Below, piece after piece: positions 1 through 64,000 of a stretch of DNA of 64,000 nt; the stretch's first letter is position 1; every line of letters starts with the position of its first letter. The stretch is taken from NCBI GenBank assembly GCA_002720855.1, contig PBIN01000003.1, positions 62,001-126,000 on the forward strand, written 5' to 3'. Position numbers and translations under genes: made by a program. The notes beneath the pieces are model-generated. The model was not told the DNA's origin, did no database searches, and saw only the letters and a list, made by a program, of their open reading frames with translations. The DNA is from Rhodospirillaceae bacterium (GTDB lineage Bacteria > Pseudomonadota > Alphaproteobacteria > MPNO01 > UBA2964).

Positions 1-322
1 TTTGGAAATCCGCCAAAGTGCATTCGCGAATGGTCAAATTGTCTGAAATCGCAACGTTGTTGACCAAAATATCGATACGGCCAAAAGCCTTTACCGTCTC
101 GGCAACCATATTTTTGACTGACTCTTCATCGGCGACGTTGGCTTGGATGAAAATCGCGCAGCCGTCTTTTTCAGCATTCAACCTGTCGGCCGCTTCCTTG
201 CCTCGGTCATCCAGATCGACGACAGCTACTTTCGCGCCTTCTTTGACGAAGAGTTTGGCTGTTTCTTCGCCGATATTCCGGCCCGCACCGGTGACAATTA
301 CGACTTTATCCTGATGTCTCAT
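1..322 (-). CDS. SDR family oxidoreductase, N-terminal part (cut by window edge)
   Basis: The reverse strand encodes the first ~107 residues of a classical short-chain dehydrogenase/reductase. It begins MRHQDKVVIVTGAG, with the glycine-rich nucleotide-binding motif TGAGRNIG near residues 10-17, an acidic residue after the second strand (VVDLDD, typical of NAD preference) and the NNVA motif that normally follows the fourth strand. The ATG at 322 follows a purine-rich GAAAGGG. The catalytic Tyr-Lys part lies beyond the left edge, so substrate and completeness cannot be judged. It is transcribed away from the UbiD gene, making 323-574 a divergent intergenic region in which I found no convincing promoter. 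Confidence 0.85.
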   Translation of the reverse strand, partial: MRHQDKVVIVTGAGRNIGEETAKLFVKEGAKVAVVDLDDRGKEAADRLNAEKDGCAIFIQANVADEESVKNMVAETVKAFGRIDILVNNVAISDNLTIRECTLADFQ

Positions 323-574
323 GACGCACCCTTTCTTTAGCAGTTGTAGTTTTCCTTGATGGCGCGGATTGAATAGGTCAGCCCGCTCAGAGTCAATGGA
401 TGGACGACGGATTTTCGCCCTATTTAGTGCAGCAAAATGCGGGAATCCGTTGCCACTGGCGCGACCTGAAATCGTGGTGTAAAACCATCCTTGAACAAGC
501 AATAAATAAGGGCTTCAGCACGCTGATTTCATCACCTGTGCCGGATTCCTTATTGGAGGCCAAGGGAGATTAAG

Positions 575-2053
575 ATGGACGATTCACGGAGTTCGGCAAT
601 AGCAAACGACCAGGCTAGTTATCGTGGCCTACGCGACTGGATTGAGAAAGTCGATGACTTCGGTGAACTGCTGCGTGTCGACAATGCCAGCTGGGACGCC
701 GAAATGGGTAGCATCACACAGATGATGACTGAAAAAAGCCGCGGCAATGCCCCCGCGCTCCTGTTTGATAACATTCCCGACTACGAACAAGGTTATCGCA
801 CGCTCTACGGATCGCTGTCTTCTGTACGCCGCGTCGCACTCACCTTGGGGCTGCCGCTCGAATATGATCGAAAGGTCGATATTGTCCAGCGTTACTACGA
901 CCGCATGCAAAACATGCAATTGATCCCGCCAAAGATGGTGGACTCCGGTCCAGTTATGGAAAACGTTCTAACGGGCGATGACATCGACGTTCTGAAATTC
1001 CCTGTCCCGCGCCATCACGAACAGGATCAAGCACGTTATATCGGCACTGCCAATTGCGTCATTTCGAAAGATCCGGATAACGGCTCCTTCAACGTCGGTA
1101 CATATCGCAACCAGGTTTATGATGCAAAAACCATCGGCTGTCAGATTACTGAGGGTAAACACGGCCGTATTCATCGCGATAAATATTTTGAGCGCGGCGA
1201 GGATTGCAAGTTTGTCATCCTGGTAGGTGAAGACCCACTGCTCTATATGCTGTCCGCGAGCCCGCTTCCCGAAGGTGTCTGCGAGTTCGATTTCGCGGGC
1301 GGTCTGCGCGGCGAAGCGATTGAATGCATTGAAGGCCCCTATACAGGTTTCCCGATCCCCGCCGATGCCGAGATCGCCATCGAAGGCGTCGCACGCCCCG
1401 GCAAGGTGAAACAGGAGGGTCCGTTTGGCGAGTGGATGGGTTATTACTCAGATGACTCGGTTCCGCGCGCCTATGTTGAAATCAAGACAATCCTGCACCG
1501 AAACGACCCAATCATCTGTTGCGCACCGCAACATAAACCCGTTGATGAAACCGGTCTGCTGAAAGGAATCGCCGGCTCGGCAGAAATCATGCGGGCGCTC
1601 GAAGCCTGCGGCCTACCCGATATCAAAGGGGTCTGGAACCACGAAGGTGGTCCTGCAACACGCTTTACAGCAATTCAGATCAGGCAACGTTATCCCGGTC
1701 ATGCACGAAATGTGCTCCACGTAGCTTCAAACTGTCAGGGTGGCGCCTATGCCGGTAAATGGACAGTGGTCGTCGATGAAGATATCGATGCCGGCGATCT
1801 TGATCAGGTTCTTTGGGCGATGAGCACGCGCTTCGATCCGATAACCGACGTTGATACCATCCAAAAAGCATGGGCATCCGGACGCGATCCGCTTGTTCAG
1901 CCGGGTAACTTCAACAGCCGTATCCTGATCGATGCCTGTATTCCGTATGACCAGTACCTCAAGGGGACCTTCCCGCAAGTCGTGGATATCAGCGACGAGC
2001 TACGTCAGAAAATGCGAGATAAATTCAGCCACCTGCCATTCCCTCAAGACTGA
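575..2053 (+). CDS. UbiD family decarboxylase
   Basis: A 492-residue member of the UbiD family of reversible decarboxylases, which use prenylated FMN and a metal ion on aromatic or alpha,beta-unsaturated acids. Visible family motifs are NVGTYR (about 173-178, metal and prFMN binding region) and EIAIEG (266-271) followed by EGPFGEW (281-287), which carry the expected Glu residues; the length is normal. GGAGG precedes the ATG by about 15 bases. No ubiX gene for prFMN synthesis is in the window, so the cofactor must come from elsewhere. It is followed by an EutA-like gene after 74 bases containing a strong hairpin. Family assignment is firm; the substrate is unknown. Confidence 0.9.
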   Translation: MDDSRSSAIANDQASYRGLRDWIEKVDDFGELLRVDNASWDAEMGSITQMMTEKSRGNAPALLFDNIPDYEQGYRTLYGSLSSVRRVALTLGLPLEYDRKVDIVQRYYDRMQNMQLIPPKMVDSGPVMENVLTGDDIDVLKFPVPRHHEQDQARYIGTANCVISKDPDNGSFNVGTYRNQVYDAKTIGCQITEGKHGRIHRDKYFERGEDCKFVILVGEDPLLYMLSASPLPEGVCEFDFAGGLRGEAIECIEGPYTGFPIPADAEIAIEGVARPGKVKQEGPFGEWMGYYSDDSVPRAYVEIKTILHRNDPIICCAPQHKPVDETGLLKGIAGSAEIMRALEACGLPDIKGVWNHEGGPATRFTAIQIRQRYPGHARNVLHVASNCQGGAYAGKWTVVVDEDIDAGDLDQVLWAMSTRFDPITDVDTIQKAWASGRDPLVQPGNFNSRILIDACIPYDQYLKGTFPQVVDISDELRQKMRDKFSHLPFPQD

Positions 2054-2074
2054 CGCAGGCGATTTCAAAATGAA

Positions 2075-2101
2075 CGCAACGGCGGCGTGACCGTCGTTGC
2101 G
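2075..2101 (+). other. Intercistronic hairpin between ubiD-like and eutA-like genes
   Basis: An 11-bp stem (2075-2085 with 2091-2101, one G-U pair) closes a 5-base loop, CGTGA. It lies between the two stop/start codons and is not followed by a T run, so it does not look like a rho-independent terminator. By inference it may affect mRNA stability or the ratio of the two products. Confidence 0.55.
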
Positions 2102-2127
2102 ACCGGTAAGACTGAGAGTAAAAGGAA

Positions 2128-3657
2128 ATGGACGTGCACGATTTAGGTTTTGAACACATCAGCATGACGCCAGAGCAAGAACAGGATCTTGCCGAGACGA
2201 TCTGGAAACAGGACAACGTCGAGCTGACGACGGTGGGCGTCGATGTGGGCTCTTCCACATCTCATCTGATGTTCTCAAAGGTCCATTTGCAACGGCTCGC
2301 CGAGGGTCTCTCAAGCCGCTTTGTTGTTGTTAATCGTCAAGTGCTCTGGCGCTCGCCCATTCTTTTAACGCCATATCGTCCTGACTACACAATAGACGCG
2401 GACGAGCTGAAAGAATTTTTTGGCAATGCCTACAAAGAGGCTGAATTAACACCAGAAGATATCGATACCGGTGCCGTTATTTTGACGGGTGAAGCACTGA
2501 AACGAAATAACGCCCGCGCGATTGCCGATCTGTTTGCAGAGGAATCCGGCAAGTTCGTATGCGCTTCGGCAGGGCACAACCTCGAAGCGCTGATGGCGGC
2601 GAATGGCTCCGGCGCCGTTAAGCTTTCCGGTCAGGATCACAAAACGATACTCAACATCGACATTGGCGGCGGCACCATCAAACTTGGTCTGTGCCATGGC
2701 GGTCGACTGCTTGCGACGTCTGCCTTTGCGGTGGGTGGCCGCCTTATCGCCTTTGATGAAGATGGAAAAATGACGCGCATTGAAGGTCCTGCTGAGCAGG
2801 TTGCCGAAGATGTCGGCGTCAAGCTGGAACTCGGCGAAGTTTTATCCAAAGAAGACAGAAAGAAGATCGTCAGCCGAATGGTGGATGTCATTGTTTCTTA
2901 TGCGACGCGCAAGCCGGATGATGATCTCTGCAAAGCGCTTCTGCTAACGGAAAATCTGCCGACGACGCCAGCTATTGACGGGATTACCTTCTCCGGCGGT
3001 GTTTCGGAATATGTATATCGCCGAGAGGAAGAAGATCGGGGCGATCTCGGCCGATCAATCGCTCATGATCTCCGACATGCCTTGGCTGACAAACGCATTC
3101 CCGAAACCGTCTATGACCCTGGTCACGGCATTCGGGCGACCGTTGTAGGTGCGTCGCAATTCACCGTACAGGTAAGCGGGAATACCATCTTCCTATCGGA
3201 AAAAGAAAAACTGCCGGTTCGAAATGTACCTGTCGCGAGCCTGGATATAGACCTTTCCGGTGACTTCACATCCGAAGATGTGTCAACAAAAATTGGCGAA
3301 GCCATGAAACGCCTCGATATGGTTGAAGGTGAAGATCGGGTCGCCATCGCCTTTCGCTGGGGCGGCGACCCGCTTCATGCCCGTCTTTATGCGTTAGCTG
3401 ATGGCATCTGCAAAGGCCTGCCAAAAACCGTGGCCGACCCCGAATTGCCGGTTGTTATTATGATGGACGGCGATGCCGGACGAACCGTCGGGAATATCCT
3501 CGTCAAAGAACTGAATGTTACCGGCGAAGTGATCTCAGTCGACAATGTTCAATTGCGCGATTTCGATTTTGTGGATATCGGCGAGTTTATGCCGGATACG
3601 CAGGTCGTGCCGCTAATTATTAAATCGCTGCTGTTTACCTCCCCGGGTCAGGAGTAA
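2128..3657 (+). CDS. EutA-like ethanolamine ammonia-lyase reactivating factor
   Basis: A 509-residue protein of the EutA family, actin-like ATPases that release damaged B12 from ethanolamine ammonia-lyase. It has the actin-fold phosphate-1 motif GVDVGSSTSHLMFS (37-50) and a second nucleotide-binding segment NIDIGGGTIKLGL (176-188). The length is slightly above the ~470 residues usual for EutA. The ATG follows AAAGGA. No eutB, eutC or other B12 enzyme is in the window; the neighbours are UbiD and a NicO-like metal transporter 9 bases downstream. It may reactivate an enzyme encoded elsewhere or have been recruited to another job. Family fairly sure, role open. Confidence 0.8.
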   Translation: MDVHDLGFEHISMTPEQEQDLAETIWKQDNVELTTVGVDVGSSTSHLMFSKVHLQRLAEGLSSRFVVVNRQVLWRSPILLTPYRPDYTIDADELKEFFGNAYKEAELTPEDIDTGAVILTGEALKRNNARAIADLFAEESGKFVCASAGHNLEALMAANGSGAVKLSGQDHKTILNIDIGGGTIKLGLCHGGRLLATSAFAVGGRLIAFDEDGKMTRIEGPAEQVAEDVGVKLELGEVLSKEDRKKIVSRMVDVIVSYATRKPDDDLCKALLLTENLPTTPAIDGITFSGGVSEYVYRREEEDRGDLGRSIAHDLRHALADKRIPETVYDPGHGIRATVVGASQFTVQVSGNTIFLSEKEKLPVRNVPVASLDIDLSGDFTSEDVSTKIGEAMKRLDMVEGEDRVAIAFRWGGDPLHARLYALADGICKGLPKTVADPELPVVIMMDGDAGRTVGNILVKELNVTGEVISVDNVQLRDFDFVDIGEFMPDTQVVPLIIKSLLFTSPGQE

Positions 3658-3666
3658 GCGACAACC

Positions 3667-4395
3667 ATGACCGCTCTTTCCGTTCTCGCCATTGGCTTTT
3701 TACTTGGTCTCCGTCATACGCTCGACGCCGATCACGTTGCCGCTGTTGCTGCACTGGCGACCCGTTCCAGATCAATTGGCGAAACCATTAAAACCGGTGT
3801 CGCCTGGGGTATTGGGCATACGCTGACGCTGTTCACGGTATGCACCGCCATTATTGTTTCGGGCATCGCTTTTCCCGAACGGATCGTCGGTGTTCTCGAA
3901 TTTCTCGTGGGACTCATTTTGGTCGGGCTTGGTATCGATGTAATCCAGCGAATATTGCGCAAACGCATCCATGTCCATGCGCATTCCCATCGCAATAGCG
4001 GCAGTCATATCCATTTTCACAGCCATGCAGATGAACCCGATCACAATGCATCGGCACATGAGCACGATCATCGCTCTACCCTGCCATCGCGGGCGCTAGC
4101 GATCGGTTTGATGCATGGGCTGGCAGGTTCGGCTGCTTTGCTACTCCTCGCGGTCAGCCAGCAGGTATCGACGACCGAAGCGCTCCTTTACGTTGTCCTG
4201 TTTGGTATAGGCTCGGTCATTGGTATGGGCATTTTATCCGCGGTAATTGCATGGCCCATCATGGCGAGCGCCCGAAAAGGCACTGACGTATTTAAACGGT
4301 TTAACTTCGTTATCGGAACCGGTACAGCCGCGATCGGTTTCTTCGTGATGTTCCATTCTTTGCCAAGCGTCGCGGCGTTGCTGACCAGCCTATAG
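3667..4395 (+). CDS. NicO/NiCoT-like nickel-cobalt transporter (UreH-like)
   Basis: A 242-residue polytopic membrane protein with about six hydrophobic segments. Near the N terminus it carries RHTLDADH (16-23), the His/Asp signature of nickel/cobalt permeases. A cytosolic or periplasmic loop around residues 98-140 is very rich in His (HVHAHSHR, HIHFHSHADE, HEHDHRS), as in metal-handling permeases. It starts 9 bases after the eutA-like gene and is followed by a cupin gene, suggesting one operon. Metal specificity is not certain. Cobalt is attractive given the EutA-like neighbour and a cobalt-type hydratase 17 kb away, but that is inference. Confidence 0.75.
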   Translation: MTALSVLAIGFLLGLRHTLDADHVAAVAALATRSRSIGETIKTGVAWGIGHTLTLFTVCTAIIVSGIAFPERIVGVLEFLVGLILVGLGIDVIQRILRKRIHVHAHSHRNSGSHIHFHSHADEPDHNASAHEHDHRSTLPSRALAIGLMHGLAGSAALLLLAVSQQVSTTEALLYVVLFGIGSVIGMGILSAVIAWPIMASARKGTDVFKRFNFVIGTGTAAIGFFVMFHSLPSVAALLTSL

Positions 4396-4405
4396 GGGGT
4401 TCGTT

Positions 4406-4780
4406 ATGCCAGATTTCCGAATTCTTAATCTCGCAGATGCGCCGGTGACCCCAATGAAAGGTGACCGTGGCACACAACTAAGACTGATTAATGCCGATGT
4501 CGGGGCGAAGAAAGTCGATGTCCACCTCAACCGGCTCGACCCCAAGGAGCCGGGCGGCCGATATCATCATCATACCGAAGCCGACAACGTCTATATCGTA
4601 AAAAGGGGTCAGGGACAGCTGGTCGTTGAGGGTACAACCTATATCCTTAAAGAGGACGACGTCGTCTACATTCCGGCAGGACAAAAACACTCGCTGACCA
4701 ACGTCTACGACGAACCTTTCGAAATTTTTGAAATTTATACACCCGCTGGCGAACAATTCGATTTTGTTCTAGACGACTAA
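4406..4780 (+). CDS. Cupin domain protein
   Basis: A 124-residue single-domain cupin. Metal ligands expected for the fold are present: H54 and H56 in YHHHTEAD, Glu at 58, and H95 in AGQKHS. GGGGG just before the ATG overlaps the stop of the transporter gene, so it is the last gene of the UbiD-EutA-NicO run. Its stop overlaps the stop of the convergent cupin at 4777-5196 by four bases (CTAA). The two cupins share the NVYIV block and domain plan and look like diverged paralogues. Such small cupins can be isomerases, dioxygenases or binding proteins, so no reaction is assigned. Confidence 0.8.
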   Translation: MPDFRILNLADAPVTPMKGDRGTQLRLINADVGAKKVDVHLNRLDPKEPGGRYHHHTEADNVYIVKRGQGQLVVEGTTYILKEDDVVYIPAGQKHSLTNVYDEPFEIFEIYTPAGEQFDFVLDD

Positions 4781-5196
4781 GGTGGATCGGGCGGCTGGAT
4801 TCCTTCCGGCCAATCCTCGACCTCGTGAAAATCTTTCCCCGCCGGGGCATAAACCTCGATGATTTTGCATGCGATATCGGAACGCGCATTGGTAGCGGTG
4901 TGAATCACGCCAGGGGGGATAAACCCGACCTCACCTATGTCGAGAACATGCCGATGACCGCCTTCGATACAAACTTCGAGCTGACCATCCATCACGATGT
5001 AAACATTTTCAGCTTTGGCGTGATAATGAATTTCGCCCCGGCTGGCGCCCGGTTTGATTACATTGACATGCACATCGACATTTTGCGCTCCAACATCCGG
5101 ATCCACGCAACCGAATATGGTACCGCGGCCCATCGCAAGCGGTCGTGTTGGTGCATCCAAGATTTTGACCTTATGGAACTTCGATTTGTCGGTCAT
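4777..5196 (-). CDS. Cupin domain protein
   Basis: A 139-residue single-domain cupin on the reverse strand. Likely metal ligands are H57 and H59 (EIHYHAKAEN), E63 and H99 (PPGVIHT). It begins MTDKSKFHKVKILDAP and shares the DVGAQNVDVHVN / ENVYIV layout with the convergent cupin at 4406-4780. GGAGGAA lies just upstream of the ATG. It is monocistronic as far as can be seen, and divergent from the RidA-like gene across 131 bases. Function is unknown beyond the fold. Confidence 0.8.
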   Translation of the reverse strand: MTDKSKFHKVKILDAPTRPLAMGRGTIFGCVDPDVGAQNVDVHVNVIKPGASRGEIHYHAKAENVYIVMDGQLEVCIEGGHRHVLDIGEVGFIPPGVIHTATNARSDIACKIIEVYAPAGKDFHEVEDWPEGIQPPDPP

Positions 5197-5327
5197 TGGT
5201 TCCTCCCGATTTCGTCACATGAAGATAACCCAGACCGTCAATATTCGATAGGGCGCCGCCGTTGACAGACGCGTTGCCTTCGCCCAATTTGGCCTAAATA
5301 ATAAGTACGCAGTCAGGGAGAAATTTA

Positions 5328-5705
5328 ATGGGTTTTGAGGTTATAGAAGTCCCCGATCTACCAGCACCGGGGCAATTCACCCATGTCGTAAAAAAGGGGA
5401 AAATGATCTTTATTTCCGGCCAGACGGCAAACCCTGAGGCGGAAGCCGGCAATCTGGAACCAGGCCCTCATGCAGAGCGCGTCTTTGGCTATCTCAAGAG
5501 TGCGGTCGAAGCAGCCGGCGGAGACATGACCGATATCGTGAAAATAAATATTTTCCTCACCGATCTCTCGCAATTTCCATCGATCCTGGAATGGCGTCCG
5601 AAATTCTTTAAAGAGCCCTACCCCGCCGCTACCTGTGTCGTCGTCGACTCCATGGTGCGGCGTGAGCTGATTATGGAAATCGAAGCCATCGCCATGTTGG
5701 ATTAA
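5328..5705 (+). CDS. RidA/YjgF/UK114 family protein lacking the canonical arginine
   Basis: A 125-residue Rid-family protein, with the FISGQT motif near residue 26 and the closing IMEIEAIAML. Archetypal RidA hydrolyses enamine/imine intermediates using an Arg (Arg105 in E. coli) in the motif PARSC; here the aligned motif reads PAATC, so that Arg is missing. It may belong to a Rid subfamily with another activity. It is first in an apparent operon with an ornithine-cyclodeaminase-like gene and a dihydroxyphthalate-decarboxylase-like gene, and cyclodeaminase chemistry produces imines. AGGGAGA precedes the ATG. A TTGACA lies at 5262-5267, but no good -10 element follows it. Confidence 0.85.
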   Translation: MGFEVIEVPDLPAPGQFTHVVKKGKMIFISGQTANPEAEAGNLEPGPHAERVFGYLKSAVEAAGGDMTDIVKINIFLTDLSQFPSILEWRPKFFKEPYPAATCVVVDSMVRRELIMEIEAIAMLD

Positions 5706-5725
5706 TTAAAACTAAGGATTTCACT

Positions 5726-6754
5726 ATGTCAGACAATGAAGGCGTCCTATTCATTCCCTATGCGGATACGGTTGATCTGCTGAGCGCAAAAGAAGCACTC
5801 GAAATCGCCGAAGACGTCTATCGCATGCAAGGCGAAGGCTCGATCATGGCCTCAACGCCTCCGAGTTTTAAACTCGATATCGCTGAACCGTTCCACAATC
5901 ACTGGCACGTCAAATGTGCGCTCCTGAAGGAAACGCCCATTACCGGTGTCCGGCTGTATAACTATTACGATGACGGTCAGCGGAATACCGTCGGACAACT
6001 CGAATGCGGGCGCTATATCATTCTCGCCGACCCCAACACAGGTACCAACAAAGCAATCGTAGAAGAGCACTGGACTTATGCTATTCGAAGCGCCGCCGCA
6101 ACAACGCTGTCCCTAAAATGGCTGGGGCCAAAAGACCCCAAGGTCGTCGGGCTGGTCGGCGTCGGCACGATGTCGACGAATGCTCTGCGCTGCCTGGTCG
6201 AACTTTATGATGGGATAGAAGAAATTCGTTGTACTTCACGCAGTCCTCAGACCCGCGAAGCGTTTGCCGAGAAATGGTCCGCCAAACTCGGCATCAATGT
6301 CGTCCCCAAGAATTCTATCGAAGAAGTGGTTACAGACGCTGACATTGGTGTCGGCGGCACTACGAGCGACGAGATTATGTGCCGAGAACCATGGCTTAAA
6401 CCGGGGGCGACATACGTCTCCTTTACCCGGCGGGAATTCGACCCCGAAGGCTGGCCACTGATGGATAAGGTCGTCGTCGATAGCTGGGAAATGAACATGC
6501 TGATGAAGCATTTCCGCGCTACAGCCGAAGCAGGCATTTTTACACGCGAAAACCTGCACGGAGAAATACATGAACTGGTTCGCGGTAAAGTACCTGGGCG
6601 CGAGAGCGACACCGAACGCAACCTGATCCACACAACGGGATTGGTGGCACACGACATTGCCATGTGCCATTACGTCTACGAAAAGGCATTGGAGAAAGGC
6701 GTGGGCATCCGCCTTCCCTTTACTGGCACCGGCAACCCAGGTCCTGTCGACTAA
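5726..6754 (+). CDS. Ornithine cyclodeaminase / mu-crystallin family protein (copy 1)
   Basis: A 342-residue NAD(P)-dependent enzyme of the OCD/mu-crystallin family, whose members include ornithine cyclodeaminase, alanine dehydrogenase and ketimine reductases. The Rossmann motif GLVGVGTMS is at about 142-150, preceded by YAIRSAAAT (118-126), the family's RTAA-like substrate region. The active-site lysine/aspartate pattern of true ornithine cyclodeaminase cannot be confirmed. A clear paralogue lies at 29489-30490, with long shared blocks such as NTVGQLEC and GKVPGRE. It sits 20 bases after the RidA-like gene and 18 before the next gene. Family certain, substrate unknown. Confidence 0.85.
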   Translation: MSDNEGVLFIPYADTVDLLSAKEALEIAEDVYRMQGEGSIMASTPPSFKLDIAEPFHNHWHVKCALLKETPITGVRLYNYYDDGQRNTVGQLECGRYIILADPNTGTNKAIVEEHWTYAIRSAAATTLSLKWLGPKDPKVVGLVGVGTMSTNALRCLVELYDGIEEIRCTSRSPQTREAFAEKWSAKLGINVVPKNSIEEVVTDADIGVGGTTSDEIMCREPWLKPGATYVSFTRREFDPEGWPLMDKVVVDSWEMNMLMKHFRATAEAGIFTRENLHGEIHELVRGKVPGRESDTERNLIHTTGLVAHDIAMCHYVYEKALEKGVGIRLPFTGTGNPGPVD

Positions 6755-6772
6755 TCAAAAGAAGGTATTGAG

Positions 6773-7750
6773 GTGTCCAAAAAAATTCCACTGACGTTCG
6801 CCTGCGGCGATTACGCGATTACCCGCCCGTTGATTGACGGTATCGTCAAACCGGACGGTATCGATCTAACCGTACTCACGGATATGGATTCAACGACCCG
6901 GCATTGGCGGTTCTACAACAATGAAGATTTCGACATAGCCGAAGCGTCCTGTTCAACCTATCTGGTGGCAAAGGATCAGGGCAGACCATTTGATGCCATT
7001 CCCGTCTTCCTTCATCGCCGGTTTCGGCATGGATTCGTATTCATAAATACCAATGCAGGGATCAAGGAGCCAAAAGACCTGATTGGCAAGAAGGTCGGGA
7101 TCAAACACTGGCAGGTAACCGCGATACTTTGGATGAAAGGCATTCTCGAGCACGAGTACGGTGTGCCGCACCGTTCCATCGACTGGTATCAGGAACTAGA
7201 TCAGGATATCCCCGTAGAGATGCCGGATGACATCAAGTTGCAAACTTTACCAGACGATAAGTCGGTAGCGGACATGGTGGCGGAAGGCGAGCTGGATGCC
7301 TGTATTCACTCTTCCATCATCAAACCGTTTCTCAATGGCGATCCACGGGTGGCACGCCTTTTTCCTGACTTTAAACAGGAAGAAGTCGATTTCTTCGGCA
7401 AGACCGGCATGTTTCCCATCATGCACATCACGGGAATAAGGAAAGAAATTGTCGAGCAGCACCCCTGGGTGCCGATAAACATGTATCACGCGCTGAACAA
7501 AGCCAAAGCCGTCGCCATGAAACAGATGGTTAACCCACGCATCGTGCCGCTGGCCTGGTACCGGGAGACTTGGGAGGAACAGGAACAATTGCTCGGAAAA
7601 GACCCGTGGGAATATGGCCTCGGGGAACAAAACCGCAAGACTCTTGAGAATATGATCAATTACTCACACGAGCAGGCATTGATGAAAAACAAAATGTCGG
7701 TCGACGACCTGTTCCTGAGCGTAGACCAGGGTCGCAAACGCGGCGTTTAG
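6773..7750 (+). CDS. 4,5-dihydroxyphthalate decarboxylase-like protein, SBP fold (copy 1)
   Basis: A 325-residue protein of the family that includes Pht5-type 4,5-dihydroxyphthalate decarboxylase, which has the periplasmic substrate-binding-protein fold. It begins SKKIPLTFACGDYAITRPL from a GTG codon after GAAGG. No signal peptide is present, so it should be cytosolic. Characteristic blocks are FDIAEASCSTYLV, VGIKHWQVTAILWMKGILE and KTGMFPIMHITGIR. A paralogue is encoded at 26755-27744 and shares the last block nearly unchanged. No phthalate dioxygenase is nearby, so phthalate is not a supported substrate. It ends the RidA/OCD operon. Confidence 0.75.
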   Translation: MSKKIPLTFACGDYAITRPLIDGIVKPDGIDLTVLTDMDSTTRHWRFYNNEDFDIAEASCSTYLVAKDQGRPFDAIPVFLHRRFRHGFVFINTNAGIKEPKDLIGKKVGIKHWQVTAILWMKGILEHEYGVPHRSIDWYQELDQDIPVEMPDDIKLQTLPDDKSVADMVAEGELDACIHSSIIKPFLNGDPRVARLFPDFKQEEVDFFGKTGMFPIMHITGIRKEIVEQHPWVPINMYHALNKAKAVAMKQMVNPRIVPLAWYRETWEEQEQLLGKDPWEYGLGEQNRKTLENMINYSHEQALMKNKMSVDDLFLSVDQGRKRGV

Positions 7751-7819
7751 TCTTCTTGCTTGACCTTCCCGCTGTGCGGTGCGACATAGCGCGGCGCATT
7801 CTTTAATTTGTGAAGTTAT

Positions 7820-9412
7820 ATGACGACGTTGCCCGATCCCGTCGCCCGCCGGCGCACTTTCGCGATCATTTCGCATCCCGACGCCGGTAAAACGACACTC
7901 ACTGAAAAACTGCTGTTGTTTGGCGGTGCGATCCAGCTTGCCGGCGCGGTAAAATCGCGCGGCGAACAGCGCCGGGCCCATTCGGACTGGATGAAGGTCG
8001 AACGTGAGCGCGGTATTTCTGTCACCGCCTCTGTTATGACTTTCGAATTTGCAGAAAAGACGTTCAATCTCCTTGATACGCCCGGCCATGAGGATTTCTC
8101 CGAAGACACCTACCGTGTATTAACCGCCGTGGACTCGGCGGTGATGGTCATCGACGCCGCACGCGGTATTCAGGCCCAAACACGGAAGCTGTTCGAAGTT
8201 TGCCGTCTCCGCGACATGCCTATTACAACCTTTATCAACAAAATGGATCGCGAAGCGCAGGACCCGTTCGACCTTCTCGATGAGATCGAACAAACCCTTC
8301 AGATCGAGGTTACACCGGCAACCTGGCCTATCGGGATGGGATCGCGGTTTCTCGGTTGTTATGACCTCCTCAATGACCAGCTTGTATTGATGGACAAAGC
8401 CGGCCGGGGCGAGAAACCTCATCAGACAGAAACCTGCAAAGGGCTGGATGACCCAAAACTCGACGAACTCCTGCCAGCCGACGCTGTCGCTGAACTTCGT
8501 GAGCAAGTGGAAATGGTCCGCGGCCTTTGTCCCGAATTCAATTTAGATGCATATCTCGAAGGCAATATGACGCCGGTGTTTTTTGGCAGCGCCATTAATT
8601 CGTTTGGCGTAGGGGAATTACTCAGCGGATTGGTTGCAAATGCGCCGTCGCCAAGATCACAACCAACTGTCGAACGGGAAATCACGCCGGATGAAAACAA
8701 GGTCGCGGGATTTATCTTCAAGATTCAGGCCAATATGGATCCGAAACATCGCGACCGGATCGCCTTTTTACGATTGTGTTCGGGACATTTCAAACGCGGC
8801 ATGAAGCTGCGTCATGTCCGCACCGACAAGCAATTGGCGCTTCATAATCCTGTCCTGTTTTTGGCCCGAGACCGGGAACTGGCGGAAGAAGCATGGGCTG
8901 GAGACATTATAGGCATCCCCAACCACGGCAATTTGCATATAGGCGATGCTTTGACAGAGGGCGAAACACTGCGCTTCAAGGGTATCCCAAGTTTTGCCCC
9001 CGAACATTTGCAGGCTGCGCGTCCGGCCGACCCGATGAAAGCCAAACACCTGGGGCGCGCTTTACAGCAGCTGGCCGAAGAAGGTGCCGCTGCTGTCTTC
9101 AAGCCACGCGTTGGATCAGACTGGATCGTCGGTGTTGTGGGTGTTCTGCAGTTTGAGGTTTTGGCCGACCGTATCCGGACCGAATATGACATTCCTGTTC
9201 AGTTCGAACCAACCAGCCTCATCACCGCGCGCTGGGTTGATACCAGCGACGACATCTTGTTGAAGAAATTCATCCGCGCAAATGAAGCAGCCCTTGCCGA
9301 CGATCATAAGGGCGACCCTGTCTTTCTTGCCCGAAATGCATGGCACCTCGATCGTGCCGGTGAAGATTGGCCGGATATCAACTTCCTGGCTACCAAAGAA
9401 CAGGTGGCATAG
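7820..9412 (+). CDS. prfC: Peptide chain release factor 3
   Basis: Translational GTPase that recycles RF1/RF2 from ribosomes after termination. The length of 530 residues matches the family (~529). The P-loop SHPDAGKTT (18-26), switch II DTPGHEDF (86-93) and NKMD (140-143) are intact. The early insert around RGEQRRAHSDWMKVERERGIS is typical of RF3. The ATG has only a weak GAAG upstream. Followed after four bases by typA, so the two translational GTPases are probably co-transcribed. Confidence 0.97.
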   Translation: MTTLPDPVARRRTFAIISHPDAGKTTLTEKLLLFGGAIQLAGAVKSRGEQRRAHSDWMKVERERGISVTASVMTFEFAEKTFNLLDTPGHEDFSEDTYRVLTAVDSAVMVIDAARGIQAQTRKLFEVCRLRDMPITTFINKMDREAQDPFDLLDEIEQTLQIEVTPATWPIGMGSRFLGCYDLLNDQLVLMDKAGRGEKPHQTETCKGLDDPKLDELLPADAVAELREQVEMVRGLCPEFNLDAYLEGNMTPVFFGSAINSFGVGELLSGLVANAPSPRSQPTVEREITPDENKVAGFIFKIQANMDPKHRDRIAFLRLCSGHFKRGMKLRHVRTDKQLALHNPVLFLARDRELAEEAWAGDIIGIPNHGNLHIGDALTEGETLRFKGIPSFAPEHLQAARPADPMKAKHLGRALQQLAEEGAAAVFKPRVGSDWIVGVVGVLQFEVLADRIRTEYDIPVQFEPTSLITARWVDTSDDILLKKFIRANEAALADDHKGDPVFLARNAWHLDRAGEDWPDINFLATKEQVA

Positions 9413-9416
9413 GAAA

Positions 9417-11258
9417 ATGTCCTCTGAAGTTGAGAACATGCGAAACATCGCTATCGTCGCGCACGTCGATCATGGCAAGACCACAATGGTTGATTGCATG
9501 CTGCGGCAATCGGGCGTATTTCGCGATAATCAACAGATACAGGAACAGGCGCTGGATACCGGTGATCTGGAGCGTGAGCGCGGCATAACCATTCTTGCCA
9601 AATGTACGTCTGTGGAATGGCAGCAACAAAGAATAAACATCGTCGACACCCCGGGTCATGCGGACTTCGGTGGCGAGGTCGAGCGTGTACTTTCGATGGT
9701 GGATGGGTGTCTTCTGCTGGTCGATGCTGCTGAAGGCCCGATGCCGCAGACGAAATTTGTTCTTTCAAAGGTTTTAGCTCAGGGCCTACGCCCCATCGTG
9801 ATTATCAATAAAGTTGATCGGTCCGATGCGCGCGCTAATGAAGTGCTCGATGAGATCTTTGATCTTTTTGCGGCACTGGATGCAAACGAAGATCAACTCG
9901 ATTTCCCCGTACTATATGGCTCGTCGAAGGAAGGCTGGCTGGCAAAAGACCCCGACGGCCCCAAGGAATCTCTTGAGCCGCTATTTAATCTCATTTTGTC
10001 TCACGTCGCCCCGCCATCGGTCGATCCGGATGGCCCATTTCGTATGTTGGTCACGACACTCGAAGCGAACCCTTACTTGGGGCCTATTTTATCAGGCCGG
10101 ATTTTGTCCGGTTCAATTACAGCGAATGGCAACGCGAAGGCTATTTCGCAAACCGGCGAATTGATTGAACAGACGCGGGTTACCAAGATACTCGCCTATA
10201 GGGGCCTGGAACGCGTGCCACTGGAACGCGCGGACGCCGGCGATATTGTAGCACTTGCCGGATTTCAAAAGGCAACAGTTGCAGACACGATTTGCGATGC
10301 CGTTGTTACCGAGGGCCTTGAAGCAAAACCCATCGACCCACCTACGCTTGCGGTGACGTTTTCCGTGAATGACTCGCCCTATGCGGGACAGGAAGGCGAC
10401 AAGGTCACCTCGCGAATGATCCGTGACCGTCTTATGCGTGAAGCAGAAGGCAATGTCGCCATTCAGGTGTCTGATGCAGGCGACGGAAATGGGTATGAAG
10501 TTGCCGGCCGGGGTGAGCTGCAGCTGGGTGTCCTAATTGAGACCATGCGCCGCGAAGGGTATGAGATGTCAATTAGTCGTCCGCGTGTTGTTTATCGCAC
10601 CGACCCAGACACGGGTGGACGGGTGGAGCCTATTGAAGAAGTCGTTATCGATGTAGATGAAGCCTATTCGGGTGTGGTGGTCGAGAAATTGTCGGCGCGC
10701 CGCAGCGAGCTGATTGAAATGCGGCCATCTGGTGGTGGAAAGCAACGTCTCATGTTTCATGCGCCGTCGCGCGCGTTGATTGGTTATCACGGAGAATTCC
10801 TGACCGATACGCGTGGCACAGGCGTTATGCACCGCGTATTTCACAGCTATGAGGCAGATCGAGGGTCAATTGAAGGCCGCCATCAGGGCGTCATCATCTC
10901 AACGTCACAGGGAAATGCTGTCGCCTATGCGCTCTGGAATCTTGAAGAGCGTGGACCGCTTTTTGTTGAGCCCGGTGAAAAGGTCTATTGCGGCATGTTG
11001 ATCGGTGAGCACAACAAGGGACAGGACATAGACGCCAACCCTTTGAAGACAAAACAGCTCACGAATGTTCGAGCATCTGGCTCCGACGATGCAATTCTCC
11101 TGACGCCGCCAATTAAACTCACACTCGAGCGGGCGATTGCCTACATCGCCGATGACGAGCTGGTCGAGGTTACACCGCAATCAATCAGACTTCGCAAACG
11201 CTATTTGGACCCCAATGATCGTAAACGCGAGGCGCGCAAAGCCGCCGCGCTCGCCTAA
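9417..11258 (+). CDS. typA: Translational GTPase TypA/BipA
   Basis: 613-residue ribosome-associated GTPase of the BipA/TypA family, linked to stress and ribosome assembly. It has AHVDHGKTT (15-23), DTPGHADF (77-84) and NKVD, and the C-terminal TypA domain ([16 protein letters not shown], then [20 protein letters not shown]). The frame is open upstream into prfC, but homology begins at the chosen ATG 9417 ([20 protein letters not shown]), four bases after the prfC stop. An internal ATG at 9438 is a possible alternative. Confidence 0.97.
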
Positions 11259-11336
11259 TTTTCTTGCCATTCCCCCGGCAAATCACGATATGACATCGAA
11301 GAACCTGCTTTCGCTCTTCACCATGGAGGTAAAACC

Positions 11337-11732
11337 ATGACGGCAATGGCCTATCCTGCACTCGCCACGTTGCTGGCGGTCTTTCTATATTCGGTCCTCA
11401 TGATGAACGCCGGCAGATGCCGTGGCAAATATGGCATTGCGGCACCGGCGGTTACCGGGCATGAGGGTTATGAACGGGCGTATCGAACCCAGATGAATAC
11501 GCTCGAACACATGATGGTCTTCCTGCCGGCGCTATGGTTATTCGCCTATACAGTCGATGCGACCTGGGCGTTCGGCCTTGGGCTTCTTTGGATTGCCGGA
11601 CGAATTGCCTACGCTATCGCCTATCTAAAAAACCCGAAGAAACGCGGTCCGGGGCTCATTGTAGCGTTCATCACGCAAGCAATTCTCTTGCTGGGCGCGC
11701 TCTATGGCGTTGCATTGCTGTTTGTGAAATAG
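11337..11732 (+). CDS. MAPEG family membrane protein
   Basis: A 131-residue protein with four hydrophobic segments, matching the MAPEG family (membrane proteins in eicosanoid and glutathione metabolism). The signature RTQMNTLEH (about 50-58, RxxxNxxE) is present after the first helix. GGAGG lies eight bases before the ATG. Bacterial members are mostly uncharacterised, and glutathione transferase activity is possible. It follows typA by 78 bases and converges on the DksA-like gene. Confidence 0.85.
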   Translation: MTAMAYPALATLLAVFLYSVLMMNAGRCRGKYGIAAPAVTGHEGYERAYRTQMNTLEHMMVFLPALWLFAYTVDATWAFGLGLLWIAGRIAYAIAYLKNPKKRGPGLIVAFITQAILLLGALYGVALLFVK

Positions 11733-11739
11733 GCGGCAC

Positions 11740-12093
11740 CTAGGTCGCCTTCTGGGCACAATTAATACAAAGCGGCGTTGCCGGATCATTTTTCAACCTC
11801 TTGGCGGCAATTGGTTCATCGCATGCCGTGCAGTAACCGTAATCGTCGGAATCGATGCGATCTAGAGCAGCCGCAATTCGTTGGAGCTCCTTATCCCGCC
11901 GCCGACCTGTTTCGTCTTCCATCGCCTGTTGTTGCATTGCATCCATGCGAGAAAGTCGGCCAACACGTTGCTGATCGAGATCAGTGTCGGTCTTGGTCTC
12001 TTCACCCGACTCGATAATGGATAAAAGTTCCTTTCGCCGGGCAACCAGCACCTTTTTCATTTTCTTGATATCTATAGCGGGGTTCTTGCTCAC
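11740..12093 (-). CDS. DksA/TraR family C4 zinc finger protein
   Basis: 117 residues, N-terminal coiled-coil region followed by a zinc finger CTAC-x17-CINC (C4 type) at the C terminus, as in DksA/TraR proteins that bind the RNA polymerase secondary channel. Shorter than E. coli DksA (151). Start is GTG at 12093 after GAGGAG; a nearby ATG at 12097 is out of frame. It is one of only two regulators in the window and is divergent from the TAXI gene across 204 bases holding a perfect palindrome. Confidence 0.85.
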   Translation of the reverse strand: MSKNPAIDIKKMKKVLVARRKELLSIIESGEETKTDTDLDQQRVGRLSRMDAMQQQAMEDETGRRRDKELQRIAAALDRIDSDDYGYCTACDEPIAAKRLKNDPATPLCINCAQKAT

Positions 12094-12140
12094 CCATCTA
12101 TCTCCTCAAGTCAAAATGACCGCTCAATTCTAACTCTTTC

Positions 12141-12155
12141 CCCAATAATATTGGG
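12141..12155. promoter_or_regulatory. Perfect palindrome in divergent promoter region
   Basis: CCCAATA-A-TATTGGG is a 15-base perfect inverted repeat centred at 12148, in the 204-base gap between the divergent dksA-like gene and the TAXI-family gene. It has the size and symmetry of an operator for a dimeric regulator. No second copy was noticed in the window. Confidence 0.4.
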
Positions 12156-12297
12156 AGAATTTATTTTCGTTGTTTTACGATCGGTAAATGGCGCGTGTGA
12201 GGGCGTTTCATAAGAATCGGTACAATCATTATAGCCATCGGGCGTTTGGCCTTTTCAAATTGCTGACAGATGACATGATCAAGATCGGTTGGGGAAA

Positions 12298-13284
12298 ATG
12301 AAAGCACGCCAGCTCCTGATTTTAGGCTCTGCTTTAGCGTTTATTCACTCAAATGCTGCTCTCGCATTCGACAAGTTCGTCGCCCTCGGTACCGCTTCGA
12401 AACGGGGCACGTATTACCCGGTTGGAAAGTCAATTTGCAAGTTCATAAATGCTGGTCGGCTTGACCATTTGGTCCGGTGTATCGCCTACAACACCGGTGG
12501 ATCGGTGTACAATATCCAGGCACTTGTGTCCGGCGAGTTGGATTTGGCGATTACCCGCGCCGACCTGGCCTATAGAGCCTATAAGGGAACCGGACAATTT
12601 TCCGAGGTCGGTGGCAACAAAGACCTACGCACAGTCACTAATTTATACGACACGCCGGTCGTCGTCACAGTACGCAAGGGCGACGGCATCAAATCTTTCG
12701 AAGATTTCAAAGGACGCCGGATCAATATCGGCAATCAAGGGTCGGGCAAGCGCACAATTTCGGACGAAATATTCAAGATTATGGGTTGGAAACAGAAGAT
12801 GTTTTCCAAGGTTACGGAACTTGGAACAACAGCGATGGCGAAGGCGTTTTGTAACAAAGAAATCGACGTAATGATGGAAGCAATTGGCCTTCCGGCGAAA
12901 CTGTATGATCAGGTCACCTATGAGTGCGATGGCGTATTTATGGCGTTGCCGCCAAAAGTTATTAGTGCCTATGAAAAGAAAGGGCGCTTTTTTTACAAGT
13001 ACACGCTTCCCAAAAAACTGAATCCCAACGCGAAGGGGGATATTCAGACGATTGGCACAAAAATCGTGTTGATGACCTTGAAACGGGTTCATCCAAAGAC
13101 AATTGGTATTGTCGCAAAATCGGTGTTTTCCGATCTAAAGAGCTTTCAGAGATCCCAGTCGGCGCTCGGTTTTTCGTCTACAAAAACTATGCTTCGCGAA
13201 GGAATTCATGTCCCGATCCATTCGGGAGCAAAGCAATATTATGTGCAGAACAACTTGTTGGCAGGCAAGCGGCCGCCAAGATGA
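12298..13284 (+). CDS. TAXI family TRAP transporter solute-binding protein
   Basis: A 328-residue exported protein. Residues 1-23 form a signal peptide ending in an AxA-like ALA, then the TAXI-type opening FVALGTASKRGTYYPVG, NTGGSVYNI and LDLAITRADLAY. These proteins bind small organic acids or amino acids for TRAP transporters. No DctQ/DctM membrane subunits are nearby. The ATG at 12298 follows GGGGAAA; an upstream in-frame TTG at 12289 would add three residues and is less likely. The secretin-type gene starts four bases after its stop, suggesting an operon and possibly a role other than transport. Confidence 0.85.
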   Translation: MKARQLLILGSALAFIHSNAALAFDKFVALGTASKRGTYYPVGKSICKFINAGRLDHLVRCIAYNTGGSVYNIQALVSGELDLAITRADLAYRAYKGTGQFSEVGGNKDLRTVTNLYDTPVVVTVRKGDGIKSFEDFKGRRINIGNQGSGKRTISDEIFKIMGWKQKMFSKVTELGTTAMAKAFCNKEIDVMMEAIGLPAKLYDQVTYECDGVFMALPPKVISAYEKKGRFFYKYTLPKKLNPNAKGDIQTIGTKIVLMTLKRVHPKTIGIVAKSVFSDLKSFQRSQSALGFSSTKTMLREGIHVPIHSGAKQYYVQNNLLAGKRPPR

Positions 13285-13287
13285 TCA

Positions 13288-14097
13288 ATGGGCATTGGCA
13301 TGAGAAACAGTAATTTTCCCGGGTCGCAGCAATGGAAATCCAGATCGGCAAAAATAATTGCAAGATCACTCCTGGCCGTTTCATTGGGCGGCATATCGGG
13401 CTGCGTCACATTGGACCAACTCATCAAAGATTTTGACGGCACCGAGGTTAACAAGAAGCAACAGGCTTTGCCGGCGCCTGAAACCGAAGTACAGGCGATC
13501 TCGAAAAAAGGGGTGGAAGCCTTACGTAAAAACGAGCTGAAAAAGGCCTCGAAGCTGTTCAATCGGGCACTAAAGATCGATATCCAAAACTCCTATCTGC
13601 AATTGTTAAACGGCATGGCATATCACATGCAGGCCGTCAGATCGGATACGACGCTCTTCTCTCTTGCACAGCAAGGATACAATCTCGCTATCAAGTTCGA
13701 TCCATCGAACTGGATCGCGCGTTATCAGTTGGGCCTTCTTCACCGTGACCAACGGAAATTTGGTTTAGCTAAAGAAGCATTTGCTGATGCCCTTTTCTAC
13801 AAAGACGATGATCCCGACATCCTCTTTAATCTCGCCGTTTCCTCATATTATTCGAGAGACCCTGAAACAGCGGCCGGCGCTTTAAAAAGGCTACGTGAAC
13901 TGGAACCTAACTCGGCAATCTCGCCTGATACATCTGACGCGCAGATTAACAGACTGGCACAGGGTTCATACCAGAGTTCAAAAAGCAAGTTTTCGCAAAC
14001 CGGTGGCGGAAGCACCCCGGAATATCCCGTTACAATTAGCACAGTCGCCGTTTGGCGATTCCAGTTCCGGCTCCAGCCCGTTTGGGTCCTCGTCTGA
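13288..14097 (+). CDS. TPR-repeat lipoprotein, N-terminal half of a frameshifted TPR-secretin
   Basis: 269 residues in frame 1. After a positively charged start comes a hydrophobic stretch and the lipobox ISGC (Cys near 39), so it is probably an outer-membrane lipoprotein. Residues ~70-205 form tetratricopeptide-like helices (KKASKLFNRALKID, YNLAIKFDPSNW, AKEAFADALFYKDDDP). The last ~20 residues (after TPEYP) look like out-of-frame tail. The downstream frame, open from 13895, continues with a Ser-rich linker and secretin domain that lacks its own export signal. I infer one original TPR-secretin protein broken by a one-base shift near 14026-14031. Confidence 0.75.
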   Translation: MGIGMRNSNFPGSQQWKSRSAKIIARSLLAVSLGGISGCVTLDQLIKDFDGTEVNKKQQALPAPETEVQAISKKGVEALRKNELKKASKLFNRALKIDIQNSYLQLLNGMAYHMQAVRSDTTLFSLAQQGYNLAIKFDPSNWIARYQLGLLHRDQRKFGLAKEAFADALFYKDDDPDILFNLAVSSYYSRDPETAAGALKRLRELEPNSAISPDTSDAQINRLAQGSYQSSKSKFSQTGGGSTPEYPVTISTVAVWRFQFRLQPVWVLV

Positions 14098-15127
14098 GTC
14101 AAGCTCGTCATCATCCGACAGTAGCCAAGCATCTGACCAAACGAGCGAATCCGAATCCCCAAGCGAGAAAATGGTCGTTGTCGATGTCGTAATCATCAGT
14201 TCACGGGAAGATATTTCGACCTCAAAGGGCATAAACCTTTTGAACGGTCTCACGATTCAATTCAGTGGTAGCAGAAGTGTTGTGAATACCGGCAATCAGT
14301 TTAACGCCGGCACCGACACAATTGTAACAACACTAACCAAAACGATTACTCTACCGTCCATTACGAATTCATTGAACATCATGAATTCGGGTGCCACCCG
14401 AAACGAAATTTTGGCGCGTCCAAGTCTTGTCGCAATATCGGGGCAAAAATCTGAGTTCTTTTCTGGCGAAAATATTAAGGCAGCGACCGTTTCGACGACC
14501 GCACAACAAGGCTCCACGGAAGTGGATACAGATATCGGCGTGAAACTAGGCGTTACCCCGTCATTTGTTGCGGATGGTCGCGTGAAGTTGCAGGTAGAAG
14601 TCCAAAGGACGTTTTTGACGAGCACAAGCTCAAATGTAACTTATACGAACCAGATCCGCACTACCAAAGAATCCGTCAACGCCAATGTCTTAATGAACCA
14701 TGGCGAAACTTTGATTCTGAGTGGCCTGAGCGAAAAGGAAACAGAGAATGTTCGAAGTGGTGTTCCTGGAATTCAGGATGTGCCAGGGCTTCAATATCTT
14801 TTCTCAAATGAAACGACGAGAGATTTCAATAAATCCGTCCTTATTTTGCTCACGCCCCGTATTCCCGAATACACTTTCCGACCGCGCGAAATCAGGGAGA
14901 AAGAAGAAGCAAAATCGACTGATGGCGGGAGAGTTTTGAATGAACTCAAAGCCCGTTATTCAGACTGGTTCCGGCCCTATCCAAACTGGGCATCTGTATT
15001 CCATCACCTCCAGGAAAATAGCCTGTATCGCCAGTTCCGTACTGGTGATGTCGCTTTGGAGCGTTGGGATACTCAGATTACCCATGAAGGTCGTCTGAAA
15101 AAAGCGCTCGAGTTCCTGCTTTATTAA
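13895..15127 (+). CDS. Secretin domain protein (GspD/CpaC-like), C-terminal half of frameshifted gene
   Basis: The frame encodes a Ser/Gly-rich linker (about 14050-14160) and then a type II/III secretion secretin domain, with blocks NEILARPSLVAISGQ, GVKLGVTPSF, MNHGETLILSGLSE and VPGIQDVPGLQYLFSNE, and closing VLILLTPRIPEY. Secretins form gated outer-membrane channels. The first residues of the open frame (before ~14030) are probably not translated in this frame; no credible start or signal peptide precedes the secretin. It overlaps the TPR lipoprotein frame by 203 bases. No other pilus or secretion genes are nearby, so it is an orphan secretin. Confidence 0.8.
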   Translation: MNWNLTRQSRLIHLTRRLTDWHRVHTRVQKASFRKPVAEAPRNIPLQLAQSPFGDSSSGSSPFGSSSESSSSSSDSSQASDQTSESESPSEKMVVVDVVIISSREDISTSKGINLLNGLTIQFSGSRSVVNTGNQFNAGTDTIVTTLTKTITLPSITNSLNIMNSGATRNEILARPSLVAISGQKSEFFSGENIKAATVSTTAQQGSTEVDTDIGVKLGVTPSFVADGRVKLQVEVQRTFLTSTSSNVTYTNQIRTTKESVNANVLMNHGETLILSGLSEKETENVRSGVPGIQDVPGLQYLFSNETTRDFNKSVLILLTPRIPEYTFRPREIREKEEAKSTDGGRVLNELKARYSDWFRPYPNWASVFHHLQENSLYRQFRTGDVALERWDTQITHEGRLKKALEFLLY

Positions 15128-15144
15128 CGATGAGGTCAACACCA

Positions 15145-16035
15145 ATGCGAAGTTTAGCTAATCAATTCGGGTGGTTGACCCTCTTTATAGGCGGAGTTCT
15201 GGCAATCAACCTGGGCGTTGCGAGCGCGCAAAATTTGGGCTCTGGCGTCAAAGAATCGGGACCGCAGACCTGTAGTTTGTGCGATCTTCGCTATCGTTCT
15301 TACCTGGGCGCCAAACTCGATGGTTCTGATTTCCATGGGTCTTATTTGTTCAACGCCAATTTCACGAGAAGCAGTCTTGTTTCGGTGAATTTTGAAAGCG
15401 CCTTTATGGTTCTCGCGGAATTTGAAAGAGCCGATCTCACCAACGCAAATCTCGCAAAAGCCAATTTGGGAAAGACTTCCATGTATGGGGCAACCCTTCG
15501 CGGTGCCCGTATGATATTTGTAGACCTCGAAGAAGCGTATTTGGAAGCTGCAGAATTGACCGGCGCGGACCTGACCGCTGCCAATATGCCGCAGGTTCGA
15601 ATGCCACGTGTTTTCGCGAGTGGTGCTTTGATGCGTAGCGCAAACCTAAAGGAATCAGATTTGAGTGAGGGAAACTTTCGGGGCGCGAATCTTGAAGGTG
15701 CCAATCTTGCTGGAGCGAATCTGGCGAATGCCGATTTTAGCATGGCCAATTTGCGGGATGCCAACCTCCGCGGTGCCAATTTGACGGGAGCAAATTTCAG
15801 CTATTCGACTTTGTTAAATGCAAATCTGACGGGTGCTGATGCATCCAAGGCAACACTTTATGGCACCAATATGAAAGGTGCCAAGTTCATAGACGCAAAT
15901 CTGAAAGGTGCTCATATCGCCAGTGTTATTAAGATTGGTACTGACTTCTGCAATGCTCAAATGCCAGACGGAAAAGTCGGTAAATGCACTGGAAAATCCG
16001 CTACAAGCAAATCAAAGAAGCCGCCCGCCAAATAG
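15145..16035 (+). CDS. Exported pentapeptide-repeat protein
   Basis: About 296 residues. Signal peptide ends at ASA (about 28), then a short Cys-containing segment (TCSLC) and some 40 tandem A(D/N)LxX pentapeptides (ANLAKANLGK, ANLEGANLAGANLAN) forming a right-handed quadrilateral beta helix. The C-terminal tail is Lys/Ser rich with two Cys. The chosen ATG 15145 has TGAGG eight bases upstream; ATG 15130 lacks a ribosome site. It lies 17 bases after the secretin frame and probably shares its operon. Function unknown; a periplasmic or surface structural role is an inference. Confidence 0.85.
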   Translation: MRSLANQFGWLTLFIGGVLAINLGVASAQNLGSGVKESGPQTCSLCDLRYRSYLGAKLDGSDFHGSYLFNANFTRSSLVSVNFESAFMVLAEFERADLTNANLAKANLGKTSMYGATLRGARMIFVDLEEAYLEAAELTGADLTAANMPQVRMPRVFASGALMRSANLKESDLSEGNFRGANLEGANLAGANLANADFSMANLRDANLRGANLTGANFSYSTLLNANLTGADASKATLYGTNMKGAKFIDANLKGAHIASVIKIGTDFCNAQMPDGKVGKCTGKSATSKSKKPPAK

Positions 16036-16152
16036 CATCGGCGTAACAATCAGCTAGACAACCATCTAACTGTTACGGATAAGTCTCTAGCGTCCGTTGC
16101 CGCCCTCCACCGGCTGTAATACAGTCTCCTAAACAAATAATTGGAGGGCAAA

Positions 16153-16860
16153 ATGGCATCTGATTTTGAAGATCATTGTTGGAAAGACGTTGTCTCGGAA
16201 AGTGCGCTGAACATTTACAGACACTACGAACGTAAAACCTATGTTGGCGAAAAACCCGCACTTCTGGCGATAGATCTCTACAAACTTGCCTACCAAGGCG
16301 GCCCCAAACCGGTGGAGGAGTTGGTCGATATTTATCCAAGTTCCTGCGGAGAAAATGCCTGGAACGCCATTCCGCCCACGGAGAGGTTGTTTAAAGCGGC
16401 ACGGGCAGTGGGAATTCCGATCATTTACTCAACGACCGAAACACGTGCTGAAGCCAATATCGCCCATGCCTATGCAACGAACCGCCAGAAAGTTCAGGTG
16501 GCGCCTGATGTCTGGGAAATCAAGGAGGAGTTTGCGCCGCAGGAAGGTGATCTGCTTGTTTACAAACAACGTGCGAGCGCCTTTGCGGGAACACCGCTCG
16601 TGTCTCAGTTAAACCGTTTGGGTGTCGATAGCCTTATCGTGTGTGGCGAGAGCACCAGTGGCTGTGTCCGCGCGAGTGTCGTCGACGGATATTCCAACGG
16701 AATACACGTAACCATCGCCGAAGAATGCGTCTATGACCGGCATATTCTTTCTCACAAGGTCAATCTGTTTGATCTCCACCATAAATATGCCGACGTCATG
16801 CATGTCGATGAAATCGTTGAACATTTATATGACACCGCCGGACTGAAAGAGGCGAGCTGA
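16153..16860 (+). CDS. Isochorismatase-like cysteine hydrolase
   Basis: 235-residue member of the isochorismatase-like hydrolases, which include N-carbamoylsarcosine amidase, maleamate amidohydrolase and nicotinamidase-like enzymes. The triad is visible as D41 (LLAIDLY), K138 (VYKQRASAF) and C171 (GESTSGCVRAS), and the cis-peptide region precedes the Cys as expected. GGAGGG stands just before ATG 16153. The stop overlaps the next start (TGATG), so it is coupled to the polysaccharide-deacetylase-fold gene, which suggests sequential hydrolysis of an amide or cyclic imide. Exact substrate unknown. Confidence 0.85.
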   Translation: MASDFEDHCWKDVVSESALNIYRHYERKTYVGEKPALLAIDLYKLAYQGGPKPVEELVDIYPSSCGENAWNAIPPTERLFKAARAVGIPIIYSTTETRAEANIAHAYATNRQKVQVAPDVWEIKEEFAPQEGDLLVYKQRASAFAGTPLVSQLNRLGVDSLIVCGESTSGCVRASVVDGYSNGIHVTIAEECVYDRHILSHKVNLFDLHHKYADVMHVDEIVEHLYDTAGLKEAS

Positions 16861-17729
16861 TGGAACCCAGTCGTTATGGACCGTTTCCTTACACCCCGAT
16901 CAATCGACGACCCAAACTCAAGTGGCCTAATGGTGCCCGCGTTGCAGTTTGGATAGCGCCCAATCTGGAGTTTTTCCCCCTAGATGAGCCCATTCCGGGC
17001 TCTCGCTATAGCTATACGCCGGAAGTTTCTTCATGGGCGACGCGTGATTATGGCGCCCGGGTCGGCGTGTTTCGGATTATGGACGTCTTATCGAAGCGCA
17101 ATATCAAGGCGACCTGCACGCTCAACTCAGAGGTTTGCGACGCCTATCCGGAAATGATGGAAGATGCCGTTGCGCTGGGTTGGAATTTTATGGGCCACAA
17201 TCAGAGCAATTCCCGGCCCTTTCAGTCGACGCCTCCCGAAAACGATCACGCAATGATTAAGGACGTACTCGCGCGGATTACGGAATGCACGGGAACAAAA
17301 CCGCGCGGCTGGCTGGGATCCGGACTGCAAGAAACATGGGATACATTGGATTATCTCGCAGAAGAAGGGCTGGATTATATCTGCGACTGGACCAATGACG
17401 ATCAACCCTACTTTATGACCGTTGGGGAAAAGAAACTTGTCTCCCTGCCCTATTCGACGGAAATCAACGACCTGCCGCAATTTCGGGCGGGGCGTTCGAA
17501 CGACGAATTTGAAAAAATGATCCGGACACAGTTCGACACGCTCTATGAAGAAGGAGCCGACTCCGGTCGTGTAATGGCAATTTGCCTTCATCCCTTTGTA
17601 ATCGGCGTCTCGCATCGTATCGGTGTGCTCAAATCTGCCCTCGATTATATTCAGGGCCATGATGATGTCTGGTTCGCAACTGCGGAAGAAATTGTCGATG
17701 CCTGGCTGGCATCCGACGCAACTTTTTAA
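16860..17729 (+). CDS. Polysaccharide deacetylase-fold hydrolase (PuuE/allantoinase-like)
   Basis: 289 residues of the NodB-homology/polysaccharide deacetylase superfamily, most like the non-sugar branch that contains PuuE-type allantoinase and related amidohydrolases. Seen: ATRDYGARVGVFRIMDVL, TLNSEVCDAYPE, GHNQSNSRPF and a late ICLHPFVIG with a His likely in the active site. No signal peptide, so cytosolic and unlikely to act on cell-wall sugars. Coupled to the isochorismatase-like gene by a TGATG overlap and followed after 18 bases by a NIPSNAP gene. Confidence 0.8.
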   Translation: MEPSRYGPFPYTPINRRPKLKWPNGARVAVWIAPNLEFFPLDEPIPGSRYSYTPEVSSWATRDYGARVGVFRIMDVLSKRNIKATCTLNSEVCDAYPEMMEDAVALGWNFMGHNQSNSRPFQSTPPENDHAMIKDVLARITECTGTKPRGWLGSGLQETWDTLDYLAEEGLDYICDWTNDDQPYFMTVGEKKLVSLPYSTEINDLPQFRAGRSNDEFEKMIRTQFDTLYEEGADSGRVMAICLHPFVIGVSHRIGVLKSALDYIQGHDDVWFATAEEIVDAWLASDATF

Positions 17730-17747
17730 ACTACACGAGAGAAAACT

Positions 17748-18068
17748 ATGATTATCGACCACCGCACCTATGACTTTCACCCAGGTAAAATGAAGGCGTG
17801 GATCGCCTGTTACGAAGAATACGCTCTGCCCTTGCAAAAGAAGTATCTTGGCAACTTTATCGGATTTTTTACCACCGAAGTTGGTCCGATTAATCAGGTA
17901 ACCTTTATGTGGGGTTTTGAAGATGCAGGTGATCGCGAGCGCCGCCGCGCGGAAATGGAAGCTGATCCAGGCTGGGCGGAGTTTGGACGTCGTAGTGCCG
18001 AACTTGGCGCGTTAAAGCAGCAAACCGACAAGCTCATTCGGCCTGTAAGCTTCTCGCCTCTGCAATAG
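17748..18068 (+). CDS. NIPSNAP family protein
   Basis: 106-residue single ferredoxin-like alpha/beta domain of the NIPSNAP family, opening with MIIDHRTYDFHPGKM and carrying the FxxEVGPxNxVxxMW pattern. Bacterial NIPSNAPs often sit in catabolic operons without a defined reaction. It follows the deacetylase-fold gene by 18 bases in the same operon, and its stop is three bases from the stop of the convergent carboxymuconolactone-decarboxylase-family gene. Confidence 0.8.
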   Translation: MIIDHRTYDFHPGKMKAWIACYEEYALPLQKKYLGNFIGFFTTEVGPINQVTFMWGFEDAGDRERRRAEMEADPGWAEFGRRSAELGALKQQTDKLIRPVSFSPLQ

Positions 18069-18071
18069 CTT

Positions 18072-18620
18072 TTAATCTCCAAGCGGTTTTGCGCCGCCCG
18101 GCACTTCGATATCAAAGATATTGAGGGTGATGGCGATCAGATTGTAGTGGCCGAGTAGGCCGGCAAGATCGACTGCGCCCTGTTGTCCATGCCGGTCAAC
18201 AACCTTCTGAAACGTCTCGTCGCTGACGCGATTACTCGCGTAGAGCTCCTTGCTGAACTGGTAAATCTCCTGTTCAGCCGGATTATCGAATGCTGGCTCT
18301 TCGCCAATTCGAATGGCGTCGATCACTTTCTGCGAAACGCCCGCTCTCAATGCCTCACTCTCATGAGCAAACCATTCGTACTGCGCTTTCAAATGGTGGG
18401 CAGTCACGAGGATAGCTATTTCTCTTAAATCCCAGGGGATCGAACATTCATACCGGACGAATTGTCCTAATTTTTGAACTTTATCTGCTAACTCTGGGCT
18501 ATCCAATAACGCCAAAAACGGCCCTCTTACACCACCGCGCGGACCGCCAGCGATGTCGTCATAAACCTTCTGTTGTTCAACTGTCATTTCGTCGCGCGGC
18601 GTTTCAACCAAGCGTGCCAT
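18072..18620 (-). CDS. Carboxymuconolactone decarboxylase family protein
   Basis: 182 residues with the CMD/AhpD helical core (ELADKVQKLGQFVRY, REIAILVTAHH, EWFAHESEALRAG). The redox CxxC of AhpD is absent, so a lyase or binding role is more likely than peroxidase support. GGAG lies upstream of the ATG. It is downstream of the molybdenum hydroxylase gene (29-base gap, same strand) and may end the operon that starts with the nitrile-hydratase-like genes. Confidence 0.85.
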   Translation of the reverse strand: MARLVETPRDEMTVEQQKVYDDIAGGPRGGVRGPFLALLDSPELADKVQKLGQFVRYECSIPWDLREIAILVTAHHLKAQYEWFAHESEALRAGVSQKVIDAIRIGEEPAFDNPAEQEIYQFSKELYASNRVSDETFQKVVDRHGQQGAVDLAGLLGHYNLIAITLNIFDIEVPGGAKPLGD

Positions 18621-18649
18621 TTACCAGACTCCTATAAATACGGCGGCTT

Positions 18650-20983
18650 TCAGCCTGCCTTTTGAATTTGCTCTATCAGATCCGAGGGTGTGATCGGATA
18701 TTTATTGAGTTGCACATTGAAGGGTTCAAGGGCGTTTTCTATGGCTGACAGAATCGACGGCGCCGCTGTCATAACACCGCACTCGCCAACGCCTTTCACA
18801 CCGATGGGGTTACGATCCGTCGCAGATTCTTGATGTATGATTTCGTAATTCGGCACTTCGGGCGCCGTGGGAATCAGATACTCGCCGAGATTTGTCGATT
18901 GCGGCATCGCCTGATCGTCATAAATCATATTCTCGAATAAAGCATGTCCCAACCCAAGCGTAACACCGCCATGAACCTGTCCATCGACAATAATGGGGTT
19001 AATCAACGTGCCGCTATCATGCACGATGACATAGCGATTTATGTGCACATGTCCGGTTCCGATATCGACCTCCAGCTCCGCACCATGCGCGCCGTTCGCA
19101 TAGGCGACATTGTCAGGCATGAAGCTAGATTCAGCCTCCAGGCCGGGTGTGATGCCTTCGGGCAGCGCATAACCAGGGACACCTGCAACGGCTCCGGCAA
19201 TCTGACGGAAATCTACCGACATATCAGGCACTCCTTTAACGAATACCTTGCCGTCGCGTAACTCCAAATCCTCTCCAGACGCTTCCAGAAGATGCGCTGC
19301 TATTGCCAATACCTTTTTGCGTACGGCTGTTGCGGCCAAATGAATAGAAGAGCCAGCACAAACAGTTTGCCGGCTCGCAAAACCGCCAAACCCTTGCGTA
19401 ACGTTCTGAGTATCGCCATGAACAAGAGAGACTTTATCCGGACTAACACCGAGCTGATCGGCAACAATCTGCGACATGGCGGTTTGAAAGCCCTGCCCCA
19501 TAGCAATGCCACCGGTATAGACAGAAATTTTTCCGGACGTACCAATCCGTACGATGCCGGTTTCAAAGGGTCCGCGGCCTGTGGGCTTTACATAATTGGC
19601 CATGCCAAAGCCGAGATAGCGCCCTTCTGCACGGGCACTTTCCTGTCGCGAAGAAAAATTTTCGAAATCCATGGCTTTGAGAAGATCAATCTGACACTTC
19701 TCATAATTGCCGCTGTCATAAATGATCGGCTGCCCAGCCTGTGTTTTTAGGGGGTGCTCATAGGGCATATCTTGCGGTCGGATAAGATTGCGCTCCCGCA
19801 TCACTGTTCGATCAAGCCCGGCGGCATCAGCGATTTTGTCGACCATCCGCTCCATTGTGAAACAACCCTGCGGATGCCCTGCACCACGCATCGAGGTCGA
19901 GGGCACTTTGTTCGTATGGGCAATAACGACGTTCAACGCGTAATTTGGAATAACGTAGGGGCCAAGGATTGTCGTTGCCGCACTGAAAGGGATATTGAAC
20001 CCTCGTGCCGTATAGGCACCCTGGTCATGGTACATTTGGCCACGAAGGCCAAGGATTCTGCCATCGGCATCAGCCGCCATCTCGACATCCCAAAACTGAT
20101 CACGCTCCTGCGTCGTCGTTATGAGATGTTCCCTTCGATCCTCTACAAACTTGATCGGTCGCTCCAGTAGCATCGTAGCAGCGCTGATAACGGCGTCTTC
20201 GGGGTAGAATAGAAGTTTGGGTCCAAATCCGCCGCCAATGTTTGGTACGATTACCCTAATCTGGGACTCATCAAGTCCAAGCAGATAAACGAGCACACTG
20301 CGATGCGAATGTGGCGCCTGGCACGAACTCCACATCGTGAAAGTCTGCCGGATCGGATCATAACGCGCGATGCTGCCGCGACATTCCATCGAGTTCGATA
20401 CACCGCGATGCTGGTATAGTTCCGAAGAGACTACGAATGCAGCATCGGCAAACGCCTTTTCAACATCACCGTGGCCGAACTGAAGGTCATGTACGATGTT
20501 TCCGGGCTCGGTTTGGCGTGAATTTACCGGCGGTGCATCTGGTTCCGCAGCTTTCCTTGGGTCTGAAAGTACCGGCAATGGGTCGTATTCCACCATAACC
20601 AACTGTGCGGCATCTTCTGCGATATAGCGGTTTTCCGCAACAACGGCGGCGACCGGCTCGCCAACGTAACAAACCTCATCGCGGGCAAGAATGTAGGGTC
20701 CGACATCTACGCGTTCACCAGGGTTCGGAAAATTCTCTGGCACGCGTTCCTGTGAAAGAACGGGCAGCAAATCGTCGATGGTAAATACGCCAGCCACACC
20801 GGGAACATCCCTAGCGGCTGATACATCTATCGATGATATTTTTGCATGGGCAACCTGGCTGCGAACTACAGCAAGATGCAACAGGCCTTCCATTTGAATA
20901 TCGTCGATAAATGTTGCCTCGCCCGCCAACAGGGTTTCGTCTTCAAGACGAAGCATTTTTTTGCCGACAAAGGTGTCGGGCAT
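18650..20983 (-). CDS. Molybdenum hydroxylase large subunit (xanthine dehydrogenase/CoxL family), copy 1
   Basis: 777-residue molybdopterin-binding subunit of the xanthine dehydrogenase family. Seen: N-terminal a/b hammerhead domain (DETLLAGEATFIDDI), GGGFGPK (molybdopterin loop), RGAGHPQG near the substrate channel and the catalytic Glu in GVKGVGECG near the C terminus. Such enzymes hydroxylate aldehydes or N-heteroaromatics with water as oxygen source. The usual 2Fe-2S and FAD subunits are not adjacent. It follows the nitrile-hydratase-like alpha gene by 43 bases on the same strand, so hydroxylation and C-N hydration may act on one substrate (inference). Confidence 0.9.
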   Translation of the reverse strand: MPDTFVGKKMLRLEDETLLAGEATFIDDIQMEGLLHLAVVRSQVAHAKISSIDVSAARDVPGVAGVFTIDDLLPVLSQERVPENFPNPGERVDVGPYILARDEVCYVGEPVAAVVAENRYIAEDAAQLVMVEYDPLPVLSDPRKAAEPDAPPVNSRQTEPGNIVHDLQFGHGDVEKAFADAAFVVSSELYQHRGVSNSMECRGSIARYDPIRQTFTMWSSCQAPHSHRSVLVYLLGLDESQIRVIVPNIGGGFGPKLLFYPEDAVISAATMLLERPIKFVEDRREHLITTTQERDQFWDVEMAADADGRILGLRGQMYHDQGAYTARGFNIPFSAATTILGPYVIPNYALNVVIAHTNKVPSTSMRGAGHPQGCFTMERMVDKIADAAGLDRTVMRERNLIRPQDMPYEHPLKTQAGQPIIYDSGNYEKCQIDLLKAMDFENFSSRQESARAEGRYLGFGMANYVKPTGRGPFETGIVRIGTSGKISVYTGGIAMGQGFQTAMSQIVADQLGVSPDKVSLVHGDTQNVTQGFGGFASRQTVCAGSSIHLAATAVRKKVLAIAAHLLEASGEDLELRDGKVFVKGVPDMSVDFRQIAGAVAGVPGYALPEGITPGLEAESSFMPDNVAYANGAHGAELEVDIGTGHVHINRYVIVHDSGTLINPIIVDGQVHGGVTLGLGHALFENMIYDDQAMPQSTNLGEYLIPTAPEVPNYEIIHQESATDRNPIGVKGVGECGVMTAAPSILSAIENALEPFNVQLNKYPITPSDLIEQIQKAG

Positions 20984-21026
20984 AGAACTAACTCCGATCT
21001 CTAATTACTACGCGCGCGAATAACGA

Positions 21027-21683
21027 TCAGGATGCAGTCGGGTTGGATACACCTACCATCGTATCTCTGGTGACTATGGACGCGAGCTGCTCCTCAGTCC
21101 AGTCATCCGTGCCCTCGGGTCTGCGTGGGATTACAAGATAGCGCAAATCAGCCAGACTATCATGGACCCTTACCGTCATGTCATCGGGAACTTCAGTTCC
21201 AAACTCGGACAAAACCTTTCTTGGCTCAATGATGACTCTCGAACGATAACTCTTGCTGCGATACCAATCGGGCGGCATACCAAGCACGGCCCGCGGATAA
21301 CAGGAGCAAAGCGTGCACACCACGACGTTTTGTACGTCGTCGGTATTCTCGACGACCGTCATTTTTGCAGCGCCCGCATCGATATCGAGCTCTGCGAGAG
21401 CAGAATTCCCGTCATCAAGCAGGCGTTGTTTGAACTCTGGGTCAGTCCAGGCTTTCGCGATTACCTTGGCCCCATCGGATTTCTCCAAAGACTCAACTTT
21501 TTCCTGCGCTGCCCGTAACTCTTCAGGTGTCAAATGACCGCGCTCCATAAGAAGTTCCCGCATGGCATAGGTCATTAACTCATACCGGCTTGGGTCTGAA
21601 TCCTCGATATTGGGCTGGAAAGTCAGATCGTGATCGTGGTCGTGATCATGATCGTGCTCATGTGTTCCGCGTTCTTCAGCCAT
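21027..21683 (-). CDS. Nitrile hydratase alpha / thiocyanate hydrolase gamma-like metal subunit
   Basis: 218 residues carrying the metal site CTLCSC (C123, C126, C128), in which Thr rather than Ser at the second place is typical of cobalt(III) enzymes. It ends with the family's RDTMVGV motif. The N terminus is a striking run of alternating His and Asp (residues 8-19), perhaps for metal capture. Start chosen at 21683 because AAAGGAGAG precedes it; an upstream in-frame start at 21725 adds 14 unlikely residues. Encoded 23 bases after the beta-C-like gene. Hydrates nitriles, or hydrolyses thiocyanate in related enzymes. Confidence 0.88.
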   Translation of the reverse strand: MAEERGTHEHDHDHDHDHDLTFQPNIEDSDPSRYELMTYAMRELLMERGHLTPEELRAAQEKVESLEKSDGAKVIAKAWTDPEFKQRLLDDGNSALAELDIDAGAAKMTVVENTDDVQNVVVCTLCSCYPRAVLGMPPDWYRSKSYRSRVIIEPRKVLSEFGTEVPDDMTVRVHDSLADLRYLVIPRRPEGTDDWTEEQLASIVTRDTMVGVSNPTAS

Positions 21684-21706
21684 TTTCTCTCTCCTTTCGT
21701 CCCGAT

Positions 21707-21991
21707 TTATGCGGGTAACAACCAATGTTCGTAAATATCCACATCAACGGTGTCAGTCTCGGGGCCGGAGTAATTTGGCCAGACATGACTTTGTTTGAAC
21801 CGTACACGATAGAGCGTTTTTTTCGGCAAACCGTCAAAACCATAGGCGAGTTCTTCGGGATTAGCGAAATCCCCGCAAACTCGTTCGATCTCCCCGACTT
21901 TGCCACGAATATAAAAAGGTGTGCGCCGATGTCCCGGCGGATGGGTGGCAATGACTTGGACTGCGTCACCTGGTGCGAAACTCCCACTCAT
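21707..21991 (-). CDS. Nitrile hydratase beta C-terminal-domain-like subunit
   Basis: 94 residues equal to the SH3-like C-terminal domain of nitrile hydratase beta, as a separate protein. Typical blocks are GDAVQV, RTPFYIRGKVGEI and LYRVRF, ending DVDIYEHWLLPA. The Arg in the RTPFYIRG segment corresponds to those contacting the oxidised cysteines in known enzymes. Its ATG overlaps the stop of the beta-N-like gene (ATGA), so the two halves are translationally coupled. This split is known from thiocyanate hydrolase and toyocamycin nitrile hydratase. Confidence 0.87.
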   Translation of the reverse strand: MSGSFAPGDAVQVIATHPPGHRRTPFYIRGKVGEIERVCGDFANPEELAYGFDGLPKKTLYRVRFKQSHVWPNYSGPETDTVDVDIYEHWLLPA

Positions 21992-22326
21992 TCTCTTGCC
22001 TCCGCCATACGTTGCTCAATTTCTTTCATACGATCTTCCAGCTCTTCTTCAGTAAACAAACCTTTTTCAACGAGGATTATTTTCATCGACTCTGTGGACC
22101 GTTCGTAATAGTCGAGATCGCTATAGAGGGGCTCACCCATCTGTTCACGGGCACGCCTGGTCTCATCAGTCACATAAATATGCCGACCGGCAGCACCCAA
22201 TGCATTGCTGATCGCTGTAGACATGCGTTCCCACGGTTTCATCTCCGTGGCGTTTGGATCAATAGCACCGTAATCCTTACCGCCAATGTCATGATAACCC
22301 CGGCGCGGATCGTCTGTATCTGCCAT
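21988..22326 (-). CDS. Nitrile hydratase beta N-terminal-domain-like subunit
   Basis: 112 residues matching the helical N-terminal domain of nitrile hydratase beta / thiocyanate hydrolase beta. The family opening HDIGG is near residue 11, followed by MKPWERMSTAISNAL. Start chosen at 22326 after GGGAGG; the frame stays open upstream without homology. First gene of the three-subunit operon (beta-N, beta-C, alpha), then the molybdenum hydroxylase. No activator (P15K or P14K-like) gene is visible next to it. Confidence 0.85.
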   Translation of the reverse strand: MADTDDPRRGYHDIGGKDYGAIDPNATEMKPWERMSTAISNALGAAGRHIYVTDETRRAREQMGEPLYSDLDYYERSTESMKIILVEKGLFTEEELEDRMKEIEQRMAEARE

Positions 22327-22369
22327 ATTAAGCACCTCCCAACTTGTGACACGCATTTTCCCATATTGC

Positions 22370-22404
22370 GTCGGCTGGTCAACAGAACTCGTCCTTTGAC
22401 CGAC
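22370..22404. promoter_or_regulatory. Imperfect dyad in the divergent promoter region of the nitrile-hydratase-like operon
   Basis: GGTCAA (22377-22382) and TTGACC (22396-22401) form an inverted repeat with a 13-base spacer, and GTCGG/CCGAC at 22370-22374 and 22400-22404 extend the symmetry. It lies between two divergent genes, so it could be a shared operator. Sequence evidence only. Confidence 0.3.
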
Positions 22405-22454
22405 AATCCAGCGCCTTCTATATTTCATTCAACACTGAAATAGGGGGAAACGAC

Positions 22455-23324
22455 ATGGATGGCAGCATTTATCGCAGCTACGACCAGGAAACGCTAAATA
22501 AACTTTATGACAATCGAAACCGCTTCCCCGATACCGACGAACGCAAGGCTGCCCAGTCAAAAGGTTCCGACGAAGCTAAGGCTGATTATGAATGCCGCCT
22601 AGATATCAGGTACGGTGACGGGGACGCGGATGTTCTCGATATATATTTAGCCGACGGGAATGGACCGCATCCTGTCCACGTGTTCTTTCACGGCGGATAT
22701 TGGAAATCGAACACCAAAGATGATTTTGGATTTGCTGCCAAGCCGTTCGTCCCCTATGGAATTACAACGGTTGTGGCCGAATATCCCTTAATACCTTCAG
22801 TGCGCATGGACACGCTGATCGATCGCTGTCGTGCTTCATTGGAATGGACATGGCGCAATGCGGAGCGTTTCGGCGGCGACCAGAACAACATCACGATTTC
22901 GGGGCACTCCGCGGGCGGTCACATCACAGCCATGATGATGCAAACTGACTGGCCGTCATACGGTGAGGGATTACCAAAAGACCTGATAAAAGGCGGCTGC
23001 AGTATTAGTGGCGTCAGTGACCTGGAACCGGTCAGACTTTCTTCCCAAAATGACGACATGCAACTTGGGGAGAAGGAAGCGGCTGATTTTAGTCCGCTGT
23101 TTATGGACCCGATCCATCCCGGCCCCCTGCTTGCAGTTGCAGGCAATTTGGAAGGCGACGAGTTCGTAAGACAAACTTCTGATCTGGCGGAAGCCTGGTC
23201 CGCAAAAGGGATGAACGTCGAGTGTTGGATCATGGAAGAGAAACACCATTTTACGACAATAAATCAATATCTTGACCCCGAAAGCGAGCTATCCAGCGCT
23301 GTTCGGGGTTTGGCAGGGAAATAG
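22455..23324 (+). CDS. Alpha/beta hydrolase (kynurenine formamidase / BD-FAE-like)
   Basis: 289-residue alpha/beta hydrolase. The oxyanion-hole motif HGGYW (~78-82) and nucleophile elbow GHSAGGH (~153-159) match arylformamidase-like and small esterase families; an Asp and a late His (KHHFTTI) complete a probable triad. No signal peptide. Divergent from the nitrile-hydratase-like operon and followed after 20 bases by a substrate-binding-fold protein. Formamidase or amidase chemistry would fit, but the substrate is unknown. Confidence 0.85.
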   Translation: MDGSIYRSYDQETLNKLYDNRNRFPDTDERKAAQSKGSDEAKADYECRLDIRYGDGDADVLDIYLADGNGPHPVHVFFHGGYWKSNTKDDFGFAAKPFVPYGITTVVAEYPLIPSVRMDTLIDRCRASLEWTWRNAERFGGDQNNITISGHSAGGHITAMMMQTDWPSYGEGLPKDLIKGGCSISGVSDLEPVRLSSQNDDMQLGEKEAADFSPLFMDPIHPGPLLAVAGNLEGDEFVRQTSDLAEAWSAKGMNVECWIMEEKHHFTTINQYLDPESELSSAVRGLAGK

Positions 23325-23344
23325 ACAGAAATTAGGAATCAAGA

Positions 23345-24256
23345 ATGATCACTTTTAAGGTTGGCGAGGCTTCGCCCGCGAATACGTTTTTTGCAATTTG
23401 GATGGCGGAAGCAGCCGGTCTTTACAAAGATAACGGCCTCGATTTTGAAATTGTCAAAATGGTGGGCGGCAGCGAAACGGGTCCGGCGCTGTCATCGGAT
23501 CGTATCCAATTAATGCATATTGGTATGTCGTCCGTCGTCAGAGCCAATTCTGCTGGATTCGATGTGACAACTATCGGCTCACTGAGCAATGTCATCCGCA
23601 GCACGCTCTTCGCTGCGCCGGGCGTTGGCAGCATTGATGATGTCAAAGGCGGCGATGTTGGAATAAGCAGTGCTGGCTCGGAAAGTGAGCTCTCGACCGT
23701 CGTCGCGCTCCAGAAACTGGGACTGACTCGCGACGACATTACTTTTCGCGAAATTGGTGTCGAGAGGCTTTCTCATCTCAAAAACGGAACCGTCAAGGCA
23801 ACCATGCTAGGCGAACCTCTCCGCAGCGTGGCATTGGGCGAAGATATGAAAGTTCTATGCGATTTGTTGGTGGACCGAATGCCATGGCTATACAGCGGCC
23901 TCGTCGTCGACAAGTCATATTTGGCAGACAACCGTGACGCTGTTCTTCGGTTTATGCGCGCGACTGTTGAAGCCAATTATCTTGCAGTGGCTGACGCGGA
24001 ACGCGCGAAACCGGTGATGGCGGAGGTTCTCGAGATCACAGACCCAAAAAATCTCGATATCACGTATGACAACTTCAAGACTTATACGCCCTTAAACGCT
24101 GAACCTACCGTTGAAGGTGGCAAAAACATTATGGGAACAGTCGAGGCCGAGAATAAAAGCGACAATATTGACGATTATATGGATCAGTCAGTCCATGAGG
24201 AATTGTTAGATAGCGGCTTTTTCGACGAGATGAAGGTGAAATACAACGTCGGTTAA
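23345..24256 (+). CDS. Substrate-binding-protein-fold protein (NMT1/SsuA-like) without signal peptide
   Basis: 303 residues resembling ABC substrate-binding proteins of the NMT1/SsuA type (ANTFFAIWMAEAAGLYKDNGLDFEIV, then MHIGMSSVVRANSAG). It begins MITFKVGEA with no signal peptide or lipobox, so by sequence it is cytosolic. No ABC permease or ATPase gene is nearby. Together with the two dihydroxyphthalate-decarboxylase-like proteins it makes three signal-less proteins of this fold in the window, which argues for an enzymatic or sensing role rather than import. Converges on cbtA. Confidence 0.75.
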   Translation: MITFKVGEASPANTFFAIWMAEAAGLYKDNGLDFEIVKMVGGSETGPALSSDRIQLMHIGMSSVVRANSAGFDVTTIGSLSNVIRSTLFAAPGVGSIDDVKGGDVGISSAGSESELSTVVALQKLGLTRDDITFREIGVERLSHLKNGTVKATMLGEPLRSVALGEDMKVLCDLLVDRMPWLYSGLVVDKSYLADNRDAVLRFMRATVEANYLAVADAERAKPVMAEVLEITDPKNLDITYDNFKTYTPLNAEPTVEGGKNIMGTVEAENKSDNIDDYMDQSVHEELLDSGFFDEMKVKYNVG

Positions 24257-24278
24257 ATTGCACCGACTAAGGAGTTTA

Positions 24279-25007
24279 TCAGCTTCGTTCTTCGAACCAC
24301 TGCCAGAACGTCCCTGATAACCAACCGAGCATTGCCCAGAAAATTGCGGCTGTAACCATAGACGCAGCAGCAAAATGTCCGGCAATTTCCGGAGGCACAT
24401 TCCCCCCGATACGCGCTGGTTGCGGCGCACCGATAATGTGAGGTAATGCCATCAAGACAATACCGGCTATTACCCAAACAGCTCCCTTCCGGAAGACCAG
24501 TAGCCATAGCCCAGCCGCCGTCGCTGCAACGCATAGAACCCACCAGCCTTGTCGCGGTGCAAGTTCGGCCGCGAGTGCGCCTGGAACTTCAGGGGGTAAG
24601 CCCAAGGCTGGCGCCAGAGATATCACACCGAATCCGGCCATACCCCAAATAACCCCCACCCGACCGTCGATGGTTCCGGTACTCAGGGAATAACAAGCAA
24701 CCAGAATTAGGGAGAAACCTATTCCCAATAATATATTTGCAAGAGTTGTGGAGAACGTTCGTTCCCAACCATCCGCAGGGCCCCAGGCCTCATGTTCATC
24801 CTTTGCATCACCGCCGCTCTTGCCATGGGCCAATATCAATAAAGGATTTTTATACGCACTTTGCTTTTGGCCATCAGCAGCAGGTTGTCCTTCAAACTGC
24901 TCCGCATGCAGAATGATTGGCGTTGTCGTGAATTCATGGACAACGGAAATTCCGAGACCGGCAAAAAATCCGGCAAGAAGCGCTGTCGCAAAAATACGCC
25001 GAAACAT
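24279..25007 (-). CDS. cbtA: Cobalt transporter CbtA
   Basis: 242-residue membrane protein of the CbtA family, with about five hydrophobic segments. It begins MFRRIFATALLAGFFAG and has a His-containing periplasmic stretch near residues 60-75. Encoded 16 bases after cbtB, the standard partner. CbtAB is a predicted cobalt uptake system, often B12-regulated. Its closeness to a cobalt-type hydratase operon is suggestive of metal supply. Confidence 0.88.
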   Translation of the reverse strand: MFRRIFATALLAGFFAGLGISVVHEFTTTPIILHAEQFEGQPAADGQKQSAYKNPLLILAHGKSGGDAKDEHEAWGPADGWERTFSTTLANILLGIGFSLILVACYSLSTGTIDGRVGVIWGMAGFGVISLAPALGLPPEVPGALAAELAPRQGWWVLCVAATAAGLWLLVFRKGAVWVIAGIVLMALPHIIGAPQPARIGGNVPPEIAGHFAAASMVTAAIFWAMLGWLSGTFWQWFEERS

Positions 25008-25023
25008 GGCCCGCTACACAGGT

Positions 25024-25206
25024 TCAGTGGCAGGGAAAAGCAAAGGAATGACGGCTGTCATGGGCCGCATTATGGATAGTGTCGGAATGAGCAAAACCGA
25101 CCCCGATGACCAGAAAAGCGCCGAGTAATATAGCGGTAATCGCAGGCATAAACTTGCGCCCGGATTCTACAACAATTACTTCGGATTTAGCTGTCTTCTC
25201 GTTCAT
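25024..25206 (-). CDS. cbtB: Cobalt transporter subunit CbtB
   Basis: 60-residue protein with one transmembrane helix (about 19-38) and a His-rich C terminus (HSDTIHNAAHDSRH, ending PCH), the CbtB pattern. Directly upstream of cbtA. Only 79 bases separate it from the aldehyde dehydrogenase gene on the same strand, too little for a full cobalamin riboswitch, and I saw no B12-box-like element there. Confidence 0.88.
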   Translation of the reverse strand: MNEKTAKSEVIVVESGRKFMPAITAILLGAFLVIGVGFAHSDTIHNAAHDSRHSFAFPCH

Positions 25207-25285
25207 CTCTCATCCTCTATTTGAGAACCCAAAGATTGGCCCGGTCTGGCCAAAAATGCAACCGCTCACCAATTAAAAAAGAAAC

Positions 25286-26731
25286 TTACTCGCGGCCCGG
25301 AAAGCGGATTCCGGTGAATTTGACGTAGGAAAGCTCCTCCATGGCGTATTTTACACCTTCCCGGCCATAGCCCGATGATCTAACGCCACCGAAAGGTGTG
25401 GTGTCCATGCGGAAACGACTGCCTTCATTTATCCAGACGGAACCGACGTGTAACTCTTCCGATACTTTGAATGCCGTCTCCAGACTCGACGTAAAGCACG
25501 ATGATTGGAGACCAAATTCGGAGTCGTTGGCGATTTTGATTGCGTCATCAATATCTGTCGCAGGTATAACCACAGCAACCGGCCCGAATATCTCCTCGCA
25601 AACGACACGTGCATCTGACTTCGGACCGACCAAAATAGTCGGATAGATAATCGCGTTGTCGCGTTTCAACGGTAGTGCGGCCTTGGCGCCATTGGCTACC
25701 GCTTCCTCGACCATGGCTTCGACGCGATCTGCAGCGTCCACATTGACCATCGGCCCAACGTCTGTGTCGTCCTTTGTTGGATCACCGACATTCATGGCTT
25801 CCGCAGTTGCCACGAAATGCTCCAAAAATTCATCGAGCACCGAATCTTCAACAATAATCCGCTGCGCCGAAATACATTGCTGCCCGCTTGCCTCAAAGGC
25901 GCTAGGAACAATACGCAATGCGGCGTCTTTAACATCCGCGTCGGCGCAAACGATATTGGCAGAATTGCCGCCAAGCTCACCAATGAACGGTTTTGCACCA
26001 GCTGCTTTCGCCAGCGCTTCACCCGCTGCCGTACCACCAGTCAGAGTGACAACAGCAACGTCTTTGTGCGCGACGAAATAGCCCGTAACATCGCGCCGGC
26101 AGGCGACAACATTGACCAATCCGTCGGGAACACCGGCACGCGTGAACGCTTCAGCAATCATTAGCGCTTCACCTATACCTTCGAAGGCAGGTTTGACCAC
26201 TACCGCATTGCCCATAGCGATTGCCGGCGCCACCTTCTGCATGAGCAAGTTGGAAGGGGCGTTAAAAGGCGTAAACGCCGCTATCACGCCGTGCGGATGG
26301 TGACGGGTAAATCCAAACCGGCCCGCGCCCATCGGCAAAGCATCAAGCGGCAACACTTCACCTTCCATACGCAGAAGCTCTTCCGCGCAAAGCCGCATCA
26401 ACTGGGAAACGCGGCCGGCCTCAAAACCACAGGCGCGTTTCGGCTTACCGAGCGCGCGCATTGTGATATCTGCAATCTCGTCCTTCACCGCATCAACTTC
26501 ATCGGCGGCTTTACGAAGCCACACTGCCCGTTCAGCGGGTGTCGCGCTTAAATTGGATAGAAAAGCCACGCGTGCATTTGAGACAGCCGCATCGATGGTT
26601 GCCTCATCCGCCATCGCCACGGTGGCGACGAGGCTATCATCCCAGGGGGATCGCAACTCTTCGGTTTTCCCCCCTGTCGCAGCATATGATTGTCCGCCAA
26701 TCCAGGGCTGCGAAATTTGTGCCTCGGCCAT
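25286..26731 (-). CDS. Aldehyde dehydrogenase family protein
   Basis: 481-residue NAD(P)-dependent aldehyde dehydrogenase. Catalytic Glu at 252 (GELGGNS) and catalytic Cys at 286 (GQQCISAQR) are present, as is the NAD-binding region FTPFNAPSNL (153-162). Closest in style to the succinate-semialdehyde/lactaldehyde-type soluble enzymes. AGGGAGA precedes the ATG. It follows the dihydroxyphthalate-decarboxylase-like gene by 23 bases and precedes cbtBA, all on one strand. The substrate aldehyde is unknown. Confidence 0.9.
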   Translation of the reverse strand: MAEAQISQPWIGGQSYAATGGKTEELRSPWDDSLVATVAMADEATIDAAVSNARVAFLSNLSATPAERAVWLRKAADEVDAVKDEIADITMRALGKPKRACGFEAGRVSQLMRLCAEELLRMEGEVLPLDALPMGAGRFGFTRHHPHGVIAAFTPFNAPSNLLMQKVAPAIAMGNAVVVKPAFEGIGEALMIAEAFTRAGVPDGLVNVVACRRDVTGYFVAHKDVAVVTLTGGTAAGEALAKAAGAKPFIGELGGNSANIVCADADVKDAALRIVPSAFEASGQQCISAQRIIVEDSVLDEFLEHFVATAEAMNVGDPTKDDTDVGPMVNVDAADRVEAMVEEAVANGAKAALPLKRDNAIIYPTILVGPKSDARVVCEEIFGPVAVVIPATDIDDAIKIANDSEFGLQSSCFTSSLETAFKVSEELHVGSVWINEGSRFRMDTTPFGGVRSSGYGREGVKYAMEELSYVKFTGIRFPGRE

Positions 26732-26754
26732 AGTCGTCTCCCTAATTAATCTCG

Positions 26755-27744
26755 TTAAAGTTTGAACAGCTCAAAAGTTGCCTCAGCGAATAAGTCTTCG
26801 GCCTCCAGTTTTCGCGCTGAAATTCCTTGATCGAAAGAGTATCGTGTCATCGCGGAAATTTCTTTCTCATTTTCAATCGCGCCATATTTCCAATGGTCCT
26901 CGCCCATCAGTTTACGTACCTGTTCAAGTTCGTAGACCGGCCACGGCATCGTGTGCGCCAAGTGCCCGACCTGTTCCATCTCTTCATAGCAATGCTGTTT
27001 TGCTTTGAGAAACGCCACGTAAACATTCACAGGCAACCAAGGATGTTTTTCAACGATCGACCGCCGAATTCCAATCATATGCATGATCGGGAACATGCCC
27101 GTCTTTGCAAAATAGGCTTCTTCAGCGGCCTTATAGTCGGGAAACAACCGATCGATGTTTTCGTTGCTGTGATAGCTAGAAGGGGCCCGCGCAGAGATTA
27201 CGGCATCGAGTTTTCCGTCATCGAGATGCTCCGCCAGCGTCTCATCTGTCGGTATGCTCTGAAGATCAATCTCATCCGGCAAATGCAGTGGCGCACGTTC
27301 CTCGCGCCCACCCTCTTCCAATCCGCCATTCCGCCAATGGATGGAAGACGCTTTGACCCCGTATTCATCCTCCAGGATGCCCCGAACCCAAAGCGCTGCG
27401 GTCATCTGGTATTCCGGAACCCCAATCGTCTTACCCGCAAGGTCTTCAGGTTTCTCGATGCCTCGGTCAGTGCGGATATAAATCGAAGAGTGTCGGAACA
27501 AGCGCGATACGAAGGCCGGAATTCCAACGTAGGGGCTGCCGTCGCGGGACTGGACATTCATGTAGCTCGACATTGAAAGCTCGGTAATATCAAACTCCTG
27601 ATATTTAAAAGCCCGATGAAATGCCTCTTCAGGAGACATGGCGCTGGCGACAACCTCACATCCATCGACCCCTACCGTGCCATCAAAAAGTGCCCGCGTA
27701 CGGTCATAGTTACAGCATGCCAAACTAACGGTCAGTTTTCCCAT
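26755..27744 (-). CDS. 4,5-dihydroxyphthalate decarboxylase-like protein, SBP fold (copy 2)
   Basis: 329 residues, clear paralogue of the protein at 6773-7750: MGKLTVSLACCNYDRTRAL opening, FDITELSMSSYM, IGVPEYQMTAALWVRGIL and KTGMFPIMHMIGIR. No signal peptide. Start at 27744 follows GAGCGAGGA; the frame is open to 27831 but without homology. First gene of an operon with the aldehyde dehydrogenase and cbtBA. Known relatives include Pht5-type decarboxylases; here the substrate is unidentified. Confidence 0.75.
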   Translation of the reverse strand: MGKLTVSLACCNYDRTRALFDGTVGVDGCEVVASAMSPEEAFHRAFKYQEFDITELSMSSYMNVQSRDGSPYVGIPAFVSRLFRHSSIYIRTDRGIEKPEDLAGKTIGVPEYQMTAALWVRGILEDEYGVKASSIHWRNGGLEEGGREERAPLHLPDEIDLQSIPTDETLAEHLDDGKLDAVISARAPSSYHSNENIDRLFPDYKAAEEAYFAKTGMFPIMHMIGIRRSIVEKHPWLPVNVYVAFLKAKQHCYEEMEQVGHLAHTMPWPVYELEQVRKLMGEDHWKYGAIENEKEISAMTRYSFDQGISARKLEAEDLFAEATFELFKL

Positions 27745-27879
27745 TCCTCGCTCCCAATCGATTGAACTACTTATGTTGTTGTCGGCATTATCTCCGGCTC
27801 TCCAATATGAAGCAAGGCAACCCCTCCACATTGACAGGCTGACAATCTCTTTTCAGACTGCGGCGCTGGGAGGAAGAGA

Positions 27880-28650
27880 ATGAACAGTAATTCTGAAACG
27901 CCTGCTTTAACCAGTGAGGTAAGGGCGGAACTCGACAAACTCATTAAACTTTGCCGCGTCTTGGAAATCGAAGGCCATGGCGACCGCACACTGGGATTCG
28001 CGAGCGTCCGGGACCCGCATGGCAACGGTATGTGGATCAAGCGATCCTATATCGCACTCGGAGAAGTTTTCGATTATAGGGATTTCTTCCATATTGGGCT
28101 CGACGGAAAAGTATTTTCCGGTGAGGGTCGTTGTCATGGGGAATGGCCAATCCACGCAGCCATTTTCGAGGCACGGCCTGATATTAATGCCGCGGTTCAC
28201 TCTCACCCTTTATACGGCTGTGTCGTCTCCGCCAGCACAGAACCGATGCGCCCCGTCGGATACCAGCAGATTTTCTTCCCAAAACCGCCGCCGCGTTATG
28301 AGGGTTCGTCAGAGCTAATCGTAAAAATGGAGACAGGCCGCGTAATGGCAAAAGCCCTGGGCGACAGCTTTTGCATGTTTCTACGCAATCACGGCGTAGT
28401 CGCATGTGGAACATCTATCGAGCACGCGCTGGTAATCGCGATGGCACAGGAAGCAGCCTGCGAGGAGTTTGTCAAAACCGCCAGTGGGAATTTTGACTGG
28501 TCATATCCAGATGATGAGGAACAAGAACGGAAGATCCGGGGTCAGGATAAAAATGTACCTGTTTTCTGGGAATATTATTGCCGTAAGCTCGCACGTGCTG
28601 AAGCCCTAGGACATCCAATTCTCTCAACCGAGCGAATCCCCGTGAGCTAA
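27880..28650 (+). CDS. Class II aldolase/adducin family protein
   Basis: 256 residues of the class II aldolase/adducin fold. Zinc-binding HSHP (VHSHPLYG) and a later His in NHGVV are visible, plus a Glu-containing segment (GEGRCHGEWPIH). Family members are zinc aldolases or decarboxylases acting on small hydroxy acids. GGGAGGAAG lies before the ATG. Followed after 16 bases by a glutathione-transferase gene in one operon. Confidence 0.87.
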   Translation: MNSNSETPALTSEVRAELDKLIKLCRVLEIEGHGDRTLGFASVRDPHGNGMWIKRSYIALGEVFDYRDFFHIGLDGKVFSGEGRCHGEWPIHAAIFEARPDINAAVHSHPLYGCVVSASTEPMRPVGYQQIFFPKPPPRYEGSSELIVKMETGRVMAKALGDSFCMFLRNHGVVACGTSIEHALVIAMAQEAACEEFVKTASGNFDWSYPDDEEQERKIRGQDKNVPVFWEYYCRKLARAEALGHPILSTERIPVS

Positions 28651-28666
28651 ACTATATAGGGCAACG

Positions 28667-29455
28667 ATGATTGAGCTCTATCATGCCTCCATGTCGACCT
28701 GCGCCCAAAAGGTCAGAATGACACTCGCTGAAAAGCAGTTGGATTGGGACAGCAAGCTCCTAGATTTGAGGGCCAGTGATCAGCACCAACCGGATTATTT
28801 AAAACTCAATCCGAACGGGGTCGTTCCAACATTGGTGGATGATGGGCAGGTTGTCATCGAATCCACGGTTATCTGTGAATATCTGGATGATGCCTATCCC
28901 GACCCTGCGTTAAAACCTGAAGCACCATTGGCACGGGCGACGATGCGTCAATGGACCAAACGGCTCGATGAAGTTCTTCACTTTTATACCGGTGTTCTCT
29001 CAGGCTCGATTGCCTTTCGCTATCAACATCTTGCGAGACCCGCGAATGAGTTAAAGGCCTATATCGCAAATATCCCCGACCCCAAACGGCGCGCCCGCCA
29101 ACGCGAGCAAATTGAGCGTGGGATGGATGCCCCACAATTCGCTGATGCTGTTGGCGTGTTTGACTCTTTTCTCACTGATCTCGAAGAACAGCTGGCTCAA
29201 ACAAGGTGGATGGCAGGTGAGTCCTTTTCGCTCGCCGAAATTGGCTATACCCCTTACCTAATTCGCCTCGACGAATTGCAACTATGGGCGTGGATGGATA
29301 AGCGCCCGCATATATCCAACCTTTATGAGCGCATTAAATCGCGCCCTAGTTTTGCGGCAGCGTATTTAGATTGGCGAAACGATGCCTTCTGCGCGCTAAT
29401 GGCAGAAAAAGGATCTGAAGCCTGGCCCAAGATTCAGGAAATTCTCAGGCAATAG
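28667..29455 (+). CDS. Glutathione S-transferase family protein
   Basis: 262 residues with an N-terminal thioredoxin-like GST domain (STCAQKVRM near 9-17 with a likely catalytic Ser or Cys; NGVVPTL cis-Pro; ESTVICEYLDD for the glutathione gamma-glutamyl site) and a helical C-terminal domain from about residue 90. Could be a detoxifying transferase or an isomerase within the aldolase operon. It ends just before a small hairpin and the convergent cyclodeaminase-like gene. Confidence 0.87.
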   Translation: MIELYHASMSTCAQKVRMTLAEKQLDWDSKLLDLRASDQHQPDYLKLNPNGVVPTLVDDGQVVIESTVICEYLDDAYPDPALKPEAPLARATMRQWTKRLDEVLHFYTGVLSGSIAFRYQHLARPANELKAYIANIPDPKRRARQREQIERGMDAPQFADAVGVFDSFLTDLEEQLAQTRWMAGESFSLAEIGYTPYLIRLDELQLWAWMDKRPHISNLYERIKSRPSFAAAYLDWRNDAFCALMAEKGSEAWPKIQEILRQ

Positions 29456-29470
29456 GAAGCGCAGAATAGT

Positions 29471-29486
29471 AAACCGAAAACGGTTT
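29471..29486. terminator. Possible bidirectional terminator hairpin
   Basis: AAACCG-AAAA-CGGTTT forms a 6-bp stem with a 4-base loop between two convergent stop codons, followed by T-rich sequence (TTTTAT). The stem is weak; assigned mainly because of its position. Confidence 0.4.
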
Positions 29487-29488
29487 TA

Positions 29489-30490
29489 TCAAGCATCTGT
29501 TGGAGGCAATACCAAGCCTACATCCCGTTCTTTAGCCTTTTCATATATATGGTGACAAACGGCTACATCCTGCGAAACCAGGCCGGTAGTATGGATCAAA
29601 ATTCGTTCGTCGTCTGTTTCACGTCCTGGGACTTTGCCGGTCACTAAATCGCATATTTCACCATGGAGCTGTTCCCGTGAAAACTCTCCACTTTCAATCA
29701 TATTTTTGAACTCTTTGGTGACGATATTCACGTCCCAACCATCGATAACGACTTTATCAAATGCGGCCCAACCTGCGGGATCCATTTCGCGCCTTGCAAG
29801 CGAAATATAGGTTGCCCCCGGTTTGACCCAATCTTCGCGCGCGATGATATCTTCTGACGTCGTTCCGCCAATGCCGATATCCGATGCTCGAACGACCTCT
29901 TCAATCGTATCGACCGGCTCAACGGGAATGCCGAGTTCCGCAGACCATTTTTCGGCAAAAGCCTGCCGCGTTTCAGGACGTCGCGACGTACAAACAATTT
30001 TTTCGAATTCAAACATGGTCCTCAGGCAGGCAAGGCAATTCACGCCCATGGTTCCGATACCGACGAGCCCGAGAACTTTGGGATTCGTTGGCGCCATCCA
30101 TTTCAGCGGCAGGATTGCTGCGGCAGTGCTCCTGATCGCGTAGGACCAATGTTCTTCGATGATGGCTTTGGAGTGCCCGGTCATTGGGTCGGTGAGCACA
30201 ATATAGCGTGCACATTCGAGCTGTCCGACGGTATTTCGGACCCCGTCGTCAAAATAGTTGTACATCCGAACACCGGTCGTCGGTATTTCTTTAAGCAAAA
30301 CGCCTTTAACGTGCCAGTGATTATGATATGGCGCATCGGCATCAAGCTTCCATGAAGAGGGTTCGGACCACTGAACCGAACCATTGGCATGCATGCGATA
30401 AACGTCTTCGCAAATCTGCATCGCTTCTTCTACGCTCAAAAGATCAAGCGTGTCTTTGTAAGGAATAAACCGAACGCCTTCGAGTGCCAT
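29489..30490 (-). CDS. Ornithine cyclodeaminase / mu-crystallin family protein (copy 2)
   Basis: 333-residue paralogue of the protein at 5726-6754; blocks FIPYKDTLDLLS, NHWHVKGVLLKE, YAIRSTAAA and the Rossmann motif GLVGIGTMG (141-149) align without gaps. ATG at 30490 chosen over the adjoining GTG because GGAG is better spaced. It stands alone on the reverse strand, close to copy 2 of the dihydroxyphthalate-decarboxylase-like gene, mirroring copy 1. Reaction unknown; imine reduction or cyclodeamination are family options. Confidence 0.85.
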   Translation of the reverse strand: MALEGVRFIPYKDTLDLLSVEEAMQICEDVYRMHANGSVQWSEPSSWKLDADAPYHNHWHVKGVLLKEIPTTGVRMYNYFDDGVRNTVGQLECARYIVLTDPMTGHSKAIIEEHWSYAIRSTAAAILPLKWMAPTNPKVLGLVGIGTMGVNCLACLRTMFEFEKIVCTSRRPETRQAFAEKWSAELGIPVEPVDTIEEVVRASDIGIGGTTSEDIIAREDWVKPGATYISLARREMDPAGWAAFDKVVIDGWDVNIVTKEFKNMIESGEFSREQLHGEICDLVTGKVPGRETDDERILIHTTGLVSQDVAVCHHIYEKAKERDVGLVLPPTDA

Positions 30491-30603
30491 CACTACTTCT
30501 CCTGTATTTCTCTATAATTTAGCGCGCCAGGCCTGTGGACGCCACGGCAGATGCACAATAGGATTCAGCAGAATATTTTAACAGTGCAAAGAACGTCAAA
30601 GCG

Positions 30604-31497
30604 ATGGATTCGATCACAAGATCAAATACGATTGCACTCGGAGACAGCTTGATGACAAGGGTCGTGGAGCGTGAAGGTCCCTATCATGACCCCTATGAGA
30701 TGTTTCCCGAAGCAACCCAGGATCAGGTAGGACGAGCACTGGACGACCTGCCGGATTTCGTTTTCGACCCGCCGAGCGGCAAGATTTGTATGACATTTCA
30801 AAGCTTTTTGCTGCAAACCCCACAACACAACATCCTGATTGACACCTGCGTCGGCGACCATCAAAACCGGCGGGAAGGACTACTTTACCCCAAAGACCGG
30901 TGGCTGGCTGAATTTCGTGGGGCAGGTGTCGGATTCGAAGATATCGACTATGTGTTCTGTACTCATTTACACGTCGATCACGTTGGTTGGAACACCAGGC
31001 TTGTTGACGGCCGATTGGTTCCCACCTTTCCCAACGCGAAATACATTATCGGACGCAAAGAATACGAATATTGGCTTGAATGGAATGCGGAACACGGACC
31101 AGCATCATCCGGCCCCTCTTTCGAGGAATGCGTATTGCCAATTGTCGAAGCAGGCAAAGCGGTGTTGGTCGATGATGATTTCGAATTAAACGATCTCATT
31201 CACCTATCTCCCGCACCCGGCCATACGCCAGGACAATGCTGCGCAAATTTTAATTCCAATGGTACAAAAGCGATATTTGCCGGCGACGCACTTCATCACC
31301 CGCTTCAAGTCTATGAACCCGATTGGAGCACAGTCAAATGCGCGGATCGCGCGCTCGCCATCGTCAGCCGCCGAAAGATATTGGAAGACTGCGCGGACAC
31401 GGACACGTTGCTTATTCCGGCACATTTTCCAGGCACAACAGTCGGCAAAGTGATCACCGCCGGCGATGAATTTGCGTTCCGCTTTTTTGAAGGATAG
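30604..31497 (+). CDS. MBL fold metallo-hydrolase
   Basis: 297-residue metallo-beta-lactamase-fold hydrolase. Metal motif HLHVDHVGWN (~121-130), further ligands in SPAPGHTPG and FAGDALHHPLQV. Similar in layout to lactonase-type MBL enzymes. No signal peptide. Followed by DUF350 and serine-protease genes after nine and fifteen bases, which may be co-transcribed though functionally unrelated. Confidence 0.88.
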   Translation: MDSITRSNTIALGDSLMTRVVEREGPYHDPYEMFPEATQDQVGRALDDLPDFVFDPPSGKICMTFQSFLLQTPQHNILIDTCVGDHQNRREGLLYPKDRWLAEFRGAGVGFEDIDYVFCTHLHVDHVGWNTRLVDGRLVPTFPNAKYIIGRKEYEYWLEWNAEHGPASSGPSFEECVLPIVEAGKAVLVDDDFELNDLIHLSPAPGHTPGQCCANFNSNGTKAIFAGDALHHPLQVYEPDWSTVKCADRALAIVSRRKILEDCADTDTLLIPAHFPGTTVGKVITAGDEFAFRFFEG

Positions 31498-31505
31498 AGG
31501 CCACA

Positions 31506-31919
31506 ATGGATCCAATCTTACAGAGTTTTTTAAACGGATTTCCGACTCTACTGCTGCACTTTTCGGTGACACTTGCGATGCTGGGCGCTGGTATCTGGAT
31601 TTATCAGCACATTACACCTCTCCATGAAATGCAGTTAATCCGCGCCGGCAACACGGCGGCGGCGACTTCCTTCTCGGGGGCGATTCTGGGCCTCGCCATC
31701 CCACTCGCATTTTGTATGGCGACTAGTGTCGGCATACTCGACATTGTTATTTGGGGTGTTGTTGCCCTTGTAATCCAACTCCTGGCCTTTCGATTAGCTG
31801 ATTTCCTTTTGAGAGGCCTGCCAAAAAGAATCGAAGAGGGAGAGATTGGCGCAGCAATCCTTGTTGCAGCGGTAAAACTTGCTGTCGCGATGATAAATGC
31901 GGCGGCAATCGCAGGATAA
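31506..31919 (+). CDS. DUF350 family membrane protein
   Basis: 137 residues with four predicted transmembrane helices, matching the DUF350 family: LIRAGNTAAATSFSGAILGLAIPLA and later DFLLRGLPKRIEEGEIGAAILVA. The function of this family is not established. Starts nine bases after the MBL gene with GAGG upstream, and the membrane-anchored serine protease follows by 15 bases. Confidence 0.83.
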   Translation: MDPILQSFLNGFPTLLLHFSVTLAMLGAGIWIYQHITPLHEMQLIRAGNTAAATSFSGAILGLAIPLAFCMATSVGILDIVIWGVVALVIQLLAFRLADFLLRGLPKRIEEGEIGAAILVAAVKLAVAMINAAAIAG

Positions 31920-31934
31920 AAGGGCAAGAGCGCA

Positions 31935-32786
31935 ATGCGCATATGGGATATCCTGGCGCTGATAATTCTTTTGGTGGTCGCCGCTATAGGTAAATTTTCA
32001 GGGACCGGTGACGACGGGTCGGATAAGCGGCGTCCCCCCGTTGAAATTGCCAAGCCGCGAATTGTAATACCCTCTCCGCCGCTGAATAAACGTGACCCTG
32101 TGGTGTCAATTTCATTGGAGGAGAAACAACAATCATCGACGGGAACAGCCTTCTCAGTTGATCGAAACGGTATATGGGTAACCGCACGTCATGTTGCAGA
32201 CGGTTGTGACAAGATCGGACTTCAAAAATCAGAGGGAACGATCGTCGCCGTTCGCCGCATTTGGCATCATCCAAGCGCGGATATCAGCATTCTAAAAACC
32301 AATGGCGGAACACCGCCCCTGCCCGGAATTGAAAAACGGATTTCCCGCGGCCAGGACGGTTACTCGTTTGGATTTCCCAAGGGTGACGCTGGTGACGTAC
32401 ATGCAAGGGTTATTGGCCGGCGCACGATGGCAGTGGAAGGCCGTTATTCGACACGAGAACCGGTGGTTGCCTGGACACAAATTCGCCGAGTGCCCGATCG
32501 AGGCACCCATCTGGGCGGTATTAGCGGTGGGCCATGGGTAAACGCTAACGGCCAAATAATTGGCGTGCATGTTGCAGGTGCACCACGTCGTGGGCGCTCC
32601 TATTCCTCGACGCCCGACAGCTTGCTCGGAATTTTAAAAGAGGCCGGCGTTCGAGGCGATAGCATCGGCCGGGGTGTAGAAAGGCTCTCCGTGAACAGCA
32701 ATGATTTCCCGCAAGTCGGGCGACAACTGCGCAGACGACTTACGGTCGCTAAAGTCTTTTGTCTGGTTGGGGAACGTTGGCGCTAG
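31935..32786 (+). CDS. Membrane-anchored trypsin-like serine protease
   Basis: 283 residues: N-terminal transmembrane anchor (5-20), then a DegP/trypsin-like domain with His86 (TARHVADG), Asp116 (HPSADISIL) and Ser197 (GGISGGPWV). No PDZ domain. Likely acts in the periplasm. Its stop overlaps the stop of the convergent YciI-like gene (CTAG at 32783-32786). Its role next to DUF350 is unknown. Confidence 0.83.
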   Translation: MRIWDILALIILLVVAAIGKFSGTGDDGSDKRRPPVEIAKPRIVIPSPPLNKRDPVVSISLEEKQQSSTGTAFSVDRNGIWVTARHVADGCDKIGLQKSEGTIVAVRRIWHHPSADISILKTNGGTPPLPGIEKRISRGQDGYSFGFPKGDAGDVHARVIGRRTMAVEGRYSTREPVVAWTQIRRVPDRGTHLGGISGGPWVNANGQIIGVHVAGAPRRGRSYSSTPDSLLGILKEAGVRGDSIGRGVERLSVNSNDFPQVGRQLRRRLTVAKVFCLVGERWR

Positions 32787-33097
32787 TTGCCTTCAGCAGT
32801 GTTTGGGGCAGCATCCGGATTCCATTGTCCGCGCCGCATGCGCACAACCGTATAGGATTCGAATACGCCCGCCTTACGTAATGGCTCACCGTCAGCAAAT
32901 GCGTCTGCGGCAGCCCGGTCGGGCACATTGATAATTAAGCAACTACCCAATCGAGCATCGCTTTCATCAGCTAGAGTTGCGCCGCCCAACACCAAAATAT
33001 CTTCATTTGATTTTAAGTAAGCAAAATGCTCGTCGCGAGCGGTCTCACGCCGCGCTGCACCGTCTGGCCCATCAACGCCATAACACATATAAAGCAT
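32783..33097 (-). CDS. YciI-like protein
   Basis: 104 residues with the YciI ferredoxin-like fold: MLYMCYGVDGPDG, HFAYLKSNEDILVLGG, DRAAADAFADGEP. YciI-like proteins are small enzymes or accessory proteins, sometimes muconolactone-isomerase-like, with a conserved His-Asp pair. GGAAGGAA precedes the ATG. It stands alone on this strand. Confidence 0.82.
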   Translation of the reverse strand: MLYMCYGVDGPDGAARRETARDEHFAYLKSNEDILVLGGATLADESDARLGSCLIINVPDRAAADAFADGEPLRKAGVFESYTVVRMRRGQWNPDAAPNTAEGN

Positions 33098-33264
33098 TGA
33101 ATTTCCTTCCTAATATGTTGCCAATTTGTATGCTTATACCGTGTCACAATTACTGCAGAAATAATATCCGTTGAATTAGATTTTATTGACCCTATATCTG
33201 GAAGAACGGCAAGCTGCGGTGCTGGGGGGCACACCAAAGCTCGATAGTTTATGGAGAATTGAGG

Positions 33265-33717
33265 ATGTCCCCGAGTAAAGCCATTTTGACCGGAAGCGGA
33301 CTGGTCGCCATCGCAATCGTCGTAGCGGCGCTAGTGCTACCGGATACGTCAGTTGGACCGGTTCAAACAGCGACAGCTGATTCTGACAAAGCACTGAAAG
33401 CGCCCCGATATGAGATCATTAAGATCGAGAATGGCGCGAGTTGGACCCTTGATCGCCAAACCGGCGTTATCACCATGTGCCAGGTACGCGACGAGCACAT
33501 GGTGTGTGCCGGTAGCGAAAATGCAACAAAAATGCCGGCTGCAACGCCACAGCAACTGGAAAAGAAACGTTCAGATAGACGCCAGGAACGCCGCGCCGAG
33601 CGGAAAGAGGTGTTCAACCAGTTTTTCACTTTCTTTGAACGCATGATCAAGTTTGCTGAGAAACACGGAGATAAGGGACCCGAGCCGGCGCCTGCTCCAC
33701 AATCTGAACAACTTTGA
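33265..33717 (+). CDS. Hypothetical membrane-anchored protein
   Basis: 150 residues. A hydrophobic segment (about 7-27) acts as signal or anchor. The middle has the pattern ASWTLDRQTGVITMCQVRDE and MVCAGS with two Cys. The C-terminal half is strongly charged (RRQERRAERKEVFNQFF) and probably helical, ending in a Pro-rich tail. Not recognised as a named family. ATG 33265 chosen after TGGAGA; an upstream TTG at 33259 is possible. Confidence 0.65.
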   Translation: MSPSKAILTGSGLVAIAIVVAALVLPDTSVGPVQTATADSDKALKAPRYEIIKIENGASWTLDRQTGVITMCQVRDEHMVCAGSENATKMPAATPQQLEKKRSDRRQERRAERKEVFNQFFTFFERMIKFAEKHGDKGPEPAPAPQSEQL

Positions 33718-33802
33718 AATCACCGGCAATTTATTAGCCACTTTTATTGAGAAATGGCATTATCAACGTGTGTACTGAGGCGCAAACCAATGTAGGCACG
33801 TT

Positions 33803-34285
33803 ATGGGCCTGTTTCAAACACTCATAAACCCACAGCATGAAGAGCACCCGGAACGGGCTGAAGTGGCACGCGCGGCCAATCTACTCCAGATCGGGGAATT
33901 TCAGCTATTGCAGCTCGCCTACAACGACTGGTGTGGAAAAGACATGCCTGCTGGAGAAAGCGACCGCATCTTTGGCTCTTATATGATTTATAATCAGGTA
34001 CCAGCCTGGGCGCGTCACTATGCGAGGCATATCATCAGTCTGGATCAAATCGGTATGCTCGATGATAGAGATCCAATTTATCATCGTTACGATCCTGAAT
34101 TTCGCACATTTATTCCGGATGGTTTAAAGCGGTTTTGCGGTGCTGCGGCGGTAATCGTTTTCTTTATCGGTGGAGGCATCTGGCTCAGCCATTTGACGAC
34201 AGCGGAAACCAGCCAGGTACTGCCACCCTATTTTTCTGATGAAACCATGAAAAACATCAATCAGGGGCCCAACCCAACACCGTGA
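33803..34285 (+). CDS. Hypothetical protein with one transmembrane helix
   Basis: 160 residues, not recognised. The N-terminal ~110 residues are soluble and rich in aromatic and charged residues (ANLLQIGEFQLLQLAYNDW, IYNQVPAWARHYARHI); a single hydrophobic segment (~114-130) and a short Pro/Asn-rich tail follow. Coding quality is good over the whole length. Followed by a second small membrane gene after 36 bases. Confidence 0.6.
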   Translation: MGLFQTLINPQHEEHPERAEVARAANLLQIGEFQLLQLAYNDWCGKDMPAGESDRIFGSYMIYNQVPAWARHYARHIISLDQIGMLDDRDPIYHRYDPEFRTFIPDGLKRFCGAAAVIVFFIGGGIWLSHLTTAETSQVLPPYFSDETMKNINQGPNPTP

Positions 34286-34321
34286 TGTTTCAAGTCTTAT
34301 CGCAAACGGTTATAGTCGAGC

Positions 34322-34531
34322 ATGCTTGAATTTCTCGATCTTTCACCTCAGCTTGAAACGCCGGTAAACATTATGTTTTTGGCGATCACAGGTTTTATTG
34401 CCTGGAAAGGTATTCGAACGCGTAACCCCGACGGCAACGCCGACTATGTTCACCTGCTGTTTGGATGTATTGCCGCCGTTTTCTTCTGCCTTGTCCTGTT
34501 TCAGGACGTTCTCGGCGTTGTAAAGTTTTAG
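34322..34531 (+). CDS. Small two-helix membrane protein, hypothetical
   Basis: 69 residues with two hydrophobic segments (about 16-30 and 44-63) separated by a charged loop KGIRTRNPDGNADY. Not recognised. Same orientation as the two preceding hypothetical genes; it converges on the TPR gene, whose stop lies seven bases away. Confidence 0.5.
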   Translation: MLEFLDLSPQLETPVNIMFLAITGFIAWKGIRTRNPDGNADYVHLLFGCIAAVFFCLVLFQDVLGVVKF

Positions 34532-34537
34532 CCGCTT

Positions 34538-35149
34538 CTACGGCTTGTGCATTCGCTGCTGCGCATCCAACTCAGGTATTTTCAACACACGTTTATGAGC
34601 CGGTTTTTGTAACTGCTTATAAATATATTGCGCACGCTTTCGCACGGTAGACGTCCGTCCTGAGCTGTAAAGAATCTTGTCGATTACACCTGGTCCTTCT
34701 ACGACTTCTTCATCGATTTTAAGGGCTTCAATGTAGTCGGTGAGTGCCGCCTTATATTTGCCCTGGCGATCTTTAAGAATTCCACGATTTGCATAAGCGG
34801 CGGCCAGTACGCCGCGACCGGTCGGATCATCTGGTTTAAGGGTCTTCTTCAAAAACTCGATCAGATAGGTCAATTCGCCAGCCGCCTCAATATAATTGCC
34901 AGTCTGCATGAAAACAATTGCACGTCCCATAAGCGCACCGCGATGATTGGGCATCTCCCGCAGCGCCTCATCAAATCGCGCGAGCGCCTTATCGAACTTT
35001 TGGTCTGATAATAAAATATCACCGGCGCGGGTGTGAAAATCCCCCGGCTCCTGATCTCTTATGCCGCCAATGATGAACCACCCGGTAAAGGCGACAAATG
35101 TCGCTATGCACATAAGGATAATAAAGCGTCTTAGAACCCGGGCGTTCAT
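34538..35149 (-). CDS. TPR-repeat membrane-anchored protein
   Basis: 203 residues from the ATG at 35149, which overlaps the stop of the small upstream gene (ATGA). One N-terminal transmembrane helix (about 8-30), then tetratricopeptide-like repeats (AGDILLSDQKFDKALARFDEAL, GRAIVFMQTGNYIEAAGEL, AYANRGILKDRQGKYKAAL). Probably periplasmic or cytosolic scaffold; partner unknown. Longer in-frame starts exist but lack support. Confidence 0.7.
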   Translation of the reverse strand: MNARVLRRFIILMCIATFVAFTGWFIIGGIRDQEPGDFHTRAGDILLSDQKFDKALARFDEALREMPNHRGALMGRAIVFMQTGNYIEAAGELTYLIEFLKKTLKPDDPTGRGVLAAAYANRGILKDRQGKYKAALTDYIEALKIDEEVVEGPGVIDKILYSSGRTSTVRKRAQYIYKQLQKPAHKRVLKIPELDAQQRMHKP

Positions 35150-35334
35150 GACACGCTTGTAAAAAGGTGGTGGCTGTAAAAAAACGAGAAAACAAAACAT
35201 AGTAAAAGCGACGTGACGGCCGCACGACGCTTTAGAGCGTCCCGTCTCACCTGATCCTGGTTGCCATCGCGCTCAGCGCGACGCACTTGCAAGACCCAAA
35301 TCAATTGCCGCACCGGATAAAATATTGTTTTCAT
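35146..35334 (-). CDS. Small hypothetical membrane protein coupled to the TPR gene
   Basis: 62 residues: basic N-terminal half (VRRAERDGNQDQVRRDALKR) and one hydrophobic segment near the C terminus (SLLLCFVFSFFYS). The four-base ATGA overlap with the TPR gene and a GGAAGA about 13 bases before its ATG argue that it is real. Not recognised. Confidence 0.5.
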   Translation of the reverse strand: MKTIFYPVRQLIWVLQVRRAERDGNQDQVRRDALKRRAAVTSLLLCFVFSFFYSHHLFTSVS

Positions 35335-35403
35335 TTATCTTTTATATTTTCTTCCACAATCACGACAGATGTGACTGGCTTCGAATCAACAAAAAATAAC
35401 GAT

Positions 35404-35429
35404 TTTGTTACAGAATAAGTCGTAACAAA
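35404..35429. repeat. 8-bp perfect inverted repeat
   Basis: TTTGTTAC (35404-35411) and GTAACAAA (35422-35429) with a 10-base spacer, between the stop of the bisC-like gene and the start of the 62-residue gene on the reverse strand. On that strand an A/T-rich tail containing TTATTTTTTG follows, so it may be a weak terminator of the molybdoenzyme gene or an operator for the downstream pair. Confidence 0.4.
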
Positions 35430-35477
35430 TGAGAACACTTATCAAAAACAACAGCCGTGGTACGATTTCAAACCCGG

Positions 35478-37784
35478 CTAGATGGACACAATTTCGGGTG
35501 GCCGGGAAACATTAATTTCCGGGGCGTCACCCTCGAATTTTTCAATATCCACCAGCGCTGTCGTGGAACTCGGCGACTGTCCGACCTGCGAGGTTCCTTT
35601 GTCCCGTGTTAATACATTTGGGTTGCCGTGGATTTCCAACGCGCCTGATGCTCCACCATTATTGTCATACCATGCCCCTGCGGAAAGGCGGATAACACTT
35701 GGCCGGATGTCATCGTTTATGACAGCACCAGCTAGGCACGCCCCGCGATCATTGAAAACTCGTACAAGATCACCTGCATCTATTCCCCGTGCAGCCGCAT
35801 CTATCGGGTTTATTTCCACCGGCTCGCGACCGGCAACTTTGGTGGCGCCACTCACTGGCCCGTCATCCATTTGGCTGTGCAATCTGTCTTTTGGCTGGCT
35901 GGACATCAAATGGAGTGGAAACTGAGCGGTTTTTTCTGAACCGAGCCACTCCGCGGGCTCGAACCAGGTGACGTGAGGCGGACAGTCGTCATAGTTAAAC
36001 TTTTCAATCTTCTTTGAATACAATTCAAACTTGCCGGATCGAGTTTTTAGGCGATTAGCCTCGGGGTCGTCGCGAAAATCGGAAAACAGGGTGTAATTTT
36101 CCTCTCGATCGGGAATCCTGTAGAATCCATTTTCCCAAAATTCGTCAAACTCAGGCATCGCCGCATTTGCGGTCTTTGCACCCTCCCGGCAACTATCATA
36201 AAGAAATCGCAACCAGTCTTTTTCATCGCGTCCTTCTGTGAAGGCTTCTTCACATCCTAGTCGCGAGGCCAATTCCCGCAAAATATCAAAATCGTTTTTT
36301 GATTCACCGACCGGCTCGACAGCTTTTTCCATGACCACGAGATAAGGATCCCGGGCGGCACTGCCAAAATCATTGCGCTCCAGCGTCGTTGTCGCGGGAA
36401 GCACTATATCCGCGTGTCTTGCTGTGGCCGTCCACCATGGCTCATGCACGATCACAGTATCGGGCCGTTGCCATCCGAGCCGCAGGCGGTTGAGGTCCTG
36501 ATGATGATGAAAGGGATTTCCGCCAGCCCAATAGATCATCTTGATATCAGGATAAGTAATTTTCTTGCCATTATATTCGATGACATCGCCTGGATTAAGG
36601 AGCGCATCGGTAATGCGGGCCGCAGGAATGGCATAATTCGTCGGATTTCGGCCGGCGCTTAGAGAGGGTGGATTAAAGAGCGGCGGCTCATTTCCCAAGC
36701 CGCCAGTCGAACCGTATCCAAATGTAAACCCACCACCTGGCAACCCAATATGACCCAGCGTGCACGCCAGTAAAATCAATGCCCAATATGGTTGTTCACC
36801 ATGATCGGCACGCTGAAGAGACCAAGTCGCAGACATCATGGTTCGACCCGAAGCGATTTGTCGCGCGAGACTCCGAATGGTGTCCGCGTCGATCTCTGTA
36901 ATCGCCGCTGCCCATTCAGCATCTTTCGGCACACCGTCAGATTCACCCATAACATAAGGCAGAACCCGGTCAGCCCCTTCGCAATATTTCTCGAGAAAAT
37001 CGGGATCGTGTAGATTTTCGGTAATCAGCGTATGGGACAAAGCGAGCATCATCGCGGTGTCGGTATTGGGTCGGATCGCAAGCCAAGTCGGATTCAAGAA
37101 TTCGGCAGCATCGTCTCGGCATGGGCTGACATTCACGACGTTTACGCCGGCGGCGGCAATTTTCTTCATCGACGGCATAAATTCATGCGCAACATTTCCG
37201 CCGCGTGCCGCCTGATTGTTCTTTGGATTTATGCCGCCAAACACCAACAGGTTTTTGGTGTGTTTGGCAACCGCTGCCCAAGACGTTATGGGCCCCGTAA
37301 CGGTCCGCATATCTCCGGCGATATGCGGTACAAATGCTAAAGCGGCGCCAAAGCTGTAATTCGAAGATTGATCAACGCAGCCGCCAAACGAAAATAAAAA
37401 TCGGCGTAGCTGAATCCGTGCGTGATGAAATGTTCCGGCACTCGACCAACCATAGGAACCGCCCATGATGGCATCATTTGTGTACGTGTCTTTAACGCGC
37501 TTCATTTCTCCGGCGACAAGATCGAATGCTTTCTCCCAACTGACGGGAACAAAGGGTTCGCGCCCACGTCCCTCGCCATTGCCGGGCCCGTTCTTGAGCC
37601 AACCCTCACGCACAAAGGGCCGCATGACTCGCGTTTCCGTATGGACGGAGTGCGGAATGGCATCCAACATCGGCGACGGGTGGGGATCTTCCTCGAAGGG
37701 TTGAACGGCGGTAACACGGCCTTCCTCCACCTCTGCCAGAAATGCACCCCAGTGCGATGAATTACGAAACAGTTTCGTCGCCAT
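35478..37784 (-). CDS. Molybdopterin oxidoreductase, BisC/DMSO reductase type
   Basis: 768-residue member of the DMSO/TMAO/biotin-sulfoxide reductase family. GGSYGWSSAG (108-117) and the probable Mo-ligand Ser144 (NYSFG) are present, followed by WAGGNPFHHHQDLNR, WTATARHADIVLP and RLHSQ. No 4Fe-4S Cys motif and no twin-arginine leader, so it is cytosolic like BisC rather than periplasmic like TorA or DorA. It may reduce S-oxides or N-oxides. No dedicated electron-transfer subunit is adjacent. Confidence 0.9.
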   Translation of the reverse strand: MATKLFRNSSHWGAFLAEVEEGRVTAVQPFEEDPHPSPMLDAIPHSVHTETRVMRPFVREGWLKNGPGNGEGRGREPFVPVSWEKAFDLVAGEMKRVKDTYTNDAIMGGSYGWSSAGTFHHARIQLRRFLFSFGGCVDQSSNYSFGAALAFVPHIAGDMRTVTGPITSWAAVAKHTKNLLVFGGINPKNNQAARGGNVAHEFMPSMKKIAAAGVNVVNVSPCRDDAAEFLNPTWLAIRPNTDTAMMLALSHTLITENLHDPDFLEKYCEGADRVLPYVMGESDGVPKDAEWAAAITEIDADTIRSLARQIASGRTMMSATWSLQRADHGEQPYWALILLACTLGHIGLPGGGFTFGYGSTGGLGNEPPLFNPPSLSAGRNPTNYAIPAARITDALLNPGDVIEYNGKKITYPDIKMIYWAGGNPFHHHQDLNRLRLGWQRPDTVIVHEPWWTATARHADIVLPATTTLERNDFGSAARDPYLVVMEKAVEPVGESKNDFDILRELASRLGCEEAFTEGRDEKDWLRFLYDSCREGAKTANAAMPEFDEFWENGFYRIPDREENYTLFSDFRDDPEANRLKTRSGKFELYSKKIEKFNYDDCPPHVTWFEPAEWLGSEKTAQFPLHLMSSQPKDRLHSQMDDGPVSGATKVAGREPVEINPIDAAARGIDAGDLVRVFNDRGACLAGAVINDDIRPSVIRLSAGAWYDNNGGASGALEIHGNPNVLTRDKGTSQVGQSPSSTTALVDIEKFEGDAPEINVSRPPEIVSI

Positions 37785-37862
37785 CAGATTGTCCTTATTG
37801 CTGAAGCGAGGAGTTTAAGGCAGAAACGAAGCGAAGCGCACCTCTTTAATTAAGTAACTTCG

Positions 37863-38603
37863 CTAGTTAGGCACTGTCTGAGCGGCGACTAGTTTGCCTT
37901 TGAAACCTGCCTCCACTTTCGGAAAGAATTCTTCCGTCCAGTTCTTTACCCTTTCAACATAGGCAACCTTTTTCTTATCAGTATATATCCGGTCTTTATG
38001 CCAATCGTTGGTGGCCCAGGCCGATTGCTGAGGAGGATCAAAACCATCTGCTTCGGGGTTGAAATAAACGCGCATCATGATGACATCAAATTTATCGGTG
38101 ACTCTCAGTCCGGCATAAATCGACGTTACCGGCAGTTTGATCCCGAGTTCTTTCGCCCTGTCGAGTGCCATCGTCATGGAACTCACGCGACTACTGCCAC
38201 GTGTCATACGCGAGTGATTGGCAAACCAGCACCTTTGATCGTCGCCTATATCGCCTTCGTTAAAATAAACATGATGCATATTAGTGCGACTGCACGCTTT
38301 GAGCTGGTTCCATCCATAGCCCGAGGTCGAACCTAAATTTGCCGTCAGGCGTATCGCCAATATGGACGCACCGCGATCCTTATTTCCAAATACTAAATGG
38401 AGTAGAGGGGTTCCATTGCTGGTCGTGGTTGGCCGCGTCGCAAATATCTCCCACTCACCTTTTGGAAGTGGAATTTGTTTTTTTCCAACGAAAACAACGT
38501 TCTTATAAGTGGCACCGACAGGATATTTCTTTAGTGTTTCTTCTGTCGTCTGGCAGCCGGTTGCCAACAAGAGAACTGTACAAAGTGCAAAAATTCGAGC
38601 CAT
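37863..38603 (-). CDS. Hypothetical lipoprotein
   Basis: 246 residues from ATG 38603 (GGGAGATAAAGG upstream). Signal sequence with lipobox LATGC (Cys at 17). The mature part has Cys residues (KACSRTN, QRCWF) and a late FNPEADGFDPP; no named domain recognised. Divergent from the molybdenum hydroxylase gene at 38717. Confidence 0.7.
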   Translation of the reverse strand: MARIFALCTVLLLATGCQTTEETLKKYPVGATYKNVVFVGKKQIPLPKGEWEIFATRPTTTSNGTPLLHLVFGNKDRGASILAIRLTANLGSTSGYGWNQLKACSRTNMHHVYFNEGDIGDDQRCWFANHSRMTRGSSRVSSMTMALDRAKELGIKLPVTSIYAGLRVTDKFDVIMMRVYFNPEADGFDPPQQSAWATNDWHKDRIYTDKKKVAYVERVKNWTEEFFPKVEAGFKGKLVAAQTVPN

Positions 38604-38716
38604 ATCCTTTATCTCCCAACCGCAACCATCGCGTGACAAAACCTTAAAAATCAAAACTTACATCGTCAACCTGCCGCCAGTTGCCCAGCACCAGTCCAAA
38701 CTCTACGCTAAACGCC

Positions 38717-41044
38717 ATGTCAAAGAGCATCGGCCAACCTATCGTCCGCAATGAAGATCTACGCCTGATCACGGGCACAGGAGAGTTTAGCGACGACCGG
38801 AATCAGGATGGGCAAGCCTATGCCGCCATGCTGCGGTCGCCGCATGCGCACGCCATCATTGAGAATATTGACCGGGCTGTCGCCGAAACAATGCCGGGCG
38901 TCCTGTTGGTAATGACGGGCGAGGACTGGCAGAAAACTGGACTGCCACCCTTACAAAACAACCCGATCCCCAGCGCCAAAACAGACCCCACTCTTTTTGC
39001 CCCGGACGGCGGACTGCCCCATGTCCGGGAACAATACCCCCTGCCATTGAACCGTGTTCATATTACTGGCGAGGCTGTAGCGATGGTCGTTGCTGAAACC
39101 GCCGGACAAGCACGCGATGCCGCCGAAGCAATAGAGATCACCTATAATCCGCTTGGCGCAAATGCATATTCTTCCAAGGCCGAAGACGCAGCTCTCCTGT
39201 GGGACGATCTGGAGAAAAATCTTTGCGTCGACAGCAACCTCGGCGACCCTAGCGCCGTGGATCAGGCCTTCGAGGCGGCAGATCACGTTGTCGATCTTGC
39301 GGTTCACGTCGCGCGCGTGACCGGCGTCCCAATGGAACCGCGTGCCGCACTGGCGACGTATGACAAAGAACAGGATAGCTACGCACTCTATGCAGGCGGC
39401 GGCGGTGCGCTCCGTCATCGAACGGAGTTGGCGAAGCTGGCCGGCGTGCCGGATGAACGAATGCGTGTCATATGCGGTGATGTCGGCGGCAATTATGGAA
39501 CCCGCAATCGCGTTTATCCTGAATTTCCACTTGTCCTGCTCGCGGCGAAAATTTTGGGTCGACCGGTCAAGTGGACCGCCGATCGTACGGAATGCATGTT
39601 GAGCGACCTGCAAGGACGCGACTTGACGAGTGCCTTGTCCCTTGCGCTCGACAAGGAAGGTAGATTCCTCGCTCTACGTGGTCAAAACACGAGTAACACG
39701 GGAGGCTACACGGTCGCTTATGCGCCGTTGTCCAAGGGTGCAGGTATCGCAACCGGGCCGTACGATATCCAACCGGCAACACTTCGACTTAAGGCTGTCG
39801 TCACTAATACACCGCCGACCAACCCGTATCGCAGCGCGGGACGCCCGGAATGTGTCTTTGCGCTCGAAAGAATTATCGATACCGCTGCGCGGGAGCTTGG
39901 ATTTGACCGCGTCGAGTTACGTCGCAAGAACCTGATCCAGCCTGATCAGCTTCCGTATGAGAACCCCCAGGGTATGCTCTATGACAGCGGGGAATTCGAA
40001 CGCGCGCTCGATATCGCTCTCAAAGAAGCTGATTACGCGAATTTTGACCAACGCCGCGATGCTACAGAATCTACAGGAATGAAACGCGGCATCGGTATTG
40101 CACCCTATATTGAAACCTCCTCGGGTGCGCCAATGGAATGGTCCAGTGTTAGTGTACTGCCGAATGGTGTGAACGTTGCTGTTGGGACTCAATCGAGCGG
40201 ACAGGGACACGAAACGAGCTTCGCTCAGGTCGCGGCCGACTGGCTCGGTATCCCCTTTAACAAAGTCCTCATTCAACAGGGCAACACGGATGTCGCAAAA
40301 GCAGGTAATGGATCACATGCGGGGCGCTCGATGCGCATGGCCGGCACCGCAATTGTTCTTGCCTCCAACCAGGTCATCGAAAAAGGCAAGGTACTGGCAT
40401 CTTTCGTTCTGGAAACAGCAATTGAAGATATCGAATTTGCCGACGGTGAGTTCCGAATTCAGGGAACCGATCGCGCAATTGACTGGTTCGCGCTGGCCGG
40501 CGAAGCAGAACGCGATGATTTGCCTGATGACCTTAAGGGCGGACTCAACGCCGAGCTCAAGAACGTCATGCATGAGGCAGTATTTCCAAATGGTTGTCAT
40601 GTATGTGAGGTCGTGGTCGACCCCGAAACGGGTACTGTAGTCTTGGAGCGTTACACGGCGGTTGACGATGTAGGACGTGTCATTAACCCGCTAATTGTCG
40701 ACGGGCAGATTCACGGCGGCATCGTCCAGGGCGCCGGTCAGGCCTTGATGGAACGCTGTTTTTTTGATGAGGAAACCGCGCAACCCTATGCCGGATCGTT
40801 CATGGATTATGCCATGCCCCGCGCCAGCGACATGCCGTCATTTTCTGTCACCTATCATGAGGTGCTGAGCCCGCAGAATCCGCTAGGAGTAAAATCCGGC
40901 GGTGAAAGCGGTACGACACCCGCACCAGCCGTCATCATCAATGCTGTGGTTGATGCGCTTTACGATCTTGGGGTCAGAGATATCGAGATGCCGGCCTCGC
41001 CGCACCGTGTGTGGCAAGCAATTCAAGACGCAACGACAAACTGA
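38717..41044 (+). CDS. Molybdenum hydroxylase large subunit (xanthine dehydrogenase/CoxL family), copy 2
   Basis: 775 residues: RNEDLRLITGTGEFSDDRN, GGNYGTRN, YRSAGRPECVFALER and catalytic Glu in VKSGGESGTTPAPA. More similar to copy 3 (42747-45080) than to copy 1; both have YGTRN where copy 1 has FGPKL. No FAD or FeS subunit gene adjoins it. ATG 38717 has no strong ribosome site; a TTG at 38681 is in frame but less likely. It faces the convergent crotonase gene with three bases between stops. Confidence 0.9.
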   Translation: MSKSIGQPIVRNEDLRLITGTGEFSDDRNQDGQAYAAMLRSPHAHAIIENIDRAVAETMPGVLLVMTGEDWQKTGLPPLQNNPIPSAKTDPTLFAPDGGLPHVREQYPLPLNRVHITGEAVAMVVAETAGQARDAAEAIEITYNPLGANAYSSKAEDAALLWDDLEKNLCVDSNLGDPSAVDQAFEAADHVVDLAVHVARVTGVPMEPRAALATYDKEQDSYALYAGGGGALRHRTELAKLAGVPDERMRVICGDVGGNYGTRNRVYPEFPLVLLAAKILGRPVKWTADRTECMLSDLQGRDLTSALSLALDKEGRFLALRGQNTSNTGGYTVAYAPLSKGAGIATGPYDIQPATLRLKAVVTNTPPTNPYRSAGRPECVFALERIIDTAARELGFDRVELRRKNLIQPDQLPYENPQGMLYDSGEFERALDIALKEADYANFDQRRDATESTGMKRGIGIAPYIETSSGAPMEWSSVSVLPNGVNVAVGTQSSGQGHETSFAQVAADWLGIPFNKVLIQQGNTDVAKAGNGSHAGRSMRMAGTAIVLASNQVIEKGKVLASFVLETAIEDIEFADGEFRIQGTDRAIDWFALAGEAERDDLPDDLKGGLNAELKNVMHEAVFPNGCHVCEVVVDPETGTVVLERYTAVDDVGRVINPLIVDGQIHGGIVQGAGQALMERCFFDEETAQPYAGSFMDYAMPRASDMPSFSVTYHEVLSPQNPLGVKSGGESGTTPAPAVIINAVVDALYDLGVRDIEMPASPHRVWQAIQDATTN

Positions 41045-41047
41045 ATT

Positions 41048-41779
41048 CTAATTCCCCATCATGCCTTTTGAGGTGTTTACCGCCGAGTGCATGTTGCGAG
41101 CGAAATCCGACGCCTGTTCGATTGACATGGTAAGCGCATTGGTCGCGTATTCCTTGACCGAAAGAACGGCCGGCATCGGTGCTTTGTCGATCGCCGCACA
41201 GACCATTTGAAGCTGATCTTCGAGTTTTTCATCCGGCACAACCCGGCTAACCAAACCATAGGACAGCGCAGTCTGCGCGTCGATTTCTTCCGTCGAATAG
41301 GTCAGATACAGCGCTCCCTTGCGCCCGACCCGGTCTACCAAGGATGACATGGCCATGGTCGGCATGATGTTGTGGCCCATTTCCGGTAGCGCGAAGCGCG
41401 CACTCTCAGCTGCAATCGTAATATCGCAGACGGAGGCGATGGCGCAGCCAAAGCCAAGTGACCGCCCCTGCGCCGCTGCAATGACAGGAATCTTCGAACG
41501 CCGGAAAGCACCGTAAAAATTGAACACAACTTCACTGCGACGACGGGCATCCATGGCATCACCTGGCTTACCTGGTTCACGCCCCTCTGGATCACGGCCA
41601 AGACAAAAATCATCGCCCGCGCTGCGAAACACAATGTATTTGGAGTCGCCATTTGCCGCATCGATCATGTTCGCCATTTCAGTGGCCATCGGATCACTGA
41701 CCAAGCCGCCGCAATCCGCTCGGTTCAGCGTAATATGTGTCGCATCACCTACCTTTTCGCACAGAATTTTGTCCGCCAT
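41048..41779 (-). CDS. Enoyl-CoA hydratase/isomerase family protein
   Basis: 243-residue crotonase-fold protein. The oxyanion-hole regions are recognisable (SAGDDFCLGRDPEG near 60-73 and AAAQGRSLGFGCAIASVCD near 111-129). ATG 41779 follows GGGGAAG; the longer open frame to 42013 runs into the VOC gene and is rejected. Last gene of the apparent operon UbiD - Mo hydroxylase - VOC - crotonase, so it may hydrate or isomerise a CoA-linked or ring-cleavage product. Confidence 0.88.
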   Translation of the reverse strand: MADKILCEKVGDATHITLNRADCGGLVSDPMATEMANMIDAANGDSKYIVFRSAGDDFCLGRDPEGREPGKPGDAMDARRRSEVVFNFYGAFRRSKIPVIAAAQGRSLGFGCAIASVCDITIAAESARFALPEMGHNIMPTMAMSSLVDRVGRKGALYLTYSTEEIDAQTALSYGLVSRVVPDEKLEDQLQMVCAAIDKAPMPAVLSVKEYATNALTMSIEQASDFARNMHSAVNTSKGMMGN

Positions 41780-41789
41780 TGTACTTCCC

Positions 41790-42728
41790 CTATTCAATAA
41801 TCTGATCTTGTTCGCGGGTTCGAAACGGAATCCGTTTCTGATCAACCGGCCGTGCCAACCAGGTACCCGCACCTTTTGGCAAGCTATCGTGATAACGCAT
41901 TTCCCAATCATCATCGATGCAATCAAGATCCGCAGTGATTTCAAGCAAACCGCCGGCCGGATTCCAGAAATACCAGAAAATATTCGACCCAAAGATATGT
42001 CGTCCGGGACCAAAATGCGTTTCCCATCCCTGCTCCTCCAAATGACTTCCGAGAAACATCACCTCGTCAAAATCACGTACTTCATATGCGACATGTTGAA
42101 AGCCAGCGCGGTCTCCGCGTTTCGACAAAAAGACGTCATGATGTTCGGAGGACCCAGGTGCGCGCAGGAAAACACCAATATCTTTTACATAGTCGGTTTC
42201 CCGGAAACCCAAGCGATCAACGTAAAACGCTTTGTTTTCATCTACGTCGCCTGGTGCCCAGCATCCGATATGAGCGGTACGCAGCAATTTCGGAACTTTA
42301 ACTTCCGTTCCGTCGGCACGTGTATTGAACCTCTTGCGGGAACCAATTGTATTGGTAACGGGCGCGGCAAGTTCGATTTGGTTTGTCGTTGCTACAGTGA
42401 AGCCTAATGCGTAACCAAGGTCATCAGCGACGTGAAGAACGCCATCTGGGGACTGCGACACGTTTCGATCCGTGGACAGCTCTTCGCCGATCTCTTGTAA
42501 CGTCTCGTCGCTATCAACCCGCCAAATGATTTCCCTTGCCGTATCGCCGCCTACCGGTGCAGATGGGAGGGCATTGTCGTCGACACGCCGCAAAACCACT
42601 GAAGTGCCATCAGCCAAGCCGAAGGTTTCGCCATCTTCAGACTCCATTCCAACATCGGAAAAAAATCGTTTCGCGGTCTCCAAATCTTCGCAGCCATATA
42701 TGAGCGAGTGAATGCCGGAAATATTCAT
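41790..42728 (-). CDS. VOC family protein, extradiol dioxygenase-like, two domains
   Basis: 312 residues with two vicinal-oxygen-chelate domains, as in type I extradiol ring-cleavage dioxygenases. In the second domain the likely metal ligands are His in TAHIGCWAPG, His in FQHVAYEV and Glu in GGLLEIT. The first domain (HSLIYGCEDLETAKRFF) is degenerate in ligands. Ring cleavage of a catechol-like or hydroxylated heteroaromatic substrate would fit the operon, but this is inference. Confidence 0.83.
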   Translation of the reverse strand: MNISGIHSLIYGCEDLETAKRFFSDVGMESEDGETFGLADGTSVVLRRVDDNALPSAPVGGDTAREIIWRVDSDETLQEIGEELSTDRNVSQSPDGVLHVADDLGYALGFTVATTNQIELAAPVTNTIGSRKRFNTRADGTEVKVPKLLRTAHIGCWAPGDVDENKAFYVDRLGFRETDYVKDIGVFLRAPGSSEHHDVFLSKRGDRAGFQHVAYEVRDFDEVMFLGSHLEEQGWETHFGPGRHIFGSNIFWYFWNPAGGLLEITADLDCIDDDWEMRYHDSLPKGAGTWLARPVDQKRIPFRTREQDQIIE

Positions 42729-42746
42729 AACCCCACCTCCATGTAA

Positions 42747-45080
42747 TCAGGGCTCCGCACCATGGATTAATCTCCAAATTTTTTGCGGCGTCGCAGGCAT
42801 ATCGATATGGGTCACGCCAAACTCGGTTAATGCATCAACAATCGCGTTTATCAATGCCGGCGGTGCCGCCGTAGTGCCGCCTTCGCCACCACCTTTAACA
42901 CCAAGGAACGTATTCGTTGCCGGTACGACATTATTCTCCGTCACGAAAAAGGGCACTTCATCAGCACGGGGCATATAGTAATCCATAAACGAACCGGCGA
43001 GCAGCTGCCCACTCTCGGGGTCGTATATACAGTCCTCGCCCAATGCTTGGCCAACACCTTGAACGGTCGCGCCATGGCACTGGCCATCGACGATCATTGG
43101 ATTGATAACGCGGCCGACGTCATCGACCCCGGCGTAGCGTAAAATTTTTACCGCGCCGGTATCGCGATCAACTTCGACTTCGCACGCGTGGCAGCCATTG
43201 GGATAAGTCGGCAAGGAATCGTTGATTTCCGCCACCGCTTTTAACGGACCAGACAGATCATCGGGCAAATCTTCGCTCGCCGCCGCTGCCGCAGCATCAA
43301 AGATATGCAGTGCACGATCCGTACCCTCGATACAAAAACGGCCATCCTTAAAGATAATGTCACGTACTGATGCTTCGAGTGCAAATGCGGCGATTTCTTT
43401 TCCGCGCGCTATTATTTCGTCAGTGGTTTGCCGATATAAATGACCCGCCAGTCGCATTGAACGCGAGGAGTGAGAGCCAGACCCCTTCGATACAAACTGG
43501 GTATCGCCGGTTCGCAATATGACACAGTCGAACGGCACCCCAAGCCACTCAGACACGACCTGGGCATAGGTGGTTTCGTGGCTTTGACCCGAAGATTGTG
43601 TTCCAAGAATAATGTCCACCCTGCCGCCCGGCAGAATTTCCATCTCGGCACGTTCCTGAGGATAACCCGTCGCGGTCTCAATGTAATTTGCAAGACCAAT
43701 GCCGAGTAAACGGCCCTCACTCTTGGCGGCGCGCTGTCGTGCAGAAAACCCATCCCAGTCGACCAGTTCCATCGCACGCTCCATACTGAGCGCGAACCGG
43801 CCGCTGTCATAGGTGACGTCGAACGCATTTGTATAAGGCAGGGCAATGTCAGGAATCATATTGCGCTTGCGTAGCGAAATTCGGTCGAAGCCTGTTTGCT
43901 GGGCGGCGATATCGACCAGCCGCTCAATCACAAACATCGACTCCGGACGTCCCGCACCTCGATAGCTTGCTGTCGCAGTGGTATTGGTGAGAACACCCTG
44001 AGATACCGCGTAACCCATCGGTATGTCATAGACACCGTTATAAACCGTTGGCCCTCGTGCCAGTGGCACGTACGAAACTGTGTGGGTGCCAAGATTTGCA
44101 ATGTTTTCGGTTTTTAGCGCAAGGAATTTGCCATTCTCGTCAACCGCCAGACGAGCACGTGTCACCAGATCGCGTCCTGCATAATCACTTAGGAACGCCT
44201 CCGACCGATCACAGACCCACTTTACCGGCTTACCAACGCGTTTCGCCGCCCAGAGGACGAGTGCAAATTCGGGATAGGTATGGTTGCGGGTACCGTAGCC
44301 GCCACCGACGTCACGGGAGATCACGTGCATCTGGCTCGGCTCTACGCCAAACGTTGCTGACAACTCATTACGAAAACGAATGACACCCTGCCCGCCTGCT
44401 TCAAGCATATAAGAGTCTGAATCGACATCGTATTCACCAAGCGCGGCACGCGGCTCCATCGGAACACCGGTCACGCGCTGATTGAAGGTATCAAGCTTCA
44501 CAATGTGAGCAGCCGTGGCAAAGACCATATCGCAGGCGTCTTCGTCACCCTTTACATCATCAACGCTTAAGTTCTGCGGAACCTCATCCCAAAGTTCAGG
44601 CGCACCATCTTCCATCGCCGACACACCATCAGTGACGTTGCCGAGAACCTTACAGTCGATATCAATCGCCTCTGCGGCATCTCGGGCCTGCGCTTCCGTT
44701 TCAGCAACCACGACCGCGACGACCTCACCGGCACGGCGAATTCGATCAACTGCAACAGGGTGAAGGGGCGTGTAAAAAATGTCAGAACCATCGCGATTAC
44801 TAAGTTCAACGTCCTTGGGGTTTCCCCACGCAGGCATTGGGTTGAGCCGGTCACTACGCCAATCGGTTCCGGTCAAAACTTCCAGGACACCCGGTGCGGC
44901 GCGGGCTTCATCGACATTCACACCGAAAAGTTCAGCATGCGCATGCGGCGAACGTACCATCACCGCATAAACTTGATCTGGGCGGCTGATGTCATCGCTA
45001 TATTGGCCCTGGCCTGTCAACAAGCGTCGGTCTTCCACTCGCGGAAGTGCTGCACCTATTCCGGTTGCGACAGCTGACAC
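42747..45080 (-). CDS. Molybdenum hydroxylase large subunit (xanthine dehydrogenase/CoxL family), copy 3
   Basis: 777 residues, start GTG three bases after the UbiD stop. RVEDRRLLTGQGQYSDDI, GGGYGTRN, YRGAGRPESMFVIER and catalytic Glu in VKGGGEGGTTAAPP. Close relative of copy 2. It lacks small and FAD subunit genes nearby. Sits between ubiD-like and VOC genes in one operon, pointing to hydroxylation next to decarboxylation and ring cleavage. Confidence 0.9.
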   Translation of the reverse strand: MSAVATGIGAALPRVEDRRLLTGQGQYSDDISRPDQVYAVMVRSPHAHAELFGVNVDEARAAPGVLEVLTGTDWRSDRLNPMPAWGNPKDVELSNRDGSDIFYTPLHPVAVDRIRRAGEVVAVVVAETEAQARDAAEAIDIDCKVLGNVTDGVSAMEDGAPELWDEVPQNLSVDDVKGDEDACDMVFATAAHIVKLDTFNQRVTGVPMEPRAALGEYDVDSDSYMLEAGGQGVIRFRNELSATFGVEPSQMHVISRDVGGGYGTRNHTYPEFALVLWAAKRVGKPVKWVCDRSEAFLSDYAGRDLVTRARLAVDENGKFLALKTENIANLGTHTVSYVPLARGPTVYNGVYDIPMGYAVSQGVLTNTTATASYRGAGRPESMFVIERLVDIAAQQTGFDRISLRKRNMIPDIALPYTNAFDVTYDSGRFALSMERAMELVDWDGFSARQRAAKSEGRLLGIGLANYIETATGYPQERAEMEILPGGRVDIILGTQSSGQSHETTYAQVVSEWLGVPFDCVILRTGDTQFVSKGSGSHSSRSMRLAGHLYRQTTDEIIARGKEIAAFALEASVRDIIFKDGRFCIEGTDRALHIFDAAAAAASEDLPDDLSGPLKAVAEINDSLPTYPNGCHACEVEVDRDTGAVKILRYAGVDDVGRVINPMIVDGQCHGATVQGVGQALGEDCIYDPESGQLLAGSFMDYYMPRADEVPFFVTENNVVPATNTFLGVKGGGEGGTTAAPPALINAIVDALTEFGVTHIDMPATPQKIWRLIHGAEP

Positions 45081-45083
45081 TGT

Positions 45084-46736
45084 TTATTTGTCCTCGAACG
45101 GGTTGCCGGGAATGTCTCTTATCGAGGTGTTTGGAAAAACATCGTTACGGCGAAGTTGAGCACTGCGGCGTCCGTTCTCCATGTAATTTCCCTCGGCGGC
45201 TCGTTTCGCCATTTCATCCCATTCATCAGCCCAATCGCCAAGCGAGTATCCGTGCCAGGGAGACTCAGGTGCCAATGGCGGCAAGCCGAGGTCATCCCAA
45301 AGTGCAGCGGCCTGTTCCATATATTCTTTTTTGGGCAACGCTATGGGCGGCATATCTGATTTCAGCGTCGCATCGATGAGCAAAGTTGACTCTTCACCGT
45401 TGACCGTACGTGGGTCCTTTGGGCCATATCGAACCCGATGTTTGAGAATTTGCACGTCGAGCGCAGGATTGGCGCGATAGGCCAGCGCCCAAAATACGGC
45501 ATCGCCATTAGTCGGATCGATATCTTCATTTACGGCAACGACATATTTTCCGATTGCGGCAGCCAATGACGATGCTCCATACAAAGCGCGCCAGATCTCT
45601 GTGGTCGGCAAGCCGCGCTCCACCTGAACGAAAAGGACTTTTCGAAGATTGGTCAGCGGCTCATGCAAATAGACTTTCTTGATTCCTTTGATGCCCAGGC
45701 TATCGCGAAGATGAGAAAGATAGAGAGGTTCATAGGCAACACGCTTGATGACGCTCGATTCTGACGGCGTAAGTTGGGAAATGATTGATGTAAATACAGC
45801 GTCTTTGCGATGGGTAATTGCTGTCACCTCCATCGAGGCATTGTAATCTTCCAGAGCCACATGGCCGTGACTTTCAGCAAACGGCGCTTCTGGCTCGAGA
45901 TATTCGGTATCGATAAACCCCTCAACGACCAATTCGGACTCGGCCGGGATCATAATATCAACGGTTTTACATTTGACCTGTTGAATGGGCTCGCCGGCGA
46001 CGCCTCCGGCGACTGCCATTTCCTCAACACCGACCGGCAGCTTTTGCGGCCCCATATAGGCGACAGCTGGAGGACAACCGACGACGATCGCGCAGGGCAT
46101 TTTCTCGCCGCGCTTCTTGTACAGCTCCCAATGCATGTGACCTTCAGCACCGCCGGGTCGCGACACCATACGGACGGCCATGCGGTCAGACGCCTTGAGG
46201 CCGGCGCGGTAGGTTCCCATGTTTTGAGTACCGGTTTCGGGATTCCGCGTCGTTACATTGGTCGCTGTCAAATAGGGCGCGCTGTCATAGCCCGGCGTTG
46301 AAATTGGCACAGGCAACCCATCTAACCCCTTACCCTCGCCCTGAAGGTCATCGCCTGTCAAAACGACTTCATGGCAAACACCGGCTTCAACCGTCACCGG
46401 GTCGATCGGATTGGCCATGGCGTCGTTCCATTTACCACCAATTTCCTCAACCGGCACTCCCATTCCAACCGAATACATCTCCGCATTGGTGGACAATGCT
46501 CCAACGACGACAGGCATGTCATACGAACGCCCAAGACTGTCCGTCACATTTGTGAACTTGAACGCCTTGCGTTCTTCTTCGGGAATTCCACCACGAAACT
46601 GCCATCGGACCAACGGATGCAGTTCCGTGTCTTTATTTACCGGTGCATCGATTGTTGTCAGCAACCCGGTGTCATCGAGCTTCCTTAAATGCTCGTGAAA
46701 GTCTGGATAACCCCCGTTATTTGCCGCGCCGGCCAT
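45084..46736 (-). CDS. UbiD family decarboxylase, divergent
   Basis: 550 residues, longer than the copy at 575-2053. TQNMGTYRAG matches the N-x-G-x-YR element, and SELVVEGFID supplies a Glu. The usual EGPFGE stretch is changed to EAPFAESHGH, so the active-site environment differs from classic UbiD. The C-terminal ~60 residues are extra and charged. First gene of the operon with a molybdenum hydroxylase, VOC protein and crotonase; GAGAGGG before the ATG. prFMN dependence is expected but not provable. Confidence 0.87.
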   Translation of the reverse strand: MAGAANNGGYPDFHEHLRKLDDTGLLTTIDAPVNKDTELHPLVRWQFRGGIPEEERKAFKFTNVTDSLGRSYDMPVVVGALSTNAEMYSVGMGVPVEEIGGKWNDAMANPIDPVTVEAGVCHEVVLTGDDLQGEGKGLDGLPVPISTPGYDSAPYLTATNVTTRNPETGTQNMGTYRAGLKASDRMAVRMVSRPGGAEGHMHWELYKKRGEKMPCAIVVGCPPAVAYMGPQKLPVGVEEMAVAGGVAGEPIQQVKCKTVDIMIPAESELVVEGFIDTEYLEPEAPFAESHGHVALEDYNASMEVTAITHRKDAVFTSIISQLTPSESSVIKRVAYEPLYLSHLRDSLGIKGIKKVYLHEPLTNLRKVLFVQVERGLPTTEIWRALYGASSLAAAIGKYVVAVNEDIDPTNGDAVFWALAYRANPALDVQILKHRVRYGPKDPRTVNGEESTLLIDATLKSDMPPIALPKKEYMEQAAALWDDLGLPPLAPESPWHGYSLGDWADEWDEMAKRAAEGNYMENGRRSAQLRRNDVFPNTSIRDIPGNPFEDK

Positions 46737-46891
46737 TACACCCTCTCCCTATATATTGACTAGACCGTAACCCGGCAGGTCATGTGGGTACAGTGCCGCT
46801 CAGTTGAATTTGGGAAGAGTTGCATGCGGAGTTCGAAAAGCCGAATATTACCTGATGAGCTTGCATATTTCTTCAAACATTTCGATCACCA

Positions 46892-47560
46892 ATGATCGAT
46901 AAACGCGTGTATGACTTCGATGCGGCCCTTGAAGGGATGGCTGACGGCGCTACGATTATGTCGAGCGGTTTTGGAGCGGCGGGTGCGCCGCAAGAGCTTT
47001 TGGAGGCCGTTCTGGATTGCGGTTTCCGCGATCTCGTCATCATTTCCAATAATGCTGGCGAAGGCGAACGCGGCCTTATCAAACTCTTGAAAGAAAAACG
47101 GATTGCCAAGGTCATCTGCTCCTTTCCAACATCTTCAAATTCAGAAATTACAAAGGAACTCTACGCTGCGGGATTGTTGGAACTAGAAATAGTGCCCCAG
47201 GGCACTCTCAGCGAAAGAATGCGCGCAGGGGGCGCGGGTATCGGCGGGTTCTATACGCGAACGTCGGTTGATACGCCGTTAGCCGAAGGCAAAGAGTCGC
47301 GGAGTTTCGAAGGCATCGACTACGTTCTGGAAAGACCGCTTACGGCGCAGTTCGCGTTTATCAAAGCACGTGAAGCTGATCGATGGGGCAACCTGACTTA
47401 CAATCTTTCGGCTCGAAATTTTGGCCCGACGATGGCAATGGCTGCGGATACAACGATCGTTCAGGTTGATCAAATTGTCGAACTTGGCGACATCGACCCG
47501 GAACAGGTCGTAACACCCGGTATCTACGTCGACCGTATCATTGAAGTGAAAGGCGGTTGA
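46892..47560 (+). CDS. pcaI: 3-oxoadipate CoA-transferase subunit A
   Basis: 222 residues matching PcaI/CatI: DGATIMSSGFGAAG, SNNAGEGERGLIKLL, VPQGTLSERMRAGGAGI, ADRWGNLTYNLSARNFGP. Transfers CoA from succinyl-CoA to 3-oxoadipate or a similar beta-keto acid together with subunit B, encoded directly downstream. Starts opposite the UbiD operon. Exact acid not provable from sequence; related 3-oxoacid transferases look similar. Confidence 0.8.
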   Translation: MIDKRVYDFDAALEGMADGATIMSSGFGAAGAPQELLEAVLDCGFRDLVIISNNAGEGERGLIKLLKEKRIAKVICSFPTSSNSEITKELYAAGLLELEIVPQGTLSERMRAGGAGIGGFYTRTSVDTPLAEGKESRSFEGIDYVLERPLTAQFAFIKAREADRWGNLTYNLSARNFGPTMAMAADTTIVQVDQIVELGDIDPEQVVTPGIYVDRIIEVKGG

Positions 47561-47562
47561 TC

Positions 47563-48234
47563 ATGGCCAGATTATCCAGAAAGCAAATCGCCTGGCGTGT
47601 TGCGCAAGATATTCAGGATGGTACCTATGTTAATCTTGGGATTGGTGCTCCAGAGCTCGTCGCCAATTATCTTCCGGATGACCGTGAAGTCATCATCCAT
47701 TGCGAAAACGGCTTGCTCGGCATGGGTCCAACTCCTCCTGAGGGCGAAGAAAACCCCGATCTCATCAATGCCGGAAAAAAACCAGTCACGCTGGTAAATG
47801 GTGCCAGCATTTTCCATCACACCGACTCCTTTGCGATGATACGGGGCGGGCATCTTGATATTTGCGTATTAGGCGCTTTTCAGGTTTCTGAAAGGGGCGA
47901 CCTCGCAAACTGGGCAACACTGGACAATTCCCGTCCTCCGGGCGTCGGTGGTGCGATGGACCTCGCACTCGGTGCAAAGGACGTCTTTATAATTACCGAT
48001 CAGTGCACGCGAGATGACCAACCAAAGCTACTTGAAAGCTGCACCTATCCCCTTACGGGCAAAGGCGTCGTCAGTCGCGTCTACACTGATCATGCTTTAA
48101 TCGACCTTGAGAACAACACCTTCGTCGTCCGAGAAATCGTCGAAGGTATTTCGCAAGAAGAACTGCAGAACATGACCGGTGCAAATCTTGTTATTGCCGA
48201 CAACTGTACGACGCTCCGGACTCCCGAATTGTAG
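47563..48234 (+). CDS. pcaJ: 3-oxoadipate CoA-transferase subunit B
   Basis: 223 residues with catalytic Glu48 in HCENGLLG, and FHHTDSFAMIRGGHLD and GGAMDLALGAKDVF as in PcaJ/CatJ. ATG 47563 lies two bases after the pcaI stop (a TTG at 47557 is the longer alternative). Forms a heteromer with PcaI. Followed after nine bases by a DnaJ-domain gene. Confidence 0.82.
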   Translation: MARLSRKQIAWRVAQDIQDGTYVNLGIGAPELVANYLPDDREVIIHCENGLLGMGPTPPEGEENPDLINAGKKPVTLVNGASIFHHTDSFAMIRGGHLDICVLGAFQVSERGDLANWATLDNSRPPGVGGAMDLALGAKDVFIITDQCTRDDQPKLLESCTYPLTGKGVVSRVYTDHALIDLENNTFVVREIVEGISQEELQNMTGANLVIADNCTTLRTPEL

Positions 48235-48243
48235 TGTTGAATC

Positions 48244-48858
48244 ATGAACGCCTATGAACTACTCGGTATCAACCGTCTCGCTAATTTGGACACAATCAAG
48301 CGCGCCTATCGGAACCTTGCAAAGGAACTGCACCCCGATGTCAATGCGGGGAATGAAGATGCATCTGAACGATTCAAACGAATTACGGCCGCCTATAATC
48401 TATTGGCAGACGCAAAGAAACGGGCGGAATATGACCGCAACGCAGGACAAAAAGATGGCCCCCCAGCCTATGGCGCACCTTGGGAGAAAGGCGGAATCTG
48501 GTACGACTTTGAGATAGATGAAACCTCGGGGGAAAAAATCAATGACCTATACGGGGATGTTGCGGGGACGCGCCTTGGCCGCGTCAAAGGGGCCGCAGCA
48601 ACGTCAATGAAAGTCAAAGGTCAGGACGTCGCCGCTAATTTAAAAGTGACGGAATCCGAAGCTCGTGAAGGCATTTGCAAACTCGTTGCAACCATGACCG
48701 GTCTAACCGTGGCCATCGATGTACCAGCCGGACACATAAACGGAAAGGTGATCACGATCCCAGGTTTCGGAATTGAGGGATTTGGTGGCGCAGAACCTGG
48801 CGACCTCAATGTCGTTGTCGAGATCATTCCTGACCCGTCAATTGAAGATCAGAGTTAG
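48244..48858 (+). CDS. DnaJ-domain protein
   Basis: 204 residues: J domain at 1-65 with HPD at 30-32 and a C-terminal domain resembling part of DnaJ's substrate-binding beta domain (AIDVPAGHINGKVITIPGFG, GDLNVVVEI). The Gly/Phe linker and zinc finger are absent. Hsp40-like cochaperone; why it follows pcaIJ is unclear. Its stop is two bases from that of the convergent LeuD-like gene. Confidence 0.82.
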   Translation: MNAYELLGINRLANLDTIKRAYRNLAKELHPDVNAGNEDASERFKRITAAYNLLADAKKRAEYDRNAGQKDGPPAYGAPWEKGGIWYDFEIDETSGEKINDLYGDVAGTRLGRVKGAAATSMKVKGQDVAANLKVTESEAREGICKLVATMTGLTVAIDVPAGHINGKVITIPGFGIEGFGGAEPGDLNVVVEIIPDPSIEDQS

Positions 48859-48860
48859 CG

Positions 48861-49361
48861 TCAAACCGGCGCCGCAATAAGGCCTTCACTCTCGAGCAGA
48901 GGCAAGACACCACCCGCCTTCATCGTGTTAAGCAGGACGTCTGGAATGGCGCGCGCCTGCAGCGTTTTACCGGTCCGGTTATTTTTTACTTTAAAATCCT
49001 CGAAAGAGACTTGTACCTCGTCACCTTCCTCAATCGCAGTCGAAATACCTTCGCATTCCAGGGCCAAAAACCCCCAATTCACGCAGTTGCGATAAAACAG
49101 CCCGTTAATTGATTCAGCTATCATACAGGTAAGCCCTGTATTGCGAAGCGAACGGGCGGCAGGACGTGAAGATCCCATACCGAAATTGAAACCGCCGATC
49201 AAAATGTCGCCCTTCGCAACCTCATCGATCCAGCCAGGTCGGTTTGCCTCAAAAACACAGCGCAGTTGTTCCTCTTCTGTGAAGAGCTGCGCCCGCCCCG
49301 GAAGGATCAGGTCGGTGTTGATGTTGTCGCCGAACTTCCAGGTTTTTCCGGTGAATTCCAT
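48861..49361 (-). CDS. Aconitase-family dehydratase small subunit (LeuD/DmdB-like)
   Basis: 166 residues of the swivelling small subunit: FGDNINTDLILPGR (10-23) and GGFNFGMGSSRPAA with the substrate-binding Gly-Ser region. Works with the large subunit 11 bases upstream. Similar to isopropylmalate isomerase, homoaconitase and 2,3-dimethylmaleate hydratase small subunits. The neighbouring isocitrate-lyase-like gene favours a catabolic hydratase over leucine synthesis. Confidence 0.85.
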   Translation of the reverse strand: MEFTGKTWKFGDNINTDLILPGRAQLFTEEEQLRCVFEANRPGWIDEVAKGDILIGGFNFGMGSSRPAARSLRNTGLTCMIAESINGLFYRNCVNWGFLALECEGISTAIEEGDEVQVSFEDFKVKNNRTGKTLQARAIPDVLLNTMKAGGVLPLLESEGLIAAPV

Positions 49362-49372
49362 ACTCCGACGCC

Positions 49373-50635
49373 CTAACCAACAATTTCGCGCGGATCGGCA
49401 ATCGATCCTTTTATTGCAGATGCCGCCACTGTCGCCGGTGACCCCATAAACACTTTCGAGTCTGGGTCACCCATACGGCCTTTGAAATTTCTTGTGCTCG
49501 CGGTGATACAACTTTCACCCGCTGATAAAATTCCGAGATGTGCCCCACCGCAGGCGCCGCAGGTCGCACTGGTTACTACCGCACCGGCTTCAATAAGCGT
49601 TTCAACATAGCCCTGCCGCAAGGCATCAAGATAAATATTCTGGGTACCCGGCGTAATAATGAGCCGAACTTCGGAAGAGACCTTGTTTCCCTTGAGGACG
49701 GCCGCGGCAGCGGCAAAATCGTCCAAGGTTCCGTTGGCGCAAGAACCGATAAAAGCCTGATCAATCTTTGTGCCGACGACATCGCCAACTTTTTGGGAAT
49801 TGTTGAGGACGGTATCGGGCAGTGCCACCAACGGTTCCATCTTGTCCAAATCAATGGTCCGACGATCAAGGTAGTTTGCATCTTCGTCGGGATACTGCTC
49901 TTCAAACGGTTCTGGGTTGCGCTCCCTGATATAATCCAGCAATAACGGGTCGGGCTCGAAGGTCGCGAATTCCGCTGACAATTCCGCACACATTGTTGTC
50001 ATCGTCCGACGTGCATTCATCGAAAGGTTCGCCAATGCCGGACCACCAAATTCGACGTTCAAATTGGCATGTGACCCGTAGGTATCCGCGATGTGCAAAA
50101 ACACATCTTTCATGGAGACCGGTGCCGTCAATTTTCCTGTCAAATCGTAACGAATTGTCTCTCCCACCCGAAACCAGGTTTCACCTTTGGTGACGGCATA
50201 AAACATATCGGGTGCGCCTGTACCCCGGGCTGCACAATTGAATACACCGGCGCTGCAGGTATGGGAGTCACCACAAACGAGCACCGTACCGGGTAGGGCA
50301 TAGCCATGCTCTGCAACCAACACATGACTTATTCCTTGTGAAGGCCCAACGTCGTGGAACCGTTCAATATTGAATTTTTTGACGAATTCGCGACCAATTT
50401 TCTGAGCTGTCGCGCTAATGATGTCTTTGGCTGGCACTCGGTGGTCAAATACGACCACCACGCTTTCAGGGTTTTGAACTTTTAATATATCGCGCCAGAT
50501 CGAAGGCGCGAAATTGTTATCATATAGAACCGCCGTTCCGACCTGAACCACGACAAGATCGCCGGGCTTTACAATCGCCTGGCCAGAATTCTTCGCCAGG
50601 ATTTTTTCTATCGCGGTCATCCCCATCGCAGGCAA
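49373..50635 (-). CDS. Aconitase-family dehydratase large subunit (LeuC/DmdA-like)
   Basis: 420 residues with 4Fe-4S ligands C299 (GSCANGTLDDF), C359 and C362 (CGACGG), plus GDSHTCSAG (122-130). Length fits the two-subunit LeuC/homoaconitase/dimethylmaleate hydratase group. Two bases separate it from the lyase gene upstream, so the trio is one operon. Candidate substrates are citramalate-, methylcitrate- or dimethylmaleate-like acids. Confidence 0.87.
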   Translation of the reverse strand: MPAMGMTAIEKILAKNSGQAIVKPGDLVVVQVGTAVLYDNNFAPSIWRDILKVQNPESVVVVFDHRVPAKDIISATAQKIGREFVKKFNIERFHDVGPSQGISHVLVAEHGYALPGTVLVCGDSHTCSAGVFNCAARGTGAPDMFYAVTKGETWFRVGETIRYDLTGKLTAPVSMKDVFLHIADTYGSHANLNVEFGGPALANLSMNARRTMTTMCAELSAEFATFEPDPLLLDYIRERNPEPFEEQYPDEDANYLDRRTIDLDKMEPLVALPDTVLNNSQKVGDVVGTKIDQAFIGSCANGTLDDFAAAAAVLKGNKVSSEVRLIITPGTQNIYLDALRQGYVETLIEAGAVVTSATCGACGGAHLGILSAGESCITASTRNFKGRMGDPDSKVFMGSPATVAASAIKGSIADPREIVG

Positions 50636-50637
50636 CC

Positions 50638-51588
50638 CTACCCCTCTGTCGTAGGCATAAATCCGACCGAGCCCTCGTATTTTGCAAGTACTTCTTCACT
50701 CGGCAAATATTTTTCTTCTAGTGCGCGAATACTATCAAAACCCATAAAGGCGTGAATGTCGCCTACTGGATGGTCTTTTATCTCCTCCAGAAATGCCGTC
50801 TGGTGTGCGACATCTTCTTCTTTAAACTGATGCATGAAATCCCACATTGCGCGTGCACTAGACCGCAAAGCGCCGGTGGCAAAGCTGACCATAGCAATGC
50901 CCAGCTCTTCCAACTCCGCCATTGTTAACATCGGAGAGACACCCGTACGGTTGTAATGAATAGGCGCGTCTACCCTGTCGCAAACCTCAGCAATTTCGTC
51001 TTTCGTTGTCAGGCCTTCGGGGAAAATCATATCGACGCCGGCATCGATATAGGCTTTGGACCGTTCAACGACCGCGTCCACCGACCCCCCTGCAACACCA
51101 CGGGCGTCCGTACGAGCGATCAACACGAAATCGGGATCGAGCTCATCTCTTACACGAGCAGCGGCCCGAAATTTTCCCGCAGCTTCTTCGGTGGGGATTA
51201 TCTGTTTCCCGGCGACGTGACCACATCGTTTGGGAGCGACTTGGTCCTCCATGTGAATGCCAGCCACTCCAGCGCCGATAAAATCTTCGACAGTCCTGAT
51301 AACATTGATTGCGTTTCCATATCCGGTGTCCGCATCTGCAATCGCCGGAATGTTGACTGCCCCTGCGATGTATCGCGACATCATCACCATCTCATTCAAG
51401 GTGACCAGCCCGACGTCGGGTTTACCCAGAAGTGTTGCAGAAACGGCATAACCGGAAATACCGCACGACTTGAATCCTGCCTCCTCTATTATTTTTGCGC
51501 TCAATGCATTGTGCGCACCGGGCTTAACAATCACCTCGGTCCCGGCCAACAAATCGCGAAAAGCCTTACTCATCTTGCCACTAGGCAT
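50638..51588 (-). CDS. Isocitrate lyase/PEP mutase family lyase
   Basis: 316 residues with ADADTGYGNA (84-93) and the active-site KRCGH (120-124) that marks C-C lyases (isocitrate, methylisocitrate, dimethylmalate lyases) as opposed to PEP mutase. ATG 51588 follows AAAGGAG; an adjoining GTG lies one codon upstream. Operon with the aconitase-like pair resembles the terminal module of anaerobic nicotinate breakdown in Eubacterium barkeri, which ends in propionate and pyruvate. Methylisocitrate lyase or oxaloacetate decarboxylase are alternatives. Confidence 0.85.
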   Translation of the reverse strand: MPSGKMSKAFRDLLAGTEVIVKPGAHNALSAKIIEEAGFKSCGISGYAVSATLLGKPDVGLVTLNEMVMMSRYIAGAVNIPAIADADTGYGNAINVIRTVEDFIGAGVAGIHMEDQVAPKRCGHVAGKQIIPTEEAAGKFRAAARVRDELDPDFVLIARTDARGVAGGSVDAVVERSKAYIDAGVDMIFPEGLTTKDEIAEVCDRVDAPIHYNRTGVSPMLTMAELEELGIAMVSFATGALRSSARAMWDFMHQFKEEDVAHQTAFLEEIKDHPVGDIHAFMGFDSIRALEEKYLPSEEVLAKYEGSVGFMPTTEG

Positions 51589-51743
51589 CACAAGTCTCCT
51601 TTATTAATTTCCTTTGCTTGGATCATAAATACGGCGTGAGCATTGCGATAGAGCACGAAGCCGCCAATTGACCGGAACCGCCAAACCCCGTATCAAATCA
51701 ATCCGACAAACCGGATCAGCGAACCCACTTGGAGGGAGATACA

Positions 51744-52541
51744 ATGCCGACAATTTCGGCCAACGGAATTAATTTCAATTACCAGATAGACGGTCCAGAA
51801 GGAGCACCCTGGATTACGTTTTCTAATTCGCTCGCAACCAATCTGACTATGTGGGATGAACAGACGGCCCTGCTGTCAAATGACTGGCGAATTTTGCGAT
51901 ACGATCAGCGCGGGCACGGCGGCACCGATGCGACAACGCCACCCTATACATTCGATTTGCTGGTTCAGGACCTGGTTGCGCTGTGGGACGCCCTTGGTGT
52001 CAAACGGAGCGTGTTATGCGGCCTTTCTATGGGTGGCACGACCGGGTTGGGCGTGGCAATCGATCACGACGACAGGCTTGCAGCATATATAGGCTGCGAT
52101 CTCCCCCACCACTCGCCCGAAGAATTTGTTAATGCCTGGAACCAGCGTCAGGCAATGGCAAAGGAAAACGGTATGGAAGGCATGGCTGAGCCAACAACAA
52201 CGCGCTGGTTTACCGAGGAATTCCGTACCGATCCCGCTAATAAAGCTGCTATGGACAAGATGCTTGGAATGATTAGCAGCACGAAACTGGATGGCTTTCT
52301 TGGATGTTCTGGGGCGCTACAGACCATCGATTATCATGGACGATTGGACAGGATAAAAGTCCCGACGCTGTTTATTTCAGGCGCTGAGGACTCAGCTGCC
52401 GGTCCAGAACTTATGGCACCGCTTCTGGACATGGTGGCGGGAACGGAAATGCACGTCGTCCCCAATGCGGGTCACATCGCCAACATAGAGAATTCGGCGG
52501 ATTTCAACGCCGCCCTCACTGGCTTTTTGAACAGCCTTTAA
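51744..52541 (+). CDS. Alpha/beta hydrolase, 3-oxoadipate enol-lactonase (PcaD)-like
   Basis: 265-residue alpha/beta hydrolase. RYDQRGHGGTD (52-62), nucleophile Ser95 in GLSMGG and His in NAGHIANIE match the PcaD group; Asp in SGAEDSA completes the triad. GGAGGGA before ATG 51744 (an in-frame TTG at 51729 is rejected). With pcaIJ 4 kb away it suggests a 3-oxoadipate-like branch, although homologues hydrolyse other esters. Confidence 0.82.
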   Translation: MPTISANGINFNYQIDGPEGAPWITFSNSLATNLTMWDEQTALLSNDWRILRYDQRGHGGTDATTPPYTFDLLVQDLVALWDALGVKRSVLCGLSMGGTTGLGVAIDHDDRLAAYIGCDLPHHSPEEFVNAWNQRQAMAKENGMEGMAEPTTTRWFTEEFRTDPANKAAMDKMLGMISSTKLDGFLGCSGALQTIDYHGRLDRIKVPTLFISGAEDSAAGPELMAPLLDMVAGTEMHVVPNAGHIANIENSADFNAALTGFLNSL

Positions 52542-52564
52542 TCTTTAACGAAGAGACGAGACCA

Positions 52565-53143
52565 ATGAGCGATAAGCAACCTGTAGGTATCCGCCGCATT
52601 GTGACGGGTCATGATGAAAACGGTAAAGCCATTGTAATCGCGGACGGGCCAACCCCTGGCGTTAAAACGACGCCGAACCGGCCCGGTGTGATTTTTCATA
52701 ATATGTGGACCACTAAATCAGCGCCGGCCCGCTATGACGGACCGGAAGAGGAAACCAGCGTAGACCTTCCACTGCCGCCACCTAAAGAAGGGACAACCTT
52801 TCGGCTGATCGAGTTTCCACCGGAAGCCAAGGTGGAACAGGTAGATGAGGAAACCGCCAAGAAGGCTTTCGAGGAATATGGTGCAGACGGTGCGCTTCAG
52901 CATGGTGAGGGTGATCAGCAAAAGAAACAGCATTCCTTCATGCACCGTACAGAGACTGTCGACTATGCGATTTGTCTGTCTGGTGAAATGACGATGTATC
53001 TCGACGATTCAGAGGTCGTTATGAATGCTGGTGATGTCATGGTTCAGCGCGGCACCAACCATGCCTGGGTCAATAAATCTGATGAATATTGCACGATGGC
53101 CTTTATCCTGATCGATGGTGAAGGCGAGCGGGGCGACGATTAA
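52565..53143 (+). CDS. Cupin domain protein
   Basis: 192 residues with a cupin barrel in the C-terminal half (HRTETVDYAICLSGEM, MNAGDVMVQRGTNHAW), giving likely metal ligands His, Glu and a late His. The N-terminal half (about 1-85) binds no recognised motif. Unlike the two cupins at 4.4-5.2 kb in length and sequence. Operon partner of the PcaD-like gene, 23 bases upstream. Confidence 0.82.
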   Translation: MSDKQPVGIRRIVTGHDENGKAIVIADGPTPGVKTTPNRPGVIFHNMWTTKSAPARYDGPEEETSVDLPLPPPKEGTTFRLIEFPPEAKVEQVDEETAKKAFEEYGADGALQHGEGDQQKKQHSFMHRTETVDYAICLSGEMTMYLDDSEVVMNAGDVMVQRGTNHAWVNKSDEYCTMAFILIDGEGERGDD

Positions 53144-53164
53144 GCGAGAACGCGGTGAGCGTAC

Positions 53165-55276
53165 GTGGTTCCTTCTGACCAAATAGGGCGTGGCCCCACC
53201 GCTGACCGTCGCGAGGAAAAGACGGAGCGGTTTGGTCGCACCCTCGTTGACCCTTATGCCTGGCTAAGGGACCCTGACTGGCAGCGCGTGATGCGTGAGC
53301 CAGAAACGCTGCGACCCGACATTCGCGACCATCTCGAAGCAGAAAATGCCTTTACGGACGAATTTCTAAAGCCCATCGAGAATTTGCGGGAAGAACTTGC
53401 AGCCGAGCTCAAAGCGCGCATCAAGGAAGATGATGCGTCAGTACCAACCCCTGATGGTGACTGGGAATACTATCGGCGCTTCGCAATCGGCGGTCAGTAT
53501 CCGATACTTTGCCGTCGACCGAGAAATGTTGACACATCAGGCGGCGAACAAATTCTGATTGATGGCAATAAGGAAGCTGAAGGTGAAAAGTTTTTTGCCA
53601 TAGGGGGAGCAACTCATAGTCCTGATCATTCTCTCCTCAGCGCTGCAATAGACAGAAACGGCTCGGAATATTGCATTATCGAAATCCACGACCTGAACAA
53701 CGGGAACACATTGCCCGAACGGCTGGAGAATGCCCAAGGCGACATGGCGTTTTCTGCAGATGGGAAATTCCTGTTTTATACGGTTCTGGATGACAATCAC
53801 CGTCCAAATAAAGTTTACCGGCATCAGATTGGCACTGCGCCGGAGGAAGATTGCCTTGTTTACGAGGAAACCGATCCCGGATTTTTTATCGGTGTCGGAA
53901 AAACCGAAAGTGGGCGTTTTATTTTGATCGACGCCCACGATCATGCAGATACCAGCGAAGTACATATTATCGATGCCGCCAATCCCGCTGGCGAGCCGCG
54001 ATTGATCGCTGAACGCAAGACTGGCATCAGTTACGACATTAGCGATCTAGGTGATCGTTTTTTTGTTCACACCAATATCGATGGGGCAATCGACTTTAAA
54101 ATCGTTGAGGCAACACTCGGGAACCCCGATCCTTCGCAATGGAGAGATGTCGTTGGGCACCGTCCGGGATGCCTGATCCGCTCGACAATTTTGTTTGAAA
54201 ATTTTTTAGTCCGTCATGAACGCGAAACGGCCTTACCACGTATTGTCATCCGGGAGCTTGCGTCGGGAGAGGAACACGAGATCGAGTTCGACGAAGAAGC
54301 TTACGATTTATCTCTGCATCCAGGATACGAATTTGAAACTACAACGCTTAGGTTCGCCTACTCGTCACCGACAACCCCTCAGCGCATTTATGATTACGAT
54401 ATGAAGTCGCGTGAACGGGTATTGCGTAAGGAGCAGGAAATCCCTTCAGGGCATGAGCCCAGCGATTATATTTGCCGTCGCCTACTGGCAACCAGTCATG
54501 ATGATGTCGACGTGCCCGTAACCGTCCTACATCATAAAGACACACCAATTGACGGCTCTGCACCCCTACTTCTGTACGGTTACGGCTCATATGGCTATGC
54601 GATGCCGGCTTCATTCTCTCCTAACGTATTCAGTTTGGTTGATCGTGGTATGGTTTATGCGATTGCCCACATTCGCGGCGGTACCGAGGGTGGATATGGC
54701 TGGTATCTAGACGGCAAACTCAAAAAGAAGAAAAACACCTTTCTAGACTTTATCGCTGCCGCTGAGCACCTGATCGCCGAACAATTTACCGAGAAAGGTA
54801 GAATTGTGGCACAAGGCCGTTCTGCTGGCGGGATGCTCATGGGTGCCGTCGCCAACATGCGTCCCGATCTCTTCAAGGGCATTCTTGGTGAAGTTCCATT
54901 TGTCGACGTCATCAACACGATGTCAGATGAATCACTACCCTTAACGCCGCCGGAATGGGTTGAATGGGGTGACCCAATTCGCGATGAAAATGCCTTTGGT
55001 GACATGGTTTCTTATTGCCCATATACAAATATTGGCGACCAACCTTATCCCAACATATTGGCGACAGGTGGCCTCACCGACCCGCGAGTCACCTATTGGG
55101 AACCAGCAAAATGGGCCGCCAAACTTCGTCATCACAATACCGGCGAAAATCAGATTCTGTGCTGGATAAATATGGAAGCCGGTCATGGCGGTGCTTCGGG
55201 AAGATTCGACCGGCTAAAGGAAGTCGCGCTTTCCTATGGTTTCGCCCTAATGGTCTCCGGCAAAGCGGGACTGTGA
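53165..55276 (+). CDS. Prolyl oligopeptidase family serine peptidase (oligopeptidase B-like)
   Basis: 703 residues: N-terminal beta-propeller (about 80-430) and C-terminal alpha/beta-hydrolase domain with Ser553 (AQGRSAGGMLMG) and a late His (MEAGHGGASGRF). The HIRGGTEGGYGWYLDGK block is typical of S9A oligopeptidase B. Start GTG at 53165. No signal peptide. Its stop overlaps the next start (GTGA). Confidence 0.87.
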   Translation: MVPSDQIGRGPTADRREEKTERFGRTLVDPYAWLRDPDWQRVMREPETLRPDIRDHLEAENAFTDEFLKPIENLREELAAELKARIKEDDASVPTPDGDWEYYRRFAIGGQYPILCRRPRNVDTSGGEQILIDGNKEAEGEKFFAIGGATHSPDHSLLSAAIDRNGSEYCIIEIHDLNNGNTLPERLENAQGDMAFSADGKFLFYTVLDDNHRPNKVYRHQIGTAPEEDCLVYEETDPGFFIGVGKTESGRFILIDAHDHADTSEVHIIDAANPAGEPRLIAERKTGISYDISDLGDRFFVHTNIDGAIDFKIVEATLGNPDPSQWRDVVGHRPGCLIRSTILFENFLVRHERETALPRIVIRELASGEEHEIEFDEEAYDLSLHPGYEFETTTLRFAYSSPTTPQRIYDYDMKSRERVLRKEQEIPSGHEPSDYICRRLLATSHDDVDVPVTVLHHKDTPIDGSAPLLLYGYGSYGYAMPASFSPNVFSLVDRGMVYAIAHIRGGTEGGYGWYLDGKLKKKKNTFLDFIAAAEHLIAEQFTEKGRIVAQGRSAGGMLMGAVANMRPDLFKGILGEVPFVDVINTMSDESLPLTPPEWVEWGDPIRDENAFGDMVSYCPYTNIGDQPYPNILATGGLTDPRVTYWEPAKWAAKLRHHNTGENQILCWINMEAGHGGASGRFDRLKEVALSYGFALMVSGKAGL

Positions 55277-55992
55277 CGACATCCTTTAACTCAAAGGAGG
55301 CCGCGCGGGCGCATGTTTGGGATACACTCAAGGACCAGCGCGAAGCACGGTTTCCCTTTCCAATCCACGGACGAATACCAAACTTTAAACGCGCCGAGGC
55401 GGCAGCGAGCCGTTTGTTCGAGCTCTCACCCTGGAAAGATGCCAAGTATATAAAAATCAACCCGGATTCACCGCAACGTCCCGTGCGGTTGGAGGCTTTA
55501 AAACGTGGCATTACCTACTTCATGCCGACACCAAGATTAAAAGCGGGGTTCAAAAGATTTGACCCGGCAAAGATCGGCACCGAGAATTTTTCAAAGGCTG
55601 CCGCACTTTCAACAAGTGATGACTGGGCGGAAGAGGTCTCCTTGGAAGACATGCCTCAAGTAGATGCAATCGTTGCTGGCTCGGTTGCCGTGACCCGCCT
55701 TGGAAAACGCTGTGGCAAGGGTGAAGGCTATAGCGATATTGAATTTGCCATCCTGAGGGAACTTGGCCACAAACCCGTACCGGTCGCGACAACCGTCCAT
55801 CAGATTTCAGTCGTCGATGACTTCCCCCGCGATGAAATTGATCTTCCTCTTTCCGTTGTGGTCACCCCTGATGAAACCATAGAAGTTGATGAGCCTTTTC
55901 CGGCACCAGACGGAATACTATGGGATCGCTTGTCTGAAGAAGATTTGGACGAGATGCCTATACTCAAGGATCTCAAAAATCTAAATGGTTGA
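55273..55992 (+). CDS. 5-formyltetrahydrofolate cyclo-ligase-like (MTHFSD-like) protein
   Basis: 239 residues starting with GTG at 55273, four bases inside the peptidase gene. The nucleotide-binding block GKGEGYSDIEFAILRELG matches the methenyltetrahydrofolate-synthase-domain family more than the short bacterial FauA-type enzyme. The open frame extends upstream to 55015 but overlaps the peptidase gene and shows no homology there. Function may be folate-related but is unproven. Confidence 0.75.
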   Translation: MTTSFNSKEAARAHVWDTLKDQREARFPFPIHGRIPNFKRAEAAASRLFELSPWKDAKYIKINPDSPQRPVRLEALKRGITYFMPTPRLKAGFKRFDPAKIGTENFSKAAALSTSDDWAEEVSLEDMPQVDAIVAGSVAVTRLGKRCGKGEGYSDIEFAILRELGHKPVPVATTVHQISVVDDFPRDEIDLPLSVVVTPDETIEVDEPFPAPDGILWDRLSEEDLDEMPILKDLKNLNG

Positions 55993-56050
55993 AATAGCAC
56001 CTAAAGCCAGACGGTTTGACCCTATCGGTGCTGCGCCCTAGATTGCCGAT

Positions 56051-57031
56051 ATGAAACTCGCCTCTCTAAAAAGCGGTCGCGACGGTGCACTTGTTGTTGT
56101 CAGCGACGATTTAAAGCGTATGGCCTCTGCCGAAGGCATTGCCGCAACGATGCAAGATGCCCTGGATGAATGGGCGGCTCTCGCTCCTGACCTTGAGAGG
56201 TGTTGCGCTGATCTCAATAGCGACAAAAATTCAGGCACTCCTTTTGACCCCACGCGATGTGCCGCACCACTTCCTCGCGCCTATCACTGGGCGGATGGCA
56301 GTGTTTATCTCAATCATATGGAGCTTGTGAGAAAGGCACGCGGCGCCGAAATGCCGGAGAGTTTTCTTACAGATGCACTGATGTATCAGGGCGGATCGGA
56401 TATTTTGCTTGGTGCCTGCGATGAAATTCAGGTAATCGACGAAAATTGGGGCATCGACCTAGAAGCTGAGGTCGCTGTAATCACTGATGATGTCCCGATG
56501 GGTGTTTCTGCAGAAGAGGCACCCAAGCATATCGTTCTAATCCTGCTCGCCAATGACGTTTCTTTGAGGAATCTCATTCCGGGTGAGCTGGGCAAGAGTT
56601 TCGGATTTTATCAATCCAAACCACCGACAGCCTTTTCGCCTGTCGCTGTAACACCAACTGTGTTGGGCGAAAAATGGAACGGAAGCAAGTTGCAGGGCCG
56701 GATCTCAGCGGAGATTAATGGAACACTCCTCGGCGATCCTGATGCGGGAGATGATATGTATTTCGATTTTGGACAGCTAATTGTTCATGCGGCGAAAACG
56801 CGTCCACTTGGCGCGGGAACGATTATCGGTTCCGGCACAATTTCCAATCGCGACCGGAGCCGAGGTTCAACCTGTCTTGCGGAGGTGCGGACAATTGAAA
56901 CAATTGAACATGGCGAGCCGAAAACGTCTTTTTTGAAATTTGGTGATACAGTTCGCATCGAAATGGTGGATAATAAGGGGCAGTCAATTTTTGGTGCGAT
57001 AGACCAAAAAGTAGTGCAGCACACACCATAA
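56051..57031 (+). CDS. Fumarylacetoacetate hydrolase family protein
   Basis: 326 residues of the FAH superfamily. Metal-site Glu residues are in WGIDLEAEVAVI, Asp in ANDVSLRNLIPGELGKSFGF, followed by QSKPPTAFSPVAVTP. This sequence type is common as fumarylacetoacetase in proteobacterial homogentisate pathways. Followed by a VOC gene after 14 bases; no homogentisate dioxygenase is in the window, so another acylpyruvate substrate is possible. Confidence 0.86.
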   Translation: MKLASLKSGRDGALVVVSDDLKRMASAEGIAATMQDALDEWAALAPDLERCCADLNSDKNSGTPFDPTRCAAPLPRAYHWADGSVYLNHMELVRKARGAEMPESFLTDALMYQGGSDILLGACDEIQVIDENWGIDLEAEVAVITDDVPMGVSAEEAPKHIVLILLANDVSLRNLIPGELGKSFGFYQSKPPTAFSPVAVTPTVLGEKWNGSKLQGRISAEINGTLLGDPDAGDDMYFDFGQLIVHAAKTRPLGAGTIIGSGTISNRDRSRGSTCLAEVRTIETIEHGEPKTSFLKFGDTVRIEMVDNKGQSIFGAIDQKVVQHTP

Positions 57032-57045
57032 TGGTGAGGCCATAA

Positions 57046-57597
57046 ATGCCAGACGATACAACGCCTTTAACGGCGACATCCAATGATACCGGTGTAATAC
57101 CGACGATTACCGGTCTAAATCATTTTGCCTGGCGGTGCCGGGACGCTGAAGAAACACGCCATTTTTATGAAGACATACTGGGGCTCCCCCTGGTCCATAC
57201 GATTGCGTTGGATTTTGTGCCATCAACTGGAGAGAACGACCCTTACATGCACCTGTTCTTCCGCATGAAAAACGGCTCCTGTATTGCGTTCTTTGATTTA
57301 GCGGATGGTGGCCAGTATACACCTGATCCCGGGACCCCATTATGGGTCAATCACTTTGCCTTCGAAGTCGACACGCTAGACGAGGTAATGGTGATGAAAG
57401 ACCGTTTAGTCGCTGAAGGAATCAAGGTCATAGGACCGACGGATCACGGCTTTATCCAATCAATTTATTTTTTCGACCCAAACAATCTACGTCTTGAAAT
57501 CACCTGCAATACGGCAACACCCGAAGAAACACAAAAATATGCCGATCAGGCACATGAACATTTAAAACAGTGGTTGGCAGATCATCCGAAGAGTTAG
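57046..57597 (+). CDS. VOC family protein (single domain)
   Basis: 183 residues with one VOC (glyoxalase/dioxygenase) module: GLNHFAWRCRDAEETRHFYEDILG, WVNHFAFEVD, DPNNLRLEIT giving His, His, Glu metal ligands. Co-transcribed with the FAH-family gene. Metal-dependent lyase or dioxygenase; substrate unknown. Confidence 0.83.
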   Translation: MPDDTTPLTATSNDTGVIPTITGLNHFAWRCRDAEETRHFYEDILGLPLVHTIALDFVPSTGENDPYMHLFFRMKNGSCIAFFDLADGGQYTPDPGTPLWVNHFAFEVDTLDEVMVMKDRLVAEGIKVIGPTDHGFIQSIYFFDPNNLRLEITCNTATPEETQKYADQAHEHLKQWLADHPKS

Positions 57598-57626
57598 ATG
57601 GCGTTGGAGTAACAGTAGAGTAAAGG

Positions 57627-58712
57627 ATGTCTGTATCTGAACTGGTTTCTATAGATGTTGACCCTGATCGGGGTCCACGAATTTATGGCGCAATCAGGCG
57701 CGCAAACAATAAAAAGTGCGCCGCTTTAATTGTTCACCCCTCGAGCAATTTCTTTGACCACTATCTCATGGAGGAATTGCCCAAGCGCGGCGTCACATTG
57801 TTAGCGCTGAACACGCGTTATTTGAATGACGATCCTCACCTGCTCTTTGAACGGATTATTGATGATGTTGGTGCAGCCGTTCGATTTCTTCGCGATGAAG
57901 GGTTTAAAAAGATTGTCTTGCTGGGAAATTCCGGCGGCGCTTCGACCGTCGCCTTGTATCAGGCAGAAGCTGAAAACCTGACTATTACCGAGACTTTAAC
58001 CGGCGACCCCGTCAATTTATCTGCGCAAAACCTGCCACCTGCAGATGGCATCGCTCTTTTTGGCGCTCATCCTGGACGCGCCCTTCTCCTTCTTCGTTGG
58101 ATCGACGGTTCAGTTACTGATGAAAATGACCCGCTTTCGATCGATCCTGGACTAGACATTTTTAATCCTGAAAACGGCCCCCCATATTCTCCACAATTCG
58201 TATCCAAGGTTCGCAACGCCCAGCTGCGCAGGTCCCAATTCATAACGGATCGAACCCAGGAAAGAATTGAGACATTGCGGGCAAACCCGGAGGGCCCACG
58301 CGATGAGGCATTTATTGTGCATCGCACCTGTGCGGACCCAAGGTTTTTCGATCTGTCCCTGGACCGTAATGACCGCGAAATAGGGATGGTTTGGGGCGAT
58401 CCTTATCGATTAAATTATGGTCCCCGTGACATTGCACGGTTCACCACCTTGACCTCATGGATGAGCCAATGGTCACTGGAATCAAGGGCGCACGGCCCCG
58501 ATTGTATCGCTCGAACAACCATACCTGTTTTAAACCTCGAATTCACAGCTGATACAAACGCTTTGCCAAGCGATATCGCGATGTGGTCGGAAGCACTGGG
58601 AGAACGGCAGGAATTTCATCGCATCAAGAATGCTACACATTTTTTGATCGGGCAGACAGAAATCAAAGCTGAAGTCGGTGAACGTCTCGCCGATTGGTCA
58701 TTAAAGTTGTAA
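57627..58712 (+). CDS. Alpha/beta hydrolase family protein
   Basis: 361 residues with the nucleophile elbow GNSGGAS (near 98-104), an HPSSNFFD oxyanion-side segment and a late His (KNATHFLIGQ). A large insertion between residues ~120 and 270 differs from PcaD-like enzymes. Not assigned to a named family. It ends the FAH-VOC-hydrolase run. Confidence 0.72.
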   Translation: MSVSELVSIDVDPDRGPRIYGAIRRANNKKCAALIVHPSSNFFDHYLMEELPKRGVTLLALNTRYLNDDPHLLFERIIDDVGAAVRFLRDEGFKKIVLLGNSGGASTVALYQAEAENLTITETLTGDPVNLSAQNLPPADGIALFGAHPGRALLLLRWIDGSVTDENDPLSIDPGLDIFNPENGPPYSPQFVSKVRNAQLRRSQFITDRTQERIETLRANPEGPRDEAFIVHRTCADPRFFDLSLDRNDREIGMVWGDPYRLNYGPRDIARFTTLTSWMSQWSLESRAHGPDCIARTTIPVLNLEFTADTNALPSDIAMWSEALGERQEFHRIKNATHFLIGQTEIKAEVGERLADWSLKL

Positions 58713-58780
58713 TAAACACAACCATTTACGCAAAAAAACTTCGAGACTAAGCAATTAACTCTCGATAATATTTAAAACAA

Positions 58781-58807
58781 GTTGACGCGCAGATCTTTCG
58801 TGTCAAC
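58781..58807. promoter_or_regulatory. Inverted repeat upstream of the sensor kinase gene
   Basis: GTTGACGCG (58781-58789) pairs with CGTGTCAAC (58799-58807), nine bases with one G-T wobble and a nine-base spacer, 18 bases before the kinase start. A second repeat TCGAGA...TCTCGA (58741-58765) lies just upstream. Either a hairpin in the leader or an operator. Confidence 0.35.
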
Positions 58808-58825
58808 GCAGGACCGGGGACTGGA

Positions 58826-59050
58826 GTGAATTTGGTGTCATCCCACGCTAGCACAGCGGATGAAGGCAATACTGCGTCAGGCAGCATGCCTAAAGCTGCA
58901 AATACCCGGGGGGAAAAGCCTAAAAGAACCCAGGGTCACAAGCTTCAATTCATTTTGTTTGCAGCATTGGTAATAATTTCCGCCGTTCCTGTCGTGCTTC
59001 TGGAGGCTTGGGTTCAGCATTCCGCGTTGAACGCGAAGTACAGACGGTGA
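58826..59050 (+). CDS. Sensor histidine kinase, N-terminal fragment (before frameshift)
   Basis: 74 residues from GTG 58826: a charged cytosolic start, then the first transmembrane helix ([20 protein letters not shown]), ending [14 protein letters not shown] at a stop. Reading with one extra G after GCGTTG near 59030 would give [15 protein letters not shown] and join the downstream kinase frame smoothly. Interpreted as the 5' part of one gene broken by a single-base deletion, either real or an assembly error. Confidence 0.7.
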
Positions 59051-60705
59051 CGGAAAAACATCTATTGATCGCGCGCAATCTCAGCGGTGTTCTTGATAGA
59101 TACATCACAGACGTCGAAGAAGGTTTTAGAGCAGTCGTCGCAACCGCGGACAGTTCAGGCGCACATCCTGCGATGGGGCGCCTTTTGCGATCTTTGAGCT
59201 TTAATCACGTTTGTATTCTCGATGCCAACAATGCGGTTGTTCAGTCGTTAATGGACGAGTCTCAAGTATCTAAACCCCAGGGAATTTCCCGAAGTACGCG
59301 GGTCAAACTCCGTGATCTTGTTGCCGGGAATAACACAGGCATCGTGATATCGGACCTGATTGTCGATAATGGCACACCGAGTTTTTATCTCGTCAAACAG
59401 CTTAGACACGGTCATCTCGCCGTCGGCGTATTGTCCACCGAGTTTATCCGGAGCGTTCAGCGTGCAATTGTTTTCGGTGATCGCGGGCATTCCATGATCG
59501 TCGACAGAAAGGGCCGTGTCGTCGCCCATCCTAAAAAGGAATGGGAACGCGTTGCCCAAGACGCCTCGAAAATATCGATCGTACAAAAAATGATGCGGGG
59601 CGACTCTGGCGTGATGACTTTTTACTCGCCGCCGATGCAGGCCGATATGATCGCGGGCCACACTATTGTTCCGCGGGTTGGATGGGGTGTCATGGTCCCC
59701 CAACCGATGAAAGAACTCAGAGCCCAAGCGACAGAAGTGCGTGTTCTGACACTTGCTATAACGGGCATTGGAATATTGGTTGCTGTCATGATCTCGTGGT
59801 GGCTGGCAAAATTCCTCGCTCGGCCAATTGTCATTGTCGAGCAAGCTGCAACAAGAATTGCTAACGGGAATGCTTATGCGGAACTTGCACCATTACCACC
59901 CCAAAGCCCTAAAGAACTTGCGAGCCTTCATTCAAGCATTGCGAGAATGTTCGACGAAATTAGAGACCGGCAAAACAGCCTATTGATTGCGAAAACACAA
60001 TCGGAAGAAGCCAATAGGGCGAAATCAGAATTTTTGGCGAATATGAGTCACGAATTGCGGACGCCTTTGAACGCAATTGTTGGTTTTTCGGAGTTGATCA
60101 AGGGCGAAGCCCTGGGCCCTATTAAAGAGCGTAGATACGTTGGGTATGCGGACGACATTCTTCATTCCGGCTATCATTTGATGGGTATCATTGATGACAT
60201 ACTCGATATGTCCAAAATTGAGGCCGGTTATTCCAATCCCAAACGTAAAAAATTCGATTTGTCGCTAACAGCAGGTGAATGTGTGCGCATGACAGCTGAG
60301 CAGGCGCGTCAGAAATCGATAAACTTTAAGACCGAATTAGCTAAAGACATGCCAGCGGTGTTTGCCGACGAAAAAATGATCAAGCAGATCATTTTGAACC
60401 TTTTGTCGAACGCCATAAAATTCACTCCTGCGAACGGTTCGATCACGTTAAAAACTGAACTCGACGACAAAAATAATTTTCTGATCTCTGTTGCCGACAC
60501 CGGCATCGGAATAGGTCAGGAAAATCTGGATATTATTTTTGAACCCTTCCGGCAGGTCGATTCAACGATTGAACGCCAACATGGCGGTACCGGGCTTGGC
60601 CTACCCCTCGTTAAGGCCATGGTCGACATGCACAGCGGAGATTTGTCGATTGATAGTGAGGTAGGAACAGGTACGACAATTACGGTGTCGATTCCCCAAG
60701 AATAA
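59008..60705 (+). CDS. Sensor histidine kinase (Cache-type sensor, HAMP, HisKA, HATPase)
   Basis: In this frame: periplasmic Cache-like sensor region (about residues 15-245, with [14 protein letters not shown] and MVPQPMKEL), second transmembrane helix (247-264), HAMP-like linker (~270-325), HisKA with phospho-acceptor His348 ([13 protein letters not shown]), N box [11 protein letters not shown] and G boxes VADTGIGIG and GGTGLGL. The first transmembrane helix is in another frame upstream; the first ~10 residues here are not genuine. No response regulator is adjacent, so it is an orphan kinase. Confidence 0.85.
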
Positions 60706-60710
60706 GCCTC

Positions 60711-63389
60711 TTAGTTTTCAGCAGCGGATAGAGCAGCCTGAGCAGCAGCCAAACGCGCTATAGGCACGCGATACGGTGAGCACGAAACATAATCGAGGCC
60801 AACACCGTGGCAAAAAGCGACTGACTTTGGGTCACCCCCATGTTCCCCGCAAATGCCGAGCTTGATATCGGGACGCGTTGAACGACCACGTTCACAGGCA
60901 ACAGAGACCAGTTCTCCCACCCCCGGCTGATCGATGGATACGAACGGATCTTTTTCAAATATTCCCGCGGCTTCATAATCGCCTAGGAAGCTGCCTGAGT
61001 CATCCCGCGATAACCCAAAGACTGTTTGCGTCAGATCATTGGTACCAAATGAAAAGAACTCGGCAGCCTCAGCGATTTCCGCCGCCATCAGGCAAGCCCG
61101 AGGCAATTCTATCATCGTCCCCGTCATATAGGGAAAATCCACACCTGTTTCTTCTTTGACTGCAGCGGCCGCCTTATCAACCACGTCTTTGAGAATATCA
61201 AATTCCCGCCGGGTCGTGATCAGTGGGATCATTACTTCGGGGCTGACGTCTATCTTGTCCTTTTCCATCACGTGCGCAGCCGCCTCAAAAATTGCGCGCG
61301 CCTGCATCTCAGGAATTTCGGGATAGGTGATTGCGAGCCGGCAGCCGCGATGGCCGAGCATCGGATTGGCTTCTGTTAATGCATTGGCGCGCATTCGTAC
61401 GGTTTCGCGGTCGGTGCCCAGGGCGGCAGCGACCTCATCGATATCTTTCTCTGTATGAGGCAAAAACTCATGTAGTGGCGGGTCCAACAGGCGAATTGTA
61501 ATCGGTCGCCCGTCCATTATCCGGAACAGGTCAATAAAATCTTCTCGTTGCATCGGTAGGAGCTTGGCAAGCGCTGTTCGGCGACCTTCTTCGTTTTCCG
61601 CAACGATCATCTCCCGGACGGCAATTATGCGTTCCGCATCGAAAAACATGTGCTCAGTTCGTGACAAACCGATCCCCTGGGCACCAAATCGAACCGCTGT
61701 TTCGGCATCGGCAGGCGTTTCCGCATTCGCGCGGACAGCGAGGTCACGGATTTCATCAACCCATCCCATAATCCGGGTAAATTCATCGGAAAGGGACGCC
61801 GGCAACGTCGGGAGTTCCCCTTTCATGACCTCACCCGAAGTGCCATCAATTGTGATTAGATCACCTGCACTAATTGTAACGCCGCGAGACATAAAGCTCT
61901 GGGTCTCATAGTCAATCCGCAATTCACCGGCACCCGCAACACATGGCGTGCCCATGCCTCTGGCTACAACGGCTGCGTGGCTAGTCATGCCGCCGCGGCT
62001 CGTTAAAATTCCATTCGCCGCATGCATGCCATGAATATCTTCAGGGCTCGTTTCAATACGGACGAGCAAAACACCATTGCCACTGGCTGCAATTTTCTCC
62101 GCTTCGTCGGCGGTAAAGACAACGATACCGGACGCGGCTCCGGGCGATGCGGGAAGGCCGCGGGCGATTACGTCACGCTCGGCATCCGGGTCCAATGTGG
62201 GGTGCAACAGCTGATCGAGGGATTCAGGATCAATACGCGATACTGCCTCTGCCTCGCTGATTACCCCTTCATCGACCATATCACAGGCTATTTTGAGTGC
62301 CGCTTTCGCCGTCCGCTTGCCGGAACGTGTCTGTAACATCCAAAGCTTGCTTTGCTGAACAGTGAACTCGATGTCCTGGACATCCCGAAAATGTCCCTCC
62401 AGCCGGATTCTTACATCATCAAGCTGGGTGAACACGTCCGGCATGACCTCTTCCATCGAGGGCAATTCGGAACTCTGTTCTTCACGACCGGCAATAGTTA
62501 GCTGCTGCGGCGTCCGGATACCGGCGACAACATCTTCTCCTTGTGCATTTACCAGAAATTCGCCGTAAAACAGATTTTCGCCGGTCGAAGGGTTGCGCGT
62601 AAACGCGACACCTGTTGCACAATCTTCGCCCATATTGCCAAAGACCATAGCCTGCACGTTTACCGCTGTTCCCCAATCGTGAGGAATGTCATGCAGATTT
62701 CGATAGGTGGTGGCCCGCGCATTCATCCAACTGCCAAAAACCGCGCCGATAGCGCCCCAAAGCTGTTCCGCCGGTTCTTGCGGAAACGAACTTCCCAAGA
62801 CTTCTTCTATCTTTTGCTTGTATTGACCGACCAGAATTTTCCAATCGTCGGCAGAAAGATCTGTATCCAACGTATGTTTTTTGTCGGCCTTTAGGTTTTC
62901 CAGTAATTCTTCGAACTCGTAATGATCAACGCCTAGAACCACGTCGCCATACATCTGAATAAACCGCCGATAGCTGTCCCAGGCGAAACGCTCATCGCCA
63001 CTCTGCTTCGCGAGGCCTTCGACGGTTACGTCATTCAGACCCAAATTAAGGACCGTATCCATCATGCCGGGCATTGATACACGTGCGCCGGAGCGCACAG
63101 AAACGAGGAGTGGTTGCTCAGGATCACCGAACTTTGCGCCGACGATCTCTTCAACTGCCGTGAGCGCCATATCGACTTGAGATTTCAAATCATCGGGATA
63201 TTGCCTGTCATTATCGTAATAGGCTGTGCACAGGTCGGTTGTAATGGAAAATCCTGGCGGGACCGGCAAACCCAGCGATGCCATCTCCGCCAGATTGGCA
63301 CCCTTTCCGCCAAGCAGGTTGCGCATATCTGCTGCGCCTTCAGCCTGACCGTCCCCAAAACTGTAAACCCATTTAGACTTATCAGGCAT
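60711..63389 (-). CDS. ppdK: Pyruvate, phosphate dikinase
   Basis: 892 residues, full family length. N-terminal ATP-grasp part (GGKGANLAEM near 27-36, VRSGARVSMPGMMDTVLNLG), swivelling domain with catalytic His471 in GGMTSH (Thr regulatory site beside it), and C-terminal PEP/pyruvate barrel (SFGTNDLTQT, CGEHGGDP). Interconverts pyruvate, ATP and phosphate with PEP. Encoded two bases after glyS, the common alphaproteobacterial order. Confidence 0.97.
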   Translation of the reverse strand: MPDKSKWVYSFGDGQAEGAADMRNLLGGKGANLAEMASLGLPVPPGFSITTDLCTAYYDNDRQYPDDLKSQVDMALTAVEEIVGAKFGDPEQPLLVSVRSGARVSMPGMMDTVLNLGLNDVTVEGLAKQSGDERFAWDSYRRFIQMYGDVVLGVDHYEFEELLENLKADKKHTLDTDLSADDWKILVGQYKQKIEEVLGSSFPQEPAEQLWGAIGAVFGSWMNARATTYRNLHDIPHDWGTAVNVQAMVFGNMGEDCATGVAFTRNPSTGENLFYGEFLVNAQGEDVVAGIRTPQQLTIAGREEQSSELPSMEEVMPDVFTQLDDVRIRLEGHFRDVQDIEFTVQQSKLWMLQTRSGKRTAKAALKIACDMVDEGVISEAEAVSRIDPESLDQLLHPTLDPDAERDVIARGLPASPGAASGIVVFTADEAEKIAASGNGVLLVRIETSPEDIHGMHAANGILTSRGGMTSHAAVVARGMGTPCVAGAGELRIDYETQSFMSRGVTISAGDLITIDGTSGEVMKGELPTLPASLSDEFTRIMGWVDEIRDLAVRANAETPADAETAVRFGAQGIGLSRTEHMFFDAERIIAVREMIVAENEEGRRTALAKLLPMQREDFIDLFRIMDGRPITIRLLDPPLHEFLPHTEKDIDEVAAALGTDRETVRMRANALTEANPMLGHRGCRLAITYPEIPEMQARAIFEAAAHVMEKDKIDVSPEVMIPLITTRREFDILKDVVDKAAAAVKEETGVDFPYMTGTMIELPRACLMAAEIAEAAEFFSFGTNDLTQTVFGLSRDDSGSFLGDYEAAGIFEKDPFVSIDQPGVGELVSVACERGRSTRPDIKLGICGEHGGDPKSVAFCHGVGLDYVSCSPYRVPIARLAAAQAALSAAEN

Positions 63390-63391
63390 GG

Positions 63392-64000
63392 TTATCCTTC
63401 TATGCAGGAGAAATCCGCGACTCTATTGAGACATTTTTCAATCTCAGACAGCAATCTAAGCCGGTTCTCGCGGAGATCAGCAATATCGGCGTTCACGGTC
63501 ACATTATCAAAAAAGGCGTCGACGGGCGCCCGTAAATTCGCTAATTCCGCCAATATTTCGTCAAATGCAGACATATCCGGTTCACCTGGGTTGGCCTTTT
63601 CCACCTTGTTTAAAGCTTGCCAAAGATCTCTTTCTTCTGCTGCCTCAAATTTGGAAACATCCACAGCACCCGAGCCGTATTGTTTGCCGTCTTTCTTTCC
63701 TTCAATTTGAACGATATTGCAGGCCCGCCGGTACGCGGTCAGCAAATTTTCGCCGTTGTCGGTACCGAGGAAACCGGCCAATGCGTTTGCCTTTTGCACA
63801 AGTCGTAGGACATTGTCATCACCCGAGCGGGAAACAGCTTCCACCAGATCGTGACGGACACCCTCAGAACGAAGATGGACTTTCAAGCGATCGATAAAGA
63901 ACTCAGTAAGAGCTGCTTCGAGATTCTCCAATACAAAAACACCGTCGTCGTCATACTGGGCACGCGCCGTATCTACCATCCAGGACAGCCGCATGTTCAG
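63392..64000 (-). CDS. glyS: Glycyl-tRNA synthetase beta subunit, C-terminal part (cut by window edge)
   Basis: About 203 residues of the C-terminal anticodon-binding region of GlyS: EFFIDRLKVHLRSEGVRHDLVEAV, LAELRAPVDAFFDNV-like ending (LANLRAPVDAFFDNVTVNAD) and RLRLLSEIEKCLNRVADFS. The frame continues beyond the right edge. GAAGGA inside its end serves as ribosome site for ppdK. Confidence 0.93.
   Translation of the reverse strand: MNMRLSWMVDTARAQYDDDGVFVLENLEAALTEFFIDRLKVHLRSEGVRHDLVEAVSRSGDDNVLRLVQKANALAGFLGTDNGENLLTAYRRACNIVQIEGKKDGKQYGSGAVDVSKFEAAEERDLWQALNKVEKANPGEPDMSAFDEILAELANLRAPVDAFFDNVTVNADIADLRENRLRLLSEIEKCLNRVADFSCIEG

Follow-up and report, generated by a model that had tools for sequence, protein, structure and literature searches.

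Streptomyces canus CGMCC 13662 possesses a three-subunit hydratase, AnhDEA, encoded in the order beta-N, beta-C, alpha by a genome that has no activator; the enzyme has a cobalt-type metal motif and matures without an activator by insertion of cobalt under reducing conditions, with the beta-N subunit AnhD serving as a metal and self-subunit-swapping chaperone by way of an AnhD2A complex (PMC7329996; see also PMC11573777). The thiocyanate hydrolase (SCNase) of Thiobacillus thioparus (PDB 2DD4) likewise consists of three chains with a split beta subunit, and has the motif CTLCSCYPR and a His-Asp-rich alpha N-terminus. Ordinary cobalt nitrile hydratases (NHases), such as those of Pseudomonas putida (3QXE) and Pseudonocardia thermophila (1IRE), have a single-chain beta subunit, usually an activator gene, and Trp after CTLCSCYP. 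The toyocamycin NHase of Streptomyces rimosus, ToyJKL, is by description also a three-subunit cobalt hydratase, but it belongs to nucleoside antibiotic biosynthesis.

The window, meaning the whole 64,000-nucleotide stretch of DNA analysed here, encodes beta-N, beta-C and alpha subunits of the NHase superfamily in that order on the minus strand, from 22326 to 21027 (Table 1), with start codons picked by Shine-Dalgarno sequences read from the sequence and a 4-nt overlap between beta-N and beta-C. Profile scores support the subunit identities given in the original prediction, and the relation that it drew to the split of SCNase and toyocamycin hydratase holds; the window beta-N is the counterpart of both the N-terminal half of NHase beta and SCNase beta. 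Sequence comparison indicates that the locus is genuine and well conserved and that it encodes a cobalt hydratase of three chains, of an activator-free kind already known; elsewhere in the genome it is accompanied by an unusual second locus.

Table 1. Features of the hydratase operon and its surroundings in the window
Feature	Position	Strand	Evidence and remarks
Beta-N subunit, AnhD-like, 112 aa	21988..22326	-	PF21006, 63.9 bits (cut-off 21.5); ATG start at 22326 with GGGAGG upstream
Beta-C subunit, AnhE-like SH3-like domain, 94 aa	21707..21991	-	PF02211, 72.6 bits (cut-off 27.7); ATG start at 21991 with GGAGG upstream
Alpha (metal) subunit, 218 aa	21027..21683	-	PF02979, 258.8 bits (cut-off 27.2); ATG start at 21683, Shine-Dalgarno AAAGGAGAG
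His/Asp-rich alpha N-terminal tail HEHDHDHDHDHD	21627..21662	-	Unstructured in the model
CTLCSC cobalt-binding motif, alpha Cys123-Cys128	21300..21317	-	Read from sequence; invariant in alignment
Alpha Arg131 codon in CTLCSCYP-R	21291..21293	-	Position of SCNase gammaR136 / NHase alphaW116
Molybdenum hydroxylase large subunit, xanthine-dehydrogenase family	18650..20983	-	PF20256/PF02738/PF01315; starts 43 nt after alpha
Carboxymuconolactone-decarboxylase-like protein	18072..18620	-	PF02627; last gene of presumed operon; kept in 7 relatives
Polysaccharide-deacetylase-like hydrolase	16860-17729	+	PF01522; candidate amide/ring hydrolase
Isochorismatase-fold hydrolase	16141-16860	+	PF00857; candidate amide/ring hydrolase
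Divergent alpha/beta hydrolase	22455..23324	+	PF20434/PF07859; kept in 9 relatives
NMT1-type substrate-binding protein	23345..24256	+	PF09084
CbtA cobalt transporter subunit	24279..25007	-	TIGR02458, 234 bits (cut-off 183)

Beta-N and beta-C followed by alpha, without a trailing activator, are kept in about 90 distinct relatives, so the arrangement is not a frameshift artefact, and recurrence of the same ORFs across dozens of genomes rules out an error of assembly as well. When 385 genomes of the class were searched with the window beta-C, about 70 of them, in many families, yielded about 80 free-standing beta-C matches of 43-70% identity; ordinary beta chains in the same search have about 35-40% identity and group apart. 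The split had been called uncommon, a description that does not fit the roughly 18% of genomes, in a sample drawn across families of the class, that have a free-standing beta-C. A search with a beta-C alignment gave strong matches in 18 of 346 genomes of Actinomycetota, and in 1 of 321 genomes in the class of a Paraburkholderia locus. The activator-free three-gene lineage is more widespread in Alphaproteobacteria than generally noted: it is common there, yet it has been characterised experimentally in very few strains, and its free-standing beta-C genes carry, in part, only the NCBI annotation 'SH3-like domain-containing protein'. An earlier study (PMC3323583) set aside a 'truncated' beta subunit of Roseobacter CCS2; this protein may belong to the lineage as a beta-N or beta-C that stands alone.

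Placement among nitrile hydratases and thiocyanate hydrolases

In an alpha tree of 57 rows, a subset drawn after the 142-row tree had been seen and from which eight mostly long-branch rows were left out, the window alpha lies outside three clades that each have 100/100 support: ordinary NHases, SCNases (including PDB 2dd4_C and a closely similar gene in L238) and actinobacterial split alphas. It joins its own order (96/91) within the alphaproteobacterial split set, and the 142-row tree has the same outline. The beta-N tree separates ordinary beta-N sequences and activators from split beta-N, SCNase beta-N and SCNase activators (SH-aLRT 99) and nests the SCNases within the split lineage, their exact position calling for caution because the branches are long. 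Neither alpha nor beta-N falls firmly inside the SCNases, an outcome on which the original prediction had depended. The window alpha scores 245 bits with TIGR01323 (cut-off 249.85) and 217.5 bits with the SCNase model TIGR03887 (cut-off 291), and it has no counterpart of the insertion that precedes the metal site in SCNases (SPPTQFGTPSDYC).

The cobalt-type CTLCSC of the original prediction is present in alpha, within VCTLCSCYPR. With classes assigned following the tree, the position that follows CTLCSCYP is occupied by Arg in 65 of 71 split alphas, in all 13 actinobacterial split alphas and in SCNases, and by Trp or Phe in 50 of 50 ordinary NHases. Entry titles in the PDB describe a reciprocal pair of mutants, R136W of SCNase (3VYG) and alphaW116R of NHase (3VYH); because nearly the whole lineage has the Arg swapped in these mutants, it constitutes a natural test set for substrate choice, activator-free cobalt loading and the origin of SCNase. 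Split alphas mostly have VHDS in place of VWDS, mostly lack the Gln that ordinary NHases have at one alignment column (Gln90 region), and have HxHxH or HHH in the N-terminal tail more often than ordinary alphas do (63/70 versus 21/47). By alignment, beta-C retains the arginines of GHxRTPxYxRGK, and beta-N retains that of ExxRR. The window beta-N has Ser in place of the YYExW Trp that is kept in 52 of 62 split beta-Ns and in all six SCNase beta-Ns; this loss counts against assignment to the AnhDEA type and against SCNase function alike.

The residue after CTLCSCYP also bears on whether the window encodes an ordinary NHase with a recently broken beta gene and an activator elsewhere. Independent beta splits do exist among ordinary NHases that keep their activator (L078, L226, L227, L229, L231), but those enzymes retain Trp after CTLCSCYP (9/9) and are placed by the tree with ordinary NHases, whereas the window genes belong to the Arg lineage and the genome yields no activator. 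The Arg/Trp signature follows lineage, not beta splitting. Although the window enzyme shares with ordinary cobalt NHases the fold, the cysteine motif and the beta arginine motifs, it has neither their alpha clade, their fused beta and TIGR03889 activator, nor their Trp; we regard a recent break as hardly credible and have rejected it on signature and tree. The five secondarily split loci named above are arranged alpha, beta-N, beta-C, activator; L163, another Trp-signature NHase locus with an independently split beta, ends in a gene for a beta-like fusion.

The window shares with SCNases the split beta, the CYPR arginine at the position of gammaR136 and His-Asp repeats at the alpha N-terminus. 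An AlphaFold model of alpha (pLDDT 86.7) lies 1.3 Å rmsd from SCNase gamma (2dd4_C) and about 3 Å from many NHase alpha chains, the TM-scores being similar; the beta-N model finds its best fold match, with modest E-values, in SCNase beta (2dd4_H/B). The split lineage is best classed as related to SCNase, yet the window enzyme not as an SCNase, since it lies outside the clade, lacks the insertion and falls below the TIGR03887 cut-off; membership of the SCNases proper was rejected on the first two of these. A divergent, activator-free enzyme that nevertheless functions as a thiocyanate hydrolase, converting SCN- to COS and ammonia, is unlikely: an activator-like gene lies next to those of the identified SCNases, which is not so in the window, and the surroundings of the window operon resemble organic catabolism, not sulfur oxidation. 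With its SCNase-like Arg and the loss of the Gln90 region, the enzyme could conceivably act on thiocyanate or another small anion.

No gene exceeded the cut-off when 398 genomes of the phylum were searched with the SCNase gamma model, so SCNase references were taken from genomes that the beta-C alignment had picked out. In four actinobacterial members of the SCNase clade (L017, L188, L216, L218) beta is a fused chain and an activator-like gene lies next to the locus; the split is thus not universal in that clade.

Activator-free maturation and a second locus

Among the loci fetched for comparison, ordinary NHases mostly consist of alpha, fused beta and activator. The original prediction noted the lack of an adjacent activator, and the observation extends to the whole genome (98% complete), in which a search with TIGR03889 returned nothing over the cut-off and a search with PF21006 returned two beta-N genes and a weak match within alpha, and nothing else; an activator concealed elsewhere in the genome was discarded on these results. 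Gene order and the lack of a recognisable activator are thus those of S. canus AnhDEA. The likeness rests on these two features and on a Streptomyces proxy, locus L253 of Streptomyces sp. NBC_01176, compared for gene order and signature residues; S. canus belongs to another phylum. By analogy, the window enzyme would mature by an AnhDEA-like route. Neither the split beta nor activator-free maturation is new, because the AnhDEA design has already been characterised in S. canus; the earlier suggestion that the maturation route may be new therefore has to be withdrawn, such a three-subunit route having been demonstrated there (PMC7329996).

A second alpha and a second beta-N, without beta-C, occur in the same genome (L003:8524-9495, corresponding to G000:C14:624523-625494) and had escaped the original prediction. 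Their neighbours encode DHDPS, a cupin, MarR and UbiD, in an order that matches the four-gene locus L011 of the same taxonomic order, and from this gene order a loss of beta-C at the second locus is most likely. A beta-N and alpha pair recurs in another genus (L175); compared with it, the second locus has pN of 0.19 and 0.26 against pS of 0.78, so that nonsynonymous change is far below synonymous change. Six loci (L011, L106, L164, L170, L172, L181) have four genes, beta-N1, beta-N2, beta-C and alpha, in which the two beta-Ns are diverged paralogues and N1 mostly lacks the YYExW Trp. The window beta-N joins N1 (95/94), and its replacement of that Trp is common to the N1 group; the second-locus beta-N keeps the Trp and resembles N2, a grouping that the AU test does not reject (p 0.115). 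Complementary loss from a four-gene ancestor, giving N1, C and A in the window and an N2-like gene and A in the second locus, is plausible from these sequences. A more tentative idea, which we consider possible but doubtful, is that the ancestral operon was divided into the window operon, with a molybdenum hydroxylase, and the second locus, with UbiD, and that the pair without beta-C is a working unit, either a mediator dedicated to loading cobalt into the three-chain enzyme or a hydratase that works with a borrowed beta-C. The report that the ToyJKL alpha subunit is active alone (Nelp et al. 2014, cited by PMC7329996) bears on this pair.

The AnhD2A complex, which loads cobalt, likewise consists of beta-N and alpha; this, with the His-rich tail and a cobalt transporter nearby, could suggest that the window genes form a cobalt-handling or accessory module for neighbouring enzymes instead of a hydratase. 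Such a module is very unlikely in view of what dozens of lineages conserve: the cysteines of the active site, the two beta arginine motifs and the beta-C that forms the pocket.

Genomic context and proposed function

The operon is probably that of an activator-free, AnhDEA-type cobalt hydratase built from three chains (beta-N, beta-C, alpha), with beta-N as chaperone and a polar or N-heteroaromatic nitrile as substrate. We infer its metal, assembly and maturation as follows: alpha would bind low-spin Co(III) by backbone amides and three cysteines, of which two are oxidised; beta-N and beta-C would between them reconstitute a single beta chain of the NHase type and contribute its pair of active-site arginines; and beta-N would most likely act in addition as the cobalt and self-subunit-swapping chaperone, a role proposed because an activator is absent and AnhD of S. 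canus provides a precedent. The alpha tail, unstructured in the model (pLDDT <50), may be a cobalt-gathering arm that, together with the nearby CbtA transporter, would help cobalt loading. Supply of cobalt is supported by the presence of CbtA near the operon in four relatives (L009, L104, L177, L179) and of a HoxN-type nickel/cobalt transporter alongside beta-N, beta-C and alpha, in that order, at a Streptomyces plasmid locus. The CbtA gene of the window had been missed in the original prediction.

In nine loci of the same family the gene directly downstream of alpha, in the same orientation, is that of the molybdenum hydroxylase large subunit, whose linkage had been pointed out from the start, and the isochorismatase-fold and deacetylase-like genes are linked to the operon in 8-11 relatives. 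Linkage to this hydroxylase and to hydrolases suggests a catabolic route for a nitrile by way of its amide: the substrate would most likely be hydrated to the amide, which the co-encoded hydroxylase and hydrolases may then process. In the text of PMC7329996 covered here, no linkage to a molybdenum hydroxylase and CbtA is described for S. canus. A context conserved across the class was not found; the hydroxylase link is family-wide, and the UbiD/cupin link is mostly confined to the organism's own order. The window has no gene for a [2Fe-2S] partner (PF01799) of the hydroxylase; 12 such genes are present elsewhere in the genome. Amidase genes adjoin the three-gene locus of Agrobacterium rubi.

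Inspection of the sequence elsewhere in the window reveals two more xanthine-dehydrogenase-like large-subunit ORFs, at 38681-41044 and 42747-45080, for which the window likewise encodes no [2Fe-2S] subunit. Genes for UbiD-family decarboxylases, a family that also flanks the second hydratase locus, lie at 575-2053 and 45084-46736, and an EutA-like gene (2128-4395) adjoins a gene for a NicO-type nickel/cobalt transporter.
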